From Bifidobacterium sp. ESL0690 (GTDB lineage Bacteria > Actinomycetota > Actinomycetes > Actinomycetales > Bifidobacteriaceae), in assembly GCF_029392315.1 (NCBI RefSeq), contig NZ_CP113939.1, forward strand, positions 1,550,001 to 1,614,000: DNA of 64,000 nt. Direction: 5' to 3'. Made by a program: the position numbers and the translations under genes. The notes below the pieces were generated by a model. The model was not told the DNA's origin. It searched no databases and saw only the letters and a program-made list of their open reading frames with translations. This document shows positions 1 to 64,000 of the stretch, piece after piece (within the stretch, counting starts at the first letter, position 1; each line of letters starts with the position of its first letter).

Positions 1-230
1 GAATTCAGTGCTTGCGCCACCACGTTGGGATGGTAGTTGAGCACTTCCACAGCTCGGCCGATGGAATTTTTCTTTTCATCGCTCAGATGCGGATTGGAAT
101 TCAGATACCGCGATACGGAAGCCACAGAGACATTCGCAAGGCGGGCGACATCACGTATTGATGGCGGACGTTTCCTCTTTTGTACCAATTGAACCGATAC
201 CTCTTCATATTCGCTATTGTTTCCGACCAT
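1..230 (-). CDS. LacI-family transcriptional regulator, N-terminal part (runs off the window)
   Basis: Translating the minus strand from the ATG at 230 gives about 76 residues before the window edge. After a short basic leader comes a LacI helix-turn-helix (PSIRDVARLANVSVASVSRYL, roughly residues 27-47) and the start of the hinge region (NYHPNVVAQALN). Only the DNA-binding head is visible. It is the last gene of the leftward alpha-galactoside operon, so it is inferred to be the local sugar-responsive repressor acting at the paired sites near 5.83-5.96 kb. A weak TTGGA precedes the ATG. The effector cannot be told because the ligand-binding domain is outside the window. Confidence 0.88.
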   Translation of the reverse strand, partial: MVGNNSEYEEVSVQLVQKRKRPPSIRDVARLANVSVASVSRYLNSNPHLSDEKKNSIGRAVEVLNYHPNVVAQALN

Positions 231-253
231 GATTCCAAGCCGAAAATTGAAAA

Positions 254-265
254 GCAAACCTTTGC
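254..265. promoter_or_regulatory. Candidate dyad upstream of the lacI-type gene
   Basis: GCAAACCTTTGC is a dyad with 5-bp arms (GCAAA/TTTGC), located 24-35 bp upstream of the regulator's ATG. A second inverted pair, AAAGCAAA (251-258) and TTTGCTTT (281-288), overlaps it. It could be an autoregulatory operator or a simple hairpin between the permease stop and the regulator. It does not match the sites upstream of the alpha-galactosidase, which weakens the operator reading. Confidence 0.22.
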
Positions 266-328
266 CAACTACTGAAAAACTTTGCTTTCCATGATATTGG
301 AGGCTCTGTATTTTATTGGCTTATTCCG

Positions 329-1213
329 TTATTTCACCGCGCCTCCTGTGATGCCGGAGATGATCTTCTTCTGCGCGAAGGCGAAGATAATCAGCAGCGG
401 CAGGCTCATCAGGATGATGTAGGCGAAGATCAGATGCCAGTTGTTGAGGTAGAGACCCGCGTTGGCCACGTTGTAGAGGTTCAACGGCAACGTATCCATC
501 TTTCCGGAAAGGATGAACAGCGCGTAGAAGACATCATTCCAGATATAGAGGATCAGCAGAATCGTTGCGGACGCCATGGTCGGCCCGAGCAACGGCAGGA
601 CGATCTTGAAGAAGATACGTATCGGGGAAGCTCCGTCGATGCGTGCCGATTCCTCGAGGGACGGCGGAATGGTGCGGATGAACCCGGTGACAAAGAAAAT
701 CACGGTGGACAGATAGATGCCCACATAGACGCAGATCATGCCAACCGCGGTACCGGAAAGGCCGATCATCTTCAGCAGCATCATCACCGTCACCACTGCG
801 GGCGGCAGAATCAGGCCGGAGATGCACAGCGAATAGACCACCGACATCGCACGTGTCGTACGACGAGCCAGGATCCAGGAAGCCATCGAGCCCAGGACCA
901 GAGCAATCAGCACCGACGGCACGGTGACGATAATGCTTCCGAAGAAAGCGGGAATCATCTTGCCGTCACGGATAACCGTTCCGAAATTCTCGAAAAGATG
1001 CCACTTGGTGGGTAGGGAAAGCGAAAGCTGCAACGCCTCCTTCTGATCCTTGCCGGCCGTGACGACCAACAGATAGAACGGCAGACCAAGCGCCACTATG
1101 ACCAGCAATACCAATATCACCACATGCGAGACCTTGCGCCACATAGGCTTCCTGGCATGATAACGACTTGCGTCATCCGCCGTTGGTTTCGCGTCAAAAC
1201 TTGCCATACTCAT
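329..1213 (-). CDS. Carbohydrate ABC transporter permease, MalG type
   Basis: 294-residue inner-membrane subunit of a CUT1-family sugar importer. About six hydrophobic segments follow a 30-residue cytoplasmic N-terminus. The EAA loop that docks the ATPase is visible as EESARIDGASPIRIFFKIVLP (last third). The start ATG overlaps the stop of the upstream permease (ATGA, 1210-1213), so the two are translationally coupled. No ATPase gene lies in the operon, as is common in bifidobacteria, where a shared MsiK-like ATPase energises several importers (inference). Context with a GH36 alpha-galactosidase points to raffinose-type oligosaccharides. Confidence 0.93.
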   Translation of the reverse strand: MSMASFDAKPTADDASRYHARKPMWRKVSHVVILVLLVIVALGLPFYLLVVTAGKDQKEALQLSLSLPTKWHLFENFGTVIRDGKMIPAFFGSIIVTVPSVLIALVLGSMASWILARRTTRAMSVVYSLCISGLILPPAVVTVMMLLKMIGLSGTAVGMICVYVGIYLSTVIFFVTGFIRTIPPSLEESARIDGASPIRIFFKIVLPLLGPTMASATILLILYIWNDVFYALFILSGKMDTLPLNLYNVANAGLYLNNWHLIFAYIILMSLPLLIIFAFAQKKIISGITGGAVK

Positions 1214-2154
1214 AGAATCTTTGCCTCCCTATGACGCAGATACCAAATCAATGGAATCGCGATGATCATGACCATGATGAACAACACGAGGCTCATGGTC
1301 GTCGACTGAGAATACAGGCCCTGGCCGAATGTGCGCCAGACGAACAGGTTCAGAATCTCGGTGGAACCGCCGGGGCCGCCGGCCGTAGTGGCCTGCACCG
1401 TATCGAACCCGTTCATCGAACCGAGCAGGGACGTGGCGACGTTGAACGTCACCGCAGGGGCGAGCAGCGGGAACTTGATCTTCCAGAAGATCTGCCATCC
1501 GCTTGCGCCGTCGATCTGCGCCGCTTCGAGCACATCCTGGTCGATGGTCTTGAGACCGGACAGATAAATGAGCATGGCCAATCCGGCCCATTTCCAACCC
1601 TGGATCGCAGAAACCACGACGATAGACCAGGTCGTGCTTCCCAGCCACGAAACCTTGACCGCATGGCCCACAAAAACGGCGAGGACCTGGTCAAGAGCAC
1701 CGCCGTTCTTCAATATGGCCTGCCACACATAGCCCACAGCGAGCGCGGACATGAGCACGGGGATGAAGAACAGCACGCGGGCGACGCGATTCAAAGTCGT
1801 GTCCTCTTCCAAAAACACTGCGAGAATCAGACCGAAGAAATTCTGGAAGAACGCCTCGCAGACCGCGAACACCAGAGTGATGCCGAGATCCTTGACAAGG
1901 ATGCCGTTCTTGAACAAGGCATTGAAATTATCAAATCCGTTGAAGTTAATGGTCTGCTTGAACGCCGACCAATCAGTGAACGCATAGATGAAATTCAGAA
2001 CCGTGGGGACAAAGAAGAAAATGAACAGCACGATGGCCGCAGGCACCAGAAAGCGAAGCGGATAATTCTGCTTCATCAGCGCCTTACGGTTCGCGTCACC
2101 TTCCTGTCTCTGCTCGGCCAACCGCTGTTGCGGCGAAATAGTTGCATTTGACAT
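1210..2154 (-). CDS. Carbohydrate ABC transporter permease, MalF type
   Basis: 314-residue permease partner. A hydrophilic N-terminus of about 30 residues is followed by six hydrophobic segments and the EAA motif LEAAQIDGASGWQIFWKIKFP in the C-terminal half. It lies between the binding-protein gene (85 bp upstream, with a strong hairpin in the gap) and the second permease (4-bp overlap). It should form the heterodimeric transmembrane channel with the 329-1213 product. The family assignment is clear; the alpha-galactoside substrate is inferred from the operon. Confidence 0.93.
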   Translation of the reverse strand: MSNATISPQQRLAEQRQEGDANRKALMKQNYPLRFLVPAAIVLFIFFFVPTVLNFIYAFTDWSAFKQTINFNGFDNFNALFKNGILVKDLGITLVFAVCEAFFQNFFGLILAVFLEEDTTLNRVARVLFFIPVLMSALAVGYVWQAILKNGGALDQVLAVFVGHAVKVSWLGSTTWSIVVVSAIQGWKWAGLAMLIYLSGLKTIDQDVLEAAQIDGASGWQIFWKIKFPLLAPAVTFNVATSLLGSMNGFDTVQATTAGGPGGSTEILNLFVWRTFGQGLYSQSTTMSLVLFIMVMIIAIPLIWYLRHREAKIL

Positions 2155-2189
2155 TACCTACCAACTCTCTTATTGCAACCGTTGATAAT

Positions 2190-2228
2190 TTTAAAATCGG
2201 TGCCCCGCAATTTTCGCGAGGCACCGAT
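2190..2228 (-). terminator. Intra-operon hairpin between binding protein and permease genes
   Basis: On the minus strand ATCGGTGCC...GGCACCGAT forms a stem of about 13 bp with a 7-nt loop (2196-2228), followed by TTTTAA. It sits after the binding-protein stop (2239) and before the first permease (2154). Such hairpins usually cause partial termination or protect the upstream mRNA, giving more binding protein than permease. The short U-tract suggests a leaky terminator. Confidence 0.7.
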
Positions 2229-2238
2229 GAGGAAGAAA

Positions 2239-3591
2239 TCAGAAGCCCTTGGCTCCCTGAGCCTTGGCAACCTGGTCGAACTGGTCCTGGGTGGTCTGAG
2301 CCACCTGCTTGGGCGTCATCGTGCCATTGACCATATTGGCGAGGTTGATGTAAAGATCAGGATTGGCGATGGCCTCAGACTGCATGGAACCGGCGCCTGT
2401 GGCGATGGAGTTCGAGGCATCGAGCATGGCCTGCGGCACATCCGCCGGCGACTTGACGGTCTTCAAAGCGGAGACGATGTTCTGATCGCCCACGAACTTC
2501 GTATATTCCTTGTCGCTCATCCAGAAGTTGAGGAACTGACGTGCAGCCGCCTCACGCTTGGCATCACCGGTCTTGAAGGCCACGATGCCGTTGGAACCAT
2601 CGGGAATGATGCTGGAGATATTGCCCTTTGAAGAAATGCCGAAGTAACCGATCTTCGAATCCAGGGCCTGCTTGTCCTTGCCAGCAAGAGCCGCAATGGC
2701 CAGGAACTGGCTGTTGTTGCCGAAGATCATCGAGGTCTTGCCCTGCCAGAGCGCGGCTTCCTGCTCGGTGTCCTTGGCGGAACCAGCATCGGAGTTGTAA
2801 AGGCCCTTGTCGAACAGCGACTTGTAGTTGGTGATGGCCTTCATATATGTCGGATCAGTGAACTTCTCCAGATGCTTGCTGATTCGCTGATAGAGACCAC
2901 CCTTGGATGCCTCGGCCAGCTGAGCCTGAACGGCCCACTGGGTGCCCCACTGCGAGCCTCCCATTTCGAAAAGCGGGGATTCGACGCCGGGTACGTTGGC
3001 GTCCTTGATCTTTTGGGCGGTCGTGACGAACTCATCCCAGTTCTTGGGCGTCGATTCGATGCCGGCCTTCTTGAAAACGTCCTTATTGTAATACACACCG
3101 AATACAGACGGAGCGGAAATCATCACGCCGTAACGATGACCCTTATAACTGCCGCCGGACTCGGCGATACCCTTCTTGTAGTTCTTGACGAACGGACTGT
3201 TGTCGAGCTTCTGCAGCTTGTTCTGGGAAACGAAACCAGCGAGCATCGAGGCGGTGGGCTGCCAGAACGCGACATCCGGCACATCACCTGTCGTGACCTT
3301 GGTCTGTGCGTTGTTCTCATAGACATCGGGAACCGTGACTTGGTTGATCTTGGCGCCGGTCTGCTTTTCGAAGTCCTTGATGACCTGGGCAGGAACGCTC
3401 TTGACTTCCGCGCCGCCCCACATCGTCAGTTTCACTCCGTCAAGACGACCGGTGGGATTCGGCCAATAATCCTTGGCGGAGGTATCGGTACTGTCCGAGG
3501 AAGCGGCAGGATTGCCACAGGCCCCGAAGAGACCGAGAGACACAGCGGCAGCTGCCGTTAAGGCAATTACCTTCTTCATCTTTTTGTTCAT
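2239..3591 (-). CDS. Sugar ABC transporter substrate-binding lipoprotein
   Basis: 450 residues from ATG 3591, chosen because AAAGGA lies just upstream and the protein then begins with a lipoprotein signal: MNKKMKK, a hydrophobic core, and the lipobox LFGAC with the acylated Cys at residue 25. The rest is a family 1 solute-binding protein (DGVKLTMWGGAEVKS near the start; IPDGSNGIVAFKTGD in the C-terminal lobe). It would sit on the outer face of the membrane and deliver oligosaccharides to the two permeases. The open frame extends 71 codons further upstream, but that part overlaps the end of the alpha-galactosidase and has no membrane signal. Confidence 0.94.
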   Translation of the reverse strand: MNKKMKKVIALTAAAAVSLGLFGACGNPAASSDSTDTSAKDYWPNPTGRLDGVKLTMWGGAEVKSVPAQVIKDFEKQTGAKINQVTVPDVYENNAQTKVTTGDVPDVAFWQPTASMLAGFVSQNKLQKLDNSPFVKNYKKGIAESGGSYKGHRYGVMISAPSVFGVYYNKDVFKKAGIESTPKNWDEFVTTAQKIKDANVPGVESPLFEMGGSQWGTQWAVQAQLAEASKGGLYQRISKHLEKFTDPTYMKAITNYKSLFDKGLYNSDAGSAKDTEQEAALWQGKTSMIFGNNSQFLAIAALAGKDKQALDSKIGYFGISSKGNISSIIPDGSNGIVAFKTGDAKREAAARQFLNFWMSDKEYTKFVGDQNIVSALKTVKSPADVPQAMLDASNSIATGAGSMQSEAIANPDLYINLANMVNGTMTPKQVAQTTQDQFDQVAKAQGAKGF

Positions 3592-3658
3592 TTTATTTTC
3601 CTTTCTTTTCGAAACACTGACTCGACCATGAGAGAGTGCACTACTCGATATCGAAAAT

Positions 3659-5803
3659 TCATTTGATCTGCACGCGCAACACCCTTGCCGCGTACATATC
3701 TTTGGGCATATCAACGCCGAGAATCCCATCCTCCTTATTCCAGCTGAAATGCCAATCCTCTGAATCCAGCAATGTCGGGAAAATGATCTGGACGTCGATA
3801 TCATGGCCCTCCGCCGCAGGAAGGCTCAGCTTTGCGTTTCCGCTTGCCGACCGGCGATCCCAAAGGTCTATGAGCAAGGTCTGTCCTTGGGCCAGCCCGA
3901 GCGAAACGACATCGTCTTTCCATCCGGGAAGTCCGAGCGGCCAGAACGGCACCGAGGAAACGATCCTAGGCCGCACTTCGGTGCTGTAGACCTTCACCGC
4001 GTCTTCGACCATTGCTTTCTGGCGCTCGCTGAACTGGTTGATATAGCCGGACAGGAAGAAATGGCCAAGCATGCTGTTGGCAAGCGAGAAGACGAATTGT
4101 TCGTCATTCATCGACTTCTCCGGATACGCCCAGTTGCCGGCCTGTTCGGGAAGCATGGTCATCGGAGCCGCGGCCGCGATGGCGGGATAGAGGCGATAAT
4201 CCTGCTGATCCGAAGTCGAAATAAGCTGGAAATGCGAAGCCTGGGCGGTGTCAGCTCGCATACCGCCCGACGAACACGTCTCGATAATCAGACCAGGATG
4301 ACGAACGAAGAGACCGTGAATCCAGTCAAGATAGGTCCTGTTATGGCCCAAAAGTCCGTCACCTGGGCTGTCGGCATGGTAATCGGTGCCGGGCCCGGGC
4401 ATGATGTTGTAATCGAACTTGAAGTAACCGATACCGAAATGCTCGATAAGGTAATCGACCTTCTTGTTCATATGTTCGATAACCAGAGGGTTGCGATAGT
4501 CAAGCTGATAACGCCTTTGTTCAACACAGCGTTGCCCGTCGTGCAGGAAGAACGCCCCATCCGGCAACTGCTTGGCCACCGGGCTGTCGATGCCGACGGA
4601 CTCGGGTTCCATCCACAAGCCGGCTACCATCCCGCGCTTATGGATATGATCGGTGACCTCTTCAAGACCGTTGGGGAACCTGGTCTTCGAAGGCATCCAC
4701 TCGCCGATGCTGGGCCACCAATCACCCGTATCGTCGTACCAGCCGCAGTCAACGCAGAAGACTTCCATACCGACTTCGGCTGCGGCATCGATCAGCGGCA
4801 GCAACTTGGCCGTGGTGGGATCGCCGTTGATGGTGTTCATATAGTCGTTGAAAATCAACTTGTCAGGAGCCGTGTCAGCCGCCTTGTCGTGAATCGCACG
4901 ACGATAACAGGTAAGAGCCGCCACTGCTGCGTCGGAATTCGGCGCGAGCGCCACCGAGGCGGGAACCGTGGTGAAGGTCTCAGAACGGTCAAGACTCACG
5001 CTCCAGCCATGATCGCGCCAATCGGGACCGCTTAAAGCGAAGTACCCGTCGGTGCCATAGTCGCCCGTCTCCCAACGCCAAGCGCCGTTGTTCTCGACTT
5101 CGAAAATCCATGTGAGGCCGAGCTTATCGGAAGAGACCATGCCCATGGGCACATTCCTGCCGGTCGAGAAGGTGCCTTCGGAAATGACGCAATGAGCCCC
5201 GTTCGGGTCACGTTCGGCCATGGCATTGTTGAGATATGGGCAAACCTCGCGAATGGGCTTGACGCTCCAACGGCTTTCGGCCAGCCAATCATTGGAACTC
5301 TCATAAAGTTTCCACGAATCGAAATCACCTTGAAGCGCATTGCCTGCGGCATCCGCATCTTCCGCAACTGTCTGCGATACTCCGAAGCAACCCACGAACG
5401 AAGTCACGGCCTCAAGAACCATCGGGGTTTCAGCGGTATTGGTCACATCGGCCCATACGCGGAACATCGAGGCATGCGGCGCAAGCAGGAAATGAAGAAC
5501 CGCGGAAAAACCGAATTTCTCGTTTTCCATCATGATGTCCAGATGCTCACCTTGCGCATCGCTCGTCGCCTTGTGACCGACGTAACGCAATGATTGTCCG
5601 AGTGAAGTCTGGATAAGACGTCGATTGGCAGGCACATGGCCGACGCCACGCCCCGCAGCCAACAATTCAAGAATGGGGATTGTCTTCGGGAATACAGCGG
5701 TGCAACCTTCTGCCGAAACCTTTTCGATTGTTACAGGAAAAGAATCCGTATAGCAGAAACGTATCCGGACATTCTCATTCCCCCATTCAAATGACTGCTT
5801 CAA
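3659..5803 (-). CDS. aga: Alpha-galactosidase, glycoside hydrolase family 36
   Basis: 714 residues, the usual size of bacterial GH36 enzymes that remove terminal alpha-1,6-galactose from raffinose, stachyose or melibiose. The catalytic nucleophile is Asp464 in YFKFDYN; the acid/base is Asp518 in TCSSGGMRAD. The N-terminal beta-sandwich and the central barrel (NDYMNTINGDPTTAKLLPLI; FCVDCGWYDD) are recognisable. No signal peptide, so it is intracellular and acts on imported sugars. The start is TTG: no in-frame ATG is nearby, and AGGAAGG lies about 8 nt upstream. It is the first gene of the operon with the ABC importer and LacI regulator. Confidence 0.95.
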   Translation of the reverse strand: MKQSFEWGNENVRIRFCYTDSFPVTIEKVSAEGCTAVFPKTIPILELLAAGRGVGHVPANRRLIQTSLGQSLRYVGHKATSDAQGEHLDIMMENEKFGFSAVLHFLLAPHASMFRVWADVTNTAETPMVLEAVTSFVGCFGVSQTVAEDADAAGNALQGDFDSWKLYESSNDWLAESRWSVKPIREVCPYLNNAMAERDPNGAHCVISEGTFSTGRNVPMGMVSSDKLGLTWIFEVENNGAWRWETGDYGTDGYFALSGPDWRDHGWSVSLDRSETFTTVPASVALAPNSDAAVAALTCYRRAIHDKAADTAPDKLIFNDYMNTINGDPTTAKLLPLIDAAAEVGMEVFCVDCGWYDDTGDWWPSIGEWMPSKTRFPNGLEEVTDHIHKRGMVAGLWMEPESVGIDSPVAKQLPDGAFFLHDGQRCVEQRRYQLDYRNPLVIEHMNKKVDYLIEHFGIGYFKFDYNIMPGPGTDYHADSPGDGLLGHNRTYLDWIHGLFVRHPGLIIETCSSGGMRADTAQASHFQLISTSDQQDYRLYPAIAAAAPMTMLPEQAGNWAYPEKSMNDEQFVFSLANSMLGHFFLSGYINQFSERQKAMVEDAVKVYSTEVRPRIVSSVPFWPLGLPGWKDDVVSLGLAQGQTLLIDLWDRRSASGNAKLSLPAAEGHDIDVQIIFPTLLDSEDWHFSWNKEDGILGVDMPKDMYAARVLRVQIK

Positions 5804-5827
5804 TCTAACGCCTTCCTACTTCTTCGT

Positions 5828-5848
5828 ATTTGATTTGTAACCGATACC
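5828..5848. promoter_or_regulatory. Proximal LacI-type operator candidate
   Basis: GTAACCGATACC (5837-5848) is an imperfect dyad with the central CG typical of LacI-family operators, 34-45 bp upstream of the alpha-galactosidase start. Together with the flank (5828-5843, ATTTGATTTGTAACCG) it is repeated in inverted orientation at 5945-5960. The rest of the 5804-6226 gap holds the two divergent promoters, whose -35/-10 boxes I could not assign with confidence. Confidence 0.55.
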
Positions 5849-5939
5849 ATATCAGTGATACACACAAGAGCACCCACAATAAGGCTTATAACAAGCACTG
5901 TCGTAGTACTTTTATCATGTATGTTGATAAGAATAATAT

Positions 5940-5960
5940 GAAACCGGTTACAAATCAAAT
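5940..5960. promoter_or_regulatory. Distal LacI-type operator candidate
   Basis: GAAACCGGTTAC (5940-5951) is a dyad with one mismatch around CCGG. It continues into CGGTTACAAATCAAAT (5945-5960), the exact reverse complement of 5828-5843. Centre-to-centre distance to the proximal site is about 103 bp, close to a whole number of helical turns, so a looped repressor complex is plausible (inference). Confidence 0.55.
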
Positions 5961-6226
5961 TCCGAAAGATTTCCAGCGTGTCGCAAGTAAAATAAACGGT
6001 TCCCGGCAATCCTAAAAATGCAGCCTCGGCCACTTCCCTGATTTTTGATATTCATTGATAAAGCAATCACGATTCTGCAAAACTGTAACCTTGGTCACAA
6101 AAAGACTGTGGTCTTCATTACAAAATGCCGGATTCCATTGGAATAGGAAACAATCACGTTTCATAATGAAATTGCGGGGTTTTATTTTTGAATGAAAACG
6201 AACAAGCAGAAAACACAGAAAGAACC

Positions 6227-7117
6227 ATGGGAAAATTATCCGAATTGAAAACAACCATTTCCGAAGTCGAAGGAACCGAGGACGAAACCAAGCCGCTCTT
6301 CCCCGGGCGCGCGTTCATCTCGACCGTGCTCGACGCGCTTGACAACAAAGAGACCATGACCGGCAAGATGACCGGCCGTTACATCCAGCGCGCGACCATG
6401 GCAGGCATTCTGGTCGGCGTATTCTTCACCGCCTTCTGGGTGATCATGGGAGCAAGCTCGAAAGGCGGTCCGGGATTGCTGCTGGCAGGCAAAGTGCTGG
6501 CAGGAACGACCTTCGGCTGGGCTCTGGTGCTCATCTACTACACCAATTCGGAACTGTTGACCTCGAACATGATGGTCGTGAGCGTCGGAGCCTACCACAA
6601 GCGCATCGGCTGGATCAAATCACTGAAACTGCTTGGGCTGTGCCTGCTCGGCAATTTGCTGGGTGCGCTTATCGTGGCCATTATCCTGCGATTCTCCACC
6701 ATCATTTCGGGCGCCAGCTATGACGTCATGCTCACCGCGGCCAACACGAAACTCTCCTATCTCAACTCCGTGGGAGGTGTCGGCGACCTTTTTGTGCGTG
6801 CGATCTTCTGCAACTTCTGCATCAACATCGCCATGCTGATGGTCTATAACGGCAAGCTTTCCAACGATTTCACCAAGTGCATCATCATGGTGGTCGCGGT
6901 GCTCGTCTTCACGTTCTGCGGCTTTGAGCATTCGGTGGCGGACTCGGCCATGTTCCTCATCCTCGGTATGCACGGCGCCATCAACGCATGGAAGGCGATT
7001 CTCGTCATCGTCGTCGCCATTCTCGGCAATCTCGTGGGCGGCGGCATTCTCATCGGCCTCAACTTCGCGACGATGAACGACGAACGCGGTATCACTACCG
7101 ATACGGACAAAGAATAA
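6227..7117 (+). CDS. Formate/nitrite transporter family channel
   Basis: 296 residues from ATG 6227; an in-frame TTG at 6188 would add 13 residues but has no ribosome binding site. About six membrane segments show the family hallmarks: GVFFTAFWVIMGASS, the SELLTSN loop (cf. LFTSN), RAIFCNFCINIAM and the GFEHSVADSAMF segment. FNT pentamers carry formate, nitrite or hydrosulfide across the membrane. Bifidobacterial fermentation makes formate, and purT just downstream consumes it, so formate is the likely substrate (inference). It is transcribed away from the alpha-galactoside operon and ends in a terminator hairpin. Confidence 0.9.
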   Translation: MGKLSELKTTISEVEGTEDETKPLFPGRAFISTVLDALDNKETMTGKMTGRYIQRATMAGILVGVFFTAFWVIMGASSKGGPGLLLAGKVLAGTTFGWALVLIYYTNSELLTSNMMVVSVGAYHKRIGWIKSLKLLGLCLLGNLLGALIVAIILRFSTIISGASYDVMLTAANTKLSYLNSVGGVGDLFVRAIFCNFCINIAMLMVYNGKLSNDFTKCIIMVVAVLVFTFCGFEHSVADSAMFLILGMHGAINAWKAILVIVVAILGNLVGGGILIGLNFATMNDERGITTDTDKE

Positions 7118-7182
7118 AACCTTATAGGGAGCCACAAACGCCTTCCAAGTCCGTGAGCGAAAGCGAGGCTCACGAAACATTT

Positions 7183-7229
7183 GAAAAGGGTATTCTTACG
7201 AAAGCGGGAACGCCCTTTTCTTATTTTTA
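7183..7229 (+). terminator. Rho-independent terminator after the FNT gene
   Basis: GAAAAGGG (7183-7190) pairs with CCCTTTTC (7213-7220), followed by TTATTTTTA. A separate 7-bp hairpin (CGTGAGC/GCTCACG, about 7152-7174) lies just before it. Confidence 0.75.
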
Positions 7230-7328
7230 TCGGCAAGCCGGAAAGAGAATGCCGCCTTTTTATCTTGCTATAGACACCCGTGGGATTATGGTAGAGACAT
7301 ACTCAACACGAGCAGATAAAGGAGCGAC

Positions 7329-8354
7329 ATGCTGGACTTTACCAGTGATTACACGGAAGGCGCCCATCCCGAAATCCTGAAGCGGATGGCCGAAACCAAT
7401 ATGGAACAGCTGCCCGGCTATGGTTCCGACAAATACTGCGAATCCGCAAAAAAGAAGATTCAACAGGCTTGCGGTTGCCCGGACGCCGATGTCTGGTTCC
7501 TCGTCGGCGGCACGCAGACCAACCAGACCGTCATCGACACCATCACCCCACCATACGCGGGAGTCGTCGCCGCAACCAACGGGCATGTCAATGTCCATGA
7601 AGCCGGTGCCGTGGAATACACCGGGCACAAGGTGCTCACGCTACCCAGCCACGAAGGCAAAATCGACGCCACCGACCTTGAGCAATATTGCAAGGATTTC
7701 TATGCAGACGGCAACTACACCCACATGGTCTTCCCAGGTTGCGTCTACGTCTCGCACCCCACCGAATACGGCACGATGTATACCAAAGCCGAACTTACGG
7801 CCATCGCCGAAATCGCCCACAAATACGACATGCCGCTTTTCCTCGACGGCGCGCGCCTGGGCTACGGGTTGACTGCAGCCGGAAACGATTTGGGACTCGA
7901 AGACATTGCACGCATCGCTGACGTCTTCTATATCGGCGGCACCAAGGTCGGAGCCCTGTTCGGCGAGGCGGTCGTCTTCACCAAGAACAACACACCCAAG
8001 CATTTCCTCACCCAAATCAAGCAGCACGGCGCCTTGCTAGCCAAGGGTTGGCTGCTCGGCCTACAATTCGACACGCTCTTTACCGACGGGCTTTACACGA
8101 AGATCGCCAAGAACGCCAACGTGATGGCCGACCAGATTCGCGCCGCGCTGCAGGCCAAAGGCTACCAGCTCGTCTACGAGAACACGACCAATCAGATTTT
8201 CGTGGCCATGGATCAGCCCACCATCGACCGGCTTTCCCCGCAGGTCGCCATGGGCTTCCTAGAGAAATACGACGACACGCATACGGTGATGCGTATCTGC
8301 ACCAGTTGGGCCACCACCCAAGAGCACACCGACCAGCTCATCACGCTGCTGTAA
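7329..8354 (+). CDS. PLP-dependent low-specificity threonine aldolase / beta-eliminating lyase family
   Basis: 341 residues, normal size for the fold-type I threonine aldolase family that splits L-threonine or L-allo-threonine into glycine and acetaldehyde. N-terminal DFTSDYTEGAHPEIL is the substrate-site motif (usually DxRSDT); PLP is held by Lys206 in GGTKVGA, with FLDGARLGYG providing the Asp that contacts the pyridine ring. AAAGGAG lies 5 nt before the ATG. It stands alone between two terminator-like regions. Tyrosine-phenol-lyase-like activities share the fold, so the exact substrate is not certain. Confidence 0.88.
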   Translation: MLDFTSDYTEGAHPEILKRMAETNMEQLPGYGSDKYCESAKKKIQQACGCPDADVWFLVGGTQTNQTVIDTITPPYAGVVAATNGHVNVHEAGAVEYTGHKVLTLPSHEGKIDATDLEQYCKDFYADGNYTHMVFPGCVYVSHPTEYGTMYTKAELTAIAEIAHKYDMPLFLDGARLGYGLTAAGNDLGLEDIARIADVFYIGGTKVGALFGEAVVFTKNNTPKHFLTQIKQHGALLAKGWLLGLQFDTLFTDGLYTKIAKNANVMADQIRAALQAKGYQLVYENTTNQIFVAMDQPTIDRLSPQVAMGFLEKYDDTHTVMRICTSWATTQEHTDQLITLL

Positions 8355-8378
8355 CTGCGCACCGTAGCTTCGCTCTTA

Positions 8379-8522
8379 AACCAGTGGGAAAAGCACCATT
8401 TTGAGGCGATTTTAGTGCTTTTCACACTGGTTTCATCATAATCAGAGGCGAAAAGCACCTTTTCGGGGCGATTTTAGTGCTTTTCGCACTGGTTCTGCTA
8501 CAACTAGAGATGAAAAGCACCT
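8379..8522. repeat. Tandem palindromic repeats between convergent genes
   Basis: Unit 1 (8379-8432) is a palindrome with 18-bp arms and one mismatch (AACCAGTG.GAAAAGCAC against GTGCTTTTC.CACTGGTT). Unit 2 (8440-8494) repeats it with partly decayed outer arms and shares the run GGCGATTTTAGTGCTTTTC with unit 1. A third left half (about 8502-8522, GATGAAAAGCACC) ends the series. Unit starts are 61-62 bp apart. The elements lie between the convergent aldolase and glycosyltransferase genes, so they may act as a bidirectional terminator, but the tandem organisation is more than a terminator needs. Confidence 0.8.
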
Positions 8523-8538
8523 GAAATAACCGACAGTA

Positions 8539-9867
8539 TCAACGGTCTTTACGAGGGAACGATGCCTCGACAATCGCTTCGCGCTCCATTGCGACGAACT
8601 GGCGCACGCACTGGGGCAACGCATACTTATCATGCGCTTCCTGCGCATATTTCAGGCCCCATGCCGTACGCTCCTGCGGATGCTCGATCCACCAATCGAT
8701 GCGGCGAACGAGCGCTTTGGCATTGCGGGCCGGGAAAACCGAGGAATCGGTCAACGCGAACTGGCTGGCGGCCGAAAGCGGCGAATCGGCGATGACCGGC
8801 ACCAAACCGGACGCGATGCCTTCCAACACGCTCAATGATTCGATGTCGACGATGGAGGGATGCACGAGCAAATCGGCTTGACGCAACAGATTCGGCATAT
8901 CCTCGTTGGCATGGAAACCGATATGCGCCGGCCTCGGCAACAATCGCTTGGCCAACCGACGAAGACGGCGTTGCAGCGGTCCGGTACCGCAGATGGTCAA
9001 ATCAATTTGCGAAGCATGCTTGCTTAACGCGACAGCACGAATCAACGTTTCATGGTCTTTTTCGTGGGTAAGCCGCCCGGAAGCGATGATGCGGAACACA
9101 CGCTGCGAGTGATTCGGGTCCCGAGCCGAGGTTCCGACACTGTCGTCCTTGCTGATTTCAATCGCCTTGTCGCCACGGCTGTCATTGATTTCTCCGTTCA
9201 AAGCCTCGGTGCTATTGCTGATTCCCTCATGTTGATTACATTCATTGTCTTCTTCATAAATAAGCCTATACTTCGCGGGATGAAACCGACTGGAATATCC
9301 GTTCGAGATGACATGCAATCGGGCTCGATAGCCGTGCGCCCGCAACTGGCGGGCAATCATTTCGCTTGGAGTGTGGATATGGCCGATATGACGATACAGC
9401 CAGAAATCGAAAAGATAATAGATCAGCGACGCAATGCCCGGGATATAACGCAATGGACCAGCGGAATACGTGACGTTTTCGGGTTGGAGATGGAAACCAG
9501 CAGTCACCGGTATGCCCATGGATTGCGCGACGGCGAGCGCATGCCGGCCGAACTTGAACGGCATATAGATATGTACTACATCAGCGCCTTCAAAGGCTTT
9601 GCGAAAAACCGTGTCATCGGGCTCGGCAAATTGCATCTGCTGCTTGGCCGCAAGCCACGAAACGAACGGCAAGTGATGCACGTTAACTGGATAATCGGGT
9701 GCGCCGACGCCAACCAATCGAACATGATGACCTTGACGTTCAAGCTCCTGAGCATACTGCAACGCCGAATTCGAGGTGCCGTTGCCGCGGTTGCCAACGG
9801 AGTCGACGACAAGCACGATGGTCAGCGGCTTGTCGGCTTCACCTGCGGCGTTTCGGGAATCTGGCAT
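8539..9867 (-). CDS. Glycosyltransferase, GT-B fold (GT4-like)
   Basis: 442 residues. N-terminal donor-independent Rossmann half (TIVLVVDSVGNRGNGTSN with a Gly-rich loop; VVHIYMPFKFGRHAL) and C-terminal nucleotide-sugar half (RIIASGRLTHEKDHETLIRA; LLVHPSIVDIESLSVLEGIASG, with the E-x7-E motif of retaining GT4 enzymes). No membrane segment. Between the halves is a hydrophilic insert of about 50 residues (EEDNECNQHEG...SARDPNHSQ) that other family members lack. Similar bifidobacterial proteins are thought to glycosylate lipids or surface polymers; the acceptor is unknown. AGGA lies about 10 nt before the ATG. Confidence 0.88.
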   Translation of the reverse strand: MPDSRNAAGEADKPLTIVLVVDSVGNRGNGTSNSALQYAQELERQGHHVRLVGVGAPDYPVNVHHLPFVSWLAAKQQMQFAEPDDTVFRKAFEGADVVHIYMPFKFGRHALAVAQSMGIPVTAGFHLQPENVTYSAGPLRYIPGIASLIYYLFDFWLYRHIGHIHTPSEMIARQLRAHGYRARLHVISNGYSSRFHPAKYRLIYEEDNECNQHEGISNSTEALNGEINDSRGDKAIEISKDDSVGTSARDPNHSQRVFRIIASGRLTHEKDHETLIRAVALSKHASQIDLTICGTGPLQRRLRRLAKRLLPRPAHIGFHANEDMPNLLRQADLLVHPSIVDIESLSVLEGIASGLVPVIADSPLSAASQFALTDSSVFPARNAKALVRRIDWWIEHPQERTAWGLKYAQEAHDKYALPQCVRQFVAMEREAIVEASFPRKDR

Positions 9868-10103
9868 AATTCAATCCTAACGCCGTTACGTAGTTCGCGG
9901 CTATCGAAATACAACAAGCGGATTTTGTCAAAGTTGTACGACATCTTGCATTCTTCAATGTATTAACTCTCCTGTTTAGCAACAGTCAATAATCATCGAA
10001 ATCCTTGATACTCTTTGCTTACGCAATATCGCGAATCACACAATCCATCAGTAATTATCAGATAGCAAATACACTCGGGGTTATCCCATGCGACAATGAA
10101 ATC

Positions 10104-11378
10104 ATGACCGCTGAAACCGCATCATCACCTGTCAATTACCCGCTGGGCAACCCGGCCGAATCCCACCAAACTCGCGTGCTCCTGCTTGGCTCAGGCGAGC
10201 TCGGACGCGAAATCGCCATCGAACTGACACGACTCGGGGCGTTCGTTATCGCTGCCGACAGCTATGAGCATGCGCCGGCCATGCAGATCGCGCAGGAAAG
10301 CCATGTGTTGGATATGACGAACGCCGTGGCGCTTAACAATTTAATCGGAGAGGTGCAGCCTTCGATTATCGTTCCTGAGGTCGAAGCCATTGCGACCGCC
10401 GAGTTGGCCAAAGCGGCCTCGAATGGCATCCAGGTTGTACCAAGCTCGCGCATCGCCGCGATCTGCATGGACCGTGAAGCCCTGCGAACGCTGATGCACG
10501 AAAAGCTGGGTTTGCCGACTACACCGTATCGTTTCGCGGGTTCATTTGATGAGCTGAAGGCAGGAGCACAAGCCGTCGGCTATCCATGTGTGGTCAAACC
10601 GGTGATGAGTTCCTCGGGACATGGCCAATCCGTGCTTCGTTCGGATGATGACCTCGAAGCGGCTTGGCGAGAGGCCCAAACCGGACGAAGGGACGTTAAG
10701 GACGGCGGCATTTCACGCGTCATCGTCGAAGCGTTCGCGCCACTTAATTACGAACTGACCATGCTCACGGTCTCTTCCAGTGCCGGCATCGTGGTCTGCT
10801 CCCCCATCGGCCAGTGGCAGGAAGACGGCGATTACCGCGAGTCTTGGCAGCCAGCGACTGTCAAACCGTCAGTTCTGCAAAAAGCGCAGGCTATCGCCCG
10901 GAAAGCGGTCTTCGGACTGGTCGATATCGCCCACGAAAACCACGAATATGGCTGGGGTGTTTTTGGCGTCGAACTGTTCGTTTTGAAGAACGGCGACGTA
11001 CTCTTCAACGAGGTCTCCCCTCGTCCGCACGACACGGGCATGGTAACCATGGTTTCCCAACATTTAAGCGAATTCGCCCTGCATGCCAGAGCCGTTCTGG
11101 GCATTCCGGTTACCGAGAAAGACGTTGCGCTAAGCCTCAAAAACGATGAAGTCGCAGCCAGCCATGCCGTAGTAGTCACCGGAACCGGCCAAGTCACGTT
11201 CACCAACGTTTCCCAAGCCCTCTCACAACCCGATACCGACCTGCGTATCTTCGGCAAGCCAACGGTAAACGGCCACCGTCGCATGGGCGTTGCTCTGGCT
11301 ATAGGTAGCGACGAAGCCGAGGCAAGAAACAAGGCTGCGCAGGTCTCCGATAATCTTGATATCACGATTGGCAAATGA
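10104..11378 (+). CDS. purT: Formate-dependent phosphoribosylglycinamide formyltransferase 2
   Basis: 424 residues from ATG 10104 (MTAETASSPV); the frame is open for 33 more codons upstream but that part has no homology-like character. ATP-grasp enzyme making formyl-GAR from GAR, formate and ATP, step 3 of purine synthesis without folate. RVLLLGSGELGREIAIELTRLG is the N-terminal signature; ATP-grasp residues include PCVVKPVMSSSGHGQS and NEVSPRPHDTGMVTM near the metal site. It stands first in the rightward run of purine genes, 3 kb after a formate-family channel. No clear Shine-Dalgarno, so translation may be leaderless or start slightly elsewhere. Confidence 0.94.
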   Translation: MTAETASSPVNYPLGNPAESHQTRVLLLGSGELGREIAIELTRLGAFVIAADSYEHAPAMQIAQESHVLDMTNAVALNNLIGEVQPSIIVPEVEAIATAELAKAASNGIQVVPSSRIAAICMDREALRTLMHEKLGLPTTPYRFAGSFDELKAGAQAVGYPCVVKPVMSSSGHGQSVLRSDDDLEAAWREAQTGRRDVKDGGISRVIVEAFAPLNYELTMLTVSSSAGIVVCSPIGQWQEDGDYRESWQPATVKPSVLQKAQAIARKAVFGLVDIAHENHEYGWGVFGVELFVLKNGDVLFNEVSPRPHDTGMVTMVSQHLSEFALHARAVLGIPVTEKDVALSLKNDEVAASHAVVVTGTGQVTFTNVSQALSQPDTDLRIFGKPTVNGHRRMGVALAIGSDEAEARNKAAQVSDNLDITIGK

Positions 11379-11751
11379 GCAAAGCCCCATCTATTTTGCG
11401 AGTTATAGTCAATTCCGCTTCCGACTTTAAAGAACACGAATTCATAAAAATTGTCGATTGCGATAATTCGATCAACGCAAGGCCGTACTGATATCTGAAA
11501 ACGGCTCAAGGGCGGAAAGAAAACTGACGGCAACTCGCCTGTTCGCGGATAATGGATGTAACAAGGAATTTACAATACCTGAATTTGGCGGGAAATAACG
11601 TGATTGGTAAAACGCTTCCGCGAAAGCAAAATAGCGATTGTCGAATTTTTTGCGCAGAATAATCGCCGGACTTGTTGGCTTCCATTGGTATATTTTTGAC
11701 GTAAGTTCACCTCATTCAATCAATCTCGTTACTCTACGGGAAGGGCGAATC
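11379..11751. other. Intergenic region purT-purC
   Basis: 373 bp without a convincing gene. It is more AT-rich than its flanks and must hold the purC promoter. I looked for a purine riboswitch core and for a PurR-type box and recognised neither. The only ordered element is the Shine-Dalgarno GGGAAGG just before purC. Confidence 0.5.
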
Positions 11752-12501
11752 ATGGAGAAACTGGATATGCTCTACAAGGGCAAAGCCAAGAAACTCTATT
11801 CAACGGATGACCCGAATGTACTCTGGGTCGAATATATGAATCAGGCCACCGCCGGCGACGGCGCGAAAAAGGCACAGATTCAAGGAAAAGGAAGTCTCAA
11901 CAACCGCATCACCACGGTTCTTTTCCGGCTGCTGGAAGCCGAAGGCGTCAAGACGGATTTCATCCGCCGCGTCTCCGACACCGAACAGCTCAACGAGAAA
12001 ATCACGATGTTTCCGCTTGAAATCATCATGCGCAACACCGCCGCCGGCTCCTTCGCCCAGCGTTACGGCATCAAGGAAGGCACCGAACTCAAGCGCCCGA
12101 TCCTCGAATTCTGCTTCAAATCCGACGAACTGCATGATCCGTTCATCAACGTCGACGGCATCGTGGCCCTTGGGCTGGCGACCGATGAGGAAATGGCCGA
12201 AGTCTCACGCCAAGCCCGTGATATCAACGAAAAGCTCACCAAGATCTTCCGCGACATCGATGTGAAACTCGTCGATTTCAAGATCGAGGAAGGTAAGAAC
12301 AAGGATGGCGAAATCGTTTTGGCCGACGAGATCACTCCGGATACTTGCAGACTTTGGGATTTGAAGGACGGTTCCGGCAAAGTCGAACATCTCGACAAAG
12401 ACCTCTTCCGCAGAGACCTCGGCGATATCATTCCCGCCTACGAGGAAATCTACAAACGACTGCTTGACCTGGCCGAGAGCCGAGGCGTCAAGGTCGAATG
12501 A
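11752..12501 (+). CDS. purC: Phosphoribosylaminoimidazole-succinocarboxamide synthase (SAICAR synthetase)
   Basis: 249 residues from ATG 11752, matching the compact bacterial PurC (about 240 residues). It joins CAIR and aspartate with ATP. Signatures seen: YKGKAKKLY at the N-terminus (ATP loop), [40 protein letters not shown] (substrate site) and [15 protein letters not shown] (metal/aspartate site). GGGAAGG lies 7-8 nt before the ATG, which fixes this start over the 38 extra upstream codons of the open frame. A strong terminator follows, so purC is at least partly a separate unit from purL. Confidence 0.97.
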
Positions 12502-12504
12502 CAT

Positions 12505-12546
12505 ATCGCTCGCATACCTTAATCACTGGTATGCGAGCGATTTTTG
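12505..12546 (+). terminator. Rho-independent terminator after purC
   Basis: Perfect 14-bp stem, ATCGCTCGCATACC (12505-12518) with GGTATGCGAGCGAT (12528-12541), 9-nt loop, then a T-run. It begins 3 bp after the purC stop. Confidence 0.93.
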
Positions 12547-12638
12547 GTTATTGCGCAATGTGCCGTTTCCAAGCCATTTCTTCATTTCCCAATTCTTTCC
12601 CTCTCAACCACTTGACTCAGCTACGCTAAGGAACATCA

Positions 12639-15600
12639 GTGCTTTCAACAGTTTTTCGCGTGTATGTAGAAAAGAAACCCGGCTTTGACGTCGAGGCCAG
12701 CAATCTTACGGCCGAACTGCGGGATGTGCTCGGACTCACCGGGCTCGAGCGCGTCCGCATCATCAACCGCTACGATGCTCAAGGTTTGGATGCCGCGCTT
12801 TTCGAAGCGGCCATCCCCACGGTTTTCAGTGAACCTCCGGTGGACACCGCAACACGAGACCTGCCCGACTTGGGCGGCGCACAGGTTTTCGCGGTGGAAT
12901 ATCTGCCGGGTCAATTCGACCAGCGTGCGGAATCGGCCAGCCAGTGCATCCAGCTCTTGAGCCAAGGGACCCGGCCGGACGTGCGGACGGCGAAAATCTA
13001 TGCGCTATATGGCAATCTGTCCGCCGATGACATCACGGCCATCAAACGTTACGTCATCAATCCTGTCGATGCGCACGAAACCGGACTTGAGACGCGCGAA
13101 ACGTTGGAAACCGAGGTCAAAGTTCCCTCCGACGTCGAGGTAATCGACGGGTTCAACGAGTTTGATGACGCCGGATTGCAGCGTTTCATCGCCGAACGTG
13201 GACTGGCAATGGATCTGGGCGATGCCAAGTGCTGCCAGACCTACTTCCGGGGTGAACACCGCGAACCGACCATCACCGAAATCAAGGTGATCGACACCTA
13301 TTGGTCTGATCACTGCCGTCACACCACCTTCGGCACCGAGCTGACGAAGGTCGATATCGACGATAGCGTGGTCAAGGCTGCATTCGAGCGCTACCTCAGA
13401 GTTCGGGAAAATCTGGGACGCACCAATAAACCTGTGACGTTGATGGATATGGGCACCATCGGCGCGAAGGAACTCGAAGCCGAGGACGAGCTGGCCGGGC
13501 TCGACAAGTCCGAGGAAATCAATGCCTGCACCGTCAAGATCAAGGTGGACGTCGATGGCAAGTCCGAGGACTGGCTGTTCCTGTTCAAGAACGAGACGCA
13601 CAACCATCCCACGGAAATCGAGCCGTTTGGCGGGGCCGCCACCTGCATCGGCGGCTGCATCCGCGATCCGCTTTCTGGACGTGCCTACGTCTATCAGGCC
13701 ATGCGTGTCACCGGAGCCGGCGACCCGCGCGTTCCTGTCTCACAGACACTGGAAGGCAAGCTGCCGCAACGCAAACTCGTCACCACAGCCGCACAAGGTT
13801 ATTCCTCATACGGCAACCAAATCGGGCTAGCTACCGGACAAGTCAATGAAATCTATCATCCCGGATACGTCGCCAAACGCATGGAAGTCGGAGCCGTGGT
13901 CGGCGCGGCACCGGCTGCCAACGTGCGCCGCGAAACCCCGACGCCGGGCGACAAGATCATCCTTTTAGGCGGACGTACCGGACGTGACGGCATCGGCGGT
14001 GCGACCGGTGCTTCCAAGGCTCAGGATACGGATAGCCTCATGGAATCGGGAGCCGAGGTGCAGAAGGGCAACGCGACCGTGGAACGCAAGCTGCAACGGC
14101 TGTTCCGCCGCCAGGATGCCAGCGTGCTCATCAAGCGCTGCAATGATTTCGGTGCTGGTGGTGTATCCGTGGCGACCGGCGAAATCGCCGACGGCTTGCG
14201 GATTGACCTTGATAAGGTTCCCAAGAAATATGAGGGCTTGGACGGCACGGAACTAGCTATTTCCGAGTCCCAAGAACGCATGGCGGTTGATGTGGCCGAC
14301 GAGGACGTGGACGAATTTCTGCGCTACGCACGCGAGGAGAACCTTGAAGCCACGGTCATCGCCACCGTCACTGCCGAACCGCGTATGGTCATGGATTGGC
14401 GCGGCAAACGCATCGTTGATCTCTCCCGCGAATTCCTCGCCTCGAACGGCGCCGCAAAACATCAGAATGTCCATGTACTGCCGGCCGAAGATTACACAGT
14501 TCCCCATGATTGGGAATCCGGCAATCTGCGTGAACGCCTGACTTCATTGGTCAGCGACATCAATATCGCCGGGAACAAGGGTCTTGCCGAGCGTTTTGAT
14601 TCCACTATCGGTGCCGGCACCGTACTGATGCCCTTCGGCGGGCGCAAGCAGCTCACGCCGAGTCAAGCCATGGTTGCCAAGCTTCCCGTGCCCAGCGGAC
14701 TGACGCACACGGCGAGCGCCATGGCATGGGGCTTCAACCCGTATATCACGGAACGCAACCAATTCGCCGGAGCCTATCTGGCCGTGGTCGAATCAATCTC
14801 TAAGCTCGTCGCCTCGGGCTTCACCAGAGAGAACGCCTATCTCAGTTTCCAGGAATATTTCGGCAAACTCCACCAGGACCCCGAACGTTGGGGCAAGCCA
14901 ACCGCGGCATTGCTCGGTGCTTTGAGCGCTCAGCTTGACCTCAAGGTCGGAGCCATCGGCGGCAAGGATTCGATGAGCGGCAGCTTCGAGCAGGACGGCC
15001 GGGAACTGGACGTGCCGCCGACGCTGATTTCCTTCGCCGTGTCCACCGGAAATATGAACGGTGCAGTATCCCCGGAATTCAAGGGTTCCGGACATCGTAT
15101 CGTGCGTATAGCACCGGAACGGTATGGATACGATACCACTTCCGAAAATACAAACGATGCCGAAAGCGCGTACCGGCTTATTCCCAATTCCGACGATTTG
15201 CTCGGGACGTTGGCATTGGTCGAACAACTGACCGCCACCAACCAGGTTCTCGCAATTTCGACACCAGGTTATGGTGCCATTGCCGAAGCCCTGTTCAAGA
15301 TGACCCTGGGCAACCAAATCGGCGTCAGGCTGAACAACGACATCAATCTCGATGCCTTGTTCGAACCTGCGTATGGTTCCTTTATTGTGGAGCTTGCCGA
15401 AGGCGCCGAAGTGCCTGAAAGCAATGAGCAGGTCAATGTCGAAGTCATCGGTATGACCACCACTACTTATGAATTCACTGCGGCCGGCGAAACCGTCGAC
15501 CTCGGCGAATTGCAGGACGTTTGGGAATCCGCGATGGAGGAAATCTTCCCCTATCGCAGCCATAGCGTCAACGGCAAAACCACCACAACGGAGAACATTC

Positions 15601-16586
15601 AAACGGCTTCAAATGAACCCTCCGTACAACTCTCCGCCAAAAATGAAACAGGCACGCAGACCATCAGCTACCGTAAGGGCCAGCAAGCTTTCTATACCGG
15701 CAGCCCACTCAAAGCTAAGCCGCGCGTACTCATTCCGGTATTCCCCGGCAATAACTGTGAGTACGATGCTGCGGCCGCGTTCGAGGCGGCAGGTGCCGAC
15801 CCGCACACGTTGATCGTCAACAACCTCTCTCCCGAAGCCGTGGCACAATCCTCACGCCAACTGGCCGAGGAAATTAGGGCCAGCCAGATCGTCATGATTC
15901 CCGGAGGCTTCTCAGGCGGCGACGAACCAGACGGATCGGCGAAATTCATCACCGCCTTCTTCCGTGCCCCGGCCGTGGCCGATGCCGTGCGCGACTTGCT
16001 GAACAACCGTGACGGCTTGATGTTGGGTATCTGCAACGGATTCCAAGCACTCATCAAACTCGGTCTCGTGCCCTTCGGTGACATCGTCGAGCCCAGCGAA
16101 CACCAGCCGACACTGACGTTCAACACCATCGGACGGCATCAAAGCCGTTTGGTGCGCACCCGGGTTTCCAGCGATCTTTCGCCTTGGATGGCTGGCAGCG
16201 AGGTCGGCGATATCTACACCATCCCGATTTCGCACGGCGAAGGCAGGTTCGTGGCTACACGGGAACAGATTCAGCAACTCGCCGACAATGGCCAAATCGC
16301 CGCACAGTACGTGGACGAAGACGGCAAGGCGAGCATGAATCTAGCCGATAATCCGAACGGTTCCATGGCTTCCGTGGAGGCACTGACCAGCCCTGACGGA
16401 CGAGTACTCGGCAAGATGGGTCATTCCGAGCGTCGGGGTGACGGACTGTATTTGAACGTTCCCGGCCGTGAGTTCCAGCCGATTTTCGAGGCTGGAGTCC
16501 GCTATTTCACAGGAGTTGCGGCAACAGTCGAGGAACCGATGAACGCAAACAATCTGAACGACCAAACAGGCGAAAGGACGGTCTGA
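12639..16586 (+). CDS. purL: Phosphoribosylformylglycinamidine synthase, single-chain form
   Basis: 1315 residues: the long form with synthetase and glutaminase in one chain, not the PurL/PurQ/PurS split form. It converts FGAR and glutamine to FGAM. The synthetase part shows [13 protein letters not shown] and [22 protein letters not shown]; the C-terminal class I amidotransferase has Cys1132 in [10 protein letters not shown], and His1199 and Glu1201 in PISHGEGRF. Start is GTG 12639 with AAGGA 7-8 nt upstream. A linker rich in Thr/Ser/Asn ([17 protein letters not shown], about residues 980-1010) separates the halves. purF begins one base after its stop. Confidence 0.97.
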
Positions 16587-16587
16587 G

Positions 16588-18153
16588 ATGTCATTCGAAT
16601 TCGAAAACATTCACGAAGAATGCGGACTGTTCGGCGTATGGGGCCATCCCGAAGCCGCGCGCCTGACCTACTTCGGCCTGCACGCCCTCCAGCACCGCGG
16701 ACAGGAAGGCGCCGGCATGGTCTCCAACGACCACGGCAGGCTGATCGGCCATCGCGGGCTGGGACTGTTGACGGAAGTGTTCCACGACGAGCATGAGATC
16801 GAACGACTCACCGGAGACCGCGCCATCGGCCACGTTCGTTACGCCACCAGCGGCTCCAGTGGCATCGACAACATCCAGCCGTTCATTTTCCGCTTCCACG
16901 ACGGCGACTTCGCTCTGGCTCACAATGGCAATCTCACCAATTGCATCGCCTTGCGCGCCAAATTGGAGAACGAGGGGGCCATCTTCCACTCGAACTCCGA
17001 CACCGAAGTGCTGATGCACCTGATTCGACGCTCGAACAAACCCACGTTCGTCGAAAAACTCAAGGAAGCCCTCAACACCGTCCATGGCGGGTTCGCCTAC
17101 CTGCTGATGACCGAGGACGCGATGATCGGAGCGCTTGACCCGAACGGTTTCCGCCCGCTTTCGCTCGGCCGAATGAGCAACGGGGCCTACGTGCTGGCCA
17201 GCGAAACCTGCGCTCTGGATACGGTCGGTGCCGAGCTCGTGCGCGACATCCGACCCGGCGAAATCGTGGTCGTAAACGATGACGGTTACCGGATTCTGAC
17301 CTATACCGATAAAACCCAACTCGCCATCTGCTCGATGGAATTCATCTACTTCGCCCGCCCGGATTCGAACATCTACGGCGTCAACGTCCATTCCGCCCGC
17401 AAACGCATGGGTGCGCGGCTTGCCAAGGAAGCACCGGTCGACGCGGATATGGTCATCGGCGTGCCGAACTCCTCGCTTTCCGCCGCTTCCGGTTACGCCG
17501 AAGCCAGCGGATTGCCGAACGAGATGGGACTTATCAAGAATCAATACATCGCCCGCACGTTCATTCAGCCCACGCAGGAACTGCGCGAGCAAGGTGTACG
17601 GATGAAACTTTCGGCGGTCCGCGGCGTAGTCAAAGGCAAACGAATCATCGTCATCGACGATTCCATCGTGCGCGGCACCACTTCGAAACGCATCGTCCAG
17701 CTTCTGCGCGAGGCAGGAGCTGCGGAAGTACACATGCGTATCAGCTCACCGCCGCTAAAATATCCGTGCTTCTACGGCATCGACATTTCGACCACCCGCG
17801 AACTGATCGCCGCACGCATGAGTGTCGAGGAAATAAGAAAATACATCGGCGCCGATTCGTTGCAATTCCTAAGCCTTGACGGTCTTATCGAATCCATTGG
17901 GCTCAATGCCGACGCACCTTACGGAGGCCTATGCGTCGCCTATTTCAACGGCGATTACCCCACCGCTTTGGATGATTACGAGGACGAATTCCTCGCCTCG
18001 TTGAAACCAGAGGAACGTGAGCGCCTGCCGCATTTCGCCAAATACGAAAGCCAATACGTCGACAACGAATACAGCAGCGCAGAATCATCCGAACAAAACG
18101 GCAGCAGCGCAAGCGTCGCTGACACTACCAGCACCACCACAAGGAGGGCATAG
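16588..18153 (+). CDS. purF: Amidophosphoribosyltransferase
   Basis: 521 residues. Makes phosphoribosylamine from PRPP and glutamine, the first committed purine step. [12 protein letters not shown]: an 11-residue propeptide precedes the N-terminal nucleophile Cys12, so the protein is expected to be processed. The PRPP loop is [11 protein letters not shown] (residues 355-365) in the type I phosphoribosyltransferase domain. GESQRGQEGAG-like glutaminase features are seen as [11 protein letters not shown]. The last 25 residues are a Ser/Thr-rich tail ([15 protein letters not shown]...) outside the conserved core. Starts one base after purL; purM follows with AAGGAGG inside the purF tail. Confidence 0.97.
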
Positions 18154-18154
18154 C

Positions 18155-19195
18155 ATGCCTCAAGCATACGAACAAGCGGGAGTCAGCGTCGAGGCCGGAT
18201 ACGAGGTCGTCCGGCGCATCAAGTCGCACGTCGCTCGAACCAACCGACCTGGTGTGGTCGGCGGTATCGGGGGGTTCGGCGGGCTTTTCGATTTGGCCAG
18301 CCTCGGGTATAAGGAACCGATGCTGGTCTCCGGCACCGACGGCGTCGGCACCAAGCTCATGGTGGCCAAAATGGCCGGCAAGCATGACACCATCGGCATC
18401 GACTGCGTGGCGATGTGCGTCAACGACATCGCAGCCCAGGGCGCGCAACCACTGTTCTTCCTTGATTACATCGCCTGCGGCAAGAACGACCCGGCACTTC
18501 TGGAACAGGTCGTTTCCGGTGTGGCCGACGGCTGCGTTCAAGCGGAATCCGCGCTTATTGGCGGAGAAACGGCAGAAATGCCCGGTATGTATGACGAAAA
18601 CGAATATGACTTGGCTGGATTCGCGGTCGGTGTCGCCGAAAAATCCGCCATCGTGGACGGCTCGGGCATCCATGAGGGCGACGCATTGATTGGTTTGGAA
18701 TCCTCAGGTGTTCATTCCAACGGATTCTCATTGGTACGCGAAGCGCTTTTTAACGAAGCCGGCTATACCGTCGATACGAAACTCGACGAACTGGGCGACG
18801 CCACGTTGGGCGATGTTCTGCTCACCCCGACGAAAATCTATGTGAAGGCGCTCAAGCCGCTCTTTGCCGCAGGGCTTATCAAAGGCGTCGCACACGTCAC
18901 TGGCGGTGGGTTCATCGAGAACATTCCCCGTATGATTCCCGCCGGCCTTGCTGCTTCGATCAAAATCGGCACCTGGAGCATTCCGCCGATTTTCGACATC
19001 ATCGAACGCGCCGGCAGCATCGATCATGAAGAAATGTTCAATGTCTTCAACATGGGCATAGGCATGGTGCTGGCCGTCGACCCGGCGAATGTAAAGCAGG
19101 CACTTACAACCCTTGAATCGGTGGGCGAAACCGGCCACATCATCGGCTCGATTACCACCGAACCCGGAGATGCGCAACGCGTACGATTCGAATGA
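18155..19195 (+). CDS. purM: Phosphoribosylformylglycinamidine cyclo-ligase (AIR synthetase)
   Basis: 346 residues from ATG 18155, fixed by AAGGAGG at 18141-18147, one base after the purF stop. Closes the imidazole ring of FGAM using ATP. Family marks: [56 protein letters not shown] and [14 protein letters not shown]. Length matches the family (about 345). It is co-transcribed with purL and purF; a 112-bp gap then separates it from purD. Confidence 0.97.
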
Positions 19196-19307
19196 TTTGT
19201 ACTGTGTTTATCAGACAATATAAATCATTAAAATAGACTAAGTATTTGGTGCAAAGCTAGGAACTGCAACTTAATTGAATAAGGCAGAAACTGCGGAAGG
19301 ACACGAA

Positions 19308-20645
19308 ATGGGTATGAAGGTTTTGGTCATCGGATCAGGTGCGCGCGAGCACGCCATCGCCGCCACGCTGCTCAAAGGCGCAAGCGTCGACGAAGTCACC
19401 GTCGCACCCGGCAACCCCGGCATGGAACTCGACGGCATCCGCACCACCCACATCGACCCGTCCAATCACGCGGCGCTTATCGAGTTCATGCAGTCCAGCG
19501 GCTACGACTGGGCGCTCGTCGGCCCCGAAGTGCCGCTGATGCATGGCATCGTCGACGATTTCCGCGAAGTCGGCCTCAAAGCGTTCGGCCCCACCCGCGC
19601 CGCGGCCCAGGTCGAAGGCTCGAAGGATTTCGCAAAACAGCTCATGGCCCGCCACGCCATTCCGACCGCCGCCTACCGCACGTTCACCGATTACGACGCG
19701 GCTGCAGCCTATGTTGCCGAACACGGAGCACCCATCGTCATCAAGGCCGACGGACTGGCCGCCGGAAAGGGCGTGACCGTCGCGCTTGACACGCAGACAG
19801 CGCTCGGCGCGCTTGAAGACATTTTCGTCGAACGTCGTTTTGGCAATGACGATCTGAAAGTAGTTATCGAGGACTTCCTCGAAGGCCAGGAATTCTCCCT
19901 GATGAGCTTCGTCAACGGTACCGAATTCTGGCCAATGCCCATCTCGCAGGACCACAAGCGCGCATACGACGGCGACAAGGGCCCGAACACCGGCGGTATG
20001 GGAGCCTATAGTCCCGTCCCGCAAGTCAGCGACGACACGGTCGAACAGGCCATCAACACCATCATCCGCCCCACCGTCGAGGCGTTGGCCGAAGAAGGCA
20101 CCCCATTCACGGGCATTCTTTACGCCGGCCTTATCGCCACCGACGATGGACCAAAAGTCATCGAATTCAACGCACGTTTTGGAGACCCGGAGACGGAAGC
20201 CGTACTGCCGTTGCTTACCAGCGACCTCGACGAAGGTATCAACGCCATCCTCAACGACGAACAACCAACATTCACCTGGCGCACGAATGCCACCGCGCTT
20301 GGTGTGGTGCTGGCCGCCAAAGGTTACCCTGGCAAGCCGAAGAAAGGCACCTTGGTTCCAGCCATCCCCACTGACTCAGATTCCCATATCTATTACGCCG
20401 GCGTGAAAAAGCCGAAGCATCCCGAAAATCAGGATCCTGCCGATTTGATCTCTTCAACCGGCCTGGTCTCCTCCTCCGGCCGCGTCTTGGTCTACGAAAC
20501 CGTCGCCCCCACTCTCCAAGCCGCGCAGTCGAAAATCTACGACACTTTGGACACACTGAACACCACCGGCTTCTTCTACCGCCACGACATCGGCGCGAAA
20601 GCTCTAGAAGCTATTGTTCCGAATAACCCGAATCATATTGAATAG
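19308..20645 (+). CDS. purD: Phosphoribosylamine-glycine ligase (GAR synthetase)
   Basis: 445 residues from ATG 19308, preceded by GGAAGG at about 8 nt; an in-frame TTG at 19275 lacks a site. ATP-grasp ligase joining phosphoribosylamine and glycine. Signatures: MKVLVIGSGAREHAIA at the start, FGPTRAAAQVEGSKDFAKQ, IKADGLAAGKGV (ATP lysines) and EFNARFGDPETEA (metal site). The 112-bp gap after purM holds its likely own promoter, though I could not fix the boxes. It ends at a shared bidirectional terminator with the convergent phosphoglycerol transferase gene. Confidence 0.97.
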   Translation: MGMKVLVIGSGAREHAIAATLLKGASVDEVTVAPGNPGMELDGIRTTHIDPSNHAALIEFMQSSGYDWALVGPEVPLMHGIVDDFREVGLKAFGPTRAAAQVEGSKDFAKQLMARHAIPTAAYRTFTDYDAAAAYVAEHGAPIVIKADGLAAGKGVTVALDTQTALGALEDIFVERRFGNDDLKVVIEDFLEGQEFSLMSFVNGTEFWPMPISQDHKRAYDGDKGPNTGGMGAYSPVPQVSDDTVEQAINTIIRPTVEALAEEGTPFTGILYAGLIATDDGPKVIEFNARFGDPETEAVLPLLTSDLDEGINAILNDEQPTFTWRTNATALGVVLAAKGYPGKPKKGTLVPAIPTDSDSHIYYAGVKKPKHPENQDPADLISSTGLVSSSGRVLVYETVAPTLQAAQSKIYDTLDTLNTTGFFYRHDIGAKALEAIVPNNPNHIE

Positions 20646-20720
20646 CAAGACATATTAAAACAGTCACATGTAACACTTTTCTGCAAAATCCATTCTCAGA
20701 AATGGATTTCGAAACGGCAC

Positions 20721-20793
20721 AAAAGGTCGGTCGCTGCCAAAATAAGAATGGCGAGAAATAGCCATTTCTTAATTGATATCGACCGACCTTTTT
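20721..20793. terminator. Bidirectional terminator between convergent purD and LTA-synthase-like gene
   Basis: AAAAGGTCGGTCG (20721-20733) pairs with CGACCGACCTTTTT (20780-20793). Nested inside is a second hairpin, AAGAATGGC/GCCATTTCTT. The A-run on the left and T-run on the right allow termination from both directions. Confidence 0.88.
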
Positions 20794-20816
20794 GTTGATG
20801 GACCCTAACGAAAGCC

Positions 20817-23111
20817 TTATCCCATGAATCCGGCGTCTTTGAGATAGCCCTTGCCGGCAGTGACGTCATACTGGATGAGCTTGTAGTCGTGCATGAGTTG
20901 CTTGGTTTCCTTGTCGAAATCGCTCGCAGCCATCGGCTGACCATTGGGACCAAGGTAGATCGGCTGACCTTCGGGGATGCGCGACCAACCCTGAATCTGG
21001 TTGACCACGGGCGGCTCCATCGCAGAAACCTTGCCATGCAGCTGGGTGAGGAAGGCTAGGAACGGCGTGACCTTGGCGTTGTTCTGTTCGGCTGCCTGCG
21101 CCATGAAGAAGTTCGGCGAGGAATAGGTTCCGTCCGGGCTCTTGTATCCTTGCCGCCCGCTGGCCTTGTTCGACCAGATGAAGTAGTCGGTGGTGTGCAG
21201 CGCCAGCGAGTTCTTCTCGTCGGCCGAAGCGGTCTTGTAGATGCCAGGCAGATGGTCACCATAGAAGACGACAGTCACAGGCTTGTTGAGCGAGTCCATC
21301 TGCTCCAAGAACTTGGCGGTGGCTTTGTCGGTGATGTTCGCGCCTTTGGCGTACGTGTTGATCGACTCGTTCTCGTCGGCGCCAAGCGGCTGCGCAGGGT
21401 CGGTGGATTCGGCCTTGAACGTGTTGCCCTTGTACCAGTTGTGGTACGGCATATGGTTCTGCATCGTGGCCAGCTGGACGAATTCGTTCTGAGGATTCTT
21501 CTTCATCGACTCGTAGACGCTCTGATAAGCCGAAGCGTCGGAAACGTAGGGCGAGGAATCGATCTTCTGGCGGTGCGCGATGACCTCGGGTGGCTCCAGC
21601 GAGTAGAAATGCGAGAAACCGAATTTCTTGTAGTTGTTGGCACGCAGGTACATCGACGGCTCGTAGGGGTGGAAGGCTACAGAATGTTCCTTGCTCCCCC
21701 ACAGCTGGTTGATGGTCGGCGTCCACTTTTCGCCCGGAATGAGCTGTTGATATGGGCTGGTAAGCGATGGGTCGAAATTGGCCATCGACATGCCAGTCAG
21801 GCTCATGTATTCAAGATTCGCGGTGCCGCCGCCATAGCCGGAGGAAAGCATGTAGCCGCCGGTCGTGTGTTCCTTGATCTCGCGGGTATTGGGGATGGCA
21901 TCATGGTTGAGCTTGAGTCCCGGCACACGAGACGGATCCGAATATGATTCGGAGAGGATGAAGACGACGCTGCTGTCGTTCATCTTGGTGGTGCGCGTCT
22001 TGTTGATTTTCGCGGCTTCAGCGCTATAGCGCTTGGCAACCTGCTTCATCGTGGCCTCGCTATAATCGCTCGGCTGGTCCATCACTTTCGGATGGGCCTG
22101 ACCCAGGAACGAGACCAGCGGGCCGTTGCGCTGAGCGTCGTAAACGGAATCCCACATCGAGGGAATATAGCCCATGGTGTTGGCAAAGGAATGGGTGAAG
22201 GTATTGATCTGGCCGACCTGATAGCTGAAACCGGTCACCAGAAGCAACGGCATGACGATAAGTACGATACGCAGTGCAGCGCCGAGGCTTTTGCTCTTTA
22301 CCTTATTATTAATTCCATTGCCACTGCCGTCAATACTTTTACTTTCAGCATTACTGCTTTCGACGCTCTCGCTTCCGCTGTTATCCGCCTTTTTGCGCAC
22401 CTCGCCATCAGCAACTACGCTATGGTTTTCAAACCCGAACACCTTGCCATGCCGCACGTCGAAATGGTTCAACGCAACGAAAAGCGCTACGACCAAGACC
22501 ATCGCCACGACAACACCGGCAATAAGCCCGCCGGAGCCAGAGGGAATGAAACTCATCAGCGATCCGGCGTCGCCGTTGGAAACAAAGCTCAGATCGGAAG
22601 GCAGAATCGTCTCATAGCGAACGCTGACCTTGAAATGCTCGACCACAGCAATGAAAATAATCAACACAAACATGACCGGCGTTGCAATCCAGAAACGGTT
22701 GAACAACATAATCACAGCAAGATAAATGAGACCCAGCAAAAGCAGGTTCAGGACGAGGACGAAATTGCCCTTCTCCCACATCTTGGAAATCATGCCCCAC
22801 ACGCCGGTAAGCGGGCTGGCCAGCTTCACGCGGGTATCGCTCTGGGAGACGCCCTGCTGCAGAATAAGCGCCATGATGATGCCGAAGACCACAAACAGCA
22901 ACACATAAAGCCAAGCGGGAATGTGCAATCCCTTGGATTTCTTGTCAGTTTTCGCTTTAGATTCGGATTTCACCTCCACATTGCTTTCGCTGCCGGAATC
23001 GTCGTTCCTGTTTGCCGCAGCTTCCTGCGCCGGCGATGACATATCGTTCCCATCGTGCACATCACGTGAATTTTTTTTCTCAGCGAATTTCGCTTTTTCG
23101 GCCTCGTCCAT
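20817..23111 (-). CDS. LTA-synthase-like membrane phosphoglycerol transferase (sulfatase fold)
   Basis: 764 residues from ATG 23111 (AAGGA about 7 nt upstream; a TTG 15 bp earlier is less likely). A charged cytoplasmic N-terminus (about 60 residues) is followed by about five membrane segments and an extracellular alkaline-phosphatase/sulfatase domain: VFILSESYSDPS (metal site), SGYGGGTANLEYMSLTG (catalytic Thr) and VTVVFYGDHLPGIY. This family moves phosphoglycerol from phosphatidylglycerol onto lipid-anchored polymers such as lipoteichoic acid. It is divergent from the esterase/MprF-like pair. The actual polymer in this organism is not known from the sequence. Confidence 0.9.
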   Translation of the reverse strand: MDEAEKAKFAEKKNSRDVHDGNDMSSPAQEAAANRNDDSGSESNVEVKSESKAKTDKKSKGLHIPAWLYVLLFVVFGIIMALILQQGVSQSDTRVKLASPLTGVWGMISKMWEKGNFVLVLNLLLLGLIYLAVIMLFNRFWIATPVMFVLIIFIAVVEHFKVSVRYETILPSDLSFVSNGDAGSLMSFIPSGSGGLIAGVVVAMVLVVALFVALNHFDVRHGKVFGFENHSVVADGEVRKKADNSGSESVESSNAESKSIDGSGNGINNKVKSKSLGAALRIVLIVMPLLLVTGFSYQVGQINTFTHSFANTMGYIPSMWDSVYDAQRNGPLVSFLGQAHPKVMDQPSDYSEATMKQVAKRYSAEAAKINKTRTTKMNDSSVVFILSESYSDPSRVPGLKLNHDAIPNTREIKEHTTGGYMLSSGYGGGTANLEYMSLTGMSMANFDPSLTSPYQQLIPGEKWTPTINQLWGSKEHSVAFHPYEPSMYLRANNYKKFGFSHFYSLEPPEVIAHRQKIDSSPYVSDASAYQSVYESMKKNPQNEFVQLATMQNHMPYHNWYKGNTFKAESTDPAQPLGADENESINTYAKGANITDKATAKFLEQMDSLNKPVTVVFYGDHLPGIYKTASADEKNSLALHTTDYFIWSNKASGRQGYKSPDGTYSSPNFFMAQAAEQNNAKVTPFLAFLTQLHGKVSAMEPPVVNQIQGWSRIPEGQPIYLGPNGQPMAASDFDKETKQLMHDYKLIQYDVTAGKGYLKDAGFMG

Positions 23112-23416
23112 CTGATTTTCCTTCAATCAATTACGTGTATTGCGGTATCCGCTCACGTCCGTCTGCATCGCCATGCCCCGTTCATTACCAAGTACCATGG
23201 CCGTAAAACCTCATATTCCGGCTTTCACACGGAAAGCCCACAGAAAAGATTCATATCGTTTCTTGCAACGTTTCCAATAATCATAACGACACGATACTAT
23301 ATCTTTCCTGTGAAAGTTCGAGCGAATCCGACAATCATTCTTGCGGCTGATTGTTTTTGGCGTTGCCCTGCGTCTAGAATCGTGACGGAAGAATTTTTAC
23401 GCAACTCAAGGAAATG
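23112..23416. other. Divergent promoter region between envelope genes
   Basis: About 305 bp without a gene, carrying both divergent promoters. AT-rich stretches at 23250-23310 are candidate promoter sequence. No dyad or riboswitch was recognised. Confidence 0.4.
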
Positions 23417-24805
23417 ATGGACTGGTTTTTCAACATTCAACTGCTTAAGGGCTGGCTACCCACTTCCCTGTTGGTAGCAACGATTATCGGTCTGGTCATC
23501 GTCGTCGTCCTCAAATCGAAGGACGGCTGGCGTGATCCTCTTTTGAAACAGCTCGGATGGGGTGTGGTCGGCGGCCTGGCGGGCCGTGTCGTCGTCTGGC
23601 TGCTTTCCGACGTTTTTATGGTTTTTGGCGTAAGCCTCGGAAGTTTGGTGGAAACGACCATAACCTACGGTCTTGCAGTAATTTCGGCGTTAATCGCCGC
23701 GTGCGTGAATTCGGGGAAGCTGCGTCGCGTCATCGCCATCATCACCATCGTCCTGGCATTGATCACCTGCGCGCTGAAAGTTGACGGCATCTACGGCGAA
23801 TACACCACACTAGGTTCGCTTTTCGGACACAACCAATTCTCCAAACTCGACCTGAGCACGGTCGGCAAGGCAACCAACAAGGCAGACGACACCGTCTCAA
23901 AGTGGGAAAAGCTCGGCAAGGAAGGCAAGCTGCCGGCAATGCCGAAACAAGGCCAGGTCCATTCGGTCGACATTCCCAATACCCTTTCGCATTTCAAGGC
24001 CCGCACGGCCAACGTCTATCTTCCGCCGGCAGCGCTGACGAAGAACCCGCCAAAACTTCCGGTCATGGTCGTCCTCGCTGGGCAGCCGGGCACACCGGAT
24101 CGTTTCTTCAGCGCCGGAGTGCTGGGACAAAAACTTGACGCCTACGCTGCCAAGCATTACGGAATGGCGCCAATAGCCGTTTCCCCCGATCAGAACGGCT
24201 CGCTGACGCATAACTCGCTGTGCGCCGATACATCCGAAGGCAATGCGGAAACCTACCTCACCAAGGATGTGACCAGCTGGATCAAGTCCAATCTTCCCGT
24301 GGAGAAATCCGCAGACAAATGGCTGATCGGCGGGTTCTCGCAGGGCGGTACCTGCGCCACCCAGCTCGGTCCGGCACATCCCGACCTTTACGGCCATATT
24401 TATTCCGCAGGCGGTGAGATCGAGCCTACGACCGGTTCCCACAAAAGCACGGTGAAGAAATACTTCGGCGGCGATGAGAAGGCCTTCGACAAGCACGTTC
24501 CGATTAAAATCATCGAGCGCAACGCACCGTCCAAGCAGACATGGTTCTCCGCGGCCGGCCAGGTCGATTCGAAATCACAAAAGAACCAGAAGGCCATCTC
24601 CAAAGCGGCCATGAACTCGGGGATGTCGGTGACCACCGTCATCGTCAAAGGCACCGGGCACGACTGGCACACCGTCAACGCCGGAATGACCGCTCAAATC
24701 GATCTGTTCGGCACCGAAACAGGGCTCGGGAAAACAGGCAAGAGCATCGATTCCTATCCTCTGCTGGAAGTAGTGAGTGACAATACCAACACATTCGACG
24801 ATTAA
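23417..24805 (+). CDS. Membrane-anchored alpha/beta-hydrolase esterase
   Basis: 462 residues from the second of two adjacent ATGs (23414, 23417); AAGGAA at 23408-23413 is better spaced to the second. Four hydrophobic segments fill residues 1-120, then an extracellular esterase domain of the EstD/antigen-85-like family (PF00756 type): VMVVLAGQPGTPDRFF, nucleophile Ser308 in GGFSQGGTC, and a C-terminal His in GTGHDWHT. The layout (membrane segments plus outward esterase) resembles actinobacterial enzymes that acylate or deacylate envelope molecules. It is followed after 51 bp by the MprF-like gene on the same strand, probably one transcript. Substrate unknown. Confidence 0.85.
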   Translation: MDWFFNIQLLKGWLPTSLLVATIIGLVIVVVLKSKDGWRDPLLKQLGWGVVGGLAGRVVVWLLSDVFMVFGVSLGSLVETTITYGLAVISALIAACVNSGKLRRVIAIITIVLALITCALKVDGIYGEYTTLGSLFGHNQFSKLDLSTVGKATNKADDTVSKWEKLGKEGKLPAMPKQGQVHSVDIPNTLSHFKARTANVYLPPAALTKNPPKLPVMVVLAGQPGTPDRFFSAGVLGQKLDAYAAKHYGMAPIAVSPDQNGSLTHNSLCADTSEGNAETYLTKDVTSWIKSNLPVEKSADKWLIGGFSQGGTCATQLGPAHPDLYGHIYSAGGEIEPTTGSHKSTVKKYFGGDEKAFDKHVPIKIIERNAPSKQTWFSAAGQVDSKSQKNQKAISKAAMNSGMSVTTVIVKGTGHDWHTVNAGMTAQIDLFGTETGLGKTGKSIDSYPLLEVVSDNTNTFDD

Positions 24806-24856
24806 AAGTTATTACAAAAAAGCAAAATCCATCACAATGTTGTTATTACATCAGAT

Positions 24857-27748
24857 ATGATGGTCAAACGAAGCGAAGAACGAAAGCTATTGAGCATGCA
24901 GAATCACGAAGACCCGAAAAACAAGAAAAGCAGAAAGGGCGGCCCCTCAAGCTGGACCGTGCTGGGCCATGACCTTGTCAGTTGGATGCGCGGACATCTT
25001 TTCGCCATCGTCGTCGCTGCCGTATTCCTTTTCGTCAATATCTTCGACATGGTTTCTTCGGCCATCCGCCATCTGCGCACTCCGGCCTACGGACGCACCA
25101 TAAGCCTCACCGAAATTCTTTTGGGACGTATGCGCAACGGCGGGAAACCGAACGACCCGTTCCAGCAGCCGCTTCACAGCCAAGACATCATCCCCTGGCT
25201 GACGAAGATCCTGCGCTCCGCGGTATTCGTGCGCAGCCCCCTGATGCTCATCGTCTACACGCTTTTAATCGTCATCATCCTTGCCGTGGCGCAATCACGG
25301 CTCGGGGCTCTCAAAACGACGTTCGCGGCATTGTTCAGCGCCATTATCGGCTCCACTCTGGGGCTTTTGGTCTGTGTTCTGGTCGACATGGCCATGCATG
25401 ACTGGCAGAGCATGGAGCGCCTGCCTGTGCTGCTCTCTCCTCTGACCATCATCATCGGGGCGCTGATGGCGGAAAGCGCCTACGAATCGGCACTATGGCG
25501 ACGCCGTATCCTGCTGCTCGGCTATACCATCATCGGCACGCTCCTGCTTTTCAGCGGCAATCCCGGCGACTATTGCACACTCGGCGCGGCAATCGTCGGC
25601 CAGCTCACCGGCCTGCTGATGCACGGCCCGATCAAGGAGCACATCCAGTGGGCCAACAGCACCGACTATGAGATCCGCCGCCTCTTCGCCTTCGCCCAAC
25701 TGGTGCTCGCCATCGGCCCGCTGCTGGCGCTGACCTCCACCTCCCATCTCGGACCGTTGACGACCTTTGGCCTCTTCACCTCCTCCATCTGGGGCGATTC
25801 CTCGCTCCTGACCTCCTGCAGCGTGAACCAGTCGGTGACCAGCTGTCTGCGTTTGGTCGCCACCAGACAGCACCTTGCCATAGCAGGTCTCTGGCTGCAT
25901 ATGCTGCTGCCCATCGCGGCCCTCGCTTTGGTGGCATGGGGCCTTTACCACGGTCGCCGTTTGGCGGCTTGGGTGAGCATCGTGCTCAATGGTGCGGCCG
26001 TCGTATTTTCCGTGCTTTATTATGTGGTCTTCCCGCTCACCGTCACACCGATAAGCCCGAGCATGGCCACTAAATACAACTTCATGCCGGCTTTCATCAC
26101 CACTGCCCTTCCACCTTTGGTGCTGATTATCCTGATGGTTCGGGAACTCCCGCATTTCAGCGTTTCCACCGGTTCTTCTCGCGTCCGCAACGGTATCATT
26201 GCCATGGTGGGCATGCTGCTGGTCACCAGCGGTGTCTATATCGGCTTCGCTGTGGCCGCACCCCAGGACTTCAAGCCGCGTCCAACTGTCAAACTCATGA
26301 TTATGGATATGCTGCGCAGGCTTCTGCCGACCGGTTTCGGCGGCCGCAAGTCCACGGCTCTTATCGTTCCGCAAACCACAATCGCAACACTGGTAAGCGA
26401 AGCCCTTACCGTTCTGTTCTGGCTTACGGTGCTGATTGTCTTCATCCTTTGGTTCCGTGACAACGTCACCCCCGACGAGCGCGACCGCAAGAAGGCCGAA
26501 GCGTTGGTCACCCTTGGCGGCGAATCGATGAGCTTCATGACCACTTGGGAAGGCAATCACTATTGGTTCTCCTCCACCGGCCGTTCCGCCATCGCCTACC
26601 GCGTGTTGCACGGCATCGCCCTGACCGTCACCGGTCCCTTTGGCGATCCAAACGAATACATGAACGATTTGCGTGAATTCAGCGCATTCTGCACCGCAAA
26701 AGGCTGGTCTCCTTCCTTCTATGCCGTCCATGACGACCAGCGTGAAGAACTCGAAAACATGGGTTGGTCTTCCATCCAGGTCGGTACCGAAATGGTCCTC
26801 GACCCGAGTCAGTGGCAGACGCGCGGCAAGAAATGGCAGGACATCCGCACCGCTATCAACAAGGCCAAGCGCGACGGCATCACCGACGTGCTCACCACTT
26901 ACGACCAGGCCGGTTTCAACATCGACCAGCAGATCGTGGACATTTCAGAGCAATGGGCCCAACTCAAGGCTTTGCCGGAAATGAAGTTCACGCTCGGCGG
27001 CATAGAAGAACTGCGCGACGACCGTGTGGCGCTGCTGTATGCAGTGGACGAGCAAGGCACGGTTCTCGGCGTCACCAGCTGGCTGCCCACCTACCGCGAC
27101 GGCCGGGTCATCGGCTGGACGCTGGACTTCATGCGCCATCGCACCGACAGCCCCAACGGCATCATGGAATTCCTTATCGCCCGCATGGCCGAGCGTTTGC
27201 GCGACCAAGGCCAGGCCGATCCAGCCAATGCCGTGAAATTCATGAGCCTTTCGGCGGCCCCATTGGCCGGCATGGGCGAGAAGGCTCCTGCTGCCGCAGA
27301 TAAGGCGGTTGAAGGAAACAAGGCTGATAAATCATCCGATAAATCGGATAAGGCCGATCAAGTCCAAAAGACAGACGAAACCGCAAAAACCGATCAATCC
27401 GACAAGCCCGAAAACAAGGATAAGGACACCGACGAAGCCAAGAACGAGGGCACGAAGAATACAGATGCTGAAACAGCGACATCGCCAAGCGGCACTGAGA
27501 TCATCGAACATGCTCTGCAGATCGCGGCCGACGTGCTTGAACCGGCCTACGGTTTCAAGTCGCTGTTCTTCTTCAAGAAGAAGTTCCAGCCCAGCCCGGC
27601 CCCGATCTATATCTGCTACCCCGATTCGGCCAAACTCGCCCAGATCGGCATCGCCGTGGTCAACGCCTACGTGCCGGAACTCAAGCCGAAGCAGGTCGTC
27701 GAAATCGTGAAATCCATGACCTCAACGGACAAGGGCGGCAAGAAGTAA
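24857..27748 (+). CDS. MprF-like multi-pass membrane protein with C-terminal DUF2156 aminoacyl-lipid synthase domain
   Basis: 963 residues. Residues 40-540 contain many hydrophobic segments. From about residue 550 the GNAT-like domain of lysyl-phosphatidylglycerol synthases begins (LGGESMSFMTTWEGNHYWFS; RSAIAYRVLHGIALTVTGPFGDP; KKWQDIRTAINKAKRDG; WTLDFMRHR). MprF proteins attach Lys or Ala to phosphatidylglycerol and flip it, lowering surface charge. Inside the catalytic domain is an insert of about 70 Lys/Asp/Ser-rich residues (KADKSSDKSDKADQV...), after which the fold resumes with IIEHALQIAADVLEPAYGF. No clear ribosome binding site; ATG 24896 is an alternative start. Confidence 0.82.
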   Translation: MMVKRSEERKLLSMQNHEDPKNKKSRKGGPSSWTVLGHDLVSWMRGHLFAIVVAAVFLFVNIFDMVSSAIRHLRTPAYGRTISLTEILLGRMRNGGKPNDPFQQPLHSQDIIPWLTKILRSAVFVRSPLMLIVYTLLIVIILAVAQSRLGALKTTFAALFSAIIGSTLGLLVCVLVDMAMHDWQSMERLPVLLSPLTIIIGALMAESAYESALWRRRILLLGYTIIGTLLLFSGNPGDYCTLGAAIVGQLTGLLMHGPIKEHIQWANSTDYEIRRLFAFAQLVLAIGPLLALTSTSHLGPLTTFGLFTSSIWGDSSLLTSCSVNQSVTSCLRLVATRQHLAIAGLWLHMLLPIAALALVAWGLYHGRRLAAWVSIVLNGAAVVFSVLYYVVFPLTVTPISPSMATKYNFMPAFITTALPPLVLIILMVRELPHFSVSTGSSRVRNGIIAMVGMLLVTSGVYIGFAVAAPQDFKPRPTVKLMIMDMLRRLLPTGFGGRKSTALIVPQTTIATLVSEALTVLFWLTVLIVFILWFRDNVTPDERDRKKAEALVTLGGESMSFMTTWEGNHYWFSSTGRSAIAYRVLHGIALTVTGPFGDPNEYMNDLREFSAFCTAKGWSPSFYAVHDDQREELENMGWSSIQVGTEMVLDPSQWQTRGKKWQDIRTAINKAKRDGITDVLTTYDQAGFNIDQQIVDISEQWAQLKALPEMKFTLGGIEELRDDRVALLYAVDEQGTVLGVTSWLPTYRDGRVIGWTLDFMRHRTDSPNGIMEFLIARMAERLRDQGQADPANAVKFMSLSAAPLAGMGEKAPAAADKAVEGNKADKSSDKSDKADQVQKTDETAKTDQSDKPENKDKDTDEAKNEGTKNTDAETATSPSGTEIIEHALQIAADVLEPAYGFKSLFFFKKKFQPSPAPIYICYPDSAKLAQIGIAVVNAYVPELKPKQVVEIVKSMTSTDKGGKK

Positions 27749-27773
27749 GGGCGCAGCAAACATCTAAAACAGG

Positions 27774-27822
27774 AAAAGGATAGTAGCCGGTTATCATTAA
27801 CTGGCTATTATCCTTTCTATTG
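27774..27822 (+). terminator. Terminator after the MprF-like gene
   Basis: AAAGGATAGTAGCCGGTTA pairs with TAACTGGCTATTATCCTTT around a 4-nt loop (two G-T/mismatch positions), followed by CTATT. Confidence 0.85.
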
Positions 27823-27864
27823 AATGACTCGAATCCTAGTAAAGCAGATACCTGAATAGTTAAA

Positions 27865-27885
27865 ATACTCGTAATACTTGAGTAT
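27865..27885 (-). terminator. Probable terminator of the Fur-family gene
   Basis: ATACTC (27865-27870) and GAGTAT (27880-27885) form a short stem; read on the minus strand it is followed by TTTTAACTATT. It begins 12 bp after the stop. The stem is only 6 bp, so efficiency is doubtful. Confidence 0.45.
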
Positions 27886-27897
27886 CAGGGCGGTTCT

Positions 27898-28380
27898 TTA
27901 GTCGATGTCGGAGCTTTCAAGCCGCTGGCAATCCGGGCACAATCCGAAGACCTCAAGCGTATGCGAGCTGACCGTAAAGCCATGTTCCTCGGCGACTTTA
28001 CGCACCCACTGCTCCGGCGGTTCGATTTCCACGGTCTTGCCGCAGTTCTCGCAGACCAGGTGATGATGATGCTCCCCGTCCTTGCAGATGCGGAACATCT
28101 GCTGGTCGTTCAGGTGGATGGTGTCGGCCCTGCCGTCATCGGCCAGCGCGTTGAGCTGCCGGTAGACCGTGGAAAGCCCGATGCCCTGCCCGTCCTCGCT
28201 TAAGATCCGATAAAGATCCTGCGCGGAAACGAAATCGTCGCAACCGGCAAGCGCCTTCAACACGGCATCTTTCTGCCATGTGTGCTGGCTGCCGCGTCTG
28301 CCGCCGCGGGATAGCATTCTGCGTACGGAACGTTCGTTGTCGCGTTGCTCGTTGGTTGCCAAGTCACAAGCCTCTTTCAT
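27898..28380 (-). CDS. Fur-family metal-dependent transcriptional regulator
   Basis: 160 residues. Winged helix: TWQKDAVLKALAGCDDFVSAQDLYRIL and IGLSTVYRQLNALADDG (recognition helix). The dimerisation part has the structural zinc pairs CENC and CPDC and the HHHH stretch in KDGEHHHHLVCENC that contributes to metal binding. Fur, Zur and PerR cannot be told apart safely by eye. ATG 28380 has no ribosome binding site; a TTG six codons later (28362) has AAAGAGG at 8 nt, so the real N-terminus may be there. No obvious target box was found next to it. Confidence 0.9.
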   Translation of the reverse strand: MKEACDLATNEQRDNERSVRRMLSRGGRRGSQHTWQKDAVLKALAGCDDFVSAQDLYRILSEDGQGIGLSTVYRQLNALADDGRADTIHLNDQQMFRICKDGEHHHHLVCENCGKTVEIEPPEQWVRKVAEEHGFTVSSHTLEVFGLCPDCQRLESSDID

Positions 28381-28577
28381 TCACATCAATTATTTGGCGG
28401 CCGGAATACTCGGAATCCTCGGCGCTCTTATCTTGAGATAAGACCATTTTAACCGTATTTGCCCGCCTTGAAAAGGCCCGTCACACCGCCGAAGGCAAAA
28501 CACGAGCAACCTCTAAAGCGTCACTTTGTGTAAACGTCACCCAGAACGATACATGCGGTAAGCCGTTTGAAGCTCCT

Positions 28578-29750
28578 TTATTGCCGCAAATCATCCCAGC
28601 AACCGGTGGCTTCAAGCTCATCGACCGTGCGTTGCGTATCGTCGGTGAGCACCGTGATATGGCCCATTTTGCGGTCCTGACGCACTTCCGCCTTGCCATA
28701 GTCATGAACGTACCACTCGGGGTGTTTGGCGATGAGCTTGCGGGTTGGAGCAACATGTTGGCCCAAAACATTTGCCATCACCGCCGGGCTCAGCAACTTC
28801 GGTTGTGGCAACGGCCAACCGGCGATGCCACGGATATGGGCATCGAACTGATCGATGGAACAGGCCTCGATGGTGTAATGGCCGGAATTGTGCGGGCGCG
28901 GGGCGAGCTCGTTGACCACCACGCGGCCATCCTTGGTGATGAACAGCTCGATGGCCAGCGTACCGGCCAGCTCGAAACCTTTCGCAAGGCGCAAGGCCAA
29001 GGCGTTGGCTTCCTCGGCGATCTCATCGCTGACCTGAGCTGGCGCGATGGTCAGGTGCAGGATGTTGTAGCGATGTTCGTTGCGCACGATGGGGAACGTA
29101 ACGAAATCATGTCCATTGCCGGAAATCAAAATCGAGGCTTCAAAAGCGAAATCAACGAAACCTTCGAGAACAGACGGTGGGAATGTGCCTGCTTTTTCGT
29201 CACGCTTATGCACGTTTGCCAAATCATCTGGCCCATGCAGAACGACCTGGCCGTGCCCGTCATAACCGCCACGCCGGGTTTTCAGCACTGCTGGATAACC
29301 GATTTCCTCGATAGCCTTGTCGAGTTCCTCGAGGTTGTCAACCTGCCGCCAAGGAGCGGTCTGTGTGCCGTGATCGTTGATGAACTGCTTTTCGAAAACA
29401 CGGTCCTGCGTCACACGCAACAGGTCGGTTCCCTGCGGGACCGCGACGCTGCCACGCACCTCGTCGATGGCGTCGGCATCCACATTCTCGAACTCGTAGG
29501 TGAGCACGTCGCTGCGTTCGGCCAGCTCGCGAATGGCCGCCTTGTCGTCGTAATCGGCCATGATCTGAAAATCGGCGACCTGAGCGACCGGGCAATTCGG
29601 AGTCGGGTCGAGCACACCGATGCGGAAGCCGTGGTAACGTGCGGAAAGCGCCATCATGCGCCCGAGTTGCCCGCCCCCAATGATGCCAACGGTTGCGCCC
29701 GGCATCAGCGTTTCAATTTTGCCGTTGGTCTCTTCAGACAAGCTGGGCAT
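28578..29750 (-). CDS. purK: N5-carboxyaminoimidazole ribonucleotide synthase
   Basis: 390 residues. ATP-grasp enzyme that carboxylates AIR with bicarbonate to N5-CAIR. Signatures: [47 protein letters not shown] (ATP site) and [17 protein letters not shown] (metal site). ATG 29750 lies inside the last 17 bp of purE with GGAGGAA just upstream, so purE and purK are translationally coupled. The two encode consecutive steps; they are separated from the other purine genes by the 7-kb envelope cluster and face the other way. Confidence 0.97.
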
Positions 29751-30231
29751 TGGATTCCTCCACCTTCTTCTTGAGGCATTCGCGATAGTCCGCGAGTTTA
29801 GTAGCCAAGGAATCGTCGGAAATGCTGAGAATGCTCACCGCCAGCAGGCCCGCATTCTGCGCACCCGAATTGCCGATGGCCGTCGTCGCCACGGGAATGC
29901 CACCGGGCATCTGGACGATGGAAAGCAAGGAATCAACGCCGGAAAGCGCGTGCGATTTCACCGGTACGCCGATGACCGGCAAGGTGGTCTGCGCGGCGAC
30001 CATGCCAGGAAGATGTGCGGCTCCCCCAGCCCCCGCAATGATTACCTTGATGCCATTCTTGCGAGCGTTATGTGCGAAATCCGCCATCAACTCGGGCGTC
30101 CGGTGGGCGGAAATGACTTGTTTGGAATAGGGGACATTGAACTGGTCGAGGGTGTCACAAGCGTGACGCATCGTCTCCCAATCGCTTGCCGAACCCATAA
30201 TCACTGCTACTTTTGGTGCGTGAGCTGCCAT
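29734..30231 (-). CDS. purE: N5-CAIR mutase (PurE class I)
   Basis: 165 residues from ATG 30231, chosen for the strong GGAGGT 3-4 nt upstream and the family start [15 protein letters not shown]; the longer frame adds 26 residues without support. Moves the carboxyl group of N5-CAIR to give [20 protein letters not shown] and [25 protein letters not shown] are the active-site motifs. The presence of purK confirms the class I (mutase) role. Upstream lie 165 bp of promoter sequence and then the 49-bp palindrome cluster. Confidence 0.97.
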
Positions 30232-30396
30232 GATACCTCCGAAGTATCGTTTACAAGCTGAGCCGCCTCTTACTTTACGCGGCGGGAACGAGAAAATATA
30301 CCTGTTCAATTCCTTGCAAAACGTACGGTTTCAGCAAAAATGCCACCGATGCATATCGTTGGCATTGTGGTGTTGACTATCGTTTTGTTCGTACTA

Positions 30397-30597
30397 GTGC
30401 TGGCAAACGGCCTCTGAATACTCTTCAGATGCGGTTTACCAGCACAAATACAGTCGCATGCAACTTAGTGCCGGCAAACCGACTTTTACTTTGATCAAAA
30501 TCCTGTTTACCAGCACCAACGCAAGTAAGCTGACGATTCCCCGCCTTGGTGCTGGAAAACGGACTTCAGTTCTCACTTAGATGCCGTTTACCAGCAT
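30397..30597. repeat. Three dispersed 49-bp palindromic elements
   Basis: Units at 30397-30445, 30468-30516 and 30549-30597 are each exactly 49 bp: two 22-bp arms and a 5-bp loop. Unit 1 arms differ at three positions (GTGCTGGCAAACGG... against the complement of ...GGTTTACCAGCAC). Units 2 and 3 keep the outer 12-14 bp best. They lie between yhbY (stop 30610) and purE (start 30231), both leftward. No long T-run follows, so they are not simple terminators. The stretch 30232-30396 shows nothing besides the purE leader. Confidence 0.85.
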
Positions 30598-30609
30598 TAA
30601 ACGTATCCG

Positions 30610-30918
30610 TCAACGGACGAGCTCGATCTTGGTGATGCCGGGCTTCTTCGAGGGCCGGTAGAGCACAAAACGATGGCCGATGACCTGCACCAGCTGCGCG
30701 CCGATCTGACCGGCGAGCGTCTCTCCGACTTCCTGCTCGTCAATCGTGCAGCCGTCCTGCACCACGCCTTTCAAGAGCTCGTGCGATTCGAGCGTCTCGG
30801 AAGCCTGCTTCACCGCGGCATCGGTGACGCCGTTCTTGCCGATCCACAGCATCGGCGAAATCTTGCTCGCCAAAGCCTTGAGCTGCTTGATCTGTCGTTT
30901 GTTCAGTTTCGTTGCCAT
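30610..30918 (-). CDS. yhbY: YhbY/CRM-domain RNA-binding protein
   Basis: 102 residues from ATG 30918; an upstream ATG at 30930 adds MESY but AGGA sits too close to it (1 nt) and rather far from 30918 (about 13 nt), so the start is open. Single CRM domain: KLNKRQIKQLKALASKISPMLWIGKNGVTDAAVKQ (the GxxG-like loop is IGKNG) and ELLKGVVQDGC...LVQVIGHRFVLYRPSK. Family members bind the pre-50S ribosome. It is a stand-alone gene here. Confidence 0.9.
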   Translation of the reverse strand: MATKLNKRQIKQLKALASKISPMLWIGKNGVTDAAVKQASETLESHELLKGVVQDGCTIDEQEVGETLAGQIGAQLVQVIGHRFVLYRPSKKPGITKIELVR

Positions 30919-31157
30919 ATATGATTCCATTCCTCATCATCACCGGTCGTCTCGAACGATTCCCGCCCCATCAATGAGCAATCGGCAATATTCGATATTC
31001 GATGATTCCACCATATCCCAAAGGCTTGTCCTGAAGATAACGCTGGCGAAACCGGCACAAATAAGGAATCGTTAACGCTCACATGATATCGGCATGTGGC
31101 ACGACTTTACCTAATAGAATAGAAAATGATGTAACATACATCACGTTTTATTCATCA

Positions 31158-32261
31158 ATGTCAAAGAAGGACACCTTGAAGAAGATTCTGTGCTCCCCTG
31201 GAAGCTATATCCAGGAACCGAACGCCATCAACGAACTCGCGGATCAGTACCGCACCCTCGGCAGCAAAGGCGCCTACATCATCGTCGATCCATTCATCGA
31301 GAAAACCTATCACGACCAGATCGTCTCCAGCTTCGAAAGCAGCAACACCCCGTACCAGCTTGTCGTCTTCGGCGGCGAATGCTCCGACAACGAAATCAAC
31401 AAGCACGTCGCGGCGCTTGGCGAGAACGACGCTGTCATCGGCATCGGCGGCGGCAAGACACTCGACACTTCCAAGGCCGTCGCGCACTTCGGCAAGCGTC
31501 CGGTCATCATTTCCCCGACCGCCGCCTCCTCCGACGCTCCGTGCTCGCGTCTTTCCGTGGTCTACACCGACGGCGGCGAATTCGACCACTACCTGCCTCT
31601 GCCCAAGAACCCGGACATGGTCATCATGGACACCACCATCATCTCGAAGGCCCCGGTACGCTTCCTGATCTCCGGCCTCGGCGACGCCTATGCGACCTAT
31701 TTCGAAGCGCTGGCCTGCAAGCAGTCGAACGCGATCACCATGACCGGCGGGCACTCCACCAATGCCGCCATCGCGCTGGCCAAGCTCTGCCACGATCTGC
31801 TCATCGCCGATGGCCCCAAGGCCGTCGCCGCAGTGCGTCAGGGCCTGTGCAGCCCGGCCGTCGAGAACGTGATCGAGGCCAATACCCTCTTAAGTGGCCT
31901 CGGCTTCGAGTCCAGCGGCCTCGCCGCAGCACACGCCATCCATGATGCGCTTACCGTGCTGCCCGGCACGCACAAGTATCTGCACGGCGAAAAGGTCGCC
32001 TACGGCACGCTGACTCAGTTCGTGCTTGAAGACCGCCCCGAAGCGGACCTGCGCGAGGCCTATGGTTTCTTCCGCAAGGTCGGCCTGCCCACAACCCTCG
32101 CCGAGATTGGCGTCGAGAACCCGAGCGACGAGGATCTGCTGAAGGTCGGCGAACTGGCCTGCAGCAAGGACGACACCATGTCCAACATGCCGTTTGAAGT
32201 AACGCCTGAAGACGTGGCAATTGCGCTTCGTGCCGCCACCGAAGTGGCGTCCGTCTACTAA
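31158..32261 (+). CDS. gldA: Glycerol dehydrogenase (iron-type alcohol dehydrogenase family)
   Basis: 367 residues; NAD-dependent oxidation of glycerol to dihydroxyacetone or the reverse. Marks: VVFGGECSDNEI, GIGGGKTLDTSKAVAHF (NAD loop), SPTAASSDAPCSRLSVVYTDGGEFD, and metal ligands Asp in SGLGDAYATYFEA and His in AAAHAIHD and YLHGEKVAYGTL. Two starts compete: ATG 31158 without a ribosome binding site, or TTG 31176 (protein MKKILCSPGSYIQ) with AAGAAGGA 5 nt upstream; the latter lines up better with the usual family N-terminus. A strong terminator follows. Confidence 0.94.
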   Translation: MSKKDTLKKILCSPGSYIQEPNAINELADQYRTLGSKGAYIIVDPFIEKTYHDQIVSSFESSNTPYQLVVFGGECSDNEINKHVAALGENDAVIGIGGGKTLDTSKAVAHFGKRPVIISPTAASSDAPCSRLSVVYTDGGEFDHYLPLPKNPDMVIMDTTIISKAPVRFLISGLGDAYATYFEALACKQSNAITMTGGHSTNAAIALAKLCHDLLIADGPKAVAAVRQGLCSPAVENVIEANTLLSGLGFESSGLAAAHAIHDALTVLPGTHKYLHGEKVAYGTLTQFVLEDRPEADLREAYGFFRKVGLPTTLAEIGVENPSDEDLLKVGELACSKDDTMSNMPFEVTPEDVAIALRAATEVASVY

Positions 32262-32295
32262 AGCGACCAAGCGGTTCGTTGATAACTATATGAAT

Positions 32296-32342
32296 GGCGG
32301 GAACGTCGTCAAAGTCGGTTGTGACGGCGTTCCCGCCTTTCT
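32296..32342 (+). terminator. Terminator after gldA
   Basis: GGCGGGAACG (32296-32305) pairs with CGTTCCCGCC (about 32328-32337), with CGTCA/TGACG extending the stem, then TTTCTT. Confidence 0.85.
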
Positions 32343-32380
32343 TGCGTCAGGAGTACTGATACAATAAAGGATTGGTGTTA

Positions 32381-32454
32381 GGTCCCGTAGCTCAGTTGGA
32401 TAGAGCAACTGACTTCTAATCTGTAGGTCGCGAGTTCGAATCTCGCCGGGATCA
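32381..32454 (+). tRNA. tRNA-Arg, anticodon TCT
   Basis: 74 nt cloverleaf: acceptor GGTCCCG with CGGGATC (one G-T pair), D arm GCTCAGTTGGATAGAGC, anticodon arm ACTGA-CTTCTAA-TCTGT with anticodon TCT (reads AGA), T arm GCGAG-TTCGAAT-CTCGC, discriminator A; CCA is not encoded. The anticodon stem has a central T-T mismatch. A TACAAT -10 candidate lies at 32360-32365. Confidence 0.95.
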
Positions 32455-32525
32455 CTTGGCTCGGAGACGGAGACCCTACCCGTCGCCGAAGGAACCGGAT
32501 AACCAATTACGACAGAGATATCTCA

Positions 32526-33812
32526 GTGACGAAATCATCAAAGATAAGCATCGATTGGCAGGCGCCCAAACGCCGTTTCCCCAAATATTCAGCATTGATA
32601 TTCGCCTTGGGATTCGTTTTTCTGCTTCCTGATTCGGCATATGTGGGTCATTTCGTACTTATGGTTCTGCAACCGGTACTTATTCTGCTGCTCTATGCTG
32701 CCATGATCAAAGCGCCAAAACTGTTCTGGCAACGTGCGGCTGCGCTGATTCTGATAGCGGTCTGCATCTGGTCGGCGCCGTATCTGCGCCACGGTGGGCA
32801 ACTGCTGACCTACATCGTCATAGCCGAAGCGTCTATTCTGTTCAATGCAGCATTCGGATACATTACCATCGTGCTTTCCGCAGCCGCCATGTGGATACTC
32901 TCTCCGATACTCAATGATCTGCAAAGCCTGCATGTTCCGGATTTCATCGCCACATCAAACTACATATTGTTCGCCGGCATCCTCTTCATGGTCTACACCG
33001 TGCAATCGGAGAAACTGCAACGAGCCAACGACCAATTGCAAGAAAATGTGGAGCAGATTGAATCGCTGACCCTTTCGCGCGAAAGGGCACGAATGGCCAG
33101 TGAAATGCACGATTCCATAGGTCAACAACTTACTGCGATACACTATGCTCATGAATCCGCGGCCAACGCGACGTTCGCCGCCACCAACCTGACCGAAGCA
33201 GAACAGGCAGCCATCAGCAAACCCATCACCAGAGCCGACGAGATTGCCGAAGGTGCCTTGTCCGAAGTCCGTCAGATGGCACGTGCCTTGGATCCGGCGG
33301 CGTTCGGTCAAACGCTCACCAATGAATCGATCGACGCCATGGCACGTTCGTTCGGCCAAGCCGGACTTGAGATGCAGACCGACATCACTGGAGAAGTGGG
33401 GCTGTTGGGAAGTGGCGAACAAACGCTGTTGTTCCGCGCTTTGCAGGAAACGCTAACCAATGCCGTGCGCCATGCCCACGCCACAAAAGTATGTCTCGCC
33501 ATCGCCGTCGGCGGCCGTGAGACGACATTGCGTGTCGAAGACGATGGGCCAGGCATCGATACGGACGACATCGATCACGGCTTCGGTCTTGCTGCGTTAC
33601 GCCAACGCGTGGAGCAAATCGGCGGAAACCTGACGTTAGGGGAATCGCAATCGCTTGGCGGAGCCAGCATCAAGGTGACTATTCCGAAACCAAACGGGAC
33701 GGAACCAATCAAACCATCATGGCCATCGAATTCGGATGTCACAGACCGTACTTCCCAGAAAAGTGGGGAAAATAACGCAACGACACCTGCAAAAGGAGCG
33801 GACGAGTCATGA
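32526..33812 (+). CDS. Sensor histidine kinase, NarL/DesK type
   Basis: 428 residues, GTG start. Five or six hydrophobic segments fill residues 15-160, followed by a short coiled coil (EKLQRANDQLQENVEQIESL) and a HisKA_3 domain: ERARMASEMHDSIGQQLTAIH with phospho-acceptor His195. The HATPase has ALQETLTNAVRHAHA (N box), DDGPGIDTDD (G1) and HGFGLAALRQRVEQIGG (G2). No extracellular sensing domain, so it probably senses within the membrane or via the neighbouring transporter, as in antibiotic-stress systems. It ends with a 60-residue polar tail; its stop overlaps the response-regulator start. Confidence 0.92.
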   Translation: MTKSSKISIDWQAPKRRFPKYSALIFALGFVFLLPDSAYVGHFVLMVLQPVLILLLYAAMIKAPKLFWQRAAALILIAVCIWSAPYLRHGGQLLTYIVIAEASILFNAAFGYITIVLSAAAMWILSPILNDLQSLHVPDFIATSNYILFAGILFMVYTVQSEKLQRANDQLQENVEQIESLTLSRERARMASEMHDSIGQQLTAIHYAHESAANATFAATNLTEAEQAAISKPITRADEIAEGALSEVRQMARALDPAAFGQTLTNESIDAMARSFGQAGLEMQTDITGEVGLLGSGEQTLLFRALQETLTNAVRHAHATKVCLAIAVGGRETTLRVEDDGPGIDTDDIDHGFGLAALRQRVEQIGGNLTLGESQSLGGASIKVTIPKPNGTEPIKPSWPSNSDVTDRTSQKSGENNATTPAKGADES

Positions 33813-34696
33813 ACGATGCCGTCAAATCCGAAGCAACCACGAGCCAGCCCATCCATCTGCTCATCGTGGACGATCAGGAGCTTATCCTTACAGGACTTGC
33901 CGAACTTGTCACCTATATGCCCGGCATAGAAGTAACTGCACAATCACAAAGCGGTCAGGCGGTGCTTCAACTGCCAGACAGCACACTCAATTCGATTGAT
34001 GTCGCACTCGTCGACGCGCGCATGCCACAGATGGATGGTCCTGAGCTGATCGCGCGATTGCATGACAGATATCCTGATATCAAATGTATTTTGCTCACCG
34101 CGTTCGATGAGGACGATAATCTGATTGATTCTTTGAAAGCCGGGGCTGTCGGCTATCTGCTTAAGGACATCTCCACAGCCGACCTTGCCGACGCCATCCA
34201 TCGCGCGGCCGAAGGAGGCCGGATCATCGGCGCCAGCGCCACCGCACACGTCATGCGTCTCATCTCGCAATCCGGCAATCACGACGATAAAAACAGCGAT
34301 AATGTGGCTTTTTCGACCGACTCTGGCGAACAAGCCGCGAACAAAAGAACTACAAAAAAGTTTGATGCAACCTCTGCCGGAGCCTCCCACGAATTTGTAT
34401 CCGACAGGGGCACCGATGGAAATATGGAAGCCGATGGAGACTCCTATGTCGCAGCAAGCGACGTTTCCGACATCGCCCAAGCCAGCCCAGAAACCCGTGC
34501 GCTGCTTGCGGAGCTGACACCACAAAACCAGCAGATCGCTTTGCTTATCGCCCAAGGCCACACCAATTCGGAAATCGCAGACAAGCTGTTTCTCTCGCCA
34601 GGAACGGTGAAGAACCACGCCAGCCACATCTTCGCCAGCCTCAACGTCCGCAATCGCACCGAACTGACCGCCATGCTCGGCGGCACATTGGACTGA
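33809..34696 (+). CDS. NarL/LuxR-type response regulator with long linker
   Basis: 295 residues, longer than the usual 210-220. Receiver: acidic pair Asp21/Asp22 in LLIVDDQ, phospho-acceptor Asp69 in VALVDARMPQMDG, Lys in GYLLKDIS. LuxR helix-turn-helix at the end: LTPQNQQIALLIAQGHTNSEIADKLF. Between them is a polar linker of about 80 residues (NHDDKNSDN...SYVAASDV) instead of the usual 15-20. ATG overlaps the kinase stop (ATGA), with AAAAGGAG upstream. Convergent with the ABC permease gene, with 9 bp between the stops. Confidence 0.93.
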   Translation: MNDAVKSEATTSQPIHLLIVDDQELILTGLAELVTYMPGIEVTAQSQSGQAVLQLPDSTLNSIDVALVDARMPQMDGPELIARLHDRYPDIKCILLTAFDEDDNLIDSLKAGAVGYLLKDISTADLADAIHRAAEGGRIIGASATAHVMRLISQSGNHDDKNSDNVAFSTDSGEQAANKRTTKKFDATSAGASHEFVSDRGTDGNMEADGDSYVAASDVSDIAQASPETRALLAELTPQNQQIALLIAQGHTNSEIADKLFLSPGTVKNHASHIFASLNVRNRTELTAMLGGTLD

Positions 34697-34705
34697 AACC
34701 GAGAC

Positions 34706-36688
34706 TCATCGACCGCCGTTCCGAGCAACGCCACGATAGACCGAACGGTAAAGCAGACCGCCACAACCGATGACAATCAGCAATGCGAGCGCCATCATGC
34801 CCAGCTGTGGCCATGGCACGTATACCCGCGCCGCATGCCAATAGCCGGCGAGCCTAGGCTGCTCGGTGAGATTAGCGGAAATGGCGACGGTCACCATCGA
34901 AAGCAGACCTGCCGTGCCAACCTCAATACCGGTGCGGATGCAGCCGGTCATAGCCCACTGTCGTTCGTTCATGCCAATCATCCAAGCAGCTCTGGCCTCG
35001 CGACGGCGCGATTCCGCATCGTTGGCGACCACGGAGACCAAACCCACTACTGAGATGAGCAGAATCGGGTAGACGAAGAAATATACACCGATTCGGTTGC
35101 CACCCGCGGACTCGCGCTGGGACACCGCACCAAACGGCAGCTGGTCGATGACATCCGCAGTGTTCGAAACACTTACAGAATGATCGTCTTTATCCGACGC
35201 CAACACGCGAGCCGCGCTCGTACGGTCGTGGTGAATAATCGCCATACGGCGACCATGATGGTTTTCCACTGGGTTGAGTGAACGTGGTACATACAGATTG
35301 CCGGTCAACCCGCCACCCATTCGTATGACTGAAGTGACTTTGCTGCGATGCCAGTGACCGTCCGCTCCAGCTATGCAGACTGGTTGGCCGATTTTGCTTT
35401 CCCCTGCCGATACCACGCCATTACGGGCATCCACGTCGCCTTGCCTCGCGCCGACCGGTATGAAATCCGAAAGCGACCCGCTGTCAATGACCGAAGAGAG
35501 GCCTTCACCCGACGGATAGCCTTCGGCCAGATCCTCCTTCATCTGTTTGTCGCAGCCACCAGAATCGGAGTACAGATACCTCACCTGTGTGGTCGGCGAC
35601 AGCACCAATGCGCGAGGATCGGCTTTGGTCGCCATTGAACGCAGATTGCCGGTTCCGGCTTTCCCTGTCTGTCCGGTCTCCATTACCGACGTGCCATCGA
35701 AAATCGCGTGCAACGAGGTGCTGGCAGCATGGTCCTGGAAGGTCTGCAGCCCATAGAAAAACACGAATATGGCCACCGCCGCCACAGTGATGCTGAAAAT
35801 CGACATGGATTTGAGCGCCGTCACATCGCGCAGGGCGATGTCCGCCCACGAACGGCCACGCAGCCGCTTGCTGATGCCACCGCCTATGGCGCGCAGCAAC
35901 GGTTTGGACAGCCGGGCGATACCCCAACAGACCAAAAGCGGCATCACACCGTTGCCCATCTGCGCCATATCGCTGTTTGAACACGAAGAGGCAATGCCCC
36001 AGCCGATGCCGATGACGAACATGGCCACAGTGACGAGATTGCGGATAACGATGGAGAACCGAGTGTATACGCTCCTTCTATTCTTGCGTTCCGGAACGGT
36101 GGAAAGCGCCAAACGCGATTTGCCGACCTTTCTGGCGGAAAAATAAGCGGAGACCATCGCGCAAACCAGAGAGATCAGGACAGTCTGCCAAACCGCATTG
36201 AAGAATCCAAATCCCGTGCGCTTGAGCGCCTGTGGGCCGATGAGCCTGAACAAGAACGAAAACAACACATTGCAAGGCACTCCAAGCACACAGGCACCAA
36301 GTGCGGAAACGAAGGCGATGGGCAACTGCACACCGACGATGGCGCCGATTAGCCACCGAGGGGTCGCTCCCATTATCCGCAGACGCATCAAATCACTCCA
36401 CTTGGTGATGAAGGCATGGTCAGTAGTCGTCTTGTCGATCAGAACTGCTGCAACAATCATGAAAACCAGAAACGTCCCCAAGTCGCCGGCCACGCTGGGA
36501 ACCGAGTTCACAGCCCATGCAAGCACGAACACCAGCGTCATTGCCGCCATATTCGCCGCGCCATTAAGCAACTGCAAGCGCCTGTTGCCCCTCCAAAGCG
36601 AAGAGATGATATGCAAGCTGCTCATCCTAACGCTGTTTCGCGGCACACCGCCCATTCCATGTACTTTCTCAACGCCAGATTTACTCAT
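34706..36688 (-). CDS. FtsX-like ABC transporter permease
   Basis: 660 residues from ATG 36688 (GGGAGG about 6 nt upstream; the ATG overlaps the end of the ATPase gene by 8 bp). Hydrophobic segments cluster at about residues 30-85, 95-200, 240-300, 330-350, 560-590 and 610-655, with a large outward domain at 350-560 rich in Asp/Gly/Ser. This MacB/BceB-like layout fits export or resistance to peptide antibiotics, or lipoprotein handling. With the overlapping ATPase and the convergent two-component system it suggests a Bce-like detoxification module, although the kinase here is NarL-type (inference). Confidence 0.87.
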   Translation of the reverse strand: MSKSGVEKVHGMGGVPRNSVRMSSLHIISSLWRGNRRLQLLNGAANMAAMTLVFVLAWAVNSVPSVAGDLGTFLVFMIVAAVLIDKTTTDHAFITKWSDLMRLRIMGATPRWLIGAIVGVQLPIAFVSALGACVLGVPCNVLFSFLFRLIGPQALKRTGFGFFNAVWQTVLISLVCAMVSAYFSARKVGKSRLALSTVPERKNRRSVYTRFSIVIRNLVTVAMFVIGIGWGIASSCSNSDMAQMGNGVMPLLVCWGIARLSKPLLRAIGGGISKRLRGRSWADIALRDVTALKSMSIFSITVAAVAIFVFFYGLQTFQDHAASTSLHAIFDGTSVMETGQTGKAGTGNLRSMATKADPRALVLSPTTQVRYLYSDSGGCDKQMKEDLAEGYPSGEGLSSVIDSGSLSDFIPVGARQGDVDARNGVVSAGESKIGQPVCIAGADGHWHRSKVTSVIRMGGGLTGNLYVPRSLNPVENHHGRRMAIIHHDRTSAARVLASDKDDHSVSVSNTADVIDQLPFGAVSQRESAGGNRIGVYFFVYPILLISVVGLVSVVANDAESRRREARAAWMIGMNERQWAMTGCIRTGIEVGTAGLLSMVTVAISANLTEQPRLAGYWHAARVYVPWPQLGMMALALLIVIGCGGLLYRSVYRGVARNGGR

Positions 36689-37481
36689 CACGGCCTCCCA
36701 GCAGTAAATCCTCAATCTGAGTGGCAGAAAGCCCGTAGCCATATTCACGCACAATTCGGCCTTCGTTCATCAAGACCACGCGGTCAGCCGATGAGGCGAC
36801 CACCGGGTCGTGCGTGACAATCAGAGCCGCCTTGAGCCCGGCCCGCATGGAGGCATGGATGGTTTCGACTACTTCGTCGCGCGCCTTCGGATCGAGATTG
36901 CCGGTCGGCTCGTCGGCAAACAGCACATCGGCACCGATGGCGAGCGCCCTGGCGATGGCGACACGTTGCTGCTGTCCGCCAGAAAGACTGGTGACAGGGG
37001 TGTCCAGTGGTTTGTCAGAAAGACCCACGCATGCCAAGGCCCGCAGCATCTCATCATCACCCATCCGCTCGCCGCGAATAGAGGCGGGCAACGCCACGTT
37101 CTCCCCTATGGTCAGGTTCTCAAGCAGCATGTAGTCCTGGAAAATCAATGCGAAGCGCGAGGCACGCAGTTGGGCCAATTTCTTCTCACCAAGTTTGGCC
37201 AGCACCTTGCCGTCGAACGTCACCGTGCCGTGCGTGGGCTTGTCCATTCCGGCCATCGCCCGCAATAACGACGACTTGCCACACCCCGAAGGCCCAATAA
37301 CCGCCACCGTCTCGCCTTCGTGAACCGTCAGATCGATCGGCCCCAGCATGAACCCAAAGTCTCGGACCAGACCTTCGGCCCGTAAAACCTCCTCGGTTTT
37401 CAACGCTTGCTGCGGTGAGGGACACGTCTGTGTTGTATAGCTTGAGATATTTTCATTTTTCATATTTTCATCGTCACACAT
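36681..37481 (-). CDS. ABC transporter ATP-binding protein (MacB/LolD-like)
   Basis: 266 residues. Walker A GPSGCGKSS, Q-loop in FALIFQDYMLL, signature LSGGQQQRVAIARALA, Walker B VLFADEPTGNLD, switch His in LIVTHDPVVAS. The first 30 residues (MCDDENMKNENISSYTTQ) are outside the domain; starts at 37481 and 37463 both lack a good ribosome binding site. It powers the permease encoded immediately downstream. Confidence 0.93.
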   Translation of the reverse strand: MCDDENMKNENISSYTTQTCPSPQQALKTEEVLRAEGLVRDFGFMLGPIDLTVHEGETVAVIGPSGCGKSSLLRAMAGMDKPTHGTVTFDGKVLAKLGEKKLAQLRASRFALIFQDYMLLENLTIGENVALPASIRGERMGDDEMLRALACVGLSDKPLDTPVTSLSGGQQQRVAIARALAIGADVLFADEPTGNLDPKARDEVVETIHASMRAGLKAALIVTHDPVVASSADRVVLMNEGRIVREYGYGLSATQIEDLLLGGRDE

Positions 37482-37690
37482 TCCAAGAGACCATGCCCCG
37501 TGCCGAAAGTCACTGTTTTCCCTTAGATGTTTGAAAAATATCGAATGAAAAAATCAACAGCAGATATGAAAGTTGACAATAATTAGAAGAATCTGAATGA
37601 ACAATACAGCAATCATATAAGTACCGCAATATGGCGGAATTGCAATGGAAAACTTGAATCTGTGTCGCAAACAGACGATAAACTCGAAAC

Positions 37691-38944
37691 ATGGATTCGG
37701 ACAACGAGACGCCCCAGACCGCTAGTAACGACGACGCTTGGCAAGCTGCCGAGCCGTTTCCCGCTGCGCTGCCCTTTAATCATCGCCTGAGCTTAAATCA
37801 GAACCTGACCTTTGAATATGCAAAGTCGGCGTTTGCTTCTGCGGGACTTGAGTGGTCTGACGAAAGCCTCATTCGTCTGCATCTTTTCGATACCGAGAAA
37901 CAGGCTACGAACACCGCACTTCTGCTTTCTGACCAATGTCCCTATCTCGTCAAATGCGCGGTCTTCGATGGCGACACCAAGACGAAGCTGACCGAACGGC
38001 AAAATGTTTCCGGCTCGGTTTTGAAGCAAATCGACGCCACGATGATGTTTCTGAACCAGCACAACCCCGACAACGCATGGCCTGAAGCCGCGCTGCGCGA
38101 ATCTCTGGTCAATGCCGTCCTTCACCGTGATTACGACAAGAACGGACCGATTCTTATCAGCATCTTCGATTCGAGCATCGAAATCGTCTCCCCCGGCGGT
38201 TTGGTCGATGGTTTCGAAGTCAACGACCTCTTGAATGGCGTCAGTGAATCCCGAAACCCATGGCTCGCCGATGTGTTCGAAGCTTTGCACCTGAGCGAAA
38301 ACTACGGCACCGGTGTGCAACGCATCCTCGATGCCTACTCGCAGAGCCTTGCCAGCCCGCAGCTACGCGTCGGTCCTGGATCGGTGGCAATGATTCTGCC
38401 TAAGCCCGTGTTTGATTCCGCATGGCCCGAACCTCATCTCGACGACGAAAATGCCGACGGGACAGAGAACGGCATGCACGATGCCGGTAATAGTAACGGC
38501 ACCCCTGACAAAGGTTCCGGGAAAGCCAAGCGCTATACGTTCCCATTGGGTGGCCAGCATCTTTTCACGACCAATCCTGCAGAAGCGCTCAAAGGCAGCC
38601 GTGGGCTCGCCGCGGTTTCCTTGCCTTCCCTGGTGCTCGCAGGCGGCAAGGCATGGGATTTTCTCAATGCCAATCTTTCAGCTGCTTCACTGCCGGATAA
38701 CATCAAAAACCAGCTCAACATGAAATCCGGAAATAAAGAGAAGCAACAATTCCAAATCGATACGCTCTCGGAAATCACCATGCATCTGTTCGCACAGCAA
38801 GGTGTCGAAATGAGCCTGAAGGAAATCCAGAACCGACTTGGCACGAACTCCGACAATCTCACCGATGCGCTCGAGGGGCTCACAAATCAGGGGAAGCTGC
38901 AAAGCATCACTCGCTCCGGAACCACGACTTATTCGCTGCCTTAA
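37691..38944 (+). CDS. AlbA/Schlafen-group ATP-binding regulator lacking the N-terminal DNA-binding domain
   Basis: 417 residues. The central part matches the RecG-like/HATPase_c_4 family (PF13749 type): WPEAALRESLVNAVLHRDYDKNGPILISIFDSSIEIVSPGGLVDG and NPWLADVFEALHLSENYGTGVQRILDAY, an N-box-like ATP fold. The usual N-terminal AlbA_2 (Schlafen) domain is not complete; only its end seems present (residues 25-100). The C-terminus (EITMHLFAQQGVEMSLKEIQNRLGTNSDNLTDAL) looks like a winged helix. An acidic/Gly-rich insert lies at 255-280. No neighbours suggest a function. Confidence 0.72.
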   Translation: MDSDNETPQTASNDDAWQAAEPFPAALPFNHRLSLNQNLTFEYAKSAFASAGLEWSDESLIRLHLFDTEKQATNTALLLSDQCPYLVKCAVFDGDTKTKLTERQNVSGSVLKQIDATMMFLNQHNPDNAWPEAALRESLVNAVLHRDYDKNGPILISIFDSSIEIVSPGGLVDGFEVNDLLNGVSESRNPWLADVFEALHLSENYGTGVQRILDAYSQSLASPQLRVGPGSVAMILPKPVFDSAWPEPHLDDENADGTENGMHDAGNSNGTPDKGSGKAKRYTFPLGGQHLFTTNPAEALKGSRGLAAVSLPSLVLAGGKAWDFLNANLSAASLPDNIKNQLNMKSGNKEKQQFQIDTLSEITMHLFAQQGVEMSLKEIQNRLGTNSDNLTDALEGLTNQGKLQSITRSGTTTYSLP

Positions 38945-39083
38945 TAGATTTGTTGACTTCTATAGTCTTAGCTGGCTTATCCTGCAATCCAACGTTGCAG
39001 CCACAGCCATAGCCACGCCGGTCGCCGTGAGTTGACGGTCACCGAAAACCGATAATGAATGACAATAATTGTAACACTTACTG

Positions 39084-40277
39084 TCAGTTGATAATCAGCG
39101 CCAACCCCAGCAGCACCGCCAAAAACAGTACGTTGGTCACCGTATAGACGAGCAGGTAGCGGCCCTTTTGGTTTGGGTATTTGCGGGCGATCTGCTGATA
39201 GGAAATCAGTGAAGCCATGGAGGCAATCAGGGTGCCCAACCCGCCGAGATTCGTGCCGATGATCAGCTCTCGCCACTGGCTGCAGAAACCGGAAAGCAAG
39301 ATGGACGTGGGCACGTTGCTGATCAGTTGGCTGGAGGCGACGGCGACCTCCATCGGGTGCTGGTTGACGATCGAGGCTACGAAATTCGAGAACTCCGGGA
39401 CGCGGCGCATGTTGCCGATGAAGATAAAGAACATCACGAAGGTCAGCGGCAGGCTCCAGTCGACCTTGAGGAATGCCCGGCGGTCGCAGATCAGGAACGC
39501 GCCAAACACCAACAGGCACATCAGCCAAAGCGGAATCGCGCCGCTGACGGTGAAAATGCAGACCAGGAACAGGGCAACGTAAACGACCGCACGCCAGCCG
39601 CCGTAACCTGCGCCATAATTGAGCACGCGCACCTCGTCTGGCTGCTGCTCACTTTGCGGGGCAAACAGCGATTGCTCAATGCCTTTGCGCCCAAGACTTG
39701 CGAAATCGGCCTGGCTGCTGCGACGCCGAAATACCACGAGAATGACAACGAACAACATAATCGCCGAAGCCAACGAGAATGGCCCCATCACTTCAAGGAA
39801 CTCCGAAGTCGGCATCTTGGAGACGGATTTGAGATAAAGATTATGCGCGTTGCCGACGGGCGTGAGCATACTGCCGGTATTGGCGCCGATGGTCATCAGC
39901 GTGGCCACCAGAACGGCCTTGTCCTCCATTTTCGCCATGACAAGTACGGAAATCGCGAAGGGAATGAACGTGACCAAGGAAACGTCGTTGGTGATGAAAA
40001 TCGCGGAGAAGAACGTCAGCGAAACCAGCGCAATCACCAGAGCGCTTTCGGTGTGGACATGCTCAAGCAGCTTGGTGCCGATGATATGGAAAACGCCGAT
40101 GCGCTGGAAGCCGCAGACCACGAGCATGAGGCAAACCAGCTGAGAAATAGTATTGAGGTGGATATAACCAAGATACTGACGGTCCGGTGGGACGATGAAA
40201 CATGAAATGATGGCGAGTATCGTCGCCACCACCAAAATGGTGTCGTTTTTCAGTTCCTTGACGATCCACTTGCGCAT
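39084..40277 (-). CDS. ArsB/NhaD (SLC13-like) anion permease family protein
   Basis: 397 residues from ATG 40277 (a TTG at 40292 is possible; neither has a clear ribosome binding site). About ten membrane segments with family motifs FITNDVSLVTFIPFAISVL, TIGANTGSMLTPVGNAHNLYL (hairpin loop with NxxG/TPVGN) and SSQLISNVPTSILLSGF (second inverted repeat, NVPxxI). Such proteins carry arsenite, citrate-like anions or exchange Na+/H+; the substrate cannot be told. It is convergent with the AlbA-like gene, 139 bp apart, where I saw no strong terminator. Confidence 0.85.
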   Translation of the reverse strand: MRKWIVKELKNDTILVVATILAIISCFIVPPDRQYLGYIHLNTISQLVCLMLVVCGFQRIGVFHIIGTKLLEHVHTESALVIALVSLTFFSAIFITNDVSLVTFIPFAISVLVMAKMEDKAVLVATLMTIGANTGSMLTPVGNAHNLYLKSVSKMPTSEFLEVMGPFSLASAIMLFVVILVVFRRRSSQADFASLGRKGIEQSLFAPQSEQQPDEVRVLNYGAGYGGWRAVVYVALFLVCIFTVSGAIPLWLMCLLVFGAFLICDRRAFLKVDWSLPLTFVMFFIFIGNMRRVPEFSNFVASIVNQHPMEVAVASSQLISNVPTSILLSGFCSQWRELIIGTNLGGLGTLIASMASLISYQQIARKYPNQKGRYLLVYTVTNVLFLAVLLGLALIIN

Positions 40278-40690
40278 CAATACACCAGCCAAGCCGTCGA
40301 TCGGAAATATACGACATCAATGCTGCGTCTCATCGAAGCAGTCCAATCGGAAAGTGACATGCTCGCACGGCACACCCAAACGTCTCAATCATCCAGTTTC
40401 CCTATCCACACAAGGCCGACACAACGGTCAACGAAGACGTATGCTGACAAGAAACTTGCCTCGCAGCAATGCGCTTATTCGTTCTCTTATTTCTTATTGT
40501 ATGGGTATTTAGAAGCGAAAAAGTACGAAAAACCGGGCTTCCAGCGACCATTTTCGATTGCAATACGAAAATCTGAGAGAAAATTCCTAGATTTTATTGG
40601 CCTTTTTTAGGGTGGCAAAAAGCGACCAAATTCATCAAAAAAAGTTGTAGAAATTTACTGCGGCTGGTCGTGTCGCGGACAGCGCAACGC
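40278..40690. other. Intergenic region upstream of the permease, downstream of dnaG
   Basis: 413 bp with no convincing gene. The right end has three hairpins: 40550-40572 (ATTTTCG/CGAAAAT), 40568-40595 (AAAATCT/AGATTTT) and the probable dnaG terminator at 40621-40670. The left part is presumed promoter for the leftward permease. Confidence 0.5.
40621..40670 (-). terminator. Probable terminator of dgt-dnaG
   Basis: On the minus strand CGACCA...TGGTCG, with inner AAATT/AATTT, is followed by CTTTTTG. The loop is long, so this is a moderate call. It begins 20 bp after the dnaG stop. Confidence 0.45.
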
Positions 40691-42799
40691 TTAGGCCACG
40701 GCATTGCCGTAAACCTGTGCCTGCAAGTCCTTTCTGGCGGCCTCCATATTGGTGATTTGCCCAAGAATCCTGATTTTCTCCTCACCGTCGGGCATTTGCG
40801 CCATCTTACGTTTTGCGGCCCCGATACGACGCATGTAGCCGACGTCGAGCAGCCTCGCGGTCAGTTCCGCGGCGTAACGCTGCTCCTCCTGCGTGGGCGC
40901 GCGAAGTTGGGAAGCGGCGGAATTAGAAGAATCAGCACTACTGCCACCCGCCTGACCGGCATTCGCGCTATTGGCATTGCCGTTCTGATCGTCGCCACCG
41001 GGCAACGGCAGCGGCATGACGGCCAGCTCGTTGATGACCTGCTCAAGCATCGGACCGCCGGCCTTGGTGAGATTGTGCATCCACAGCCCCTGCGGCGTGC
41101 TGCTGTCCGGCAACCCACCTGCCGCGGCGATTGCCTGAAACAGCGAGCGGAACACCGGGGTCATGAAATCGGCGAGGGTGAGCTTGGCGAACGAGTTGGC
41201 ATCGATGGCGCGTGGCACCTGAATGAGCACGGCCATGAACTGCTGTTCACAAATGAACACCGCATCGTCGACGCGGAAATAGGCCTGATCTGAGGCATCG
41301 CGGTGCTGCAGGGCTTTACGCGCTGCAGGATTCGCATACCGGTTTTCGTCATTGCGGGTACGCGCTTCGAAGCCACCGCCCCAGCGTTTGGGAGCGTAGG
41401 CATCGTCGTCACGCACACGCAACTGTCGCCTGGCGTTGTTGACCTCACGACGCATGATGTCAAGGTCCACACCAATACGGCGGGTCGCTTTGCGGGTGTA
41501 GATATCAAGCAGAGACCGGTCGCGAATCTGCGCGATCAGCGGGGCCACGGCCTTCACCGCACCCATCTGGCCGGTGGTATACGACGTGTCGAAACGCGCG
41601 ATGGCGGTGTCGATGACGAAATCGTAAAGCGGCTTGGCATGGTCGATCAACGAACGCACCGCCTCATTGCCTTGCTGGATACGCAGGTCACAGGGGTCAA
41701 GATTGTTGTCGGCGACGGCCACGAACGTCTGGGAGAGGAACGCCGAATCCAAGCCGAACGCATGGATGGCGGCCTTCTGCCCCGCCGCATCGCCGTCGAA
41801 AGTGAAGACGATACGCGAGCTCAGGGATTGCCCTTCGACCTTCAACGGGCCGACCAGTTGGACGGCACCCAAGGAATCGTCGGAGATAAGGCGACGGATA
41901 ATTTTGGCGTGGTCCTCGCCGAACGCGGTGCCGCAGGTGGCCACGGCCGTGTCGATACCGGCAAGATGGCAGGCCATCACGTCCGTATAGCCTTCGACGA
42001 TGACGGCCTGACGTTTCTTGACAATGCTGGACTTGGCAAGATCGATGCCGTAAAGCACTTGCGTCTTGCGGTAAAGCTGCGTATCAGGAGTGTTGATGTA
42101 CTTGGAGTTGATGTTGTCGTCGTCGTAAAGTTTACGGGCACCGAAACCAAGCGTACGCCCGGTGGAATCGCGAATCGGCCAAGTGGCGCGGCCACGGAAA
42201 TAGTCATAGATGCCGCGCTGCCCCTGACGCGCAAGGCCGGCATCCAGCATCTCCTGCTGAGTGAAGCCTTTACCCGCCAGATGCCGGACAAGATTGTCCC
42301 AACCCTTCGGAGCATATCCGCACCCGAAACGTTGGCAATCGGCCTGGCTGAAGTTACGTCCGCCCAAAAGCTTGCGCGCCGCGAGCGCTTCCGGCGTCAT
42401 GATCTGCGAGACGAAGTAACGTTGGGCCTCCTCGTTTGCCTCAAGCAGGCGGGCACGTTTGGAACCGCGGTGTTCCTCCCGGCTGCCGTCGCTTTTCTCG
42501 TAATGCAATTCGATATGGTATTTGTCAGCCAGAAGCTCCACGGCCTCGCGGAAGTCGATGTTTTCCCTGTGCTCCACATAGCCGAATACGTCGCCGCCAA
42601 GCCCGCAGCCGAAGCAATGCCACACGCCGAGCGAAGGACGGACGCTGAAACTGGGGGTTTTCTCGTCGTGGAACGGGCACAGGCCCATGAAAGTACCGCT
42701 GCCGTAGGGTTTGAGCGTCACCGTCGACGACACGATATCGTAAAGGTCTGCCGTGGCACGTACCTTTTCCACGTCCTGTTTGAGAATCATTCCAGCCAT
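40691..42799 (-). CDS. dnaG: DNA primase
   Basis: 702 residues. Synthesises replication primers. Zinc-binding CHC2 domain with Cys41, His44, Cys62 and Cys65 (CPFHDEKTPSFSV...WHCFGCG). The central core has the TOPRIM motifs VIVEGYTDVMA and IVFTFDGDAAGQKAA. The C-terminal helicase-interaction region is interrupted by a Gly/Asn/Ser-rich stretch of about 30 residues (GGDDQNGNANSANAGQ...), a lineage-specific linker. An additional 15-residue loop (VQLVGPLKVEGQSLS) sits inside TOPRIM. Lies 49 bp downstream of dgt on the same strand; the pairing dgt-dnaG is common in actinobacteria. Confidence 0.97.
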   Translation of the reverse strand: MAGMILKQDVEKVRATADLYDIVSSTVTLKPYGSGTFMGLCPFHDEKTPSFSVRPSLGVWHCFGCGLGGDVFGYVEHRENIDFREAVELLADKYHIELHYEKSDGSREEHRGSKRARLLEANEEAQRYFVSQIMTPEALAARKLLGGRNFSQADCQRFGCGYAPKGWDNLVRHLAGKGFTQQEMLDAGLARQGQRGIYDYFRGRATWPIRDSTGRTLGFGARKLYDDDNINSKYINTPDTQLYRKTQVLYGIDLAKSSIVKKRQAVIVEGYTDVMACHLAGIDTAVATCGTAFGEDHAKIIRRLISDDSLGAVQLVGPLKVEGQSLSSRIVFTFDGDAAGQKAAIHAFGLDSAFLSQTFVAVADNNLDPCDLRIQQGNEAVRSLIDHAKPLYDFVIDTAIARFDTSYTTGQMGAVKAVAPLIAQIRDRSLLDIYTRKATRRIGVDLDIMRREVNNARRQLRVRDDDAYAPKRWGGGFEARTRNDENRYANPAARKALQHRDASDQAYFRVDDAVFICEQQFMAVLIQVPRAIDANSFAKLTLADFMTPVFRSLFQAIAAAGGLPDSSTPQGLWMHNLTKAGGPMLEQVINELAVMPLPLPGGDDQNGNANSANAGQAGGSSADSSNSAASQLRAPTQEEQRYAAELTARLLDVGYMRRIGAAKRKMAQMPDGEEKIRILGQITNMEAARKDLQAQVYGNAVA

Positions 42800-42848
42800 A
42801 ATTGTTCACCTTACCGCGCGCGGTGCATGAGAGCAATCGGCGCGACAT

Positions 42849-44132
42849 TCAGCAAATCAGGGAATGCAGCGTCATTGCGGACCCGTCGGTCAAGCTGGCC
42901 ACTTGGTCGATGGCCACCCGCAGGCGTTCGTCATCGTTGGTGGACTCGTTCCAATCCTCCAAGAACACGGTTTCCAGCGCATCGGAAGGCCGCGGAGAAT
43001 CGGCCATCAGCACGTCGACCAGATCGGCGACAATCTGCTGTTCCTGATCATGCAATGGCTCGCGTTCGCGCGGTGCCATGACGAAGTAGACGGCGATGCC
43101 CTTGAGTGCGACAATCTCATAATTGGTCTCGTCGGGAATAACGACATTGGCGCTGTATCGTGTCAGCGGGCCCTGACCGTACTTTTCGCGTGTCGCCTGT
43201 TCAACGGAACTGGCGAACCGACCGATCAGCGAGCTGGTGATGTTCTTCAGCTGAGCCAGCGCCTGCCTCGAACCGTTGAAATGCGAAGGGAACATATGCC
43301 GCTTTTTCAAGCGATGCAGCGCCTCAAGCAGTTTGTCGGCATCCCATTGCTGCCCGTACCATTCGCGGGTGGCCTCCACTATGCCATCAAGCACGCGCGA
43401 ATCGGCCAAGGCAAGTGGGTTGAAGGCACCGGTGGCGATGGCATCTTCCACGTCATGGACGCTGTAGGCGATGTCATCGGAAAGATCCATGACCTGGCAT
43501 TCCATCGGTTTGGCGTCTTTCGGAGCGCCGGTCTTGAGCCAGTTGAACACGTCGACGTCATCCGGGTAGACGCAGAATTTGAGACTCCGCTCCCCTTTCG
43601 GATGTTGTGAAGCCTCGGCCAGTGTCCAAGGATATTTCACTGCCGCGTCGAGCGAGGCCCGCGTCAGATTGACCCCAGCCGAACGTCCGTCTTCATGGAA
43701 GATTTTCGGTTCCAGCCGTGTCAGCAAGCGCAGCGTTTGCGCGTTGCCTTCGAAACCGCCAATACCGGAAGCGATGTCGGCCAGCACCCGTTCCCCGTTG
43801 TGACCGAAAGGCGGATGGCCGAGATCGTGGGCGAGGCAGGCGCAATCGACCACATCCGGGTCACAGCCGAGCATCGAGCCGATCTGACGGCCGATCTGGG
43901 CGACCTCAAGCGTATGAGTCAGCCGAGTTCGCGCGAAATCATCGGTACCGGCCACCAGAATCTGGCTTTTCGCTCCAAGCCTGCGCAAAGCAGAGGAATG
44001 GATGAGACGCGCACGGTCGCGTTGGAAGGCAGTGCGGGACTGCGATTTCGGCGGTTCCGGAGCCCAACGCTCCTCATCGAAAGCATCATAGCCCTCGTCG
44101 CTCAACACTTCCTCGCCATCTGCCGTTTCCAT
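42849..44132 (-). CDS. dgt: Deoxyguanosinetriphosphate triphosphohydrolase (dNTPase)
   Basis: 427 residues from ATG 44132; the ATG one codon earlier (44135) is only 3 nt from GGGAGG, so the second is favoured. HD-domain enzyme cutting dNTPs to nucleoside and triphosphate. Metal residues: RTRLTHTLEVAQIGRQ (His), CLAHDLGHPPFGHNGE (His-Asp), and SDDIAYSVHDVEDAI (Asp). FQRDRARLIHSSALRRLGAKSQI is the N-terminal substrate/allosteric region. It precedes dnaG and is likely co-transcribed with it. Confidence 0.95.
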   Translation of the reverse strand: METADGEEVLSDEGYDAFDEERWAPEPPKSQSRTAFQRDRARLIHSSALRRLGAKSQILVAGTDDFARTRLTHTLEVAQIGRQIGSMLGCDPDVVDCACLAHDLGHPPFGHNGERVLADIASGIGGFEGNAQTLRLLTRLEPKIFHEDGRSAGVNLTRASLDAAVKYPWTLAEASQHPKGERSLKFCVYPDDVDVFNWLKTGAPKDAKPMECQVMDLSDDIAYSVHDVEDAIATGAFNPLALADSRVLDGIVEATREWYGQQWDADKLLEALHRLKKRHMFPSHFNGSRQALAQLKNITSSLIGRFASSVEQATREKYGQGPLTRYSANVVIPDETNYEIVALKGIAVYFVMAPREREPLHDQEQQIVADLVDVLMADSPRPSDALETVFLEDWNESTNDDERLRVAIDQVASLTDGSAMTLHSLIC

Positions 44133-44280
44133 CATGTACCTCCCGCTTACAACCAAGCCGTCCTGTCAACCTGCGAACATCGCCAATCCAACCTGACACT
44201 ATGTATCCGATGATAGCCCACATCACACTGGCACCCAATAGCGATTGCGAGAACGCACCGCATGTCACTATCGAAACGAA

Positions 44281-44318
44281 GAAAGCCGCCTGTCATTGTG
44301 TTATGACAAACGGCTTTC
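44281..44318 (-). terminator. Terminator of the ADP-ribosylglycohydrolase operon
   Basis: GAAAGCCG...TGTCAT/ATGACA...CGGCTTTC: an 8-bp outer and 6-bp inner stem with a 2x2 internal loop. On the minus strand the tail is TTCTTCGTTTC; it is symmetrical enough to act both ways. It lies 110 bp after the last gene of the operon. Confidence 0.7.
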
Positions 44319-44428
44319 TTTCCTATTCAAGAAATGTATCGTTACGGCACGAAGGAATATCTTTTATCCTTTTTAATAAATAGAGGAAATCCTAATCGCA
44401 TAGAACGCAACGATGCTGAAACCGGTAT

Positions 44429-44989
44429 TCAGCCCAGCAATTCCTTGGTATTGGTCACGGTGATCAGCGGCGTGAACAGTTTCATCGTCTCGATGGCCAG
44501 CTTCTGGTTGTCTGGCGTGCTGCCGGCGCAGGCATCCTCGACCAGCCGAACGGCGACACCGTCATCGGCAGCGGCCAAAGCGGTCTGCAGCACACAGCAG
44601 TCGGTCGCCACTCCGCACACGGCGATTTTCTTGGCGTTCTGAATAGCGGCCTTCAGCTCATCGCCCCATTTGCCGAACGTCGTCTTGCTGACCACAGGAT
44701 GTCCCTTCGCCAGCTCGGCCGTTTCATCGGTGAAGTCGTACATCGGATCGTCTGGCGGCACGAGGAACTGCGGCCAGCCCTTGAAATAATCGACCCACGC
44801 GTCCTGCGGCTTGTCGGGTGCGATGTAGCGGGTATAGACGACTCGCTCGCCGTACGCCTTGGCGAGCCGTTTGAACGGTTCGTCGGTGGCATAGTAAGTG
44901 CCATCGGCACACGCCCAATCCGACCAATCGCTTTGTGCGAACACCTTCTGGCGGTCCACGACCACCAGCCATTCATCCTTGTCGACCAT
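44429..44989 (-). CDS. Isochorismatase/nicotinamidase-family cysteine hydrolase
   Basis: 186 residues. Catalytic triad Asp12 (VVVDRQKVF), Lys102 (VVSKTTFGKW) and Cys132 (CGVATDCCVLQTAL). The metal-binding D-x-H triad of true nicotinamidases is not obvious. Last gene of a four-gene operon; its ATG shares a base with the permease stop (TGATG). Family members hydrolyse nicotinamide, ureidoacrylate, N-carbamoyl compounds or isochorismate. Context with a nucleobase permease and an N-glycosyl hydrolase favours an amide of a base such as nicotinamide (inference). Confidence 0.85.
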   Translation of the reverse strand: MVDKDEWLVVVDRQKVFAQSDWSDWACADGTYYATDEPFKRLAKAYGERVVYTRYIAPDKPQDAWVDYFKGWPQFLVPPDDPMYDFTDETAELAKGHPVVSKTTFGKWGDELKAAIQNAKKIAVCGVATDCCVLQTALAAADDGVAVRLVEDACAGSTPDNQKLAIETMKLFTPLITVTNTKELLG

Positions 44990-46431
44990 CAGTTGATTCC
45001 TTCCTGCCGTTTGATGTCACCACGCTGGAAAATCAAGGTTCCGAGCAGGCCGACCACGAGCGCGACGATGACGCCGAGATTGGCTTGAGCCCAGATGCCG
45101 GATTTGCCGCCGAAAAGAGAAAGCAGATAACCTTGCCAGCTCAGCCAGCTTGCGGAAGAATTGACCACAAGACCCCAGCCGAGCGCTGTGCCGACTACAA
45201 GGATTACCAGCGCTTTGACGTTCCATGAACCGTAACGGCCTTCCGGATTGTAGAGATCGGCGCTGTCATAATCGCGTTTGCGCATCAGCACGTCCGCGAC
45301 AAACATGCCAGCCCAGACGGCCATCGGCACGCCGAGCGTAATCAGGAACCCTTGGAACGGCCCGATGAAGGTCTCGGAGAAGAACGTCACGTAGATGACG
45401 CCGATCACGGTCAGAACCGCGGTAAGCCCGGCGGCGACGGTGCGCGGCAGCTTAATGCCGAAGGAGAGCAGGGCGAGGCCGTTGGAATAATTGTCCATGA
45501 TTGCCCCGCTCATCAGCCCCAGCACGGCCACCAGTGTGAACGGCACCAAGTACCATGTCGGAAGAATCGAGGCCATCGCGCCGACCGGGTCAAGCCCGAC
45601 CTGCTTCAACAGTGAGCCGTTCGAGACCGCGAGCAGCAGCCCGTAGATAATCAACAGGACGTTGGCGATGGAGGCGCCGAACGTGGTCCAAGCCACGATG
45701 CCCGTATTCGAGGAATTACGAGGCAGATAGCGCGAGTAGTCTGCGGCCACGTTGACCCAGCCCAGCCCGAAGCCGGTCATCACGAACAGGCAGCAGCCGA
45801 GCATCGCCGGCAGACCGCCGGAGGGAGCGCTGCCGATCTTGGAGAAATCGATGCTGCCCCAGCCCAGAATGAAGAAGCCAATGGTCACGATTCCGGTGAC
45901 AATGGTGATGACCTGCTGGCATTTCATGATGAGGTCATAGCCGAAGATGCCGGCCACCACCACAAGTCCCACGACCACGACGGCCGAGATGATTTTGGCC
46001 GTGGGCCCGGAGCCCATGCCGAGCTTCTGCAACGTTGAAGCCATGGCGAGCACCGCCGTCACGGTCAATGAAATCTCCCAGCCCAACGTCGCGATCCACG
46101 ACATCGCAGCCGGCACTTTCGCACCTTTCACGCCGAAGATGGCGCGGGTGATCACCATGGTCGGCGCGTTGCCGCGCTTGCCCGCAATCGAGACGATGCC
46201 GACCAGCAGGAACGAGACCACCACGCCGATGATGGTGGTAACCGCCGCCTGCCAGAACGAAATCCCAAAGCCCAACGCCCAAGCCCCGTACGACATGGCC
46301 AGCACCGAAATGTTAGCCGCGAACCACGGCCAGAACAGGCTCGAGGGCTTGCCCTTGCGCTCGGATTCGTCGATGACGTCGATGCCTTGTTCCTCGACGC
46401 TCAGCGACGAACTTTTCCCTTCATCACTCAT
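44989..46431 (-). CDS. NCS1-family nucleobase/cytosine permease
   Basis: 480 residues, twelve predicted membrane segments. CodB-like marks: FWPWFAANISVLAMSYGAWALGFG at segment 1, GKRGNAPTMVITRAIFGVKGAKVPAAMSW, and the substrate-region helix FGLGWVNVAADYSRYLPR. The charged N-terminus (SEERKGKP-like) is cytoplasmic. Symports cytosine, purines, hydantoins, thiamine precursors or nicotinamide-type bases. It lies between the PfkB kinase gene (11-bp gap) and the overlapping hydrolase gene. Confidence 0.9.
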   Translation of the reverse strand: MSDEGKSSSLSVEEQGIDVIDESERKGKPSSLFWPWFAANISVLAMSYGAWALGFGISFWQAAVTTIIGVVVSFLLVGIVSIAGKRGNAPTMVITRAIFGVKGAKVPAAMSWIATLGWEISLTVTAVLAMASTLQKLGMGSGPTAKIISAVVVVGLVVVAGIFGYDLIMKCQQVITIVTGIVTIGFFILGWGSIDFSKIGSAPSGGLPAMLGCCLFVMTGFGLGWVNVAADYSRYLPRNSSNTGIVAWTTFGASIANVLLIIYGLLLAVSNGSLLKQVGLDPVGAMASILPTWYLVPFTLVAVLGLMSGAIMDNYSNGLALLSFGIKLPRTVAAGLTAVLTVIGVIYVTFFSETFIGPFQGFLITLGVPMAVWAGMFVADVLMRKRDYDSADLYNPEGRYGSWNVKALVILVVGTALGWGLVVNSSASWLSWQGYLLSLFGGKSGIWAQANLGVIVALVVGLLGTLIFQRGDIKRQEGIN

Positions 46432-46442
46432 AATTTACCTTC

Positions 46443-47681
46443 CTATTTTCCTTTGCCAGACAATTTGTCGAGCAAAGACCGCGTGGAATCACGCAGAAGC
46501 ACTTCTTTGAAACGAACATCCGATACGACGCGCGGCAAGGGCGGGCAGCTGGCCGCACCCCGGCTTTCGACCGAAATCGAGGCGGCAAGATTGGCCAACG
46601 ACACGGCCTCGTGCAAACTCATGCCCATCAGCAGCGACGCGCACAACACCCCTGTATGGCAATCGCCGGCACCGTTAGTATCCACGGCGTGAGCCGGAAA
46701 AGCCGGAATCAGCTGCGCGGGACCTTGCTGCGAACACAGCCAGGCACCTTGGCAACCGCAGTGGACGATAAGCGGCGCATTCAATGCCCGCGCAAGTCGT
46801 GCATAGCGTTTGGATGTATTGGGAATTGGGCTTTGCGAGGACGACGTTCCCGCGGTTTCGCCGGCAAGATTATCTTCCGAAGCGTCATTTTTGGAACGAC
46901 CATTGGCTGAACCAACGTTCATTACGGGATTATTGAGCACACGGGCATCTGTTTCAGCATCACGCTCTGCCAAAGCAACGGAATCCAATCCGGCTTCTTC
47001 TATTCCCAGCCTGCTCTCGAGCAAATCGGCTTCGCTCTCGTTGCACGTCCATATCGGCCGATATTCAATGATCCGCTCCAACGTCGCCGAATCGACTTCG
47101 TCAATGACAGGTGAGACATCGAAAACCGCGGTAAATCGCTGTTGCCAGGTCTTATCCAAAAACGATAACAAAGCAACACAAGTCCCGGAAACCAACGTAT
47201 AGCCGCTGAGATAAACCACGTCGCTTCCACTGGGATGAATCTTGTCGAAAGCCGTTTTCGACACATGGCATTCGGCACCGCGAGTGGAAATGAAGGTGCG
47301 TTCGGCGTGTTTATCCGTTAACGCCACACAGAAACCGGAGTCCTCGCCTTCAAGGTTCATACCGGTATGCTCGATGCCATTTTGCGAGAGCGCGCTTTTG
47401 ATGACATCTGCCCAAGCGCCATTCCCCAATACGGAGGCGAGAGAAGCTCTTGCTCCCATCGCCCGAGCCGCGTATAGCACATTGAAACCGCAACCGCCAG
47501 CCACAGTCTGGCTATAATCCGCGAAAAGATTCTCGCCAGGGTTTGGAATGGCGGCAATCTGCATCGAGACGTCCACTATCGCCTGTCCGAGCGAAATCAC
47601 CGAACCGTGCGTAAGACGATCGACCGATCGCAAGCTGTTATCAGCATGCGATAACACCATGGAATGATTGACGCTACTCAT
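46443..47681 (-). CDS. PfkB/ribokinase-family sugar or nucleoside kinase
   Basis: 412 residues, longer than the usual 300-330. N-terminal glycine motif GGCGFNVLYAARAMGARASLASVLGNGAWAD; C-terminal signature with the catalytic Asp, AHAVDTNGAGDCHTGVL. An insert of about 60 residues (DARVLNNPVMNVGSANGRSKNDASE...SQSPIPNTSK) splits the Rossmann core after the NESEADLL segment. ATG overlaps the glycohydrolase stop (ATGA). In this operon it could phosphorylate the ribose or nucleoside made available by its neighbours. Confidence 0.9.
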   Translation of the reverse strand: MSSVNHSMVLSHADNSLRSVDRLTHGSVISLGQAIVDVSMQIAAIPNPGENLFADYSQTVAGGCGFNVLYAARAMGARASLASVLGNGAWADVIKSALSQNGIEHTGMNLEGEDSGFCVALTDKHAERTFISTRGAECHVSKTAFDKIHPSGSDVVYLSGYTLVSGTCVALLSFLDKTWQQRFTAVFDVSPVIDEVDSATLERIIEYRPIWTCNESEADLLESRLGIEEAGLDSVALAERDAETDARVLNNPVMNVGSANGRSKNDASEDNLAGETAGTSSSQSPIPNTSKRYARLARALNAPLIVHCGCQGAWLCSQQGPAQLIPAFPAHAVDTNGAGDCHTGVLCASLLMGMSLHEAVSLANLAASISVESRGAASCPPLPRVVSDVRFKEVLLRDSTRSLLDKLSGKGK

Positions 47682-48700
47682 CGGGCACCATGTTTTCTCA
47701 GCGCGATCAGCCCGGAAGCGACCTCATCCGCATCGAGCCCGTTCAGCTTCTCGACTTTCTGCACCCGTTCCTCGCCGAACGCATCGGGCCCGTAAGCAGC
47801 GCCCAACATCGCCCCGGCCATCGCGGCCATCGTGTCCGTGTCCCCTCCCAGAGACGCCGCGAAACACAAGGCTTCGAACGGTCTGTCCGCAAACCTGTAG
47901 GCAATGGCGAACGCGGCGGGAACCGATTCGTTGGCCTCAACGCTGGTGCCGACAATATCGCGAAGGAATGCGGCAAAGTCGTTATCTTGACGACAAGCCG
48001 CCTGTCCGGACGGCGAATCAAGGTAGTCGAGCAGCACCTCCACCCTCGCAGCCACCGAAGCCTTGGCGCTCCAGTTACCGAACCGCCTCATTCCACGCAC
48101 CAAGGAAATCGCCTTGCGCATATTGTCTCTGAGCTGCCCGCCTTCAAGCCCGAAGCTCACCACAGCGGCGACCAGTGTAGTGGCTTCAATTCCTTGCGTA
48201 GTGTTGTGCGTGACGATGCAGGACTGACGCGCCGCAGCACACAAAGCCTCACCGGGCGCGAACGCAATGCCGACCGGAGCCGCCCGCATGGCCCCACCGT
48301 TGGTAGTACCGTACTTGCCCGTAAGTTCCGGCGACACGCCTTGCGAAAGTTTTTCCAGCGCAGCCTTGGTGGAAGGCCCAAGCAGATCCAGCGAACCCTT
48401 GGCCCGCATACGCTGCTCCCACGCCAGCAAATCCTGCGCATACGCCATGACGTCGAGGTCGCCGCGGTCGTCAATCAACTTGTGGGCCAGGATGAACGCT
48501 TGGTCGGTGTCATCAGTCACCGATCCTGCCTTCATCGAAGGAGCAATCGGCTGGTCGTCAACCGCGTCACGAAAGTCGCGAATCGGGCCGCCGTACGCCT
48601 TGACTATGGAGGCGTGCGACATGCTTTGCGCCGGCATTCCCAGCGCATCGCCAATCGCCAGACCGACCAATGCGCCATGCGCTCGTTCCAAAAGATTCAT
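47678..48700 (-). CDS. ADP-ribosylglycohydrolase family protein (DraG-like)
   Basis: 340 residues from ATG 48700 (start of the conserved MNLLERAHGALVGLAIGDALGMP); a GTG at 48757 would place the start inside the dyad operator and has no ribosome binding site. Dinuclear metal motifs: GSVTDDTDQAF and SLGGDTDTMAAMAGAMLGA. The all-helical fold cleaves N-glycosidic bonds to ADP-ribose; many stand-alone members act on small N-ribosyl compounds. It leads an operon with a PfkB kinase, NCS1 permease and amide hydrolase, which argues for small-molecule salvage rather than protein de-ADP-ribosylation. Confidence 0.92.
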   Translation of the reverse strand: MNLLERAHGALVGLAIGDALGMPAQSMSHASIVKAYGGPIRDFRDAVDDQPIAPSMKAGSVTDDTDQAFILAHKLIDDRGDLDVMAYAQDLLAWEQRMRAKGSLDLLGPSTKAALEKLSQGVSPELTGKYGTTNGGAMRAAPVGIAFAPGEALCAAARQSCIVTHNTTQGIEATTLVAAVVSFGLEGGQLRDNMRKAISLVRGMRRFGNWSAKASVAARVEVLLDYLDSPSGQAACRQDNDFAAFLRDIVGTSVEANESVPAAFAIAYRFADRPFEALCFAASLGGDTDTMAAMAGAMLGAAYGPDAFGEERVQKVEKLNGLDADEVASGLIALRKHGAR

Positions 48701-48757
48701 CGGTTTCAGACCGCCTTCTTCGATTACTCGGGAACAATAGAAACGTTCGTTTCTCAC

Positions 48758-48778
48758 TTATAGTCAGTAAGACTATAA
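48758..48778. promoter_or_regulatory. Dyad operator upstream of the ADP-ribosylglycohydrolase operon
   Basis: TTATAGTC-AGTAA-GACTATAA is a perfect 8-bp inverted repeat with a 5-bp spacer, 58-78 bp before the ATG. The size and AT-rich arms suit a dimeric repressor at a promoter. A Nudix-type NrtR regulator of NAD genes is one candidate given the gene content, but this is inference. Confidence 0.6.
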
Positions 48779-48951
48779 CTAAGGATACAGAAACGCAATC
48801 CCAATCCGGCTGACGGTGTTTCCTCATTTCAGGCTTTAGCTATCACAAGCACACTTTGCAGAATAAATCACAAACAAAACGCGCTCTTATGAATACCGTG
48901 CCGCCTTGTCTCCATTGACTTTTTACGGCCTTCTCTATAAAGCCAGCAAAA

Positions 48952-48979
48952 GGTGGTCGCAGCAAAAGCGACGGCCACC
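48952..48979 (-). terminator. Probable terminator of alr
   Basis: On the minus strand GGTGGCCGTCGC and GCGACCACC form a stem with one side bulge and a TTTTGCT loop, followed by TTTTGC. It lies about 160 bp after the alr stop. Confidence 0.5.
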
Positions 48980-49140
48980 CAAGATAACATGCGCGGAATA
49001 TTGTCTACAACATCACAGCGGCAAGATCACCGCAATCTTCTGGAACCACAACGCAGCAATGTTCGCGTCAGCAACATCGAGACAACGTAATAGTCACAAC
49101 ACTCACAGTGCGGCATCGCAGCAACGCAGTAATCAAAACA

Positions 49141-50505
49141 TCACAGCAACGTCTTGGGGCTGAGTTTGCTCATATCCTGCGGTTCGAGCACTTCAGCCGC
49201 GTGCAGATAGAGCCGCGGGATGCGGGTGCGCAGGCAGGTGAAGATCTCGTAGCTGATGGTGTCAGCGGCGCGAGCCCAATCGTCGGCGGTCGGCTCGACG
49301 AACTGCTCGCCACGACCCGGTCCGAAGAGTTCGACGGTATCGCCCTCATGCACGTTGAGTTTTTCAGAATCGCCGTGCAGATCGATGATGAACTGGTCCA
49401 TGCACACGCGTCCAGAGACGCGCATCAACTTCGGGCCCTCGGAGGTCATCACACGCACCGGTCCACCAGGCTTCTTCGTATGTTTCGCGCCGGATTCGTC
49501 GAACCCGGATGCAGAACGATGAATGCCGTCGGCATAGCCCAGCGGCACGATGGCCGTGCTGGTCGCCACGTCGGTGATGTAAGTGCGTCCGTACGAAATC
49601 CCGTGCCCGGCTTCGACGCTTTTGACCGTAGCCAGTTGCGCCTGCAAGGTCATCGCAGGCTTGAGACCATATTTCGACGGCGTTCCCATCGCCGGGTCAG
49701 CCTCATAGCCATAAAGCCCAATGCCCGGTCGTGTCAGCTCGAAGCGCGTCTCGGGGCGCGAAAGCGTAGCTGCGGTGTTCGCGATATGGCGGATTTGCGG
49801 CGGAATACCGGCCTTTTCCATACGCGCAGTGAACTGTTTGAAGGTTTCGAGCTGCTGATCGGTTGCCTCAACGAATTCCGGCACGTCAGGCGCATCGGCC
49901 ACGGAGAAGTGGCTCCACTGCCCCACGATGTCAAACACGCCTTCCTTGGCGAGCGGCACGAGCTTGTCGAGTGCGGACTGGAAGCCGGCTTCGGTGAAGC
50001 CGTTGCGGCCAAAACCGGTATCGACCTTGATATGCACGCGCGCGGGCATGCCGAGCTTGCGCGCGGCGGCGGCCACGGCGTCGATGCCGTCGAGCGAACC
50101 AATCGAAATGTCGATATCACTGGCGATGAGCTCGACCAGCGGGGCATTGCGTCCGTTGTACATCCACGTGAGAATATGGCAGCGGCTCGAATCGATGCCG
50201 GCCATGCGCAGCAACAGCGCCTCACGCGGTTGTGCGGTTCCCAACCATGTCGCACCGCCTGCGAGCGCCGCCAGCGCGGAAGGAATGAGTCCGTGCCCGT
50301 AACCATCGGCCTTCACCACTCCCATGACGGCTGTGCCGGATTTAGGCCCACCGACAACCTCGACCAGGTGACGCATGTTGTCGCGCATCGCCTTGAGGTC
50401 GACGATGGCCTGCCCCGGGTAACGTCGCAGCGCTGCAGTGTAGTTCGCCTTGCCGAGGGCGGATGAAAACGGCCATGGTTCCAATGCGTTCAATGTCATA
50501 GTCAT
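49141..50505 (-). CDS. alr: Alanine racemase
   Basis: 454 residues from ATG 50505 (50499 is also possible; no clear ribosome binding site). Makes D-alanine for peptidoglycan. PLP lysine Lys65 in MGVVKADGYGHG; second-base Tyr in GHGISYGRTY; C-terminal beta domain SGRVCMDQFIIDLHG and GDTVELFG. About 70 residues longer than the typical 380, through an N-terminal extension (NALEPWPFSSALGKANYTA) and a loop GFDESGAKHTKKPGG. Stand-alone gene. Confidence 0.96.
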   Translation of the reverse strand: MTMTLNALEPWPFSSALGKANYTAALRRYPGQAIVDLKAMRDNMRHLVEVVGGPKSGTAVMGVVKADGYGHGLIPSALAALAGGATWLGTAQPREALLLRMAGIDSSRCHILTWMYNGRNAPLVELIASDIDISIGSLDGIDAVAAAARKLGMPARVHIKVDTGFGRNGFTEAGFQSALDKLVPLAKEGVFDIVGQWSHFSVADAPDVPEFVEATDQQLETFKQFTARMEKAGIPPQIRHIANTAATLSRPETRFELTRPGIGLYGYEADPAMGTPSKYGLKPAMTLQAQLATVKSVEAGHGISYGRTYITDVATSTAIVPLGYADGIHRSASGFDESGAKHTKKPGGPVRVMTSEGPKLMRVSGRVCMDQFIIDLHGDSEKLNVHEGDTVELFGPGRGEQFVEPTADDWARAADTISYEIFTCLRTRIPRLYLHAAEVLEPQDMSKLSPKTLL

Positions 50506-50803
50506 TATTGTGTCGCGGGTCGCTGACGAACGCAAACGTCAAACCAAAACAGCCACACAACCGGCAAATTTATTGATTAAAACATAAATCATTACATCGG
50601 AAATTTATGCTATCGATTAATCACACAGCACTTCGCCAATCAGCTACTTGCCTATTTGCAAAAGCGCCTGCCCGTAAATTCCGGCAGCCTCCTGTTTCAA
50701 TCGTGGCTCCCGGTTTCCAGACAAAGCATGACTTCCATCCATTCCAGACTTTTAGCGATTTCAGTAATGCGAAAATCTTTCCGTTTCGACAGTACGAGCA
50801 GCT

Positions 50804-51340
50804 TCAGCGTTCGTGACGCTGATAAGCAACTCGCACGTCGGGCTTGTCGGTGATGTTCATGACGTGAATCAGCCCGCAGCGCTGGAATCCGTCGCCTTCG
50901 AACACGTGCTGCATGGCCTTGTTGTCGGGATGTGTGTCGCAGCGCACGTTGCCATACGTCTTGACCGCCCATTCGAGGCAGGTCTTGGCGCTATGGTGCT
51001 TAATCCCGGAAGAAGCGAGACGATGCATCGTGGCGTAATCGTCGTCGTCAAGCCATTTGCCCTCGATTTCGGCATACGTCGGTTCCAGCCCAGTGAACAT
51101 GGCAAACTGCGCGAGAATGCGCTCGGAGCCGTTTTCACCTTCGTTGTCCACCAAAAGAAAAGCGTTACCGCCGTCGATGTCCTGCTGGACGAGTTCGGCC
51201 GGCGGCCAGGTCGTCCCCCACTGCGTCGGGTTGCCGTTTGCCGCCATGAGTTTCCGCGCGCGTTCGAAGTTGCGTAGGATCGTCTCGAAATCCGCCTGCG
51301 TCGCCTTTCGAATGCGTTCGCCCGACTGCTGCTCGCTCAT
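50804..51340 (-). CDS. GNAT-family N-acetyltransferase
   Basis: 178 residues from ATG 51340, which follows GAGGTAGGCGG; the longer frame (to 51427) adds a segment without family character. IRKATQADFETILRNFERARKLM starts the fold; QFAMFTGLEPTYAEIEGKWL and CLEWAVKTYGNVRCDTHPDNKAMQHVFEGDGFQRCGLIHV give the C-terminal strand and CoA region. The usual Q/RxxGxG/A pyrophosphate loop is weak (LASSGIKHHSA), as in several Firmicutes/actinobacterial GNATs of unknown substrate. The region 50536-50803 upstream of alr and behind this gene holds nothing recognisable. Confidence 0.82.
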   Translation of the reverse strand: MSEQQSGERIRKATQADFETILRNFERARKLMAANGNPTQWGTTWPPAELVQQDIDGGNAFLLVDNEGENGSERILAQFAMFTGLEPTYAEIEGKWLDDDDYATMHRLASSGIKHHSAKTCLEWAVKTYGNVRCDTHPDNKAMQHVFEGDGFQRCGLIHVMNITDKPDVRVAYQRHER

Positions 51341-51678
51341 GAAACCGCCTACCTCACTACATATATCTTTCGCTTCAAATACCGAACGAAAGCCTAACAT
51401 GGGGGCTTTCCAACAAAGCAATATCATTGCTCAATGAGAATCGCCGTTCACATCTAAGTGAAGGAGGCCGTTTTAGTCACCACATCATCGCCGGTACTAT
51501 GCCAATTTTCCTCGCTGCACCTGTCGGACATTTGCCAAGAATTTAGAGCGCAAATCTATGAAAACCTATTCGGATATCATGTCATAAAAACGAGAGAGAC
51601 GCCAGCAAATACATTGCCAGCGCCTCTTATCATATTCAGATAATCACAACTTTCACAGAAGCCGCGAACATCCTGGAA
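51341..51678. other. Intergenic region luxS-GNAT
   Basis: 338 bp. It contains the luxS terminator (51585-51626) and, to its left, the presumed promoter of the GNAT gene. No other structure was seen. Confidence 0.5.
51585..51626 (-). terminator. Terminator of luxS
   Basis: On the minus strand GAGGCGCTGGCAA pairs with TTGCTGGCGTCTC around TGTAT (one G-T pair), followed by TCTCGTTTTT. It begins about 50 bp after the luxS stop. Confidence 0.85.
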
Positions 51679-52167
51679 TCAGACCACCTTGCGGACGTAC
51701 GGGTCGGAACTGATGCCCTCGTCGAGGATCTTCTTGCACCATTCCTTGGCGGTGAAGAGGCTGTGGTCGCGGTAGTTGCCGCAGCTCTTGATGTCCGTGG
51801 CCGGCACGTCGTCCCAGGTCGCCTTGTAGGCGATGAACTCGAGCGATTCCTTGAGCGCTTTCGCCACATCCTCGGTGCTGTGCTCGCCCCAGGTCAGCAG
51901 GTGGAAGCCGGTACGGCAGCCGAACGGCGAGCAGTCGATGTAGCCCGGGATGCGCTCGCGCAGCAGCACCGCGATGGTGTGCTCGATGGTATGCAGACCG
52001 CCGGTCGGAATGGCGTTTTCGTTAGGTTGCACCAGGCGCAGGTCGTAATTGGAAATCACGTCGCCCTTCTCGCCAGTCTCGGTGTCGATAAAGCGCACAT
52101 ACGGCGCCTTCACCTTGGTGTGATCGAGCTTAAAGCTCTCCGGTTCCGGCTTCTTTTCGTCTGACAT
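51679..52167 (-). CDS. luxS: S-ribosylhomocysteine lyase
   Basis: 162 residues. Splits S-ribosylhomocysteine to homocysteine and the AI-2 precursor DPD in the activated methyl cycle. Metal ligands His59 and His63 (LHTIEH) and Cys129 (DIKSCGNY); catalytic Cys84 in [17 protein letters not shown] lies 6 nt before the ATG. Its promoter region (52168-52282) directly abuts the left end of the CRISPR array. Confidence 0.97.
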
Positions 52168-52647
52168 TTGATTTCCTTTCGGTCGAGTATCGACGATGAC
52201 TTCAGTCTAATTCGCAGCCGATATATTCCGTAAATCAACAGAGATGAGAATATCTAACACTCAACCTGATATCAGCAACCCACTCAATGAAGCTCAGGGA
52301 GTTAGAACCCTGAGATGGCCTTGGAATTCGGGTCGATGACGTAGTAGACCACTCCTCAATGAAATTCAAGGGGGTTGGAAACCTGAGACTGGTGTCGGTA
52401 AAAGCGCCTTTGGCCACGATGTCGCCTCCTCAACGAAGCTCAGAAGGAGGAAGAAAAAACCTGAGACATGCTGTGTTCGATGAATTGACGAGACGTGGAC
52501 GTTCCTCAATGAAGCTCAGGAAGTTAGAACCCTAAGACATCGGTGTCGCCGTGGAAGAACGTTTCCTGGAACTTTCTCAATGAAGCTCAGGAAGTAAAAA
52601 CTCTGAGACGTGGTCTCTCTCCCAGCGAGCCACATCCGCAAGGTCTC

Positions 52648-52824
52648 CTCAATGAAGCTCAGGACGGTAAAGCCTAGAAACATCTTACCGACGTATCCGG
52701 CCTAATTGATTCGCATTCCTGAATAAAGCTCAGGACAGTAAAGTCCTAAGATACCGCATCCGTGAACATGTCAGTCTGCAGGCCAACCCTCAATGGAGCT
52801 CAAGACTGTAAAAAATCTTAAGAT
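52648..52824. repeat. Internal array duplication, copy A
   Basis: Three repeats and two spacers (start units 52648, 52719, 52789). The spacer around 52682-52718 (contains ACGTATCCGG and ATTGATTCG) and the next (contains CATCCGTGAACATGTCAG) have diverged relatives in the same order at 54160-54323. The flanking repeats share private variants with copy B (for example GGTAAAGCCTAGAAAC). Confidence 0.85.
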
Positions 52825-54159
52825 ATGACACTCCGAGATCCTTCAGGTCCTCTTTGGTGAACCCTCGATGAAGCTCAGGGAATTAGAACCCTGAGACCTG
52901 GCCTCCAGCGGCAAGGGGCAGGATCTTGACATCCCTCAATGAAGCTCAGGAAGTTAGAATCCTGAGACTTGCCGGTCTTGACGGGGGCGACGGCGGTAAT
53001 CCACCCTCAATGAAGCTCAGGGCATTAAAACCCTGAGACGGTGCCCTTGTTACCAGCACCTTCCTCCTGTGTGTCTCCTCAATGAAGCTCAAAGTATCAA
53101 GCCCTAAGACAACATGCTTGAACGTCCTGTGGAAAATTGCCGTACCAATCCTCAATGAAGCCCAAGGGGTTGAAACTTTGAAAGTTCGCCAGATCATCTT
53201 GTTCGGCGTTGCTGTAATCTCCTCACTACAGCTCAGAACGGTAAAGTACTGATATATACGCCACGCTGATGCCCACAGGTTTCGAAGTAGATCCTTAATG
53301 AAGCTCAGAGCGCTGAAATCCCAAGACGGCATCCTGTTCAACGACCGCGGCCGCTCGGCTCGACCCGGACTCCTCAATGAAGCTCAGAATTTAAAATCCT
53401 GAGACAAAAATCCATCATCATCCTTGACAGGATGATTGGCTGTCCTCAATGAAGCTCAGGGGAGATTAGACCCCTAAGACCAGTATTTCACGTTGTACCG
53501 ATTCCATTCGCCGTTTCCTCAATGAAGCTCAGGAAGTCGGAACCTTGAGACCCGAGGCACTAGTTGACGATGGCCATCACGCCCTGTCCTCAATGAAGCT
53601 CAGGAAGTTAGAACCCTGAGACCTCGCTTGGCTCTTGGCATTTCGCGGCGGCATGGCATCCTCAATGAAGCTTAGGGGTTGAAACCCGAGATCATAATCC
53701 CCGGCTTGACTACTACACCATCACCCATCCCCAATGAAGCTCAGGGGTTGAAACCCTGAGACGGGCATGTTGGTGCTGGGGGCAACCGGAACATAATTTC
53801 CTCAATGAAGCTCACAGAGTTAGAAACTCTGAGACCAGCGCGTCCCTGCTTTCCTGCTTGGCTATCTCTCCTCAATGAATCTCAGAGCAGTGAAACCCCA
53901 AGACATATCAATGTCGATTAGTACATCCACCTCACCGGATCCTCAATGAGGCTAAAAGAATTGAAAACCTGAGGCGAGTGAATATGAACGAGGCTGAAGA
54001 CGCTGACGACATTCCGCAATGAAGCTCAGGAAGCTAAACCCTTAAGACTCCCGTTAGCCATGACCTCCGGCGCATTGCCCAGTCCTCCTCAATGAAGCTC
54101 AGGGAATTAGAACCCTGAGACGAGCCGACCGCCGGTGTCGATTCCACCGTTCATGTCTC

Positions 54160-54323
54160 CTCAATGAAGCTCAGGACAATAAAGCCCAGAAACATCTGAT
54201 CAACGTATCCGATCTGATTCATTCGAATTGCTGAATGAAGCTCAGGACAGTAAAATCCATCCGTGAACACGTCGGCCTGCAGGTCAACCCTCAATGAAGC
54301 TCAAGATTGTAAAGCCCTAAGAC
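54160..54323. repeat. Internal array duplication, copy B
   Basis: Diverged copy of 52648-52824: repeat AATAAAGCCCAGAAAC, spacer with ACGTATCCGA and ATTCATTCG, then a repeat whose 3' part and the first bases of the next spacer are deleted (AAAATCC joined to ATCCGTGAACACGTC), then the third repeat. The deletion explains the short 59-bp period at 54231-54290. Confidence 0.85.
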
Positions 54324-54520
54324 CCTAAAACCGGAACCCTCAGCCTCAACAAACGTTATACTCAATGAAGTCCCTGAGACACCATGGAATCCGTCAAGGC
54401 CCACACGGTATGCTTCTCAATGAAACTCAGGATGTTGACACCCTGAGAAGCCTGACCCTGTGTACAGTGCTGCGTGTTAATCCGTCCTCAATGAAGTTCA
54501 GAGCATCGAAGCTTTAAAAC

Positions 54521-54835
54521 GACTAGGGTTTATTTACTCGCGCTTCGTATTCTAACAATTATTGCGAGCGCTAAGAAAAAACACGACGTCTAAATTACAA
54601 GAGTAGAAAAACATCCTAATCCACGCCAAAAGCGGTGTGAACGACAAACCACACTGAGTGGAATGATTCACCGCTCACAAACGACAAACCAGAAACATTA
54701 CCACTATGAAATTTTCAAGCATCAAAATAAATAAAACTGTTGTTAATCATCATTAAATAACTGTGGGCACTACCAAATCTCAGTATTTGTCACATTCAAG
54801 GAAAATCATTCCTAGACGTACTCAAGCTGCTGAGT
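54521..54835 (-). other. Putative CRISPR leader between array and csb3
   Basis: About 315 bp, clearly AT-rich compared with neighbours, no open frame of note. AACGACAAACCA occurs twice (54640-54651 and 54680-54691), and AGCGGTGTGAA (about 54631) faces TTCACCGCT (about 54668) as an inverted pair. Position and composition suit a leader for a leftward-transcribed array; the role of the repeats is unknown. Confidence 0.5.
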
Positions 54836-54880
54836 CTAACAAACAAATTCAGAATCGAATTGGTCGTCTCCTTTTTTCAT
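54836..54880 (-). pseudogene. 14-codon remnant reading frame coupled to csb3
   Basis: The csb3 stop overlaps an ATG (TGATG, 54878-54882) with GGGAGGTG placed as an ideal ribosome binding site inside the csb3 end. The frame reads MKKGDDQFDSEFVC and then TAG (54836-54838). All other junctions of the operon are coupled in the same way to full genes, so this looks like the start of a lost downstream gene, most simply the missing adaptation gene. The remnant is too short to identify, and chance cannot be excluded. Confidence 0.45.
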
Positions 54881-55992
54881 CAGTCACCTCCCAAGACGTC
54901 AAAAATCGTGCCTTTCTGTAACCATCGCTCTGGAGCGGAGACGTTGTTGGATTTGTATTGTGGAAACACCACGTATTGGGCGACACCTTGTTCCTTAAGC
55001 CACTGGCTACCTGCAAAAGAGTTGATCCTAGTTTCACCACTCGTGTCCTCAGAAGCACACACTTCGCAAATCGCAGCTTGCTCCAGCCACAGACTACGCA
55101 CGACGGAACGGTACTTTTGCACAGTCCAGAACTGCTCATAAAGCGGAAGAACAGCATATTGTCCAGAACTTTTGATCCTGAAAAATCCGGTTGTGGCACC
55201 TCGATTCGCCTTGGTTGATTTGGCACCCCGCTTCAATGTGGTCGATTTGAATTGAGGAAACGCCGAAACTCCAAACAACGCACACCACGCCTGAGCATTA
55301 TCGGTTTTGGTCGGCCGTCTTAATCCGGTGGGAGTACGGCTCAACTGACTGTCTTTCCCTGCCTCATCGACGACACTATTGCCCCTTAAGCCGCTCAACA
55401 CCATCTCAACCTTTCGGTTGGCCACAGCCTGGGCAAGAGGCAACAGACGTCCGGAAATAAATTCTTGCCCTCGATTACGAGCCACCATCTCCCAACTCGA
55501 TGCACCATAATCGGGAGTGTAGTTCTTATCAGTGAGATCGCCTGACCAATACGAAGGCTCTCCCAACGCACCTATATACTCATGATCCAGAGGTGTCTTC
55601 AATTGATCGATGGCTTCATGCCGATCATTCTCGAGCCTCTGCCAACATTGTCTTGTATTGGGCTTACCGAGTCGCGGACTCAATGTAGCTCTTCTGGCGG
55701 GAAGCTTCGTCGATGCCTTGAAATCATCTTCCTTTGATGATTCCCAATATTCCCCTGTCGCATTAAGCCAATAGGATTTGCTCCAACGCAACGCATGCTC
55801 ATGGACGATATCGGCGCATTGTTGCCACGAGACATCATCACTGCTTTTCAGAACCGCGTGTTCACGATCTTTCCAGCGAATCAGGCAGATCCGTTGATGG
55901 TTTGGGTCGGCGTCCTCAAGAATCGAAGCAAGTCCTACCAAATAAAGGTGCTCGAAAGCATCATTACAATTACCGCTCAATACAAGTTCCAT
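54880..55992 (-). CDS. csb3: Type I-G CRISPR-associated protein Csb3 (Cas8u2-like)
   Basis: 370 residues. Assigned from position and character: it follows cas3 in a csb1-csb2-cas3 operon and begins MELVLSGNCNDAFEHLYLVGLASIL, resembling Csb3 N-termini; it has the ADP/RNA-neutral mixed alpha/beta look of small Cas8-like subunits (GLRRPTKTDNAQAWCALFGVSAFPQF; RSLWLEQAAICEVC). It is expected to be the large-subunit-type component of the surveillance complex that helps recognise target DNA. The start is 6 bp after the cas3 stop, with AAGGAAGG about 10 nt upstream. No frameshift is seen. The family call is less sure than for its neighbours. Confidence 0.75.
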   Translation of the reverse strand: MELVLSGNCNDAFEHLYLVGLASILEDADPNHQRICLIRWKDREHAVLKSSDDVSWQQCADIVHEHALRWSKSYWLNATGEYWESSKEDDFKASTKLPARRATLSPRLGKPNTRQCWQRLENDRHEAIDQLKTPLDHEYIGALGEPSYWSGDLTDKNYTPDYGASSWEMVARNRGQEFISGRLLPLAQAVANRKVEMVLSGLRGNSVVDEAGKDSQLSRTPTGLRRPTKTDNAQAWCALFGVSAFPQFKSTTLKRGAKSTKANRGATTGFFRIKSSGQYAVLPLYEQFWTVQKYRSVVRSLWLEQAAICEVCASEDTSGETRINSFAGSQWLKEQGVAQYVVFPQYKSNNVSAPERWLQKGTIFDVLGGD

Positions 55993-55998
55993 ACTCCA

Positions 55999-58900
55999 TC
56001 AACCTTCCTTCGAGACGGTGATATCCGAAGCACGCAAAATGGCTTCAAGATAGGAGACTCCCCAGAATCCGTATTTCCAATCAGTCTGATGGACAATGGT
56101 CTGCCATACGCCTGTGTCGAACAATTTCTGCGCGCTTTCGACTACAGAATCCAACTTCAAACTTGGATTGAGTCTAATATCCTTTTCTTTCACGCTCTCG
56201 GGAAACACGGTTCCCGCGGAAGCCACGAACGCAGATCTTCCATGTCCATGCGAAGTCCCGATAAGCCTAGTAACCAAACGCGTGTCATATTCGTTATCCG
56301 TCTGGTCAGAACTAGCCCAATATTCTGCTGCAGAACGCTGTTCATGACGCCACCCGGCTAAATTCAACTCGTTTCGTTTTTGCTGTTCCCATGTAACAGA
56401 ACGGAAGTGACTTTTGGCAAGATACGTAGAGTCTTCATAGCTTTTAGCTTCTCCAAACCGATAATGTAGAAGCCTTTGGAAGCGCCAGTCCTTTTTCCCG
56501 TCATCATGATGCCGGCCGGCGTCAGCCACTTCATTACAAAGCGACTCATCAAAGCCAAGGAGCTTCATTAAATCCGAAGCACGCCTTTCGACGCATGGCT
56601 GGTGTCCATCCGACGTATTGAGATAAACCATGCGATCAGTCCCATCAATGCGAATCTCCTGCAACTCATGCTCGTCAAGGTTCGCAAGTGGTTCTATGGC
56701 CATCCAAATTTCATCATGCTGGTCATGGCTTTCCGCTTCTGTTCTTATCGCTGGATAGACAACGATTTTGGTTTTTGAATCACAGGAAGACCCAAATATC
56801 TTTCTCGCAAAAACATTCCCCAACTCATCAGCGATTTGCTGGATTGTCGGCATCACAGAATCGTCATTGTCAGATTCCGTATCTGCGCTATCAATAGCAG
56901 CCCGTTTTTTGTCCAGATTATCCAAGATACGGTAGGGTCCATCTCCATTGTCGGATAGCCGGCCCTTCAGCATCCATCCAGAGTCTTGACACTGGTTGTA
57001 CACATCGCTTTCCGTTTGATTGGCCTTGCCTCCGGAACAATCCAGCACATGGATATTTTCATTAAAGAGCGGAACCGACGTGTTAACGACCAATGTGTCA
57101 CCCGGCTGAACCAGCTTATCTAGCGACGTTTTACAATCCCATACCAAAGGCTTGCCCTCCGCCGAAGGACGGTAAATCAACAGAGGGCCAAAGTCTTTGT
57201 CCTTCTCCCCTCTTTCCCCAGATTTCGTATAGACAGCACCGATATCTTTAAGCTGACCATAACTTCGTATTGGGAATGACTCCTCAGCTACAGGGGGCGC
57301 CAAAGACACCAATTGTGCCGCGCCAGCCCCATCTTGCGGCAAATCGCGAACCACCACTCCGATGTCAGGGGCAGTCTCAGGAGATAAATCGTCGCGAAGC
57401 CATAGATTGATATCCGCTGGACTACGGGCATGCGACTCATGCTCAGCAGCCAACCGCTCATCTGTGCTTGATAGATTTTCAACGTCCCATATTTCCAAAC
57501 GCTGCAACGCCATCCGATCTAAATCGGGTATGGGAGCCGGATACTCCACGTTATTCCACACCTTCAGGTCGATGTCCGAACCAGAATTCAAGCCAAGTGA
57601 ACGCAACCAGGCCAGCGCTAAATCCAAATCCTCCGGGCGATACACCCCTTTCCTTTTCTTTTCGCCTTCGCGAACGACGACGATTATGGGACCTGTTTCG
57701 CGCAATCCTCGTCGATTCACACGTCCTGCACGCTGTACCAAAGAACTCCCCGGCGCCAATTCAGTCACTAACGCGCTGAAATCCGCATCGATACCGACCT
57801 CGAGAGTCTGCGTGCCAATGACGAACCGCAATGCGGAATCCTGCTCCGCATTACCGCAGAACGCCGAAAACACACCCTGATCTTGCAATTGGTTCTTGTC
57901 GTATGCCCTCATGGGACCAACGAAACAGCGAATCGCATCTTTCACCGAATGAGCATCGTATTGTCTGCTCTTTCGTAGTAGCTGTGCCAACACATCGGCA
58001 ACCTTGCCGGCTGTATCCACCGTATTGACAATACAACCCACAACACCGCCATGAGCGTCAAACAATTCCACGCATCGCCGCGCAATGTGTTCTGCATATT
58101 CTTTATCAGAACACTCCACCTTGTCCAAATGAACAGGTTTGGAACAAGTCAATTTACGACGAAGATACGAATCCTTTTGAAAATCTTCAACGTCTACTTT
58201 CACCGACTCGACAGCGTGCTTGTCGACCGGGGTCGCTGTAGTTCGGACAACCTGCAGAGGAAACACACACTCCGCCACTTTGCTCTTCTGCAAAACCTCC
58301 AATCGCAACACATCGGTCGCGGTCTGCGCCAACTGTCTATTGAGATGAGCCTCATCGAGAATCAGAACGGTGTCATATGCGAACAAACCCGCTTCCACGG
58401 GTCGCGCGGCTTTCGAAATGCCGTATCCGCGGAATAGCAGACGACTGCCAAACATATCGGGTGTGGCGCAAAGAATCTGGCATTGGGTCGGATAATAACG
58501 CCATTCATTCTTGACGTTATCCGCGGCCTCACCGCCACGTAAACGAGTCACTCTGCAAGGGGAAGAGACTGCTGGTTGGCGATTGCCATGAATGTCACGG
58601 ACCATGCCAGCACGGCGTATGAGGCCTTCGGCAACCTCTGAAAGAATGGGAGACTTAGCCCGCGCCTGCTCGTCTTCTAAAAGACTCGCCAGCCTCACCG
58701 CTTCCTCATACTGATCGTCGACCAGAGAACGCCGGTTCACCGTCATGACCAGCCTGCGCGGAATATGGGCAATATTCATGTCCACAAGCTGCCGTAACTC
58801 GGCATCAGCATCATCCTTGGCATGTTCCGTCTCGCATAATCCCGCAAGCGCATTGAGAAACACATGAATATCCATGACCATGGTTTTCCCCGCGCCGGTG

Positions 58901-59049
58901 GGAGCCGCGATCTCATTCGGCCATTGCGCATGCTCAAGAGCATAATGCATCAGCCGCCTTTGCCACTGATACGGTTGGCGACCATCATGAACAGCAGAGA
59001 CAAATCGGTCAAATCGCTCATCAACATAAGTTTGGATATCAGAATTCAT
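55999..59049 (-). CDS. cas3: CRISPR-associated helicase-nuclease Cas3, type I-G form with C-terminal HD domain
   Basis: 1016 residues. Unlike most Cas3 proteins the helicase comes first: Walker A APTGAGKT (residues 49-56), DEAH at 232-235 (VLILDEAHLN), motif III TTATP, motif VI QRAGRVNRRG. The nuclease HD motif lies near the C-terminus, His848-Asp849 in GRHHDDGKKDWRFQRLL, with a further conserved His in SHFRS and in GTSHGHGRS. This order is typical of type I-G/I-U. It degrades DNA marked by the Cascade-like complex. GGAGGT precedes the ATG, which overlaps the csb2 stop (ATGA). All key residues are present, so the enzyme appears functional. Confidence 0.93.
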   Translation of the reverse strand: MNSDIQTYVDERFDRFVSAVHDGRQPYQWQRRLMHYALEHAQWPNEIAAPTGAGKTMVMDIHVFLNALAGLCETEHAKDDADAELRQLVDMNIAHIPRRLVMTVNRRSLVDDQYEEAVRLASLLEDEQARAKSPILSEVAEGLIRRAGMVRDIHGNRQPAVSSPCRVTRLRGGEAADNVKNEWRYYPTQCQILCATPDMFGSRLLFRGYGISKAARPVEAGLFAYDTVLILDEAHLNRQLAQTATDVLRLEVLQKSKVAECVFPLQVVRTTATPVDKHAVESVKVDVEDFQKDSYLRRKLTCSKPVHLDKVECSDKEYAEHIARRCVELFDAHGGVVGCIVNTVDTAGKVADVLAQLLRKSRQYDAHSVKDAIRCFVGPMRAYDKNQLQDQGVFSAFCGNAEQDSALRFVIGTQTLEVGIDADFSALVTELAPGSSLVQRAGRVNRRGLRETGPIIVVVREGEKKRKGVYRPEDLDLALAWLRSLGLNSGSDIDLKVWNNVEYPAPIPDLDRMALQRLEIWDVENLSSTDERLAAEHESHARSPADINLWLRDDLSPETAPDIGVVVRDLPQDGAGAAQLVSLAPPVAEESFPIRSYGQLKDIGAVYTKSGERGEKDKDFGPLLIYRPSAEGKPLVWDCKTSLDKLVQPGDTLVVNTSVPLFNENIHVLDCSGGKANQTESDVYNQCQDSGWMLKGRLSDNGDGPYRILDNLDKKRAAIDSADTESDNDDSVMPTIQQIADELGNVFARKIFGSSCDSKTKIVVYPAIRTEAESHDQHDEIWMAIEPLANLDEHELQEIRIDGTDRMVYLNTSDGHQPCVERRASDLMKLLGFDESLCNEVADAGRHHDDGKKDWRFQRLLHYRFGEAKSYEDSTYLAKSHFRSVTWEQQKRNELNLAGWRHEQRSAAEYWASSDQTDNEYDTRLVTRLIGTSHGHGRSAFVASAGTVFPESVKEKDIRLNPSLKLDSVVESAQKLFDTGVWQTIVHQTDWKYGFWGVSYLEAILRASDITVSKEG

Positions 59050-60758
59050 AGGCGCTTACCTCCACCCACAATATCGTCAGCCAACCGCTCCGGGTAATCG
59101 ACGGGTATCAGTAATCCGCCACCCAGATGTCGGCTCTGCCCGATTGCCACGATTTCCCTTTCAGTCTTCAAATCCAAATGCAACGAGGCCATCGCGCCGA
59201 GCAATGGCGCTGATGAATCAGTCCTATGCGCGTAATCGCCCATTTGCGTTCTTGCGACGGTCCACGCTTTGGAAACCTGCACAGGAGAGTCAGCGGCCAG
59301 AACCGCGTTGACGAAACCCCAATATTCCTCTTCTTTCGAAGAAAAAGAATCTAGCTGGAAAGTGTCTCTCCATACATGGCCCACGGCCAAAGCTATATCT
59401 TCACGGGCTCTCCAACGTCGGGTTGGGTCCGCATTGGGAATGGGTCTGGTTTCCCGCAAACAGAAGGGTGAGGGCGACCACAAACGCCTGAAATGCGGAC
59501 GAACCGGTTCCCAGAACTGGGATAGATCGATATCCGTCACGGCCTTACCCAAGCGTAATGTCTCAAAATGCTTGGAGTAGTACAGTCGGCGACCGCGCAG
59601 CGACTCGCATAACGAAACAATCGTACTGATATCACTTCCAGCAGCGTCCCGCGGCACCATGACCAGGAATCCAGGCAAGCCCATTTGCTGCGACACATCT
59701 GGGTCGATTGGCAAATCTCCATCGCACAATATCTGAATGGCGACGTTATTGGCCGGTCGTTCGATGCCTGGGTCATATTTTCCCGTCAGAACTGGGGTCA
59801 CGCCGAATCCACCCAATCGCACCAGAAGACGATGCAATGCTACGCACCAAGCCACATACTGTGATTCACGTGGCCTCCACTGGTCTTTCTTCTCGTCCAA
59901 GACGTCAACCGGAATAAAAATCCCGATGGACCATGGAGCGCGAAGCTTGGACGAATCGTCTTCGGTATCAGAACGTAGATATCCAACATTGCGCACGTGC
60001 TGTGTCAGCGTATTGGAGACCACCGTCTTCTCATTTTCCGAAAAGGCGACTTTTCGTGCCTTCTGATGAGGATTTACCTTTGCGTACGCATCTTCCAACT
60101 CACGCAGATGTCCTTCTTCGGGAATCTGGAATTCCTCATTCAAGGACGCATGCCTCAACGACAGCGGTTGCTTATCGAGTATCAACGATCCGGATAGAGG
60201 ATACTTCTCTTCCTTCATCTCACGGGCATGGAGCACAACAGGAGAACAAGCCTCCCCCAGATAAGGCACTTCCCAACACAATGCCGAAATCGTGTCACAG
60301 ACCTGTTTGTCAGGGGCCGTTGACCATTGCCAAACCAAGTTACCATCGATATCGTCGTACGCCGTGGCAATACCCACCCTTGACTCCTTGAGGCTTTGGA
60401 CATCATGGAGCCCATCGACTTTTTCGATTGTTTTGGCACTCTGCCCCTTATCCCAATATCCCTTGTCCCTGTATGCGATGACATCTCTGTTCCGACGACT
60501 GTTGCGACGCATTTTACCAGGCAGATGAATTGCGTCAGGTGGATTCTGTTCAAACCATTGAAAGACAGCGGCAATGTCTCTCTCGAAAAAATGTCGTTCG
60601 TTCTCCGATGAAGCAGCATGGAATCCGAATACGGTGTGCGCCACTGAAACCAGGGCTTTGTATAGACGTTCCGGCGATGGATACGCCTCGGGCTGACCGG
60701 CATCATCCGATCCCTGATAGGTATCCATCAGAAAATGCGCGGAAATGACAAATGGCAT
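59046..60758 (-). CDS. csb2: Type I-G CRISPR-associated protein Csb2 (Cas5-Cas6 fusion type)
   Basis: 570 residues from ATG 60758 (MPFVISAHFLMDTYQG); a GTG at 60770 overlapping the csb1 stop would add four residues. Csb2 (GSU0054 family) combines a Cas5-like part, which caps the crRNA 5' handle, and a Cas6-like part, which cuts the repeat RNA. Seen here: PSPERLYKALVSVAHTVFGF near the N-terminus (typical PxRxxxALVAA-like motif), LPGKMRRNSRRNRDVIAYRDK, and a Gly-rich C-terminus RHLGGGLLIPVD like Cas6 G-loops. It is coupled to cas3 by a 4-bp overlap. Confidence 0.88.
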   Translation of the reverse strand: MPFVISAHFLMDTYQGSDDAGQPEAYPSPERLYKALVSVAHTVFGFHAASSENERHFFERDIAAVFQWFEQNPPDAIHLPGKMRRNSRRNRDVIAYRDKGYWDKGQSAKTIEKVDGLHDVQSLKESRVGIATAYDDIDGNLVWQWSTAPDKQVCDTISALCWEVPYLGEACSPVVLHAREMKEEKYPLSGSLILDKQPLSLRHASLNEEFQIPEEGHLRELEDAYAKVNPHQKARKVAFSENEKTVVSNTLTQHVRNVGYLRSDTEDDSSKLRAPWSIGIFIPVDVLDEKKDQWRPRESQYVAWCVALHRLLVRLGGFGVTPVLTGKYDPGIERPANNVAIQILCDGDLPIDPDVSQQMGLPGFLVMVPRDAAGSDISTIVSLCESLRGRRLYYSKHFETLRLGKAVTDIDLSQFWEPVRPHFRRLWSPSPFCLRETRPIPNADPTRRWRAREDIALAVGHVWRDTFQLDSFSSKEEEYWGFVNAVLAADSPVQVSKAWTVARTQMGDYAHRTDSSAPLLGAMASLHLDLKTEREIVAIGQSRHLGGGLLIPVDYPERLADDIVGGGKRL

Positions 60759-60769
60759 CTCAGCACCCA

Positions 60770-61978
60770 CTAATCATTATCAGAGTCTTTATCCGAAGCA
60801 CGGTTCGGAACCAACTCATTACCGTCCACATTCAGAATCTGCCCGTTCCAGTCAACTTTCGCTTTTTCGTGGGCCTGCTGGTAAGCCTGTTCCAACAGCT
60901 CATCAGCATGTTGAAGACTCAACATCTCCAGCTCTTCCTGCTCGCCAAAACGCTTATCCAAAATCGTCACAGGTTTTGCTGACTCACGAAGAATGCAGTT
61001 GGCGCGTAAATTCAATTCGGTGTTGCTACCAGCCATGGCGTCAAGCAGCATGGCCGCAAGTAGCGCGCGAATTGCCTCATCACCTTCCTTACCTGCGCCG
61101 AAACTCATCGAGCGCAAGGTACTAAAACTCAGCACATGAGTTCGAATGATGTTACTGACCGCGATACCGTCAAGAGAACTGCTTCTCCCGGCTGTTGGAG
61201 GAATTGCTCCAAGGCCGATTGTTGAGCCATTACCATCTTTTGTGAATTTTTTACTTGTTTTATCGGTCAAATCATCATGTATTTTATTCTCAATCTGTTG
61301 CGCCTCATCCTTATTGAACTTCATGCTTGCCGCCATCGGATCCACACGAGCACCAGCACGATACACAGGTTTCCCATCTTCTTGGTTGGCCAACACCCCG
61401 ATAATCTCTCCATTGAACGATGAGGCAATGCGAAGCTGGTTTTTGTTACGCGTCGAATCCCAAGCACCCATAGCTACCGTGATGGGAGACAAATCGAAAA
61501 TTGCACGCATATCCGCAAGAGTGGAGTTTCTGGCCTTGATGTACTCCGGCAACTGCGAAGTGGGAGTGCCATCAACCGAACCGATTCTGATGTGCGCGTC
61601 AAAAGCACGATGCGGTAGATCAACGTCCAGATAACGCTCCGGCTGGATTGTTCCGGTACCATCATCGCTTTGATAAGTGACCTGAATTCTCGGCATATTC
61701 GCAAATACCGGATGCCCGTCTTTAATGGCCTTGGAAATATAATCCTCAAGACGATTGTTTTGGGAAGTTCGGGAATCAATTAGCACCGTTTTCTTGGCTT
61801 GCCCGTCTATGAACCTGTCTTCGAACACATATGTCGATGAGGTTCCATCCAAATACTTTGCCGGCGCAACGATACCTTCAGTGCCAGCGGCAGGTTCCAG
61901 CATCGTCTTTTCGGATAATGTACTTGGCCCACCAATCTTGGCTGCGGCATTGAGATCATCCAGGCTGAGTTCACGCAT
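60770..61978 (-). CDS. csb1: Type I-G CRISPR-associated protein Csb1 (Cas7-like)
   Basis: 402 residues. Csb1 (GSU0053 family) forms the crRNA-coating backbone of the type I-G complex. Diagnostic: an N-terminal RYLDVDLPHRAFDAHIRIGS, the hallmark MGAWDSTRNKNQLRIASSFNGEIIGVL, and the Gly-rich SFGAGKEGDEAIRALLAAMLLDAM. GAGAGGA lies about 9 nt before the ATG. First full-size gene of the operon; a 47-codon ORF precedes it by 29 bp. Acidic tail ASDKDSDND. Intact. Confidence 0.9.
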   Translation of the reverse strand: MRELSLDDLNAAAKIGGPSTLSEKTMLEPAAGTEGIVAPAKYLDGTSSTYVFEDRFIDGQAKKTVLIDSRTSQNNRLEDYISKAIKDGHPVFANMPRIQVTYQSDDGTGTIQPERYLDVDLPHRAFDAHIRIGSVDGTPTSQLPEYIKARNSTLADMRAIFDLSPITVAMGAWDSTRNKNQLRIASSFNGEIIGVLANQEDGKPVYRAGARVDPMAASMKFNKDEAQQIENKIHDDLTDKTSKKFTKDGNGSTIGLGAIPPTAGRSSSLDGIAVSNIIRTHVLSFSTLRSMSFGAGKEGDEAIRALLAAMLLDAMAGSNTELNLRANCILRESAKPVTILDKRFGEQEELEMLSLQHADELLEQAYQQAHEKAKVDWNGQILNVDGNELVPNRASDKDSDND

Positions 61979-62007
61979 CTATGCATTCCTCTCATTGTTG
62001 TTTAACA

Positions 62008-62151
62008 TCATTGCTGGTTGTGAAACACGTTACTATTCTTGTCGTACATCAAAAGCTGGGAGTTGGGGTAATGGGCCAAGCCCCGGTTATAAACCAAATA
62101 TTTAGGCCCATAACCCTCCTCTTCAGCTTCGCTCAATTGTTGAATCAGCAT
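62008..62151 (-). CDS. Unannotated 47-residue ORF at the head of the cas operon
   Basis: Begins MLIQQLSEAEEEGYGPKYLV and ends NSNVFHNQQ, stop at 62008-62010. GAGGTG lies 6 nt before ATG 62151, an ideal site; an in-frame ATG at 62178 would add nine residues but has none. It ends 29 bp before csb1 on the same strand. Composition is protein-like: an acidic amphipathic N-terminal stretch followed by hydrophobic/aromatic strands (YLVY, LLMY). I recognise no family. It could be a small effector subunit, a regulatory leader peptide or an anti-CRISPR-like protein; none of these is shown. Confidence 0.55.
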   Translation of the reverse strand: MLIQQLSEAEEEGYGPKYLVYNRGLAHYPNSQLLMYDKNSNVFHNQQ

Positions 62152-62460
62152 GCTAATCACCTCGTTGTTATCGCACATAGCTACATGTCATAATCTAGCA
62201 AGTATGTAGGAACAATTACACATCAGAATCAATAACCTGACTTCAAAAGATATACACAGACTTTTATCAATATTTTCCCTCAACATCACTTATTACATTA
62301 AACGTTTGATATATTACAGACGATTAATTGTGGACTTGTCCAAATATCGACTCAGACACTGCTGCTATTGGTGTTTGGGCACCAAAACTAGTAGAGTGTC
62401 ATAGGGACATAAAACTGAGATTTTCGTCACACCACGAAGCAGGTCAAGAGGAGCAACGCC
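62152..62460. other. Divergent promoter region, cas operon and DsbA-like gene
   Basis: About 309 bp, AT-rich (many TATT/ATTA runs at 62220-62340). It must carry the leftward cas promoter and the rightward promoter. No cas1, cas2 or cas4 sequence is found here on either strand. Confidence 0.45.
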
Positions 62461-63564
62461 ATGGCAACAGGCAATGGTCAAGTCAATGACGGTCAGAAGC
62501 CTGGAACGACAAAAACGAATACGAAAAACATGGACAAGAACGTCAAAACACCCGCAAATAAAGCAAACAAAACAAGCGAGAAAACCAAGGCATCCGCTCT
62601 CAAGGCAAGCAAGAGCCAGAAGCAGACGCAAAGTCGAACGCAAGCGGAAGTAACACAAGCCGTAGAATCAGCGCAAATGGAAGAAGCCGTAGAGGAGGAA
62701 GAAGCCCTCGAAACCCACGACAAAATCCAGCAACGCCACGTCATCATCGTCTGCAGCATCCTCGCTGCAATCCTGGCTGTCGTCATCGTCGTCGCGGGCT
62801 GCTATGCCTACTGGGATCACAAACATGGCGAGGAACACAACTACCAGCAGCTCCAGCAACTCCCCCAGAAACCGACAGGCATGACGAAGCAGGGCGGCCT
62901 CCCCGCGTTCAAAGCCAGCGATTACAACCCCAAGGCCCCCAGCGTCGATCTCTATGTCGACTTCTTCTGCCCGGGCTGCTCAACCGTCGAACGAGGCCTT
63001 TCCGATTCACTGCAGAAAATGCAGCAGGCCAAGCAGATCAACCTCTATATTCACCCCGTCAATTTCCTAGATTCCAAGACGAAGAACCACTATTCAACAC
63101 GTTCGGCCAGCGCATTCGCCTACGTCTCCTCCCACGAGCCCGACAAGCTGCTCGCTTTTTCGACGGCACTTTTCAGCAAGGATTACCAGCCGAACAAAGG
63201 CAATAACCGCGAGGTCAGCGATCAGGAAATCGTCAAGCAGGCACTCAAGGCCGGAGTCAGCAAAGATGTCGCTGAAAGCTCGACGAAAGGCACCTACAAC
63301 GACTACGTCAACAAGGCCACGAAATACACGCTGCGCCGTAAGGAGCTCTACGTCCACATGCAGGACGAGTTCCGTTTTTCCACCCCGACCATCTGCATCA
63401 ACGGCGAGATGTGGCATTATCGCAAGCTTCACACACTCCAGGATATTCCCCCAACATTTATCCATTCGGTGGGTCTGCAACGCTCACAGGTTGGTGATCC
63501 GGAGGTTACGCCGTCCATAGGCCCGGATGGCAAGGCGCTGCCAATACAGCAGAAATATCTGTGA
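62461..63564 (+). CDS. Membrane-anchored DsbA/thioredoxin-like protein
   Basis: 367 residues. A 95-residue cytoplasmic N-terminus, very rich in Lys/Thr/Gln (KTNTKNMDKNVKTPANKANK) and then Glu (MEEAVEEEEALE), is followed by one membrane segment (VIIVCSILAAILAVVIVVAGCYAYW) and an outward thioredoxin fold: VDLYVDFFCPGCSTVERGL with the CPGC redox motif and STPTICINGEMW with the cis-Pro loop (TPT). This is the actinobacterial DsbA-like (thioredoxin_4) layout, probably introducing or shuffling disulfides in exported proteins. AGAGGAG lies 9 nt before the ATG. Confidence 0.9.
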   Translation: MATGNGQVNDGQKPGTTKTNTKNMDKNVKTPANKANKTSEKTKASALKASKSQKQTQSRTQAEVTQAVESAQMEEAVEEEEALETHDKIQQRHVIIVCSILAAILAVVIVVAGCYAYWDHKHGEEHNYQQLQQLPQKPTGMTKQGGLPAFKASDYNPKAPSVDLYVDFFCPGCSTVERGLSDSLQKMQQAKQINLYIHPVNFLDSKTKNHYSTRSASAFAYVSSHEPDKLLAFSTALFSKDYQPNKGNNREVSDQEIVKQALKAGVSKDVAESSTKGTYNDYVNKATKYTLRRKELYVHMQDEFRFSTPTICINGEMWHYRKLHTLQDIPPTFIHSVGLQRSQVGDPEVTPSIGPDGKALPIQQKYL

Positions 63565-63580
63565 TGAACTGGTTACGAAA

Positions 63581-63622
63581 TTCTATTGTGCCATTTCTCA
63601 ATCACGCAATGGCACAATAGAA
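63581..63622 (+). terminator. First hairpin after the DsbA-like gene
   Basis: TTCTATTGTGCCA pairs perfectly with TGGCACAATAGAA (13 bp), 16-nt loop, followed by AACC rather than a T-run. It may stabilise the mRNA end ahead of the true terminator. Confidence 0.6.
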
Positions 63623-63628
63623 AACCAC

Positions 63629-63669
63629 AGGTTCCGCCACAACAATGAAGTTGCAGCGGAACCTTTTTA
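63629..63669 (+). terminator. Rho-independent terminator after the DsbA-like gene
   Basis: AGGTTCCGC (63629-63637) pairs with GCGGAACCT (63656-63664), followed by TTTTA. Usable also for the convergent TraX-type gene. Confidence 0.85.
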
Positions 63670-63721
63670 TATCTCATTTCCCGATAAATAATTTCTTGTC
63701 AAATCTGTTAAACAGGACCAT

Positions 63722-64000
63722 TCAAACAAGGCTCGCAAGCACGTAGAGCGCAGCGATATGGGCGGGATAGAAGATATAGAAGAAGTATTTGTCGCCACGT
63801 CCTTTCGCACCGTTGTAAAGCAGAATCGGGATGATGGCGAAGATCATCATCCATTGCGTCTGCCCGGTCAAGGCGTATAGCACCGCGACCACAGCAATCG
63901 CAACGCTCTGCCACACAAGGCTGTGACGCACGTTGCGCAAGGCGTACATTACCGGGATGAGCAGCACCATGACGGTGTTTTCGGCAAGCAGGATCGCGGG
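63722..64000 (-). CDS. TraX-family membrane protein, C-terminal part (runs off the window)
   Basis: The last 92 residues are present. Three hydrophobic segments and the family ending LLYNGAKGRGDKYFFYIFYPAHIAALYVLASL match TraX proteins (first known as pilin acetylases; acyltransferase_3-like fold). In bifidobacteria such genes are chromosomal, and the acylated target is unknown. The frame is open to the window edge, so the start lies beyond 64000. Confidence 0.82.
   Translation of the reverse strand, partial: PAILLAENTVMVLLIPVMYALRNVRHSLVWQSVAIAVVAVLYALTGQTQWMMIFAIIPILLYNGAKGRGDKYFFYIFYPAHIAALYVLASLV

Follow-up and report, generated by a model that had tools for sequence, protein, structure and literature searches.

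The window, a stretch of 64,000 nucleotides from the genome of Bifidobacterium sp. ESL0690 (G000; one contig, 2.64 Mb), contains a type I-G CRISPR-Cas locus of a Bifidobacterium which is an adaptation-less derivative of this type. We put the probability at roughly 0.78 that its array is old, worn and patched and that it serves a maintained effector which still interferes. The effector set of cas7g (csb1), cas56g (csb2), cas3g and cas8g is complete and all four frames are open, whereas the cas4/1 fusion and cas2 are absent from the locus (Table 1). Transcription of the array probably proceeds on the minus strand, starting from the leader at the high-coordinate end. In this orientation the consensus repeat shows a 7-bp stem followed by CTTC and an 8-nt handle, ATTGAGGA. 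It agrees with the processing geometry published for type I-G systems, in which a 7-bp stem and an 8-nt handle are combined with cleavage 4 nt from the stem (PMC9638904, available portion). Scanning the leader for promoters yielded a match at chance level only, and Rfam returned a CRISPR repeat match below its threshold (22.1 bits versus 35). In a literature search of titles and abstract openings, with few subscription journals covered, we found neither a paper on the present locus nor an array in which every repeat is distinct.

Table 1 Features of the type I-G locus, with positions in the window.
Feature	Position	Strand	Remark
CRISPR array, type I-G	52283..54520	-	32 units, 32 distinct repeats
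Trailer-end units 1-5	52283..52646	-	orthologous to G089 units; spacer divergence within the range of flanking DNA
Spacer 2	52390..52427	-	homologous to head maturation protease gene, G088 prophage
Spacer 4	52539..52574	-	major head protein gene, G026 prophage; IMG/VR contig L084
Spacer 5	52610..52646	-	excisionase/DNA-binding-like gene in G087
Units 6-8, B group	52648..52822	-	spacers 6 and 7 homologous to spacers of units 27 and 28
Array core, units 11-25	53006..54086	-	15/995 (1.5%) substitutions versus G089; background ~10%
Spacer 18	53552..53587	-	endolysin gene, G088 prophage
Unit 26	54088..54158	-	spacer differs at 9/37 positions from G089 unit at the same place
Units 27-29	54160..54323	-	diverged duplicate of units 6-8, 24/163 mismatches
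Unit 30	54361..54414	-	internal deletion in repeat
Unit 32, leader-adjacent repeat	54487..54520	-	G093 type: 4 mismatches versus 12 to local repeat (ungapped, 34 nt)
Leader	54521..54740	-	boxes ATGATTCACCGCTC and CACTATGAAATTTTCAA, common to G000, G089, G082 and G093
Scar	~54740..54880 (ends approximate)	-	position occupied by cas2 and cas4/1 in G082 and G093
cas8g (csb3)	54880..55992	-	370 aa
cas3g	55999..59049	-	1016 aa
cas56g (csb2)	59046..60770	-	574 aa
cas7g (csb1)	60770..61978	-	402 aa

In the genomes G082 and G093, cas2 and the cas4/1 fusion lie between cas8g and the leader. Both genes are missing at this position in G000 and, by the same deletion, in the sister species G089; the sequences of the two can be aligned across the gap and the leader boxes are kept. 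Furthermore, cas1 was not found in the G000 genome using a model that detected it in 9 of 14 control genomes, nor was it found in G089. With the recording genes gone, no new array entries are possible. The suspicion of the preliminary description that acquisition had stopped and the effector genes had been retained is thus borne out in both parts, the effector genes being not only retained but constrained (see below).

A csb2 relative is present in 11 of 112 genomes of the genus, and these 11 loci were compared. Where cas4/1 and cas2 are present, distinct repeats numbered 1/31 in G051, 1/35 in G031, 2/35 in G101, 3/26 in G082, 7/34 in G057, 4/7 in G103 and 17/40 in G093, with the arrays of G051, G031, G101, G057 and G093 reaching the edge of the stretch examined and therefore possibly being longer. 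Variants in these loci are found mostly at the trailer end. Where the adaptation genes are missing or broken, the counts were 32/32 in G000, 30/33 in G089, 8/11 in G111 and 3/5 in G004. The last five leader-side units show the same division: they comprise a single repeat version in G082, G051, G031, G057 and G101 and two versions in G093 and G103, versus 5, 5, 4 and 3 versions in the four loci without functional adaptation genes (exact rank test for 7 versus 4 loci, p = 0.003; p = 0.008 with G000 and G089 counted as one, i.e. three events). The five versions of G000 depart from the near-identity expected of an acquiring array. G111 is an independent loss of adaptation with intact effector frames; its cas4/1 frame (L018 3039-3959) has 306 aa instead of the normal ~530 and joins the start of Cas4 to the end of Cas1. 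In G004, cas3g is interrupted, cas8g, cas4/1 and cas2 were not found in the stretch examined, and five repeats are left beside an element that adjoins the end of what is left of cas3g (L019 5877-8329) and that by reading we take to be IstA/IstB-like. Repeat load in both G111 and G004 is far below that of G000. The opposite case is seen in G103 (L022), which has both cas4/1 and cas2 but a cas3g match split in two and a csb2 match containing a stop.

The statement that no two repeats of the array are identical was confirmed for all 32 units, with repeats of ~34 nt delimited by alignment; the closest pair differs at one position and the median pair at 10. A period of 69-75 bp, given previously, proved slightly too tight, as 29 of 31 intervals measure 69-79 bp and the other two, 59 and 55 bp, are shortened by deletions in units 28 and 30. 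Spacer 15 (53329-53372) is 44 nt long, several nt above the other spacers. Mismatched positions amount to 5.4% in the first 14 nt of the repeat and to far more in the remainder, so the mutation load is uneven along the repeat. This conservation on the handle side fits either some constraint there or a drift of the repeat before acquisition. The latter is seen at the older end of the array in G093 (L017, reverse complement, first 14 units), where the older repeats depart step by step from a uniform newer set and are a record of repeat change through time in a locus that has its adaptation genes.

The variety of repeats in G000 is the product of decay plus mixed repeat types, with more than one type in one array. 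When each of the 32 units was assigned to its nearest type, 22 fell to the local type or to that of G082, which resembles it, seven to a group marked by GTAAAG (B group; units 6, 7, 8, 14, 27, 28 and 29), which was defined from the arrays themselves, and three (units 12, 30 and 32) to two G093 forms, several units being tied or distant from all types. For unit 32 the assignment was compared with decay simulated on local repeats, and 0 of 20,000 simulated repeats came as near to the G093 repeat as unit 32 does. The leader-proximal units, formerly described as among the worst, do lie far from the consensus; unit 32, though, represents a different repeat type and not a worn local copy. Likewise, in-place decay, which had been offered as the cause of the pattern, accounts for it in part only, given the mixed types, the diverged duplicate of units 6-8 and a core that was apparently exchanged recently with the sister species.

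This mixture also affects how the repeat stem is to be read. Correlation between the stem arms across all 32 units was reached by 11-35 of 5000 shuffles and, without the B group, by 125-222 of 5000; with units 30 and 32 removed as well, covariation was no longer found (633-997 of 5000). We therefore rejected compensatory stem evolution. Since the signal disappears with these units, it reflects the mixed repeat types, and the stem is not visibly maintained within the main type. The three canonical crRNA features, namely the handle CTCAAT, the GAAG and a stem with six or more of its 7 pairs, are kept together in 10 of 32 units of G000 (1, 5, 10, 11, 16-19, 22 and 26), compared to 18/33 in G089, 32/40 in G093 and 26/26 in G082. 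It is possible that, as had been suggested, a few spacers are still worth keeping.

Next to a cas56g that is 96% identical to that of G000, G089 carries an orthologous array in which 22 units can be compared and many spacers are shared, in the same order and with the same odd repeats. Uniform repeats in a sister genome had been named beforehand as the sign that would speak for an assembly error; instead, G089 has the same or nearly the same variants at the 14 shared core units. It nevertheless possesses a run of four identical repeats elsewhere in its own array. Because this run is internally unchanged and the leader-proximal G089 units carry 1, 4, 3 and 3 changes relative to it, the run looks young. 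In the trailer-end units 1-5, the two genomes differ at 3/74 positions in the first 15 nt of the repeat, 7/100 in the rest of the repeat and 21/181 in the spacers. In the core, from which unit 18 is missing in G089 (as is unit 6 outside it), the counts over the 14 shared units are 1/209, 9/265 and 5/521, respectively.

The core divergence is about one-seventh of the median between the two genomes. In 500-bp windows this median was 10.6% around the locus and 9.9% elsewhere, with two of the ten background blocks having no counterpart in G089 and the others being matched only in part. Of the 63 windows around the locus, four fell below 2.5% divergence (53000, 60000, 60500 and 61500), and all four belong to the locus itself; of 96 windows elsewhere, none did so. 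Counted for the locus against everything outside, this gives 4/19 versus 0/140 (p = 1.5e-4) at a cut chosen after the data had been seen and with low windows that are neighbours and thus perhaps two or three independent events; at a cut of 4% the counts are 4/19 versus 5/140 (p = 0.013). Besides the core, cas7g and the 5' part of cas56g also lie largely in stretches of low divergence to G089. These windows are most simply read as recent exchange within the CRISPR locus; for the array core, a recent exchange between the species of G000 and G089 is probable, an argument built on these two genomes. Selection was considered as the cause of the low core divergence and judged less likely than exchange, because repeats and spacers are both low and the cas7g/cas56g tract is low too. 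Within the core, divergence is higher in the later part of the repeat than in the spacers (9/265 versus 5/521, p = 0.02, uncorrected), so the spacers may be under some constraint.

From these observations it may be speculated, tentatively and with less than even odds, that after the loss of Cas1 and Cas2 the memory is still being renewed by finished blocks of spacers borrowed from relatives through homologous recombination above the background rate of the genome, with repeat divergence guarding the kept units from deletion. The low-divergence core, the G089 run of four identical repeats and the foreign-type leader repeat point in this direction. Somewhat more doubtful is the proposal that repeat divergence itself was favoured, in that unlike repeats recombine less and a frozen memory would lose fewer spacers. 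Degenerate repeats of CreTA units are reported to resist spacer loss (PMC9458426, in the portion available), and unit 18, one of the two units missing in G089, stands beside its most similar neighbour repeat, at a distance of 3 that is the smallest between adjacent repeats in the array (median 9). The other missing unit, unit 6, has an ordinary neighbour distance of 7, and divergence would be expected without selection too.

To assess whether the effector is maintained, we turn to its genes. Between G000 and G089, dN/dS was 0.112 for cas8g, 0.152 for cas3g, 0.126 for cas56g and 0.221 for cas7g; values for ten neighbouring genes ranged from 0.016 to 0.354. A high value (0.35) was found for the gene at 46443-47681, presumably a sugar kinase. 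In comparisons with G082 and G093, in which dS exceeds 1 for most cas genes, cas8g, cas3g and cas56g gave 0.109-0.139 and cas7g 0.035 and 0.056. Given these lower values for cas7g against 0.221, and with 11 of its changes on the G089 side and 1 on the G000 side, cas7g is less constrained in the G000/G089 pair, and its constraint may be relaxed in G089. Relative-rate counts for cas8g, cas3g and cas56g were not read as acceleration, because the history of these genes differs from that of housekeeping genes. The cas7g product is 97% identical to its G082 counterpart and the other three effector proteins only 69-75%, which indicates that the cas operon itself is mosaic.

With G103 and G004 left out of the comparison, 621 effector columns are invariant across six loci with cas4/1 and cas2. 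G000 and G089 each keep 610 of them and have their 11 changes in common; in G111, 585 are kept. Hence none of the 621 columns differs between G000 and G089, despite ~165 effector residue differences as computed from the identities. Selection has accordingly acted on the effector during most, if not all, of the period after the two split, and as far as substitution patterns tell, the effector genes are under purifying selection.

This constraint bears on a simpler account, namely that the repeats were once identical, that the whole array is a neutral fossil and that the effectors will be the next to go. In its favour, the divergence of trailer-end spacers is similar to that of the flanks, one or more canonical crRNA features are missing from 22 of 32 units and the stem is not maintained within the main type. 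We nevertheless consider such plain decay unlikely, as it leaves the foreign-type repeat, the diverged duplicate block and the low-divergence core unaccounted for, a mutation load that spares the first 15 nt of the repeat is unexpected under pure neutral decay, and the effector genes are constrained.

The spacers indicate what the effector may be directed against. Long matches to phage genes (at least 32 nt, at least 85% identity) were obtained for at least 4 of 32 spacers (2, 4, 5 and 18), a lower bound since two first-look candidates were scored per genome and ten stretches compared for matches. All four long matches have GTA at the protospacer end, corresponding to 5'-TAC in the sense of the crRNA; it begins at the last base of the protospacer for spacers 2, 5 and 18 and just after the protospacer for spacer 4. 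The site of spacer 4 in the IMG/VR contig, inside a major head protein gene, likewise has TAC. Among all matches inspected, 5 of 11 have the GTA flank. From this we infer 5'-TAC as the PAM of the G000 locus. For spacer 2, comparison by eye with the prophage target assigns one of four differences to G000 and three to G089, which is evidence of wear in place. Spacer 26 translates as DMNGGIDTGGRL in G000 and DMNGGVDTSGKL in G089, and this pair looks as if acquired from related phages; the peptide pattern of the unit was not found in a scan of viral contigs.

Several other matches were weaker. Those of spacers 15, 24 and 26, to genes that by reading we take to encode a kinase, an acidic protein and an ABC ATPase, were rejected as chance and have no GTA flank. 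Spacer 28 has two matches, of which the one in L052, a candidate target, has the flank but agrees at only 20 of 25 bases. Matches of 27 nt between a stretch of the G089 run and Paenibacillus phages (E = 0.03) were not used. A comparison of the whole array with 50,697 phage records returned no match, and the own genome yielded one weak spacer match of 22 nt among the 2 of 21 first-look candidates scored.

That the effector has a non-immune role, for example as a CreTA-like RNA guard or in gene regulation, with the array being incidental, appears quite improbable to us. It would suit the retention of effectors after loss of adaptation in both G000 and G111, and CreTA units with degenerate, recombination-resisting repeats are known (PMC9458426, available portion). 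Outside the array, however, the 64-kb window contains only two weak, chance-like matches to the repeat (2/14 and 4/18 nt mismatched), and all 19 matches of a 16-nt repeat pattern in the whole genome fall within the array, although strongly degenerate guard repeats would escape such searches. Moreover, the spacers with recognised targets correspond to head, protease, lysis and excisionase-like genes of phages, and the flank is consistent, which fits immunity. We found nothing that points to a selected role other than adaptive immunity, such as the preliminary description had hinted at. An assembly or sequencing artefact, for which only the oddness of the pattern speaks, can be dismissed, since a second, separate genome, G089, has these spacers and repeat variants in the same order.

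According to the reading that we prefer, an adaptation-less locus with a worn and patched array and a working effector, no fresh identical repeats have been gained after the loss of the recording genes, so that older units stay and mutate in place, as the comparison with G089 shows for both repeats and spacers. Part of the variety was there before, the repeat having changed over time and the array holding mixed types and a diverged duplicate block. The content of the array would still be changing through loss of units and homologous exchange of blocks with related arrays, and the 14-unit core would be a recent exchange tract, which the divergence data support. The likely current function would be that the kept leader drives transcription, Cas56g cleaves the transcript and the intact effector interferes by means of legacy spacers, which we infer from the constraint on the effector genes. 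Such interference would also be the simplest reason for the retention of the effector. Kupczok is said to have described change of CRISPR arrays by deletion and recombination in 2015. The same processes are reviewed in the available portion of PMC8047081, and the unit loss and the probable block exchange through homologous recombination described here resemble them; with cas1 not found, they are the only visible source of change in the G000 array.

Among known systems, the type I-G system (formerly I-U) of B. animalis subsp. lactis has the same effector genes, and its repeat ends, according to the accessible part of PMC4521832, in CTTCATTGAGGG, which is close to the tail of the G000 repeat; the leader is kept as well. 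Unlike in B. lactis, the cas4/1 fusion and cas2 are lacking in G000, the repeats are all different and several repeat types occur in one array. B. lactis is also reported to recognise 5'-TAT (PMC12915315, available portion), in contrast to the 5'-TAC deduced for G000. G111 is alike in its intact effectors, broken adaptation and 8/11 distinct repeats, but differs in a kept cas2 and shortened cas4/1 frame, a shorter array, 0-3 changes per unit and its independent origin. With CreTA guards, G000 shares degenerate repeats alongside a type I effector, which are reported to resist recombination; as far as the available text of PMC9458426 goes, those are one or two ectopic repeats outside an array, whereas in G000 it is the array itself, with 32 units and some phage-like spacers.

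The locus offers a natural experiment on the fate of CRISPR memory when recording stops and the effector is kept, with the sister genome G089 and the seven loci with adaptation genes as matched controls. It makes testable at what rate repeats and spacers wear, how worn a repeat can be and still yield crRNA, and whether an array is refreshed between species without Cas1. If the borrowing of spacer blocks is real, it would amount to an immune memory that is read-only but shareable.
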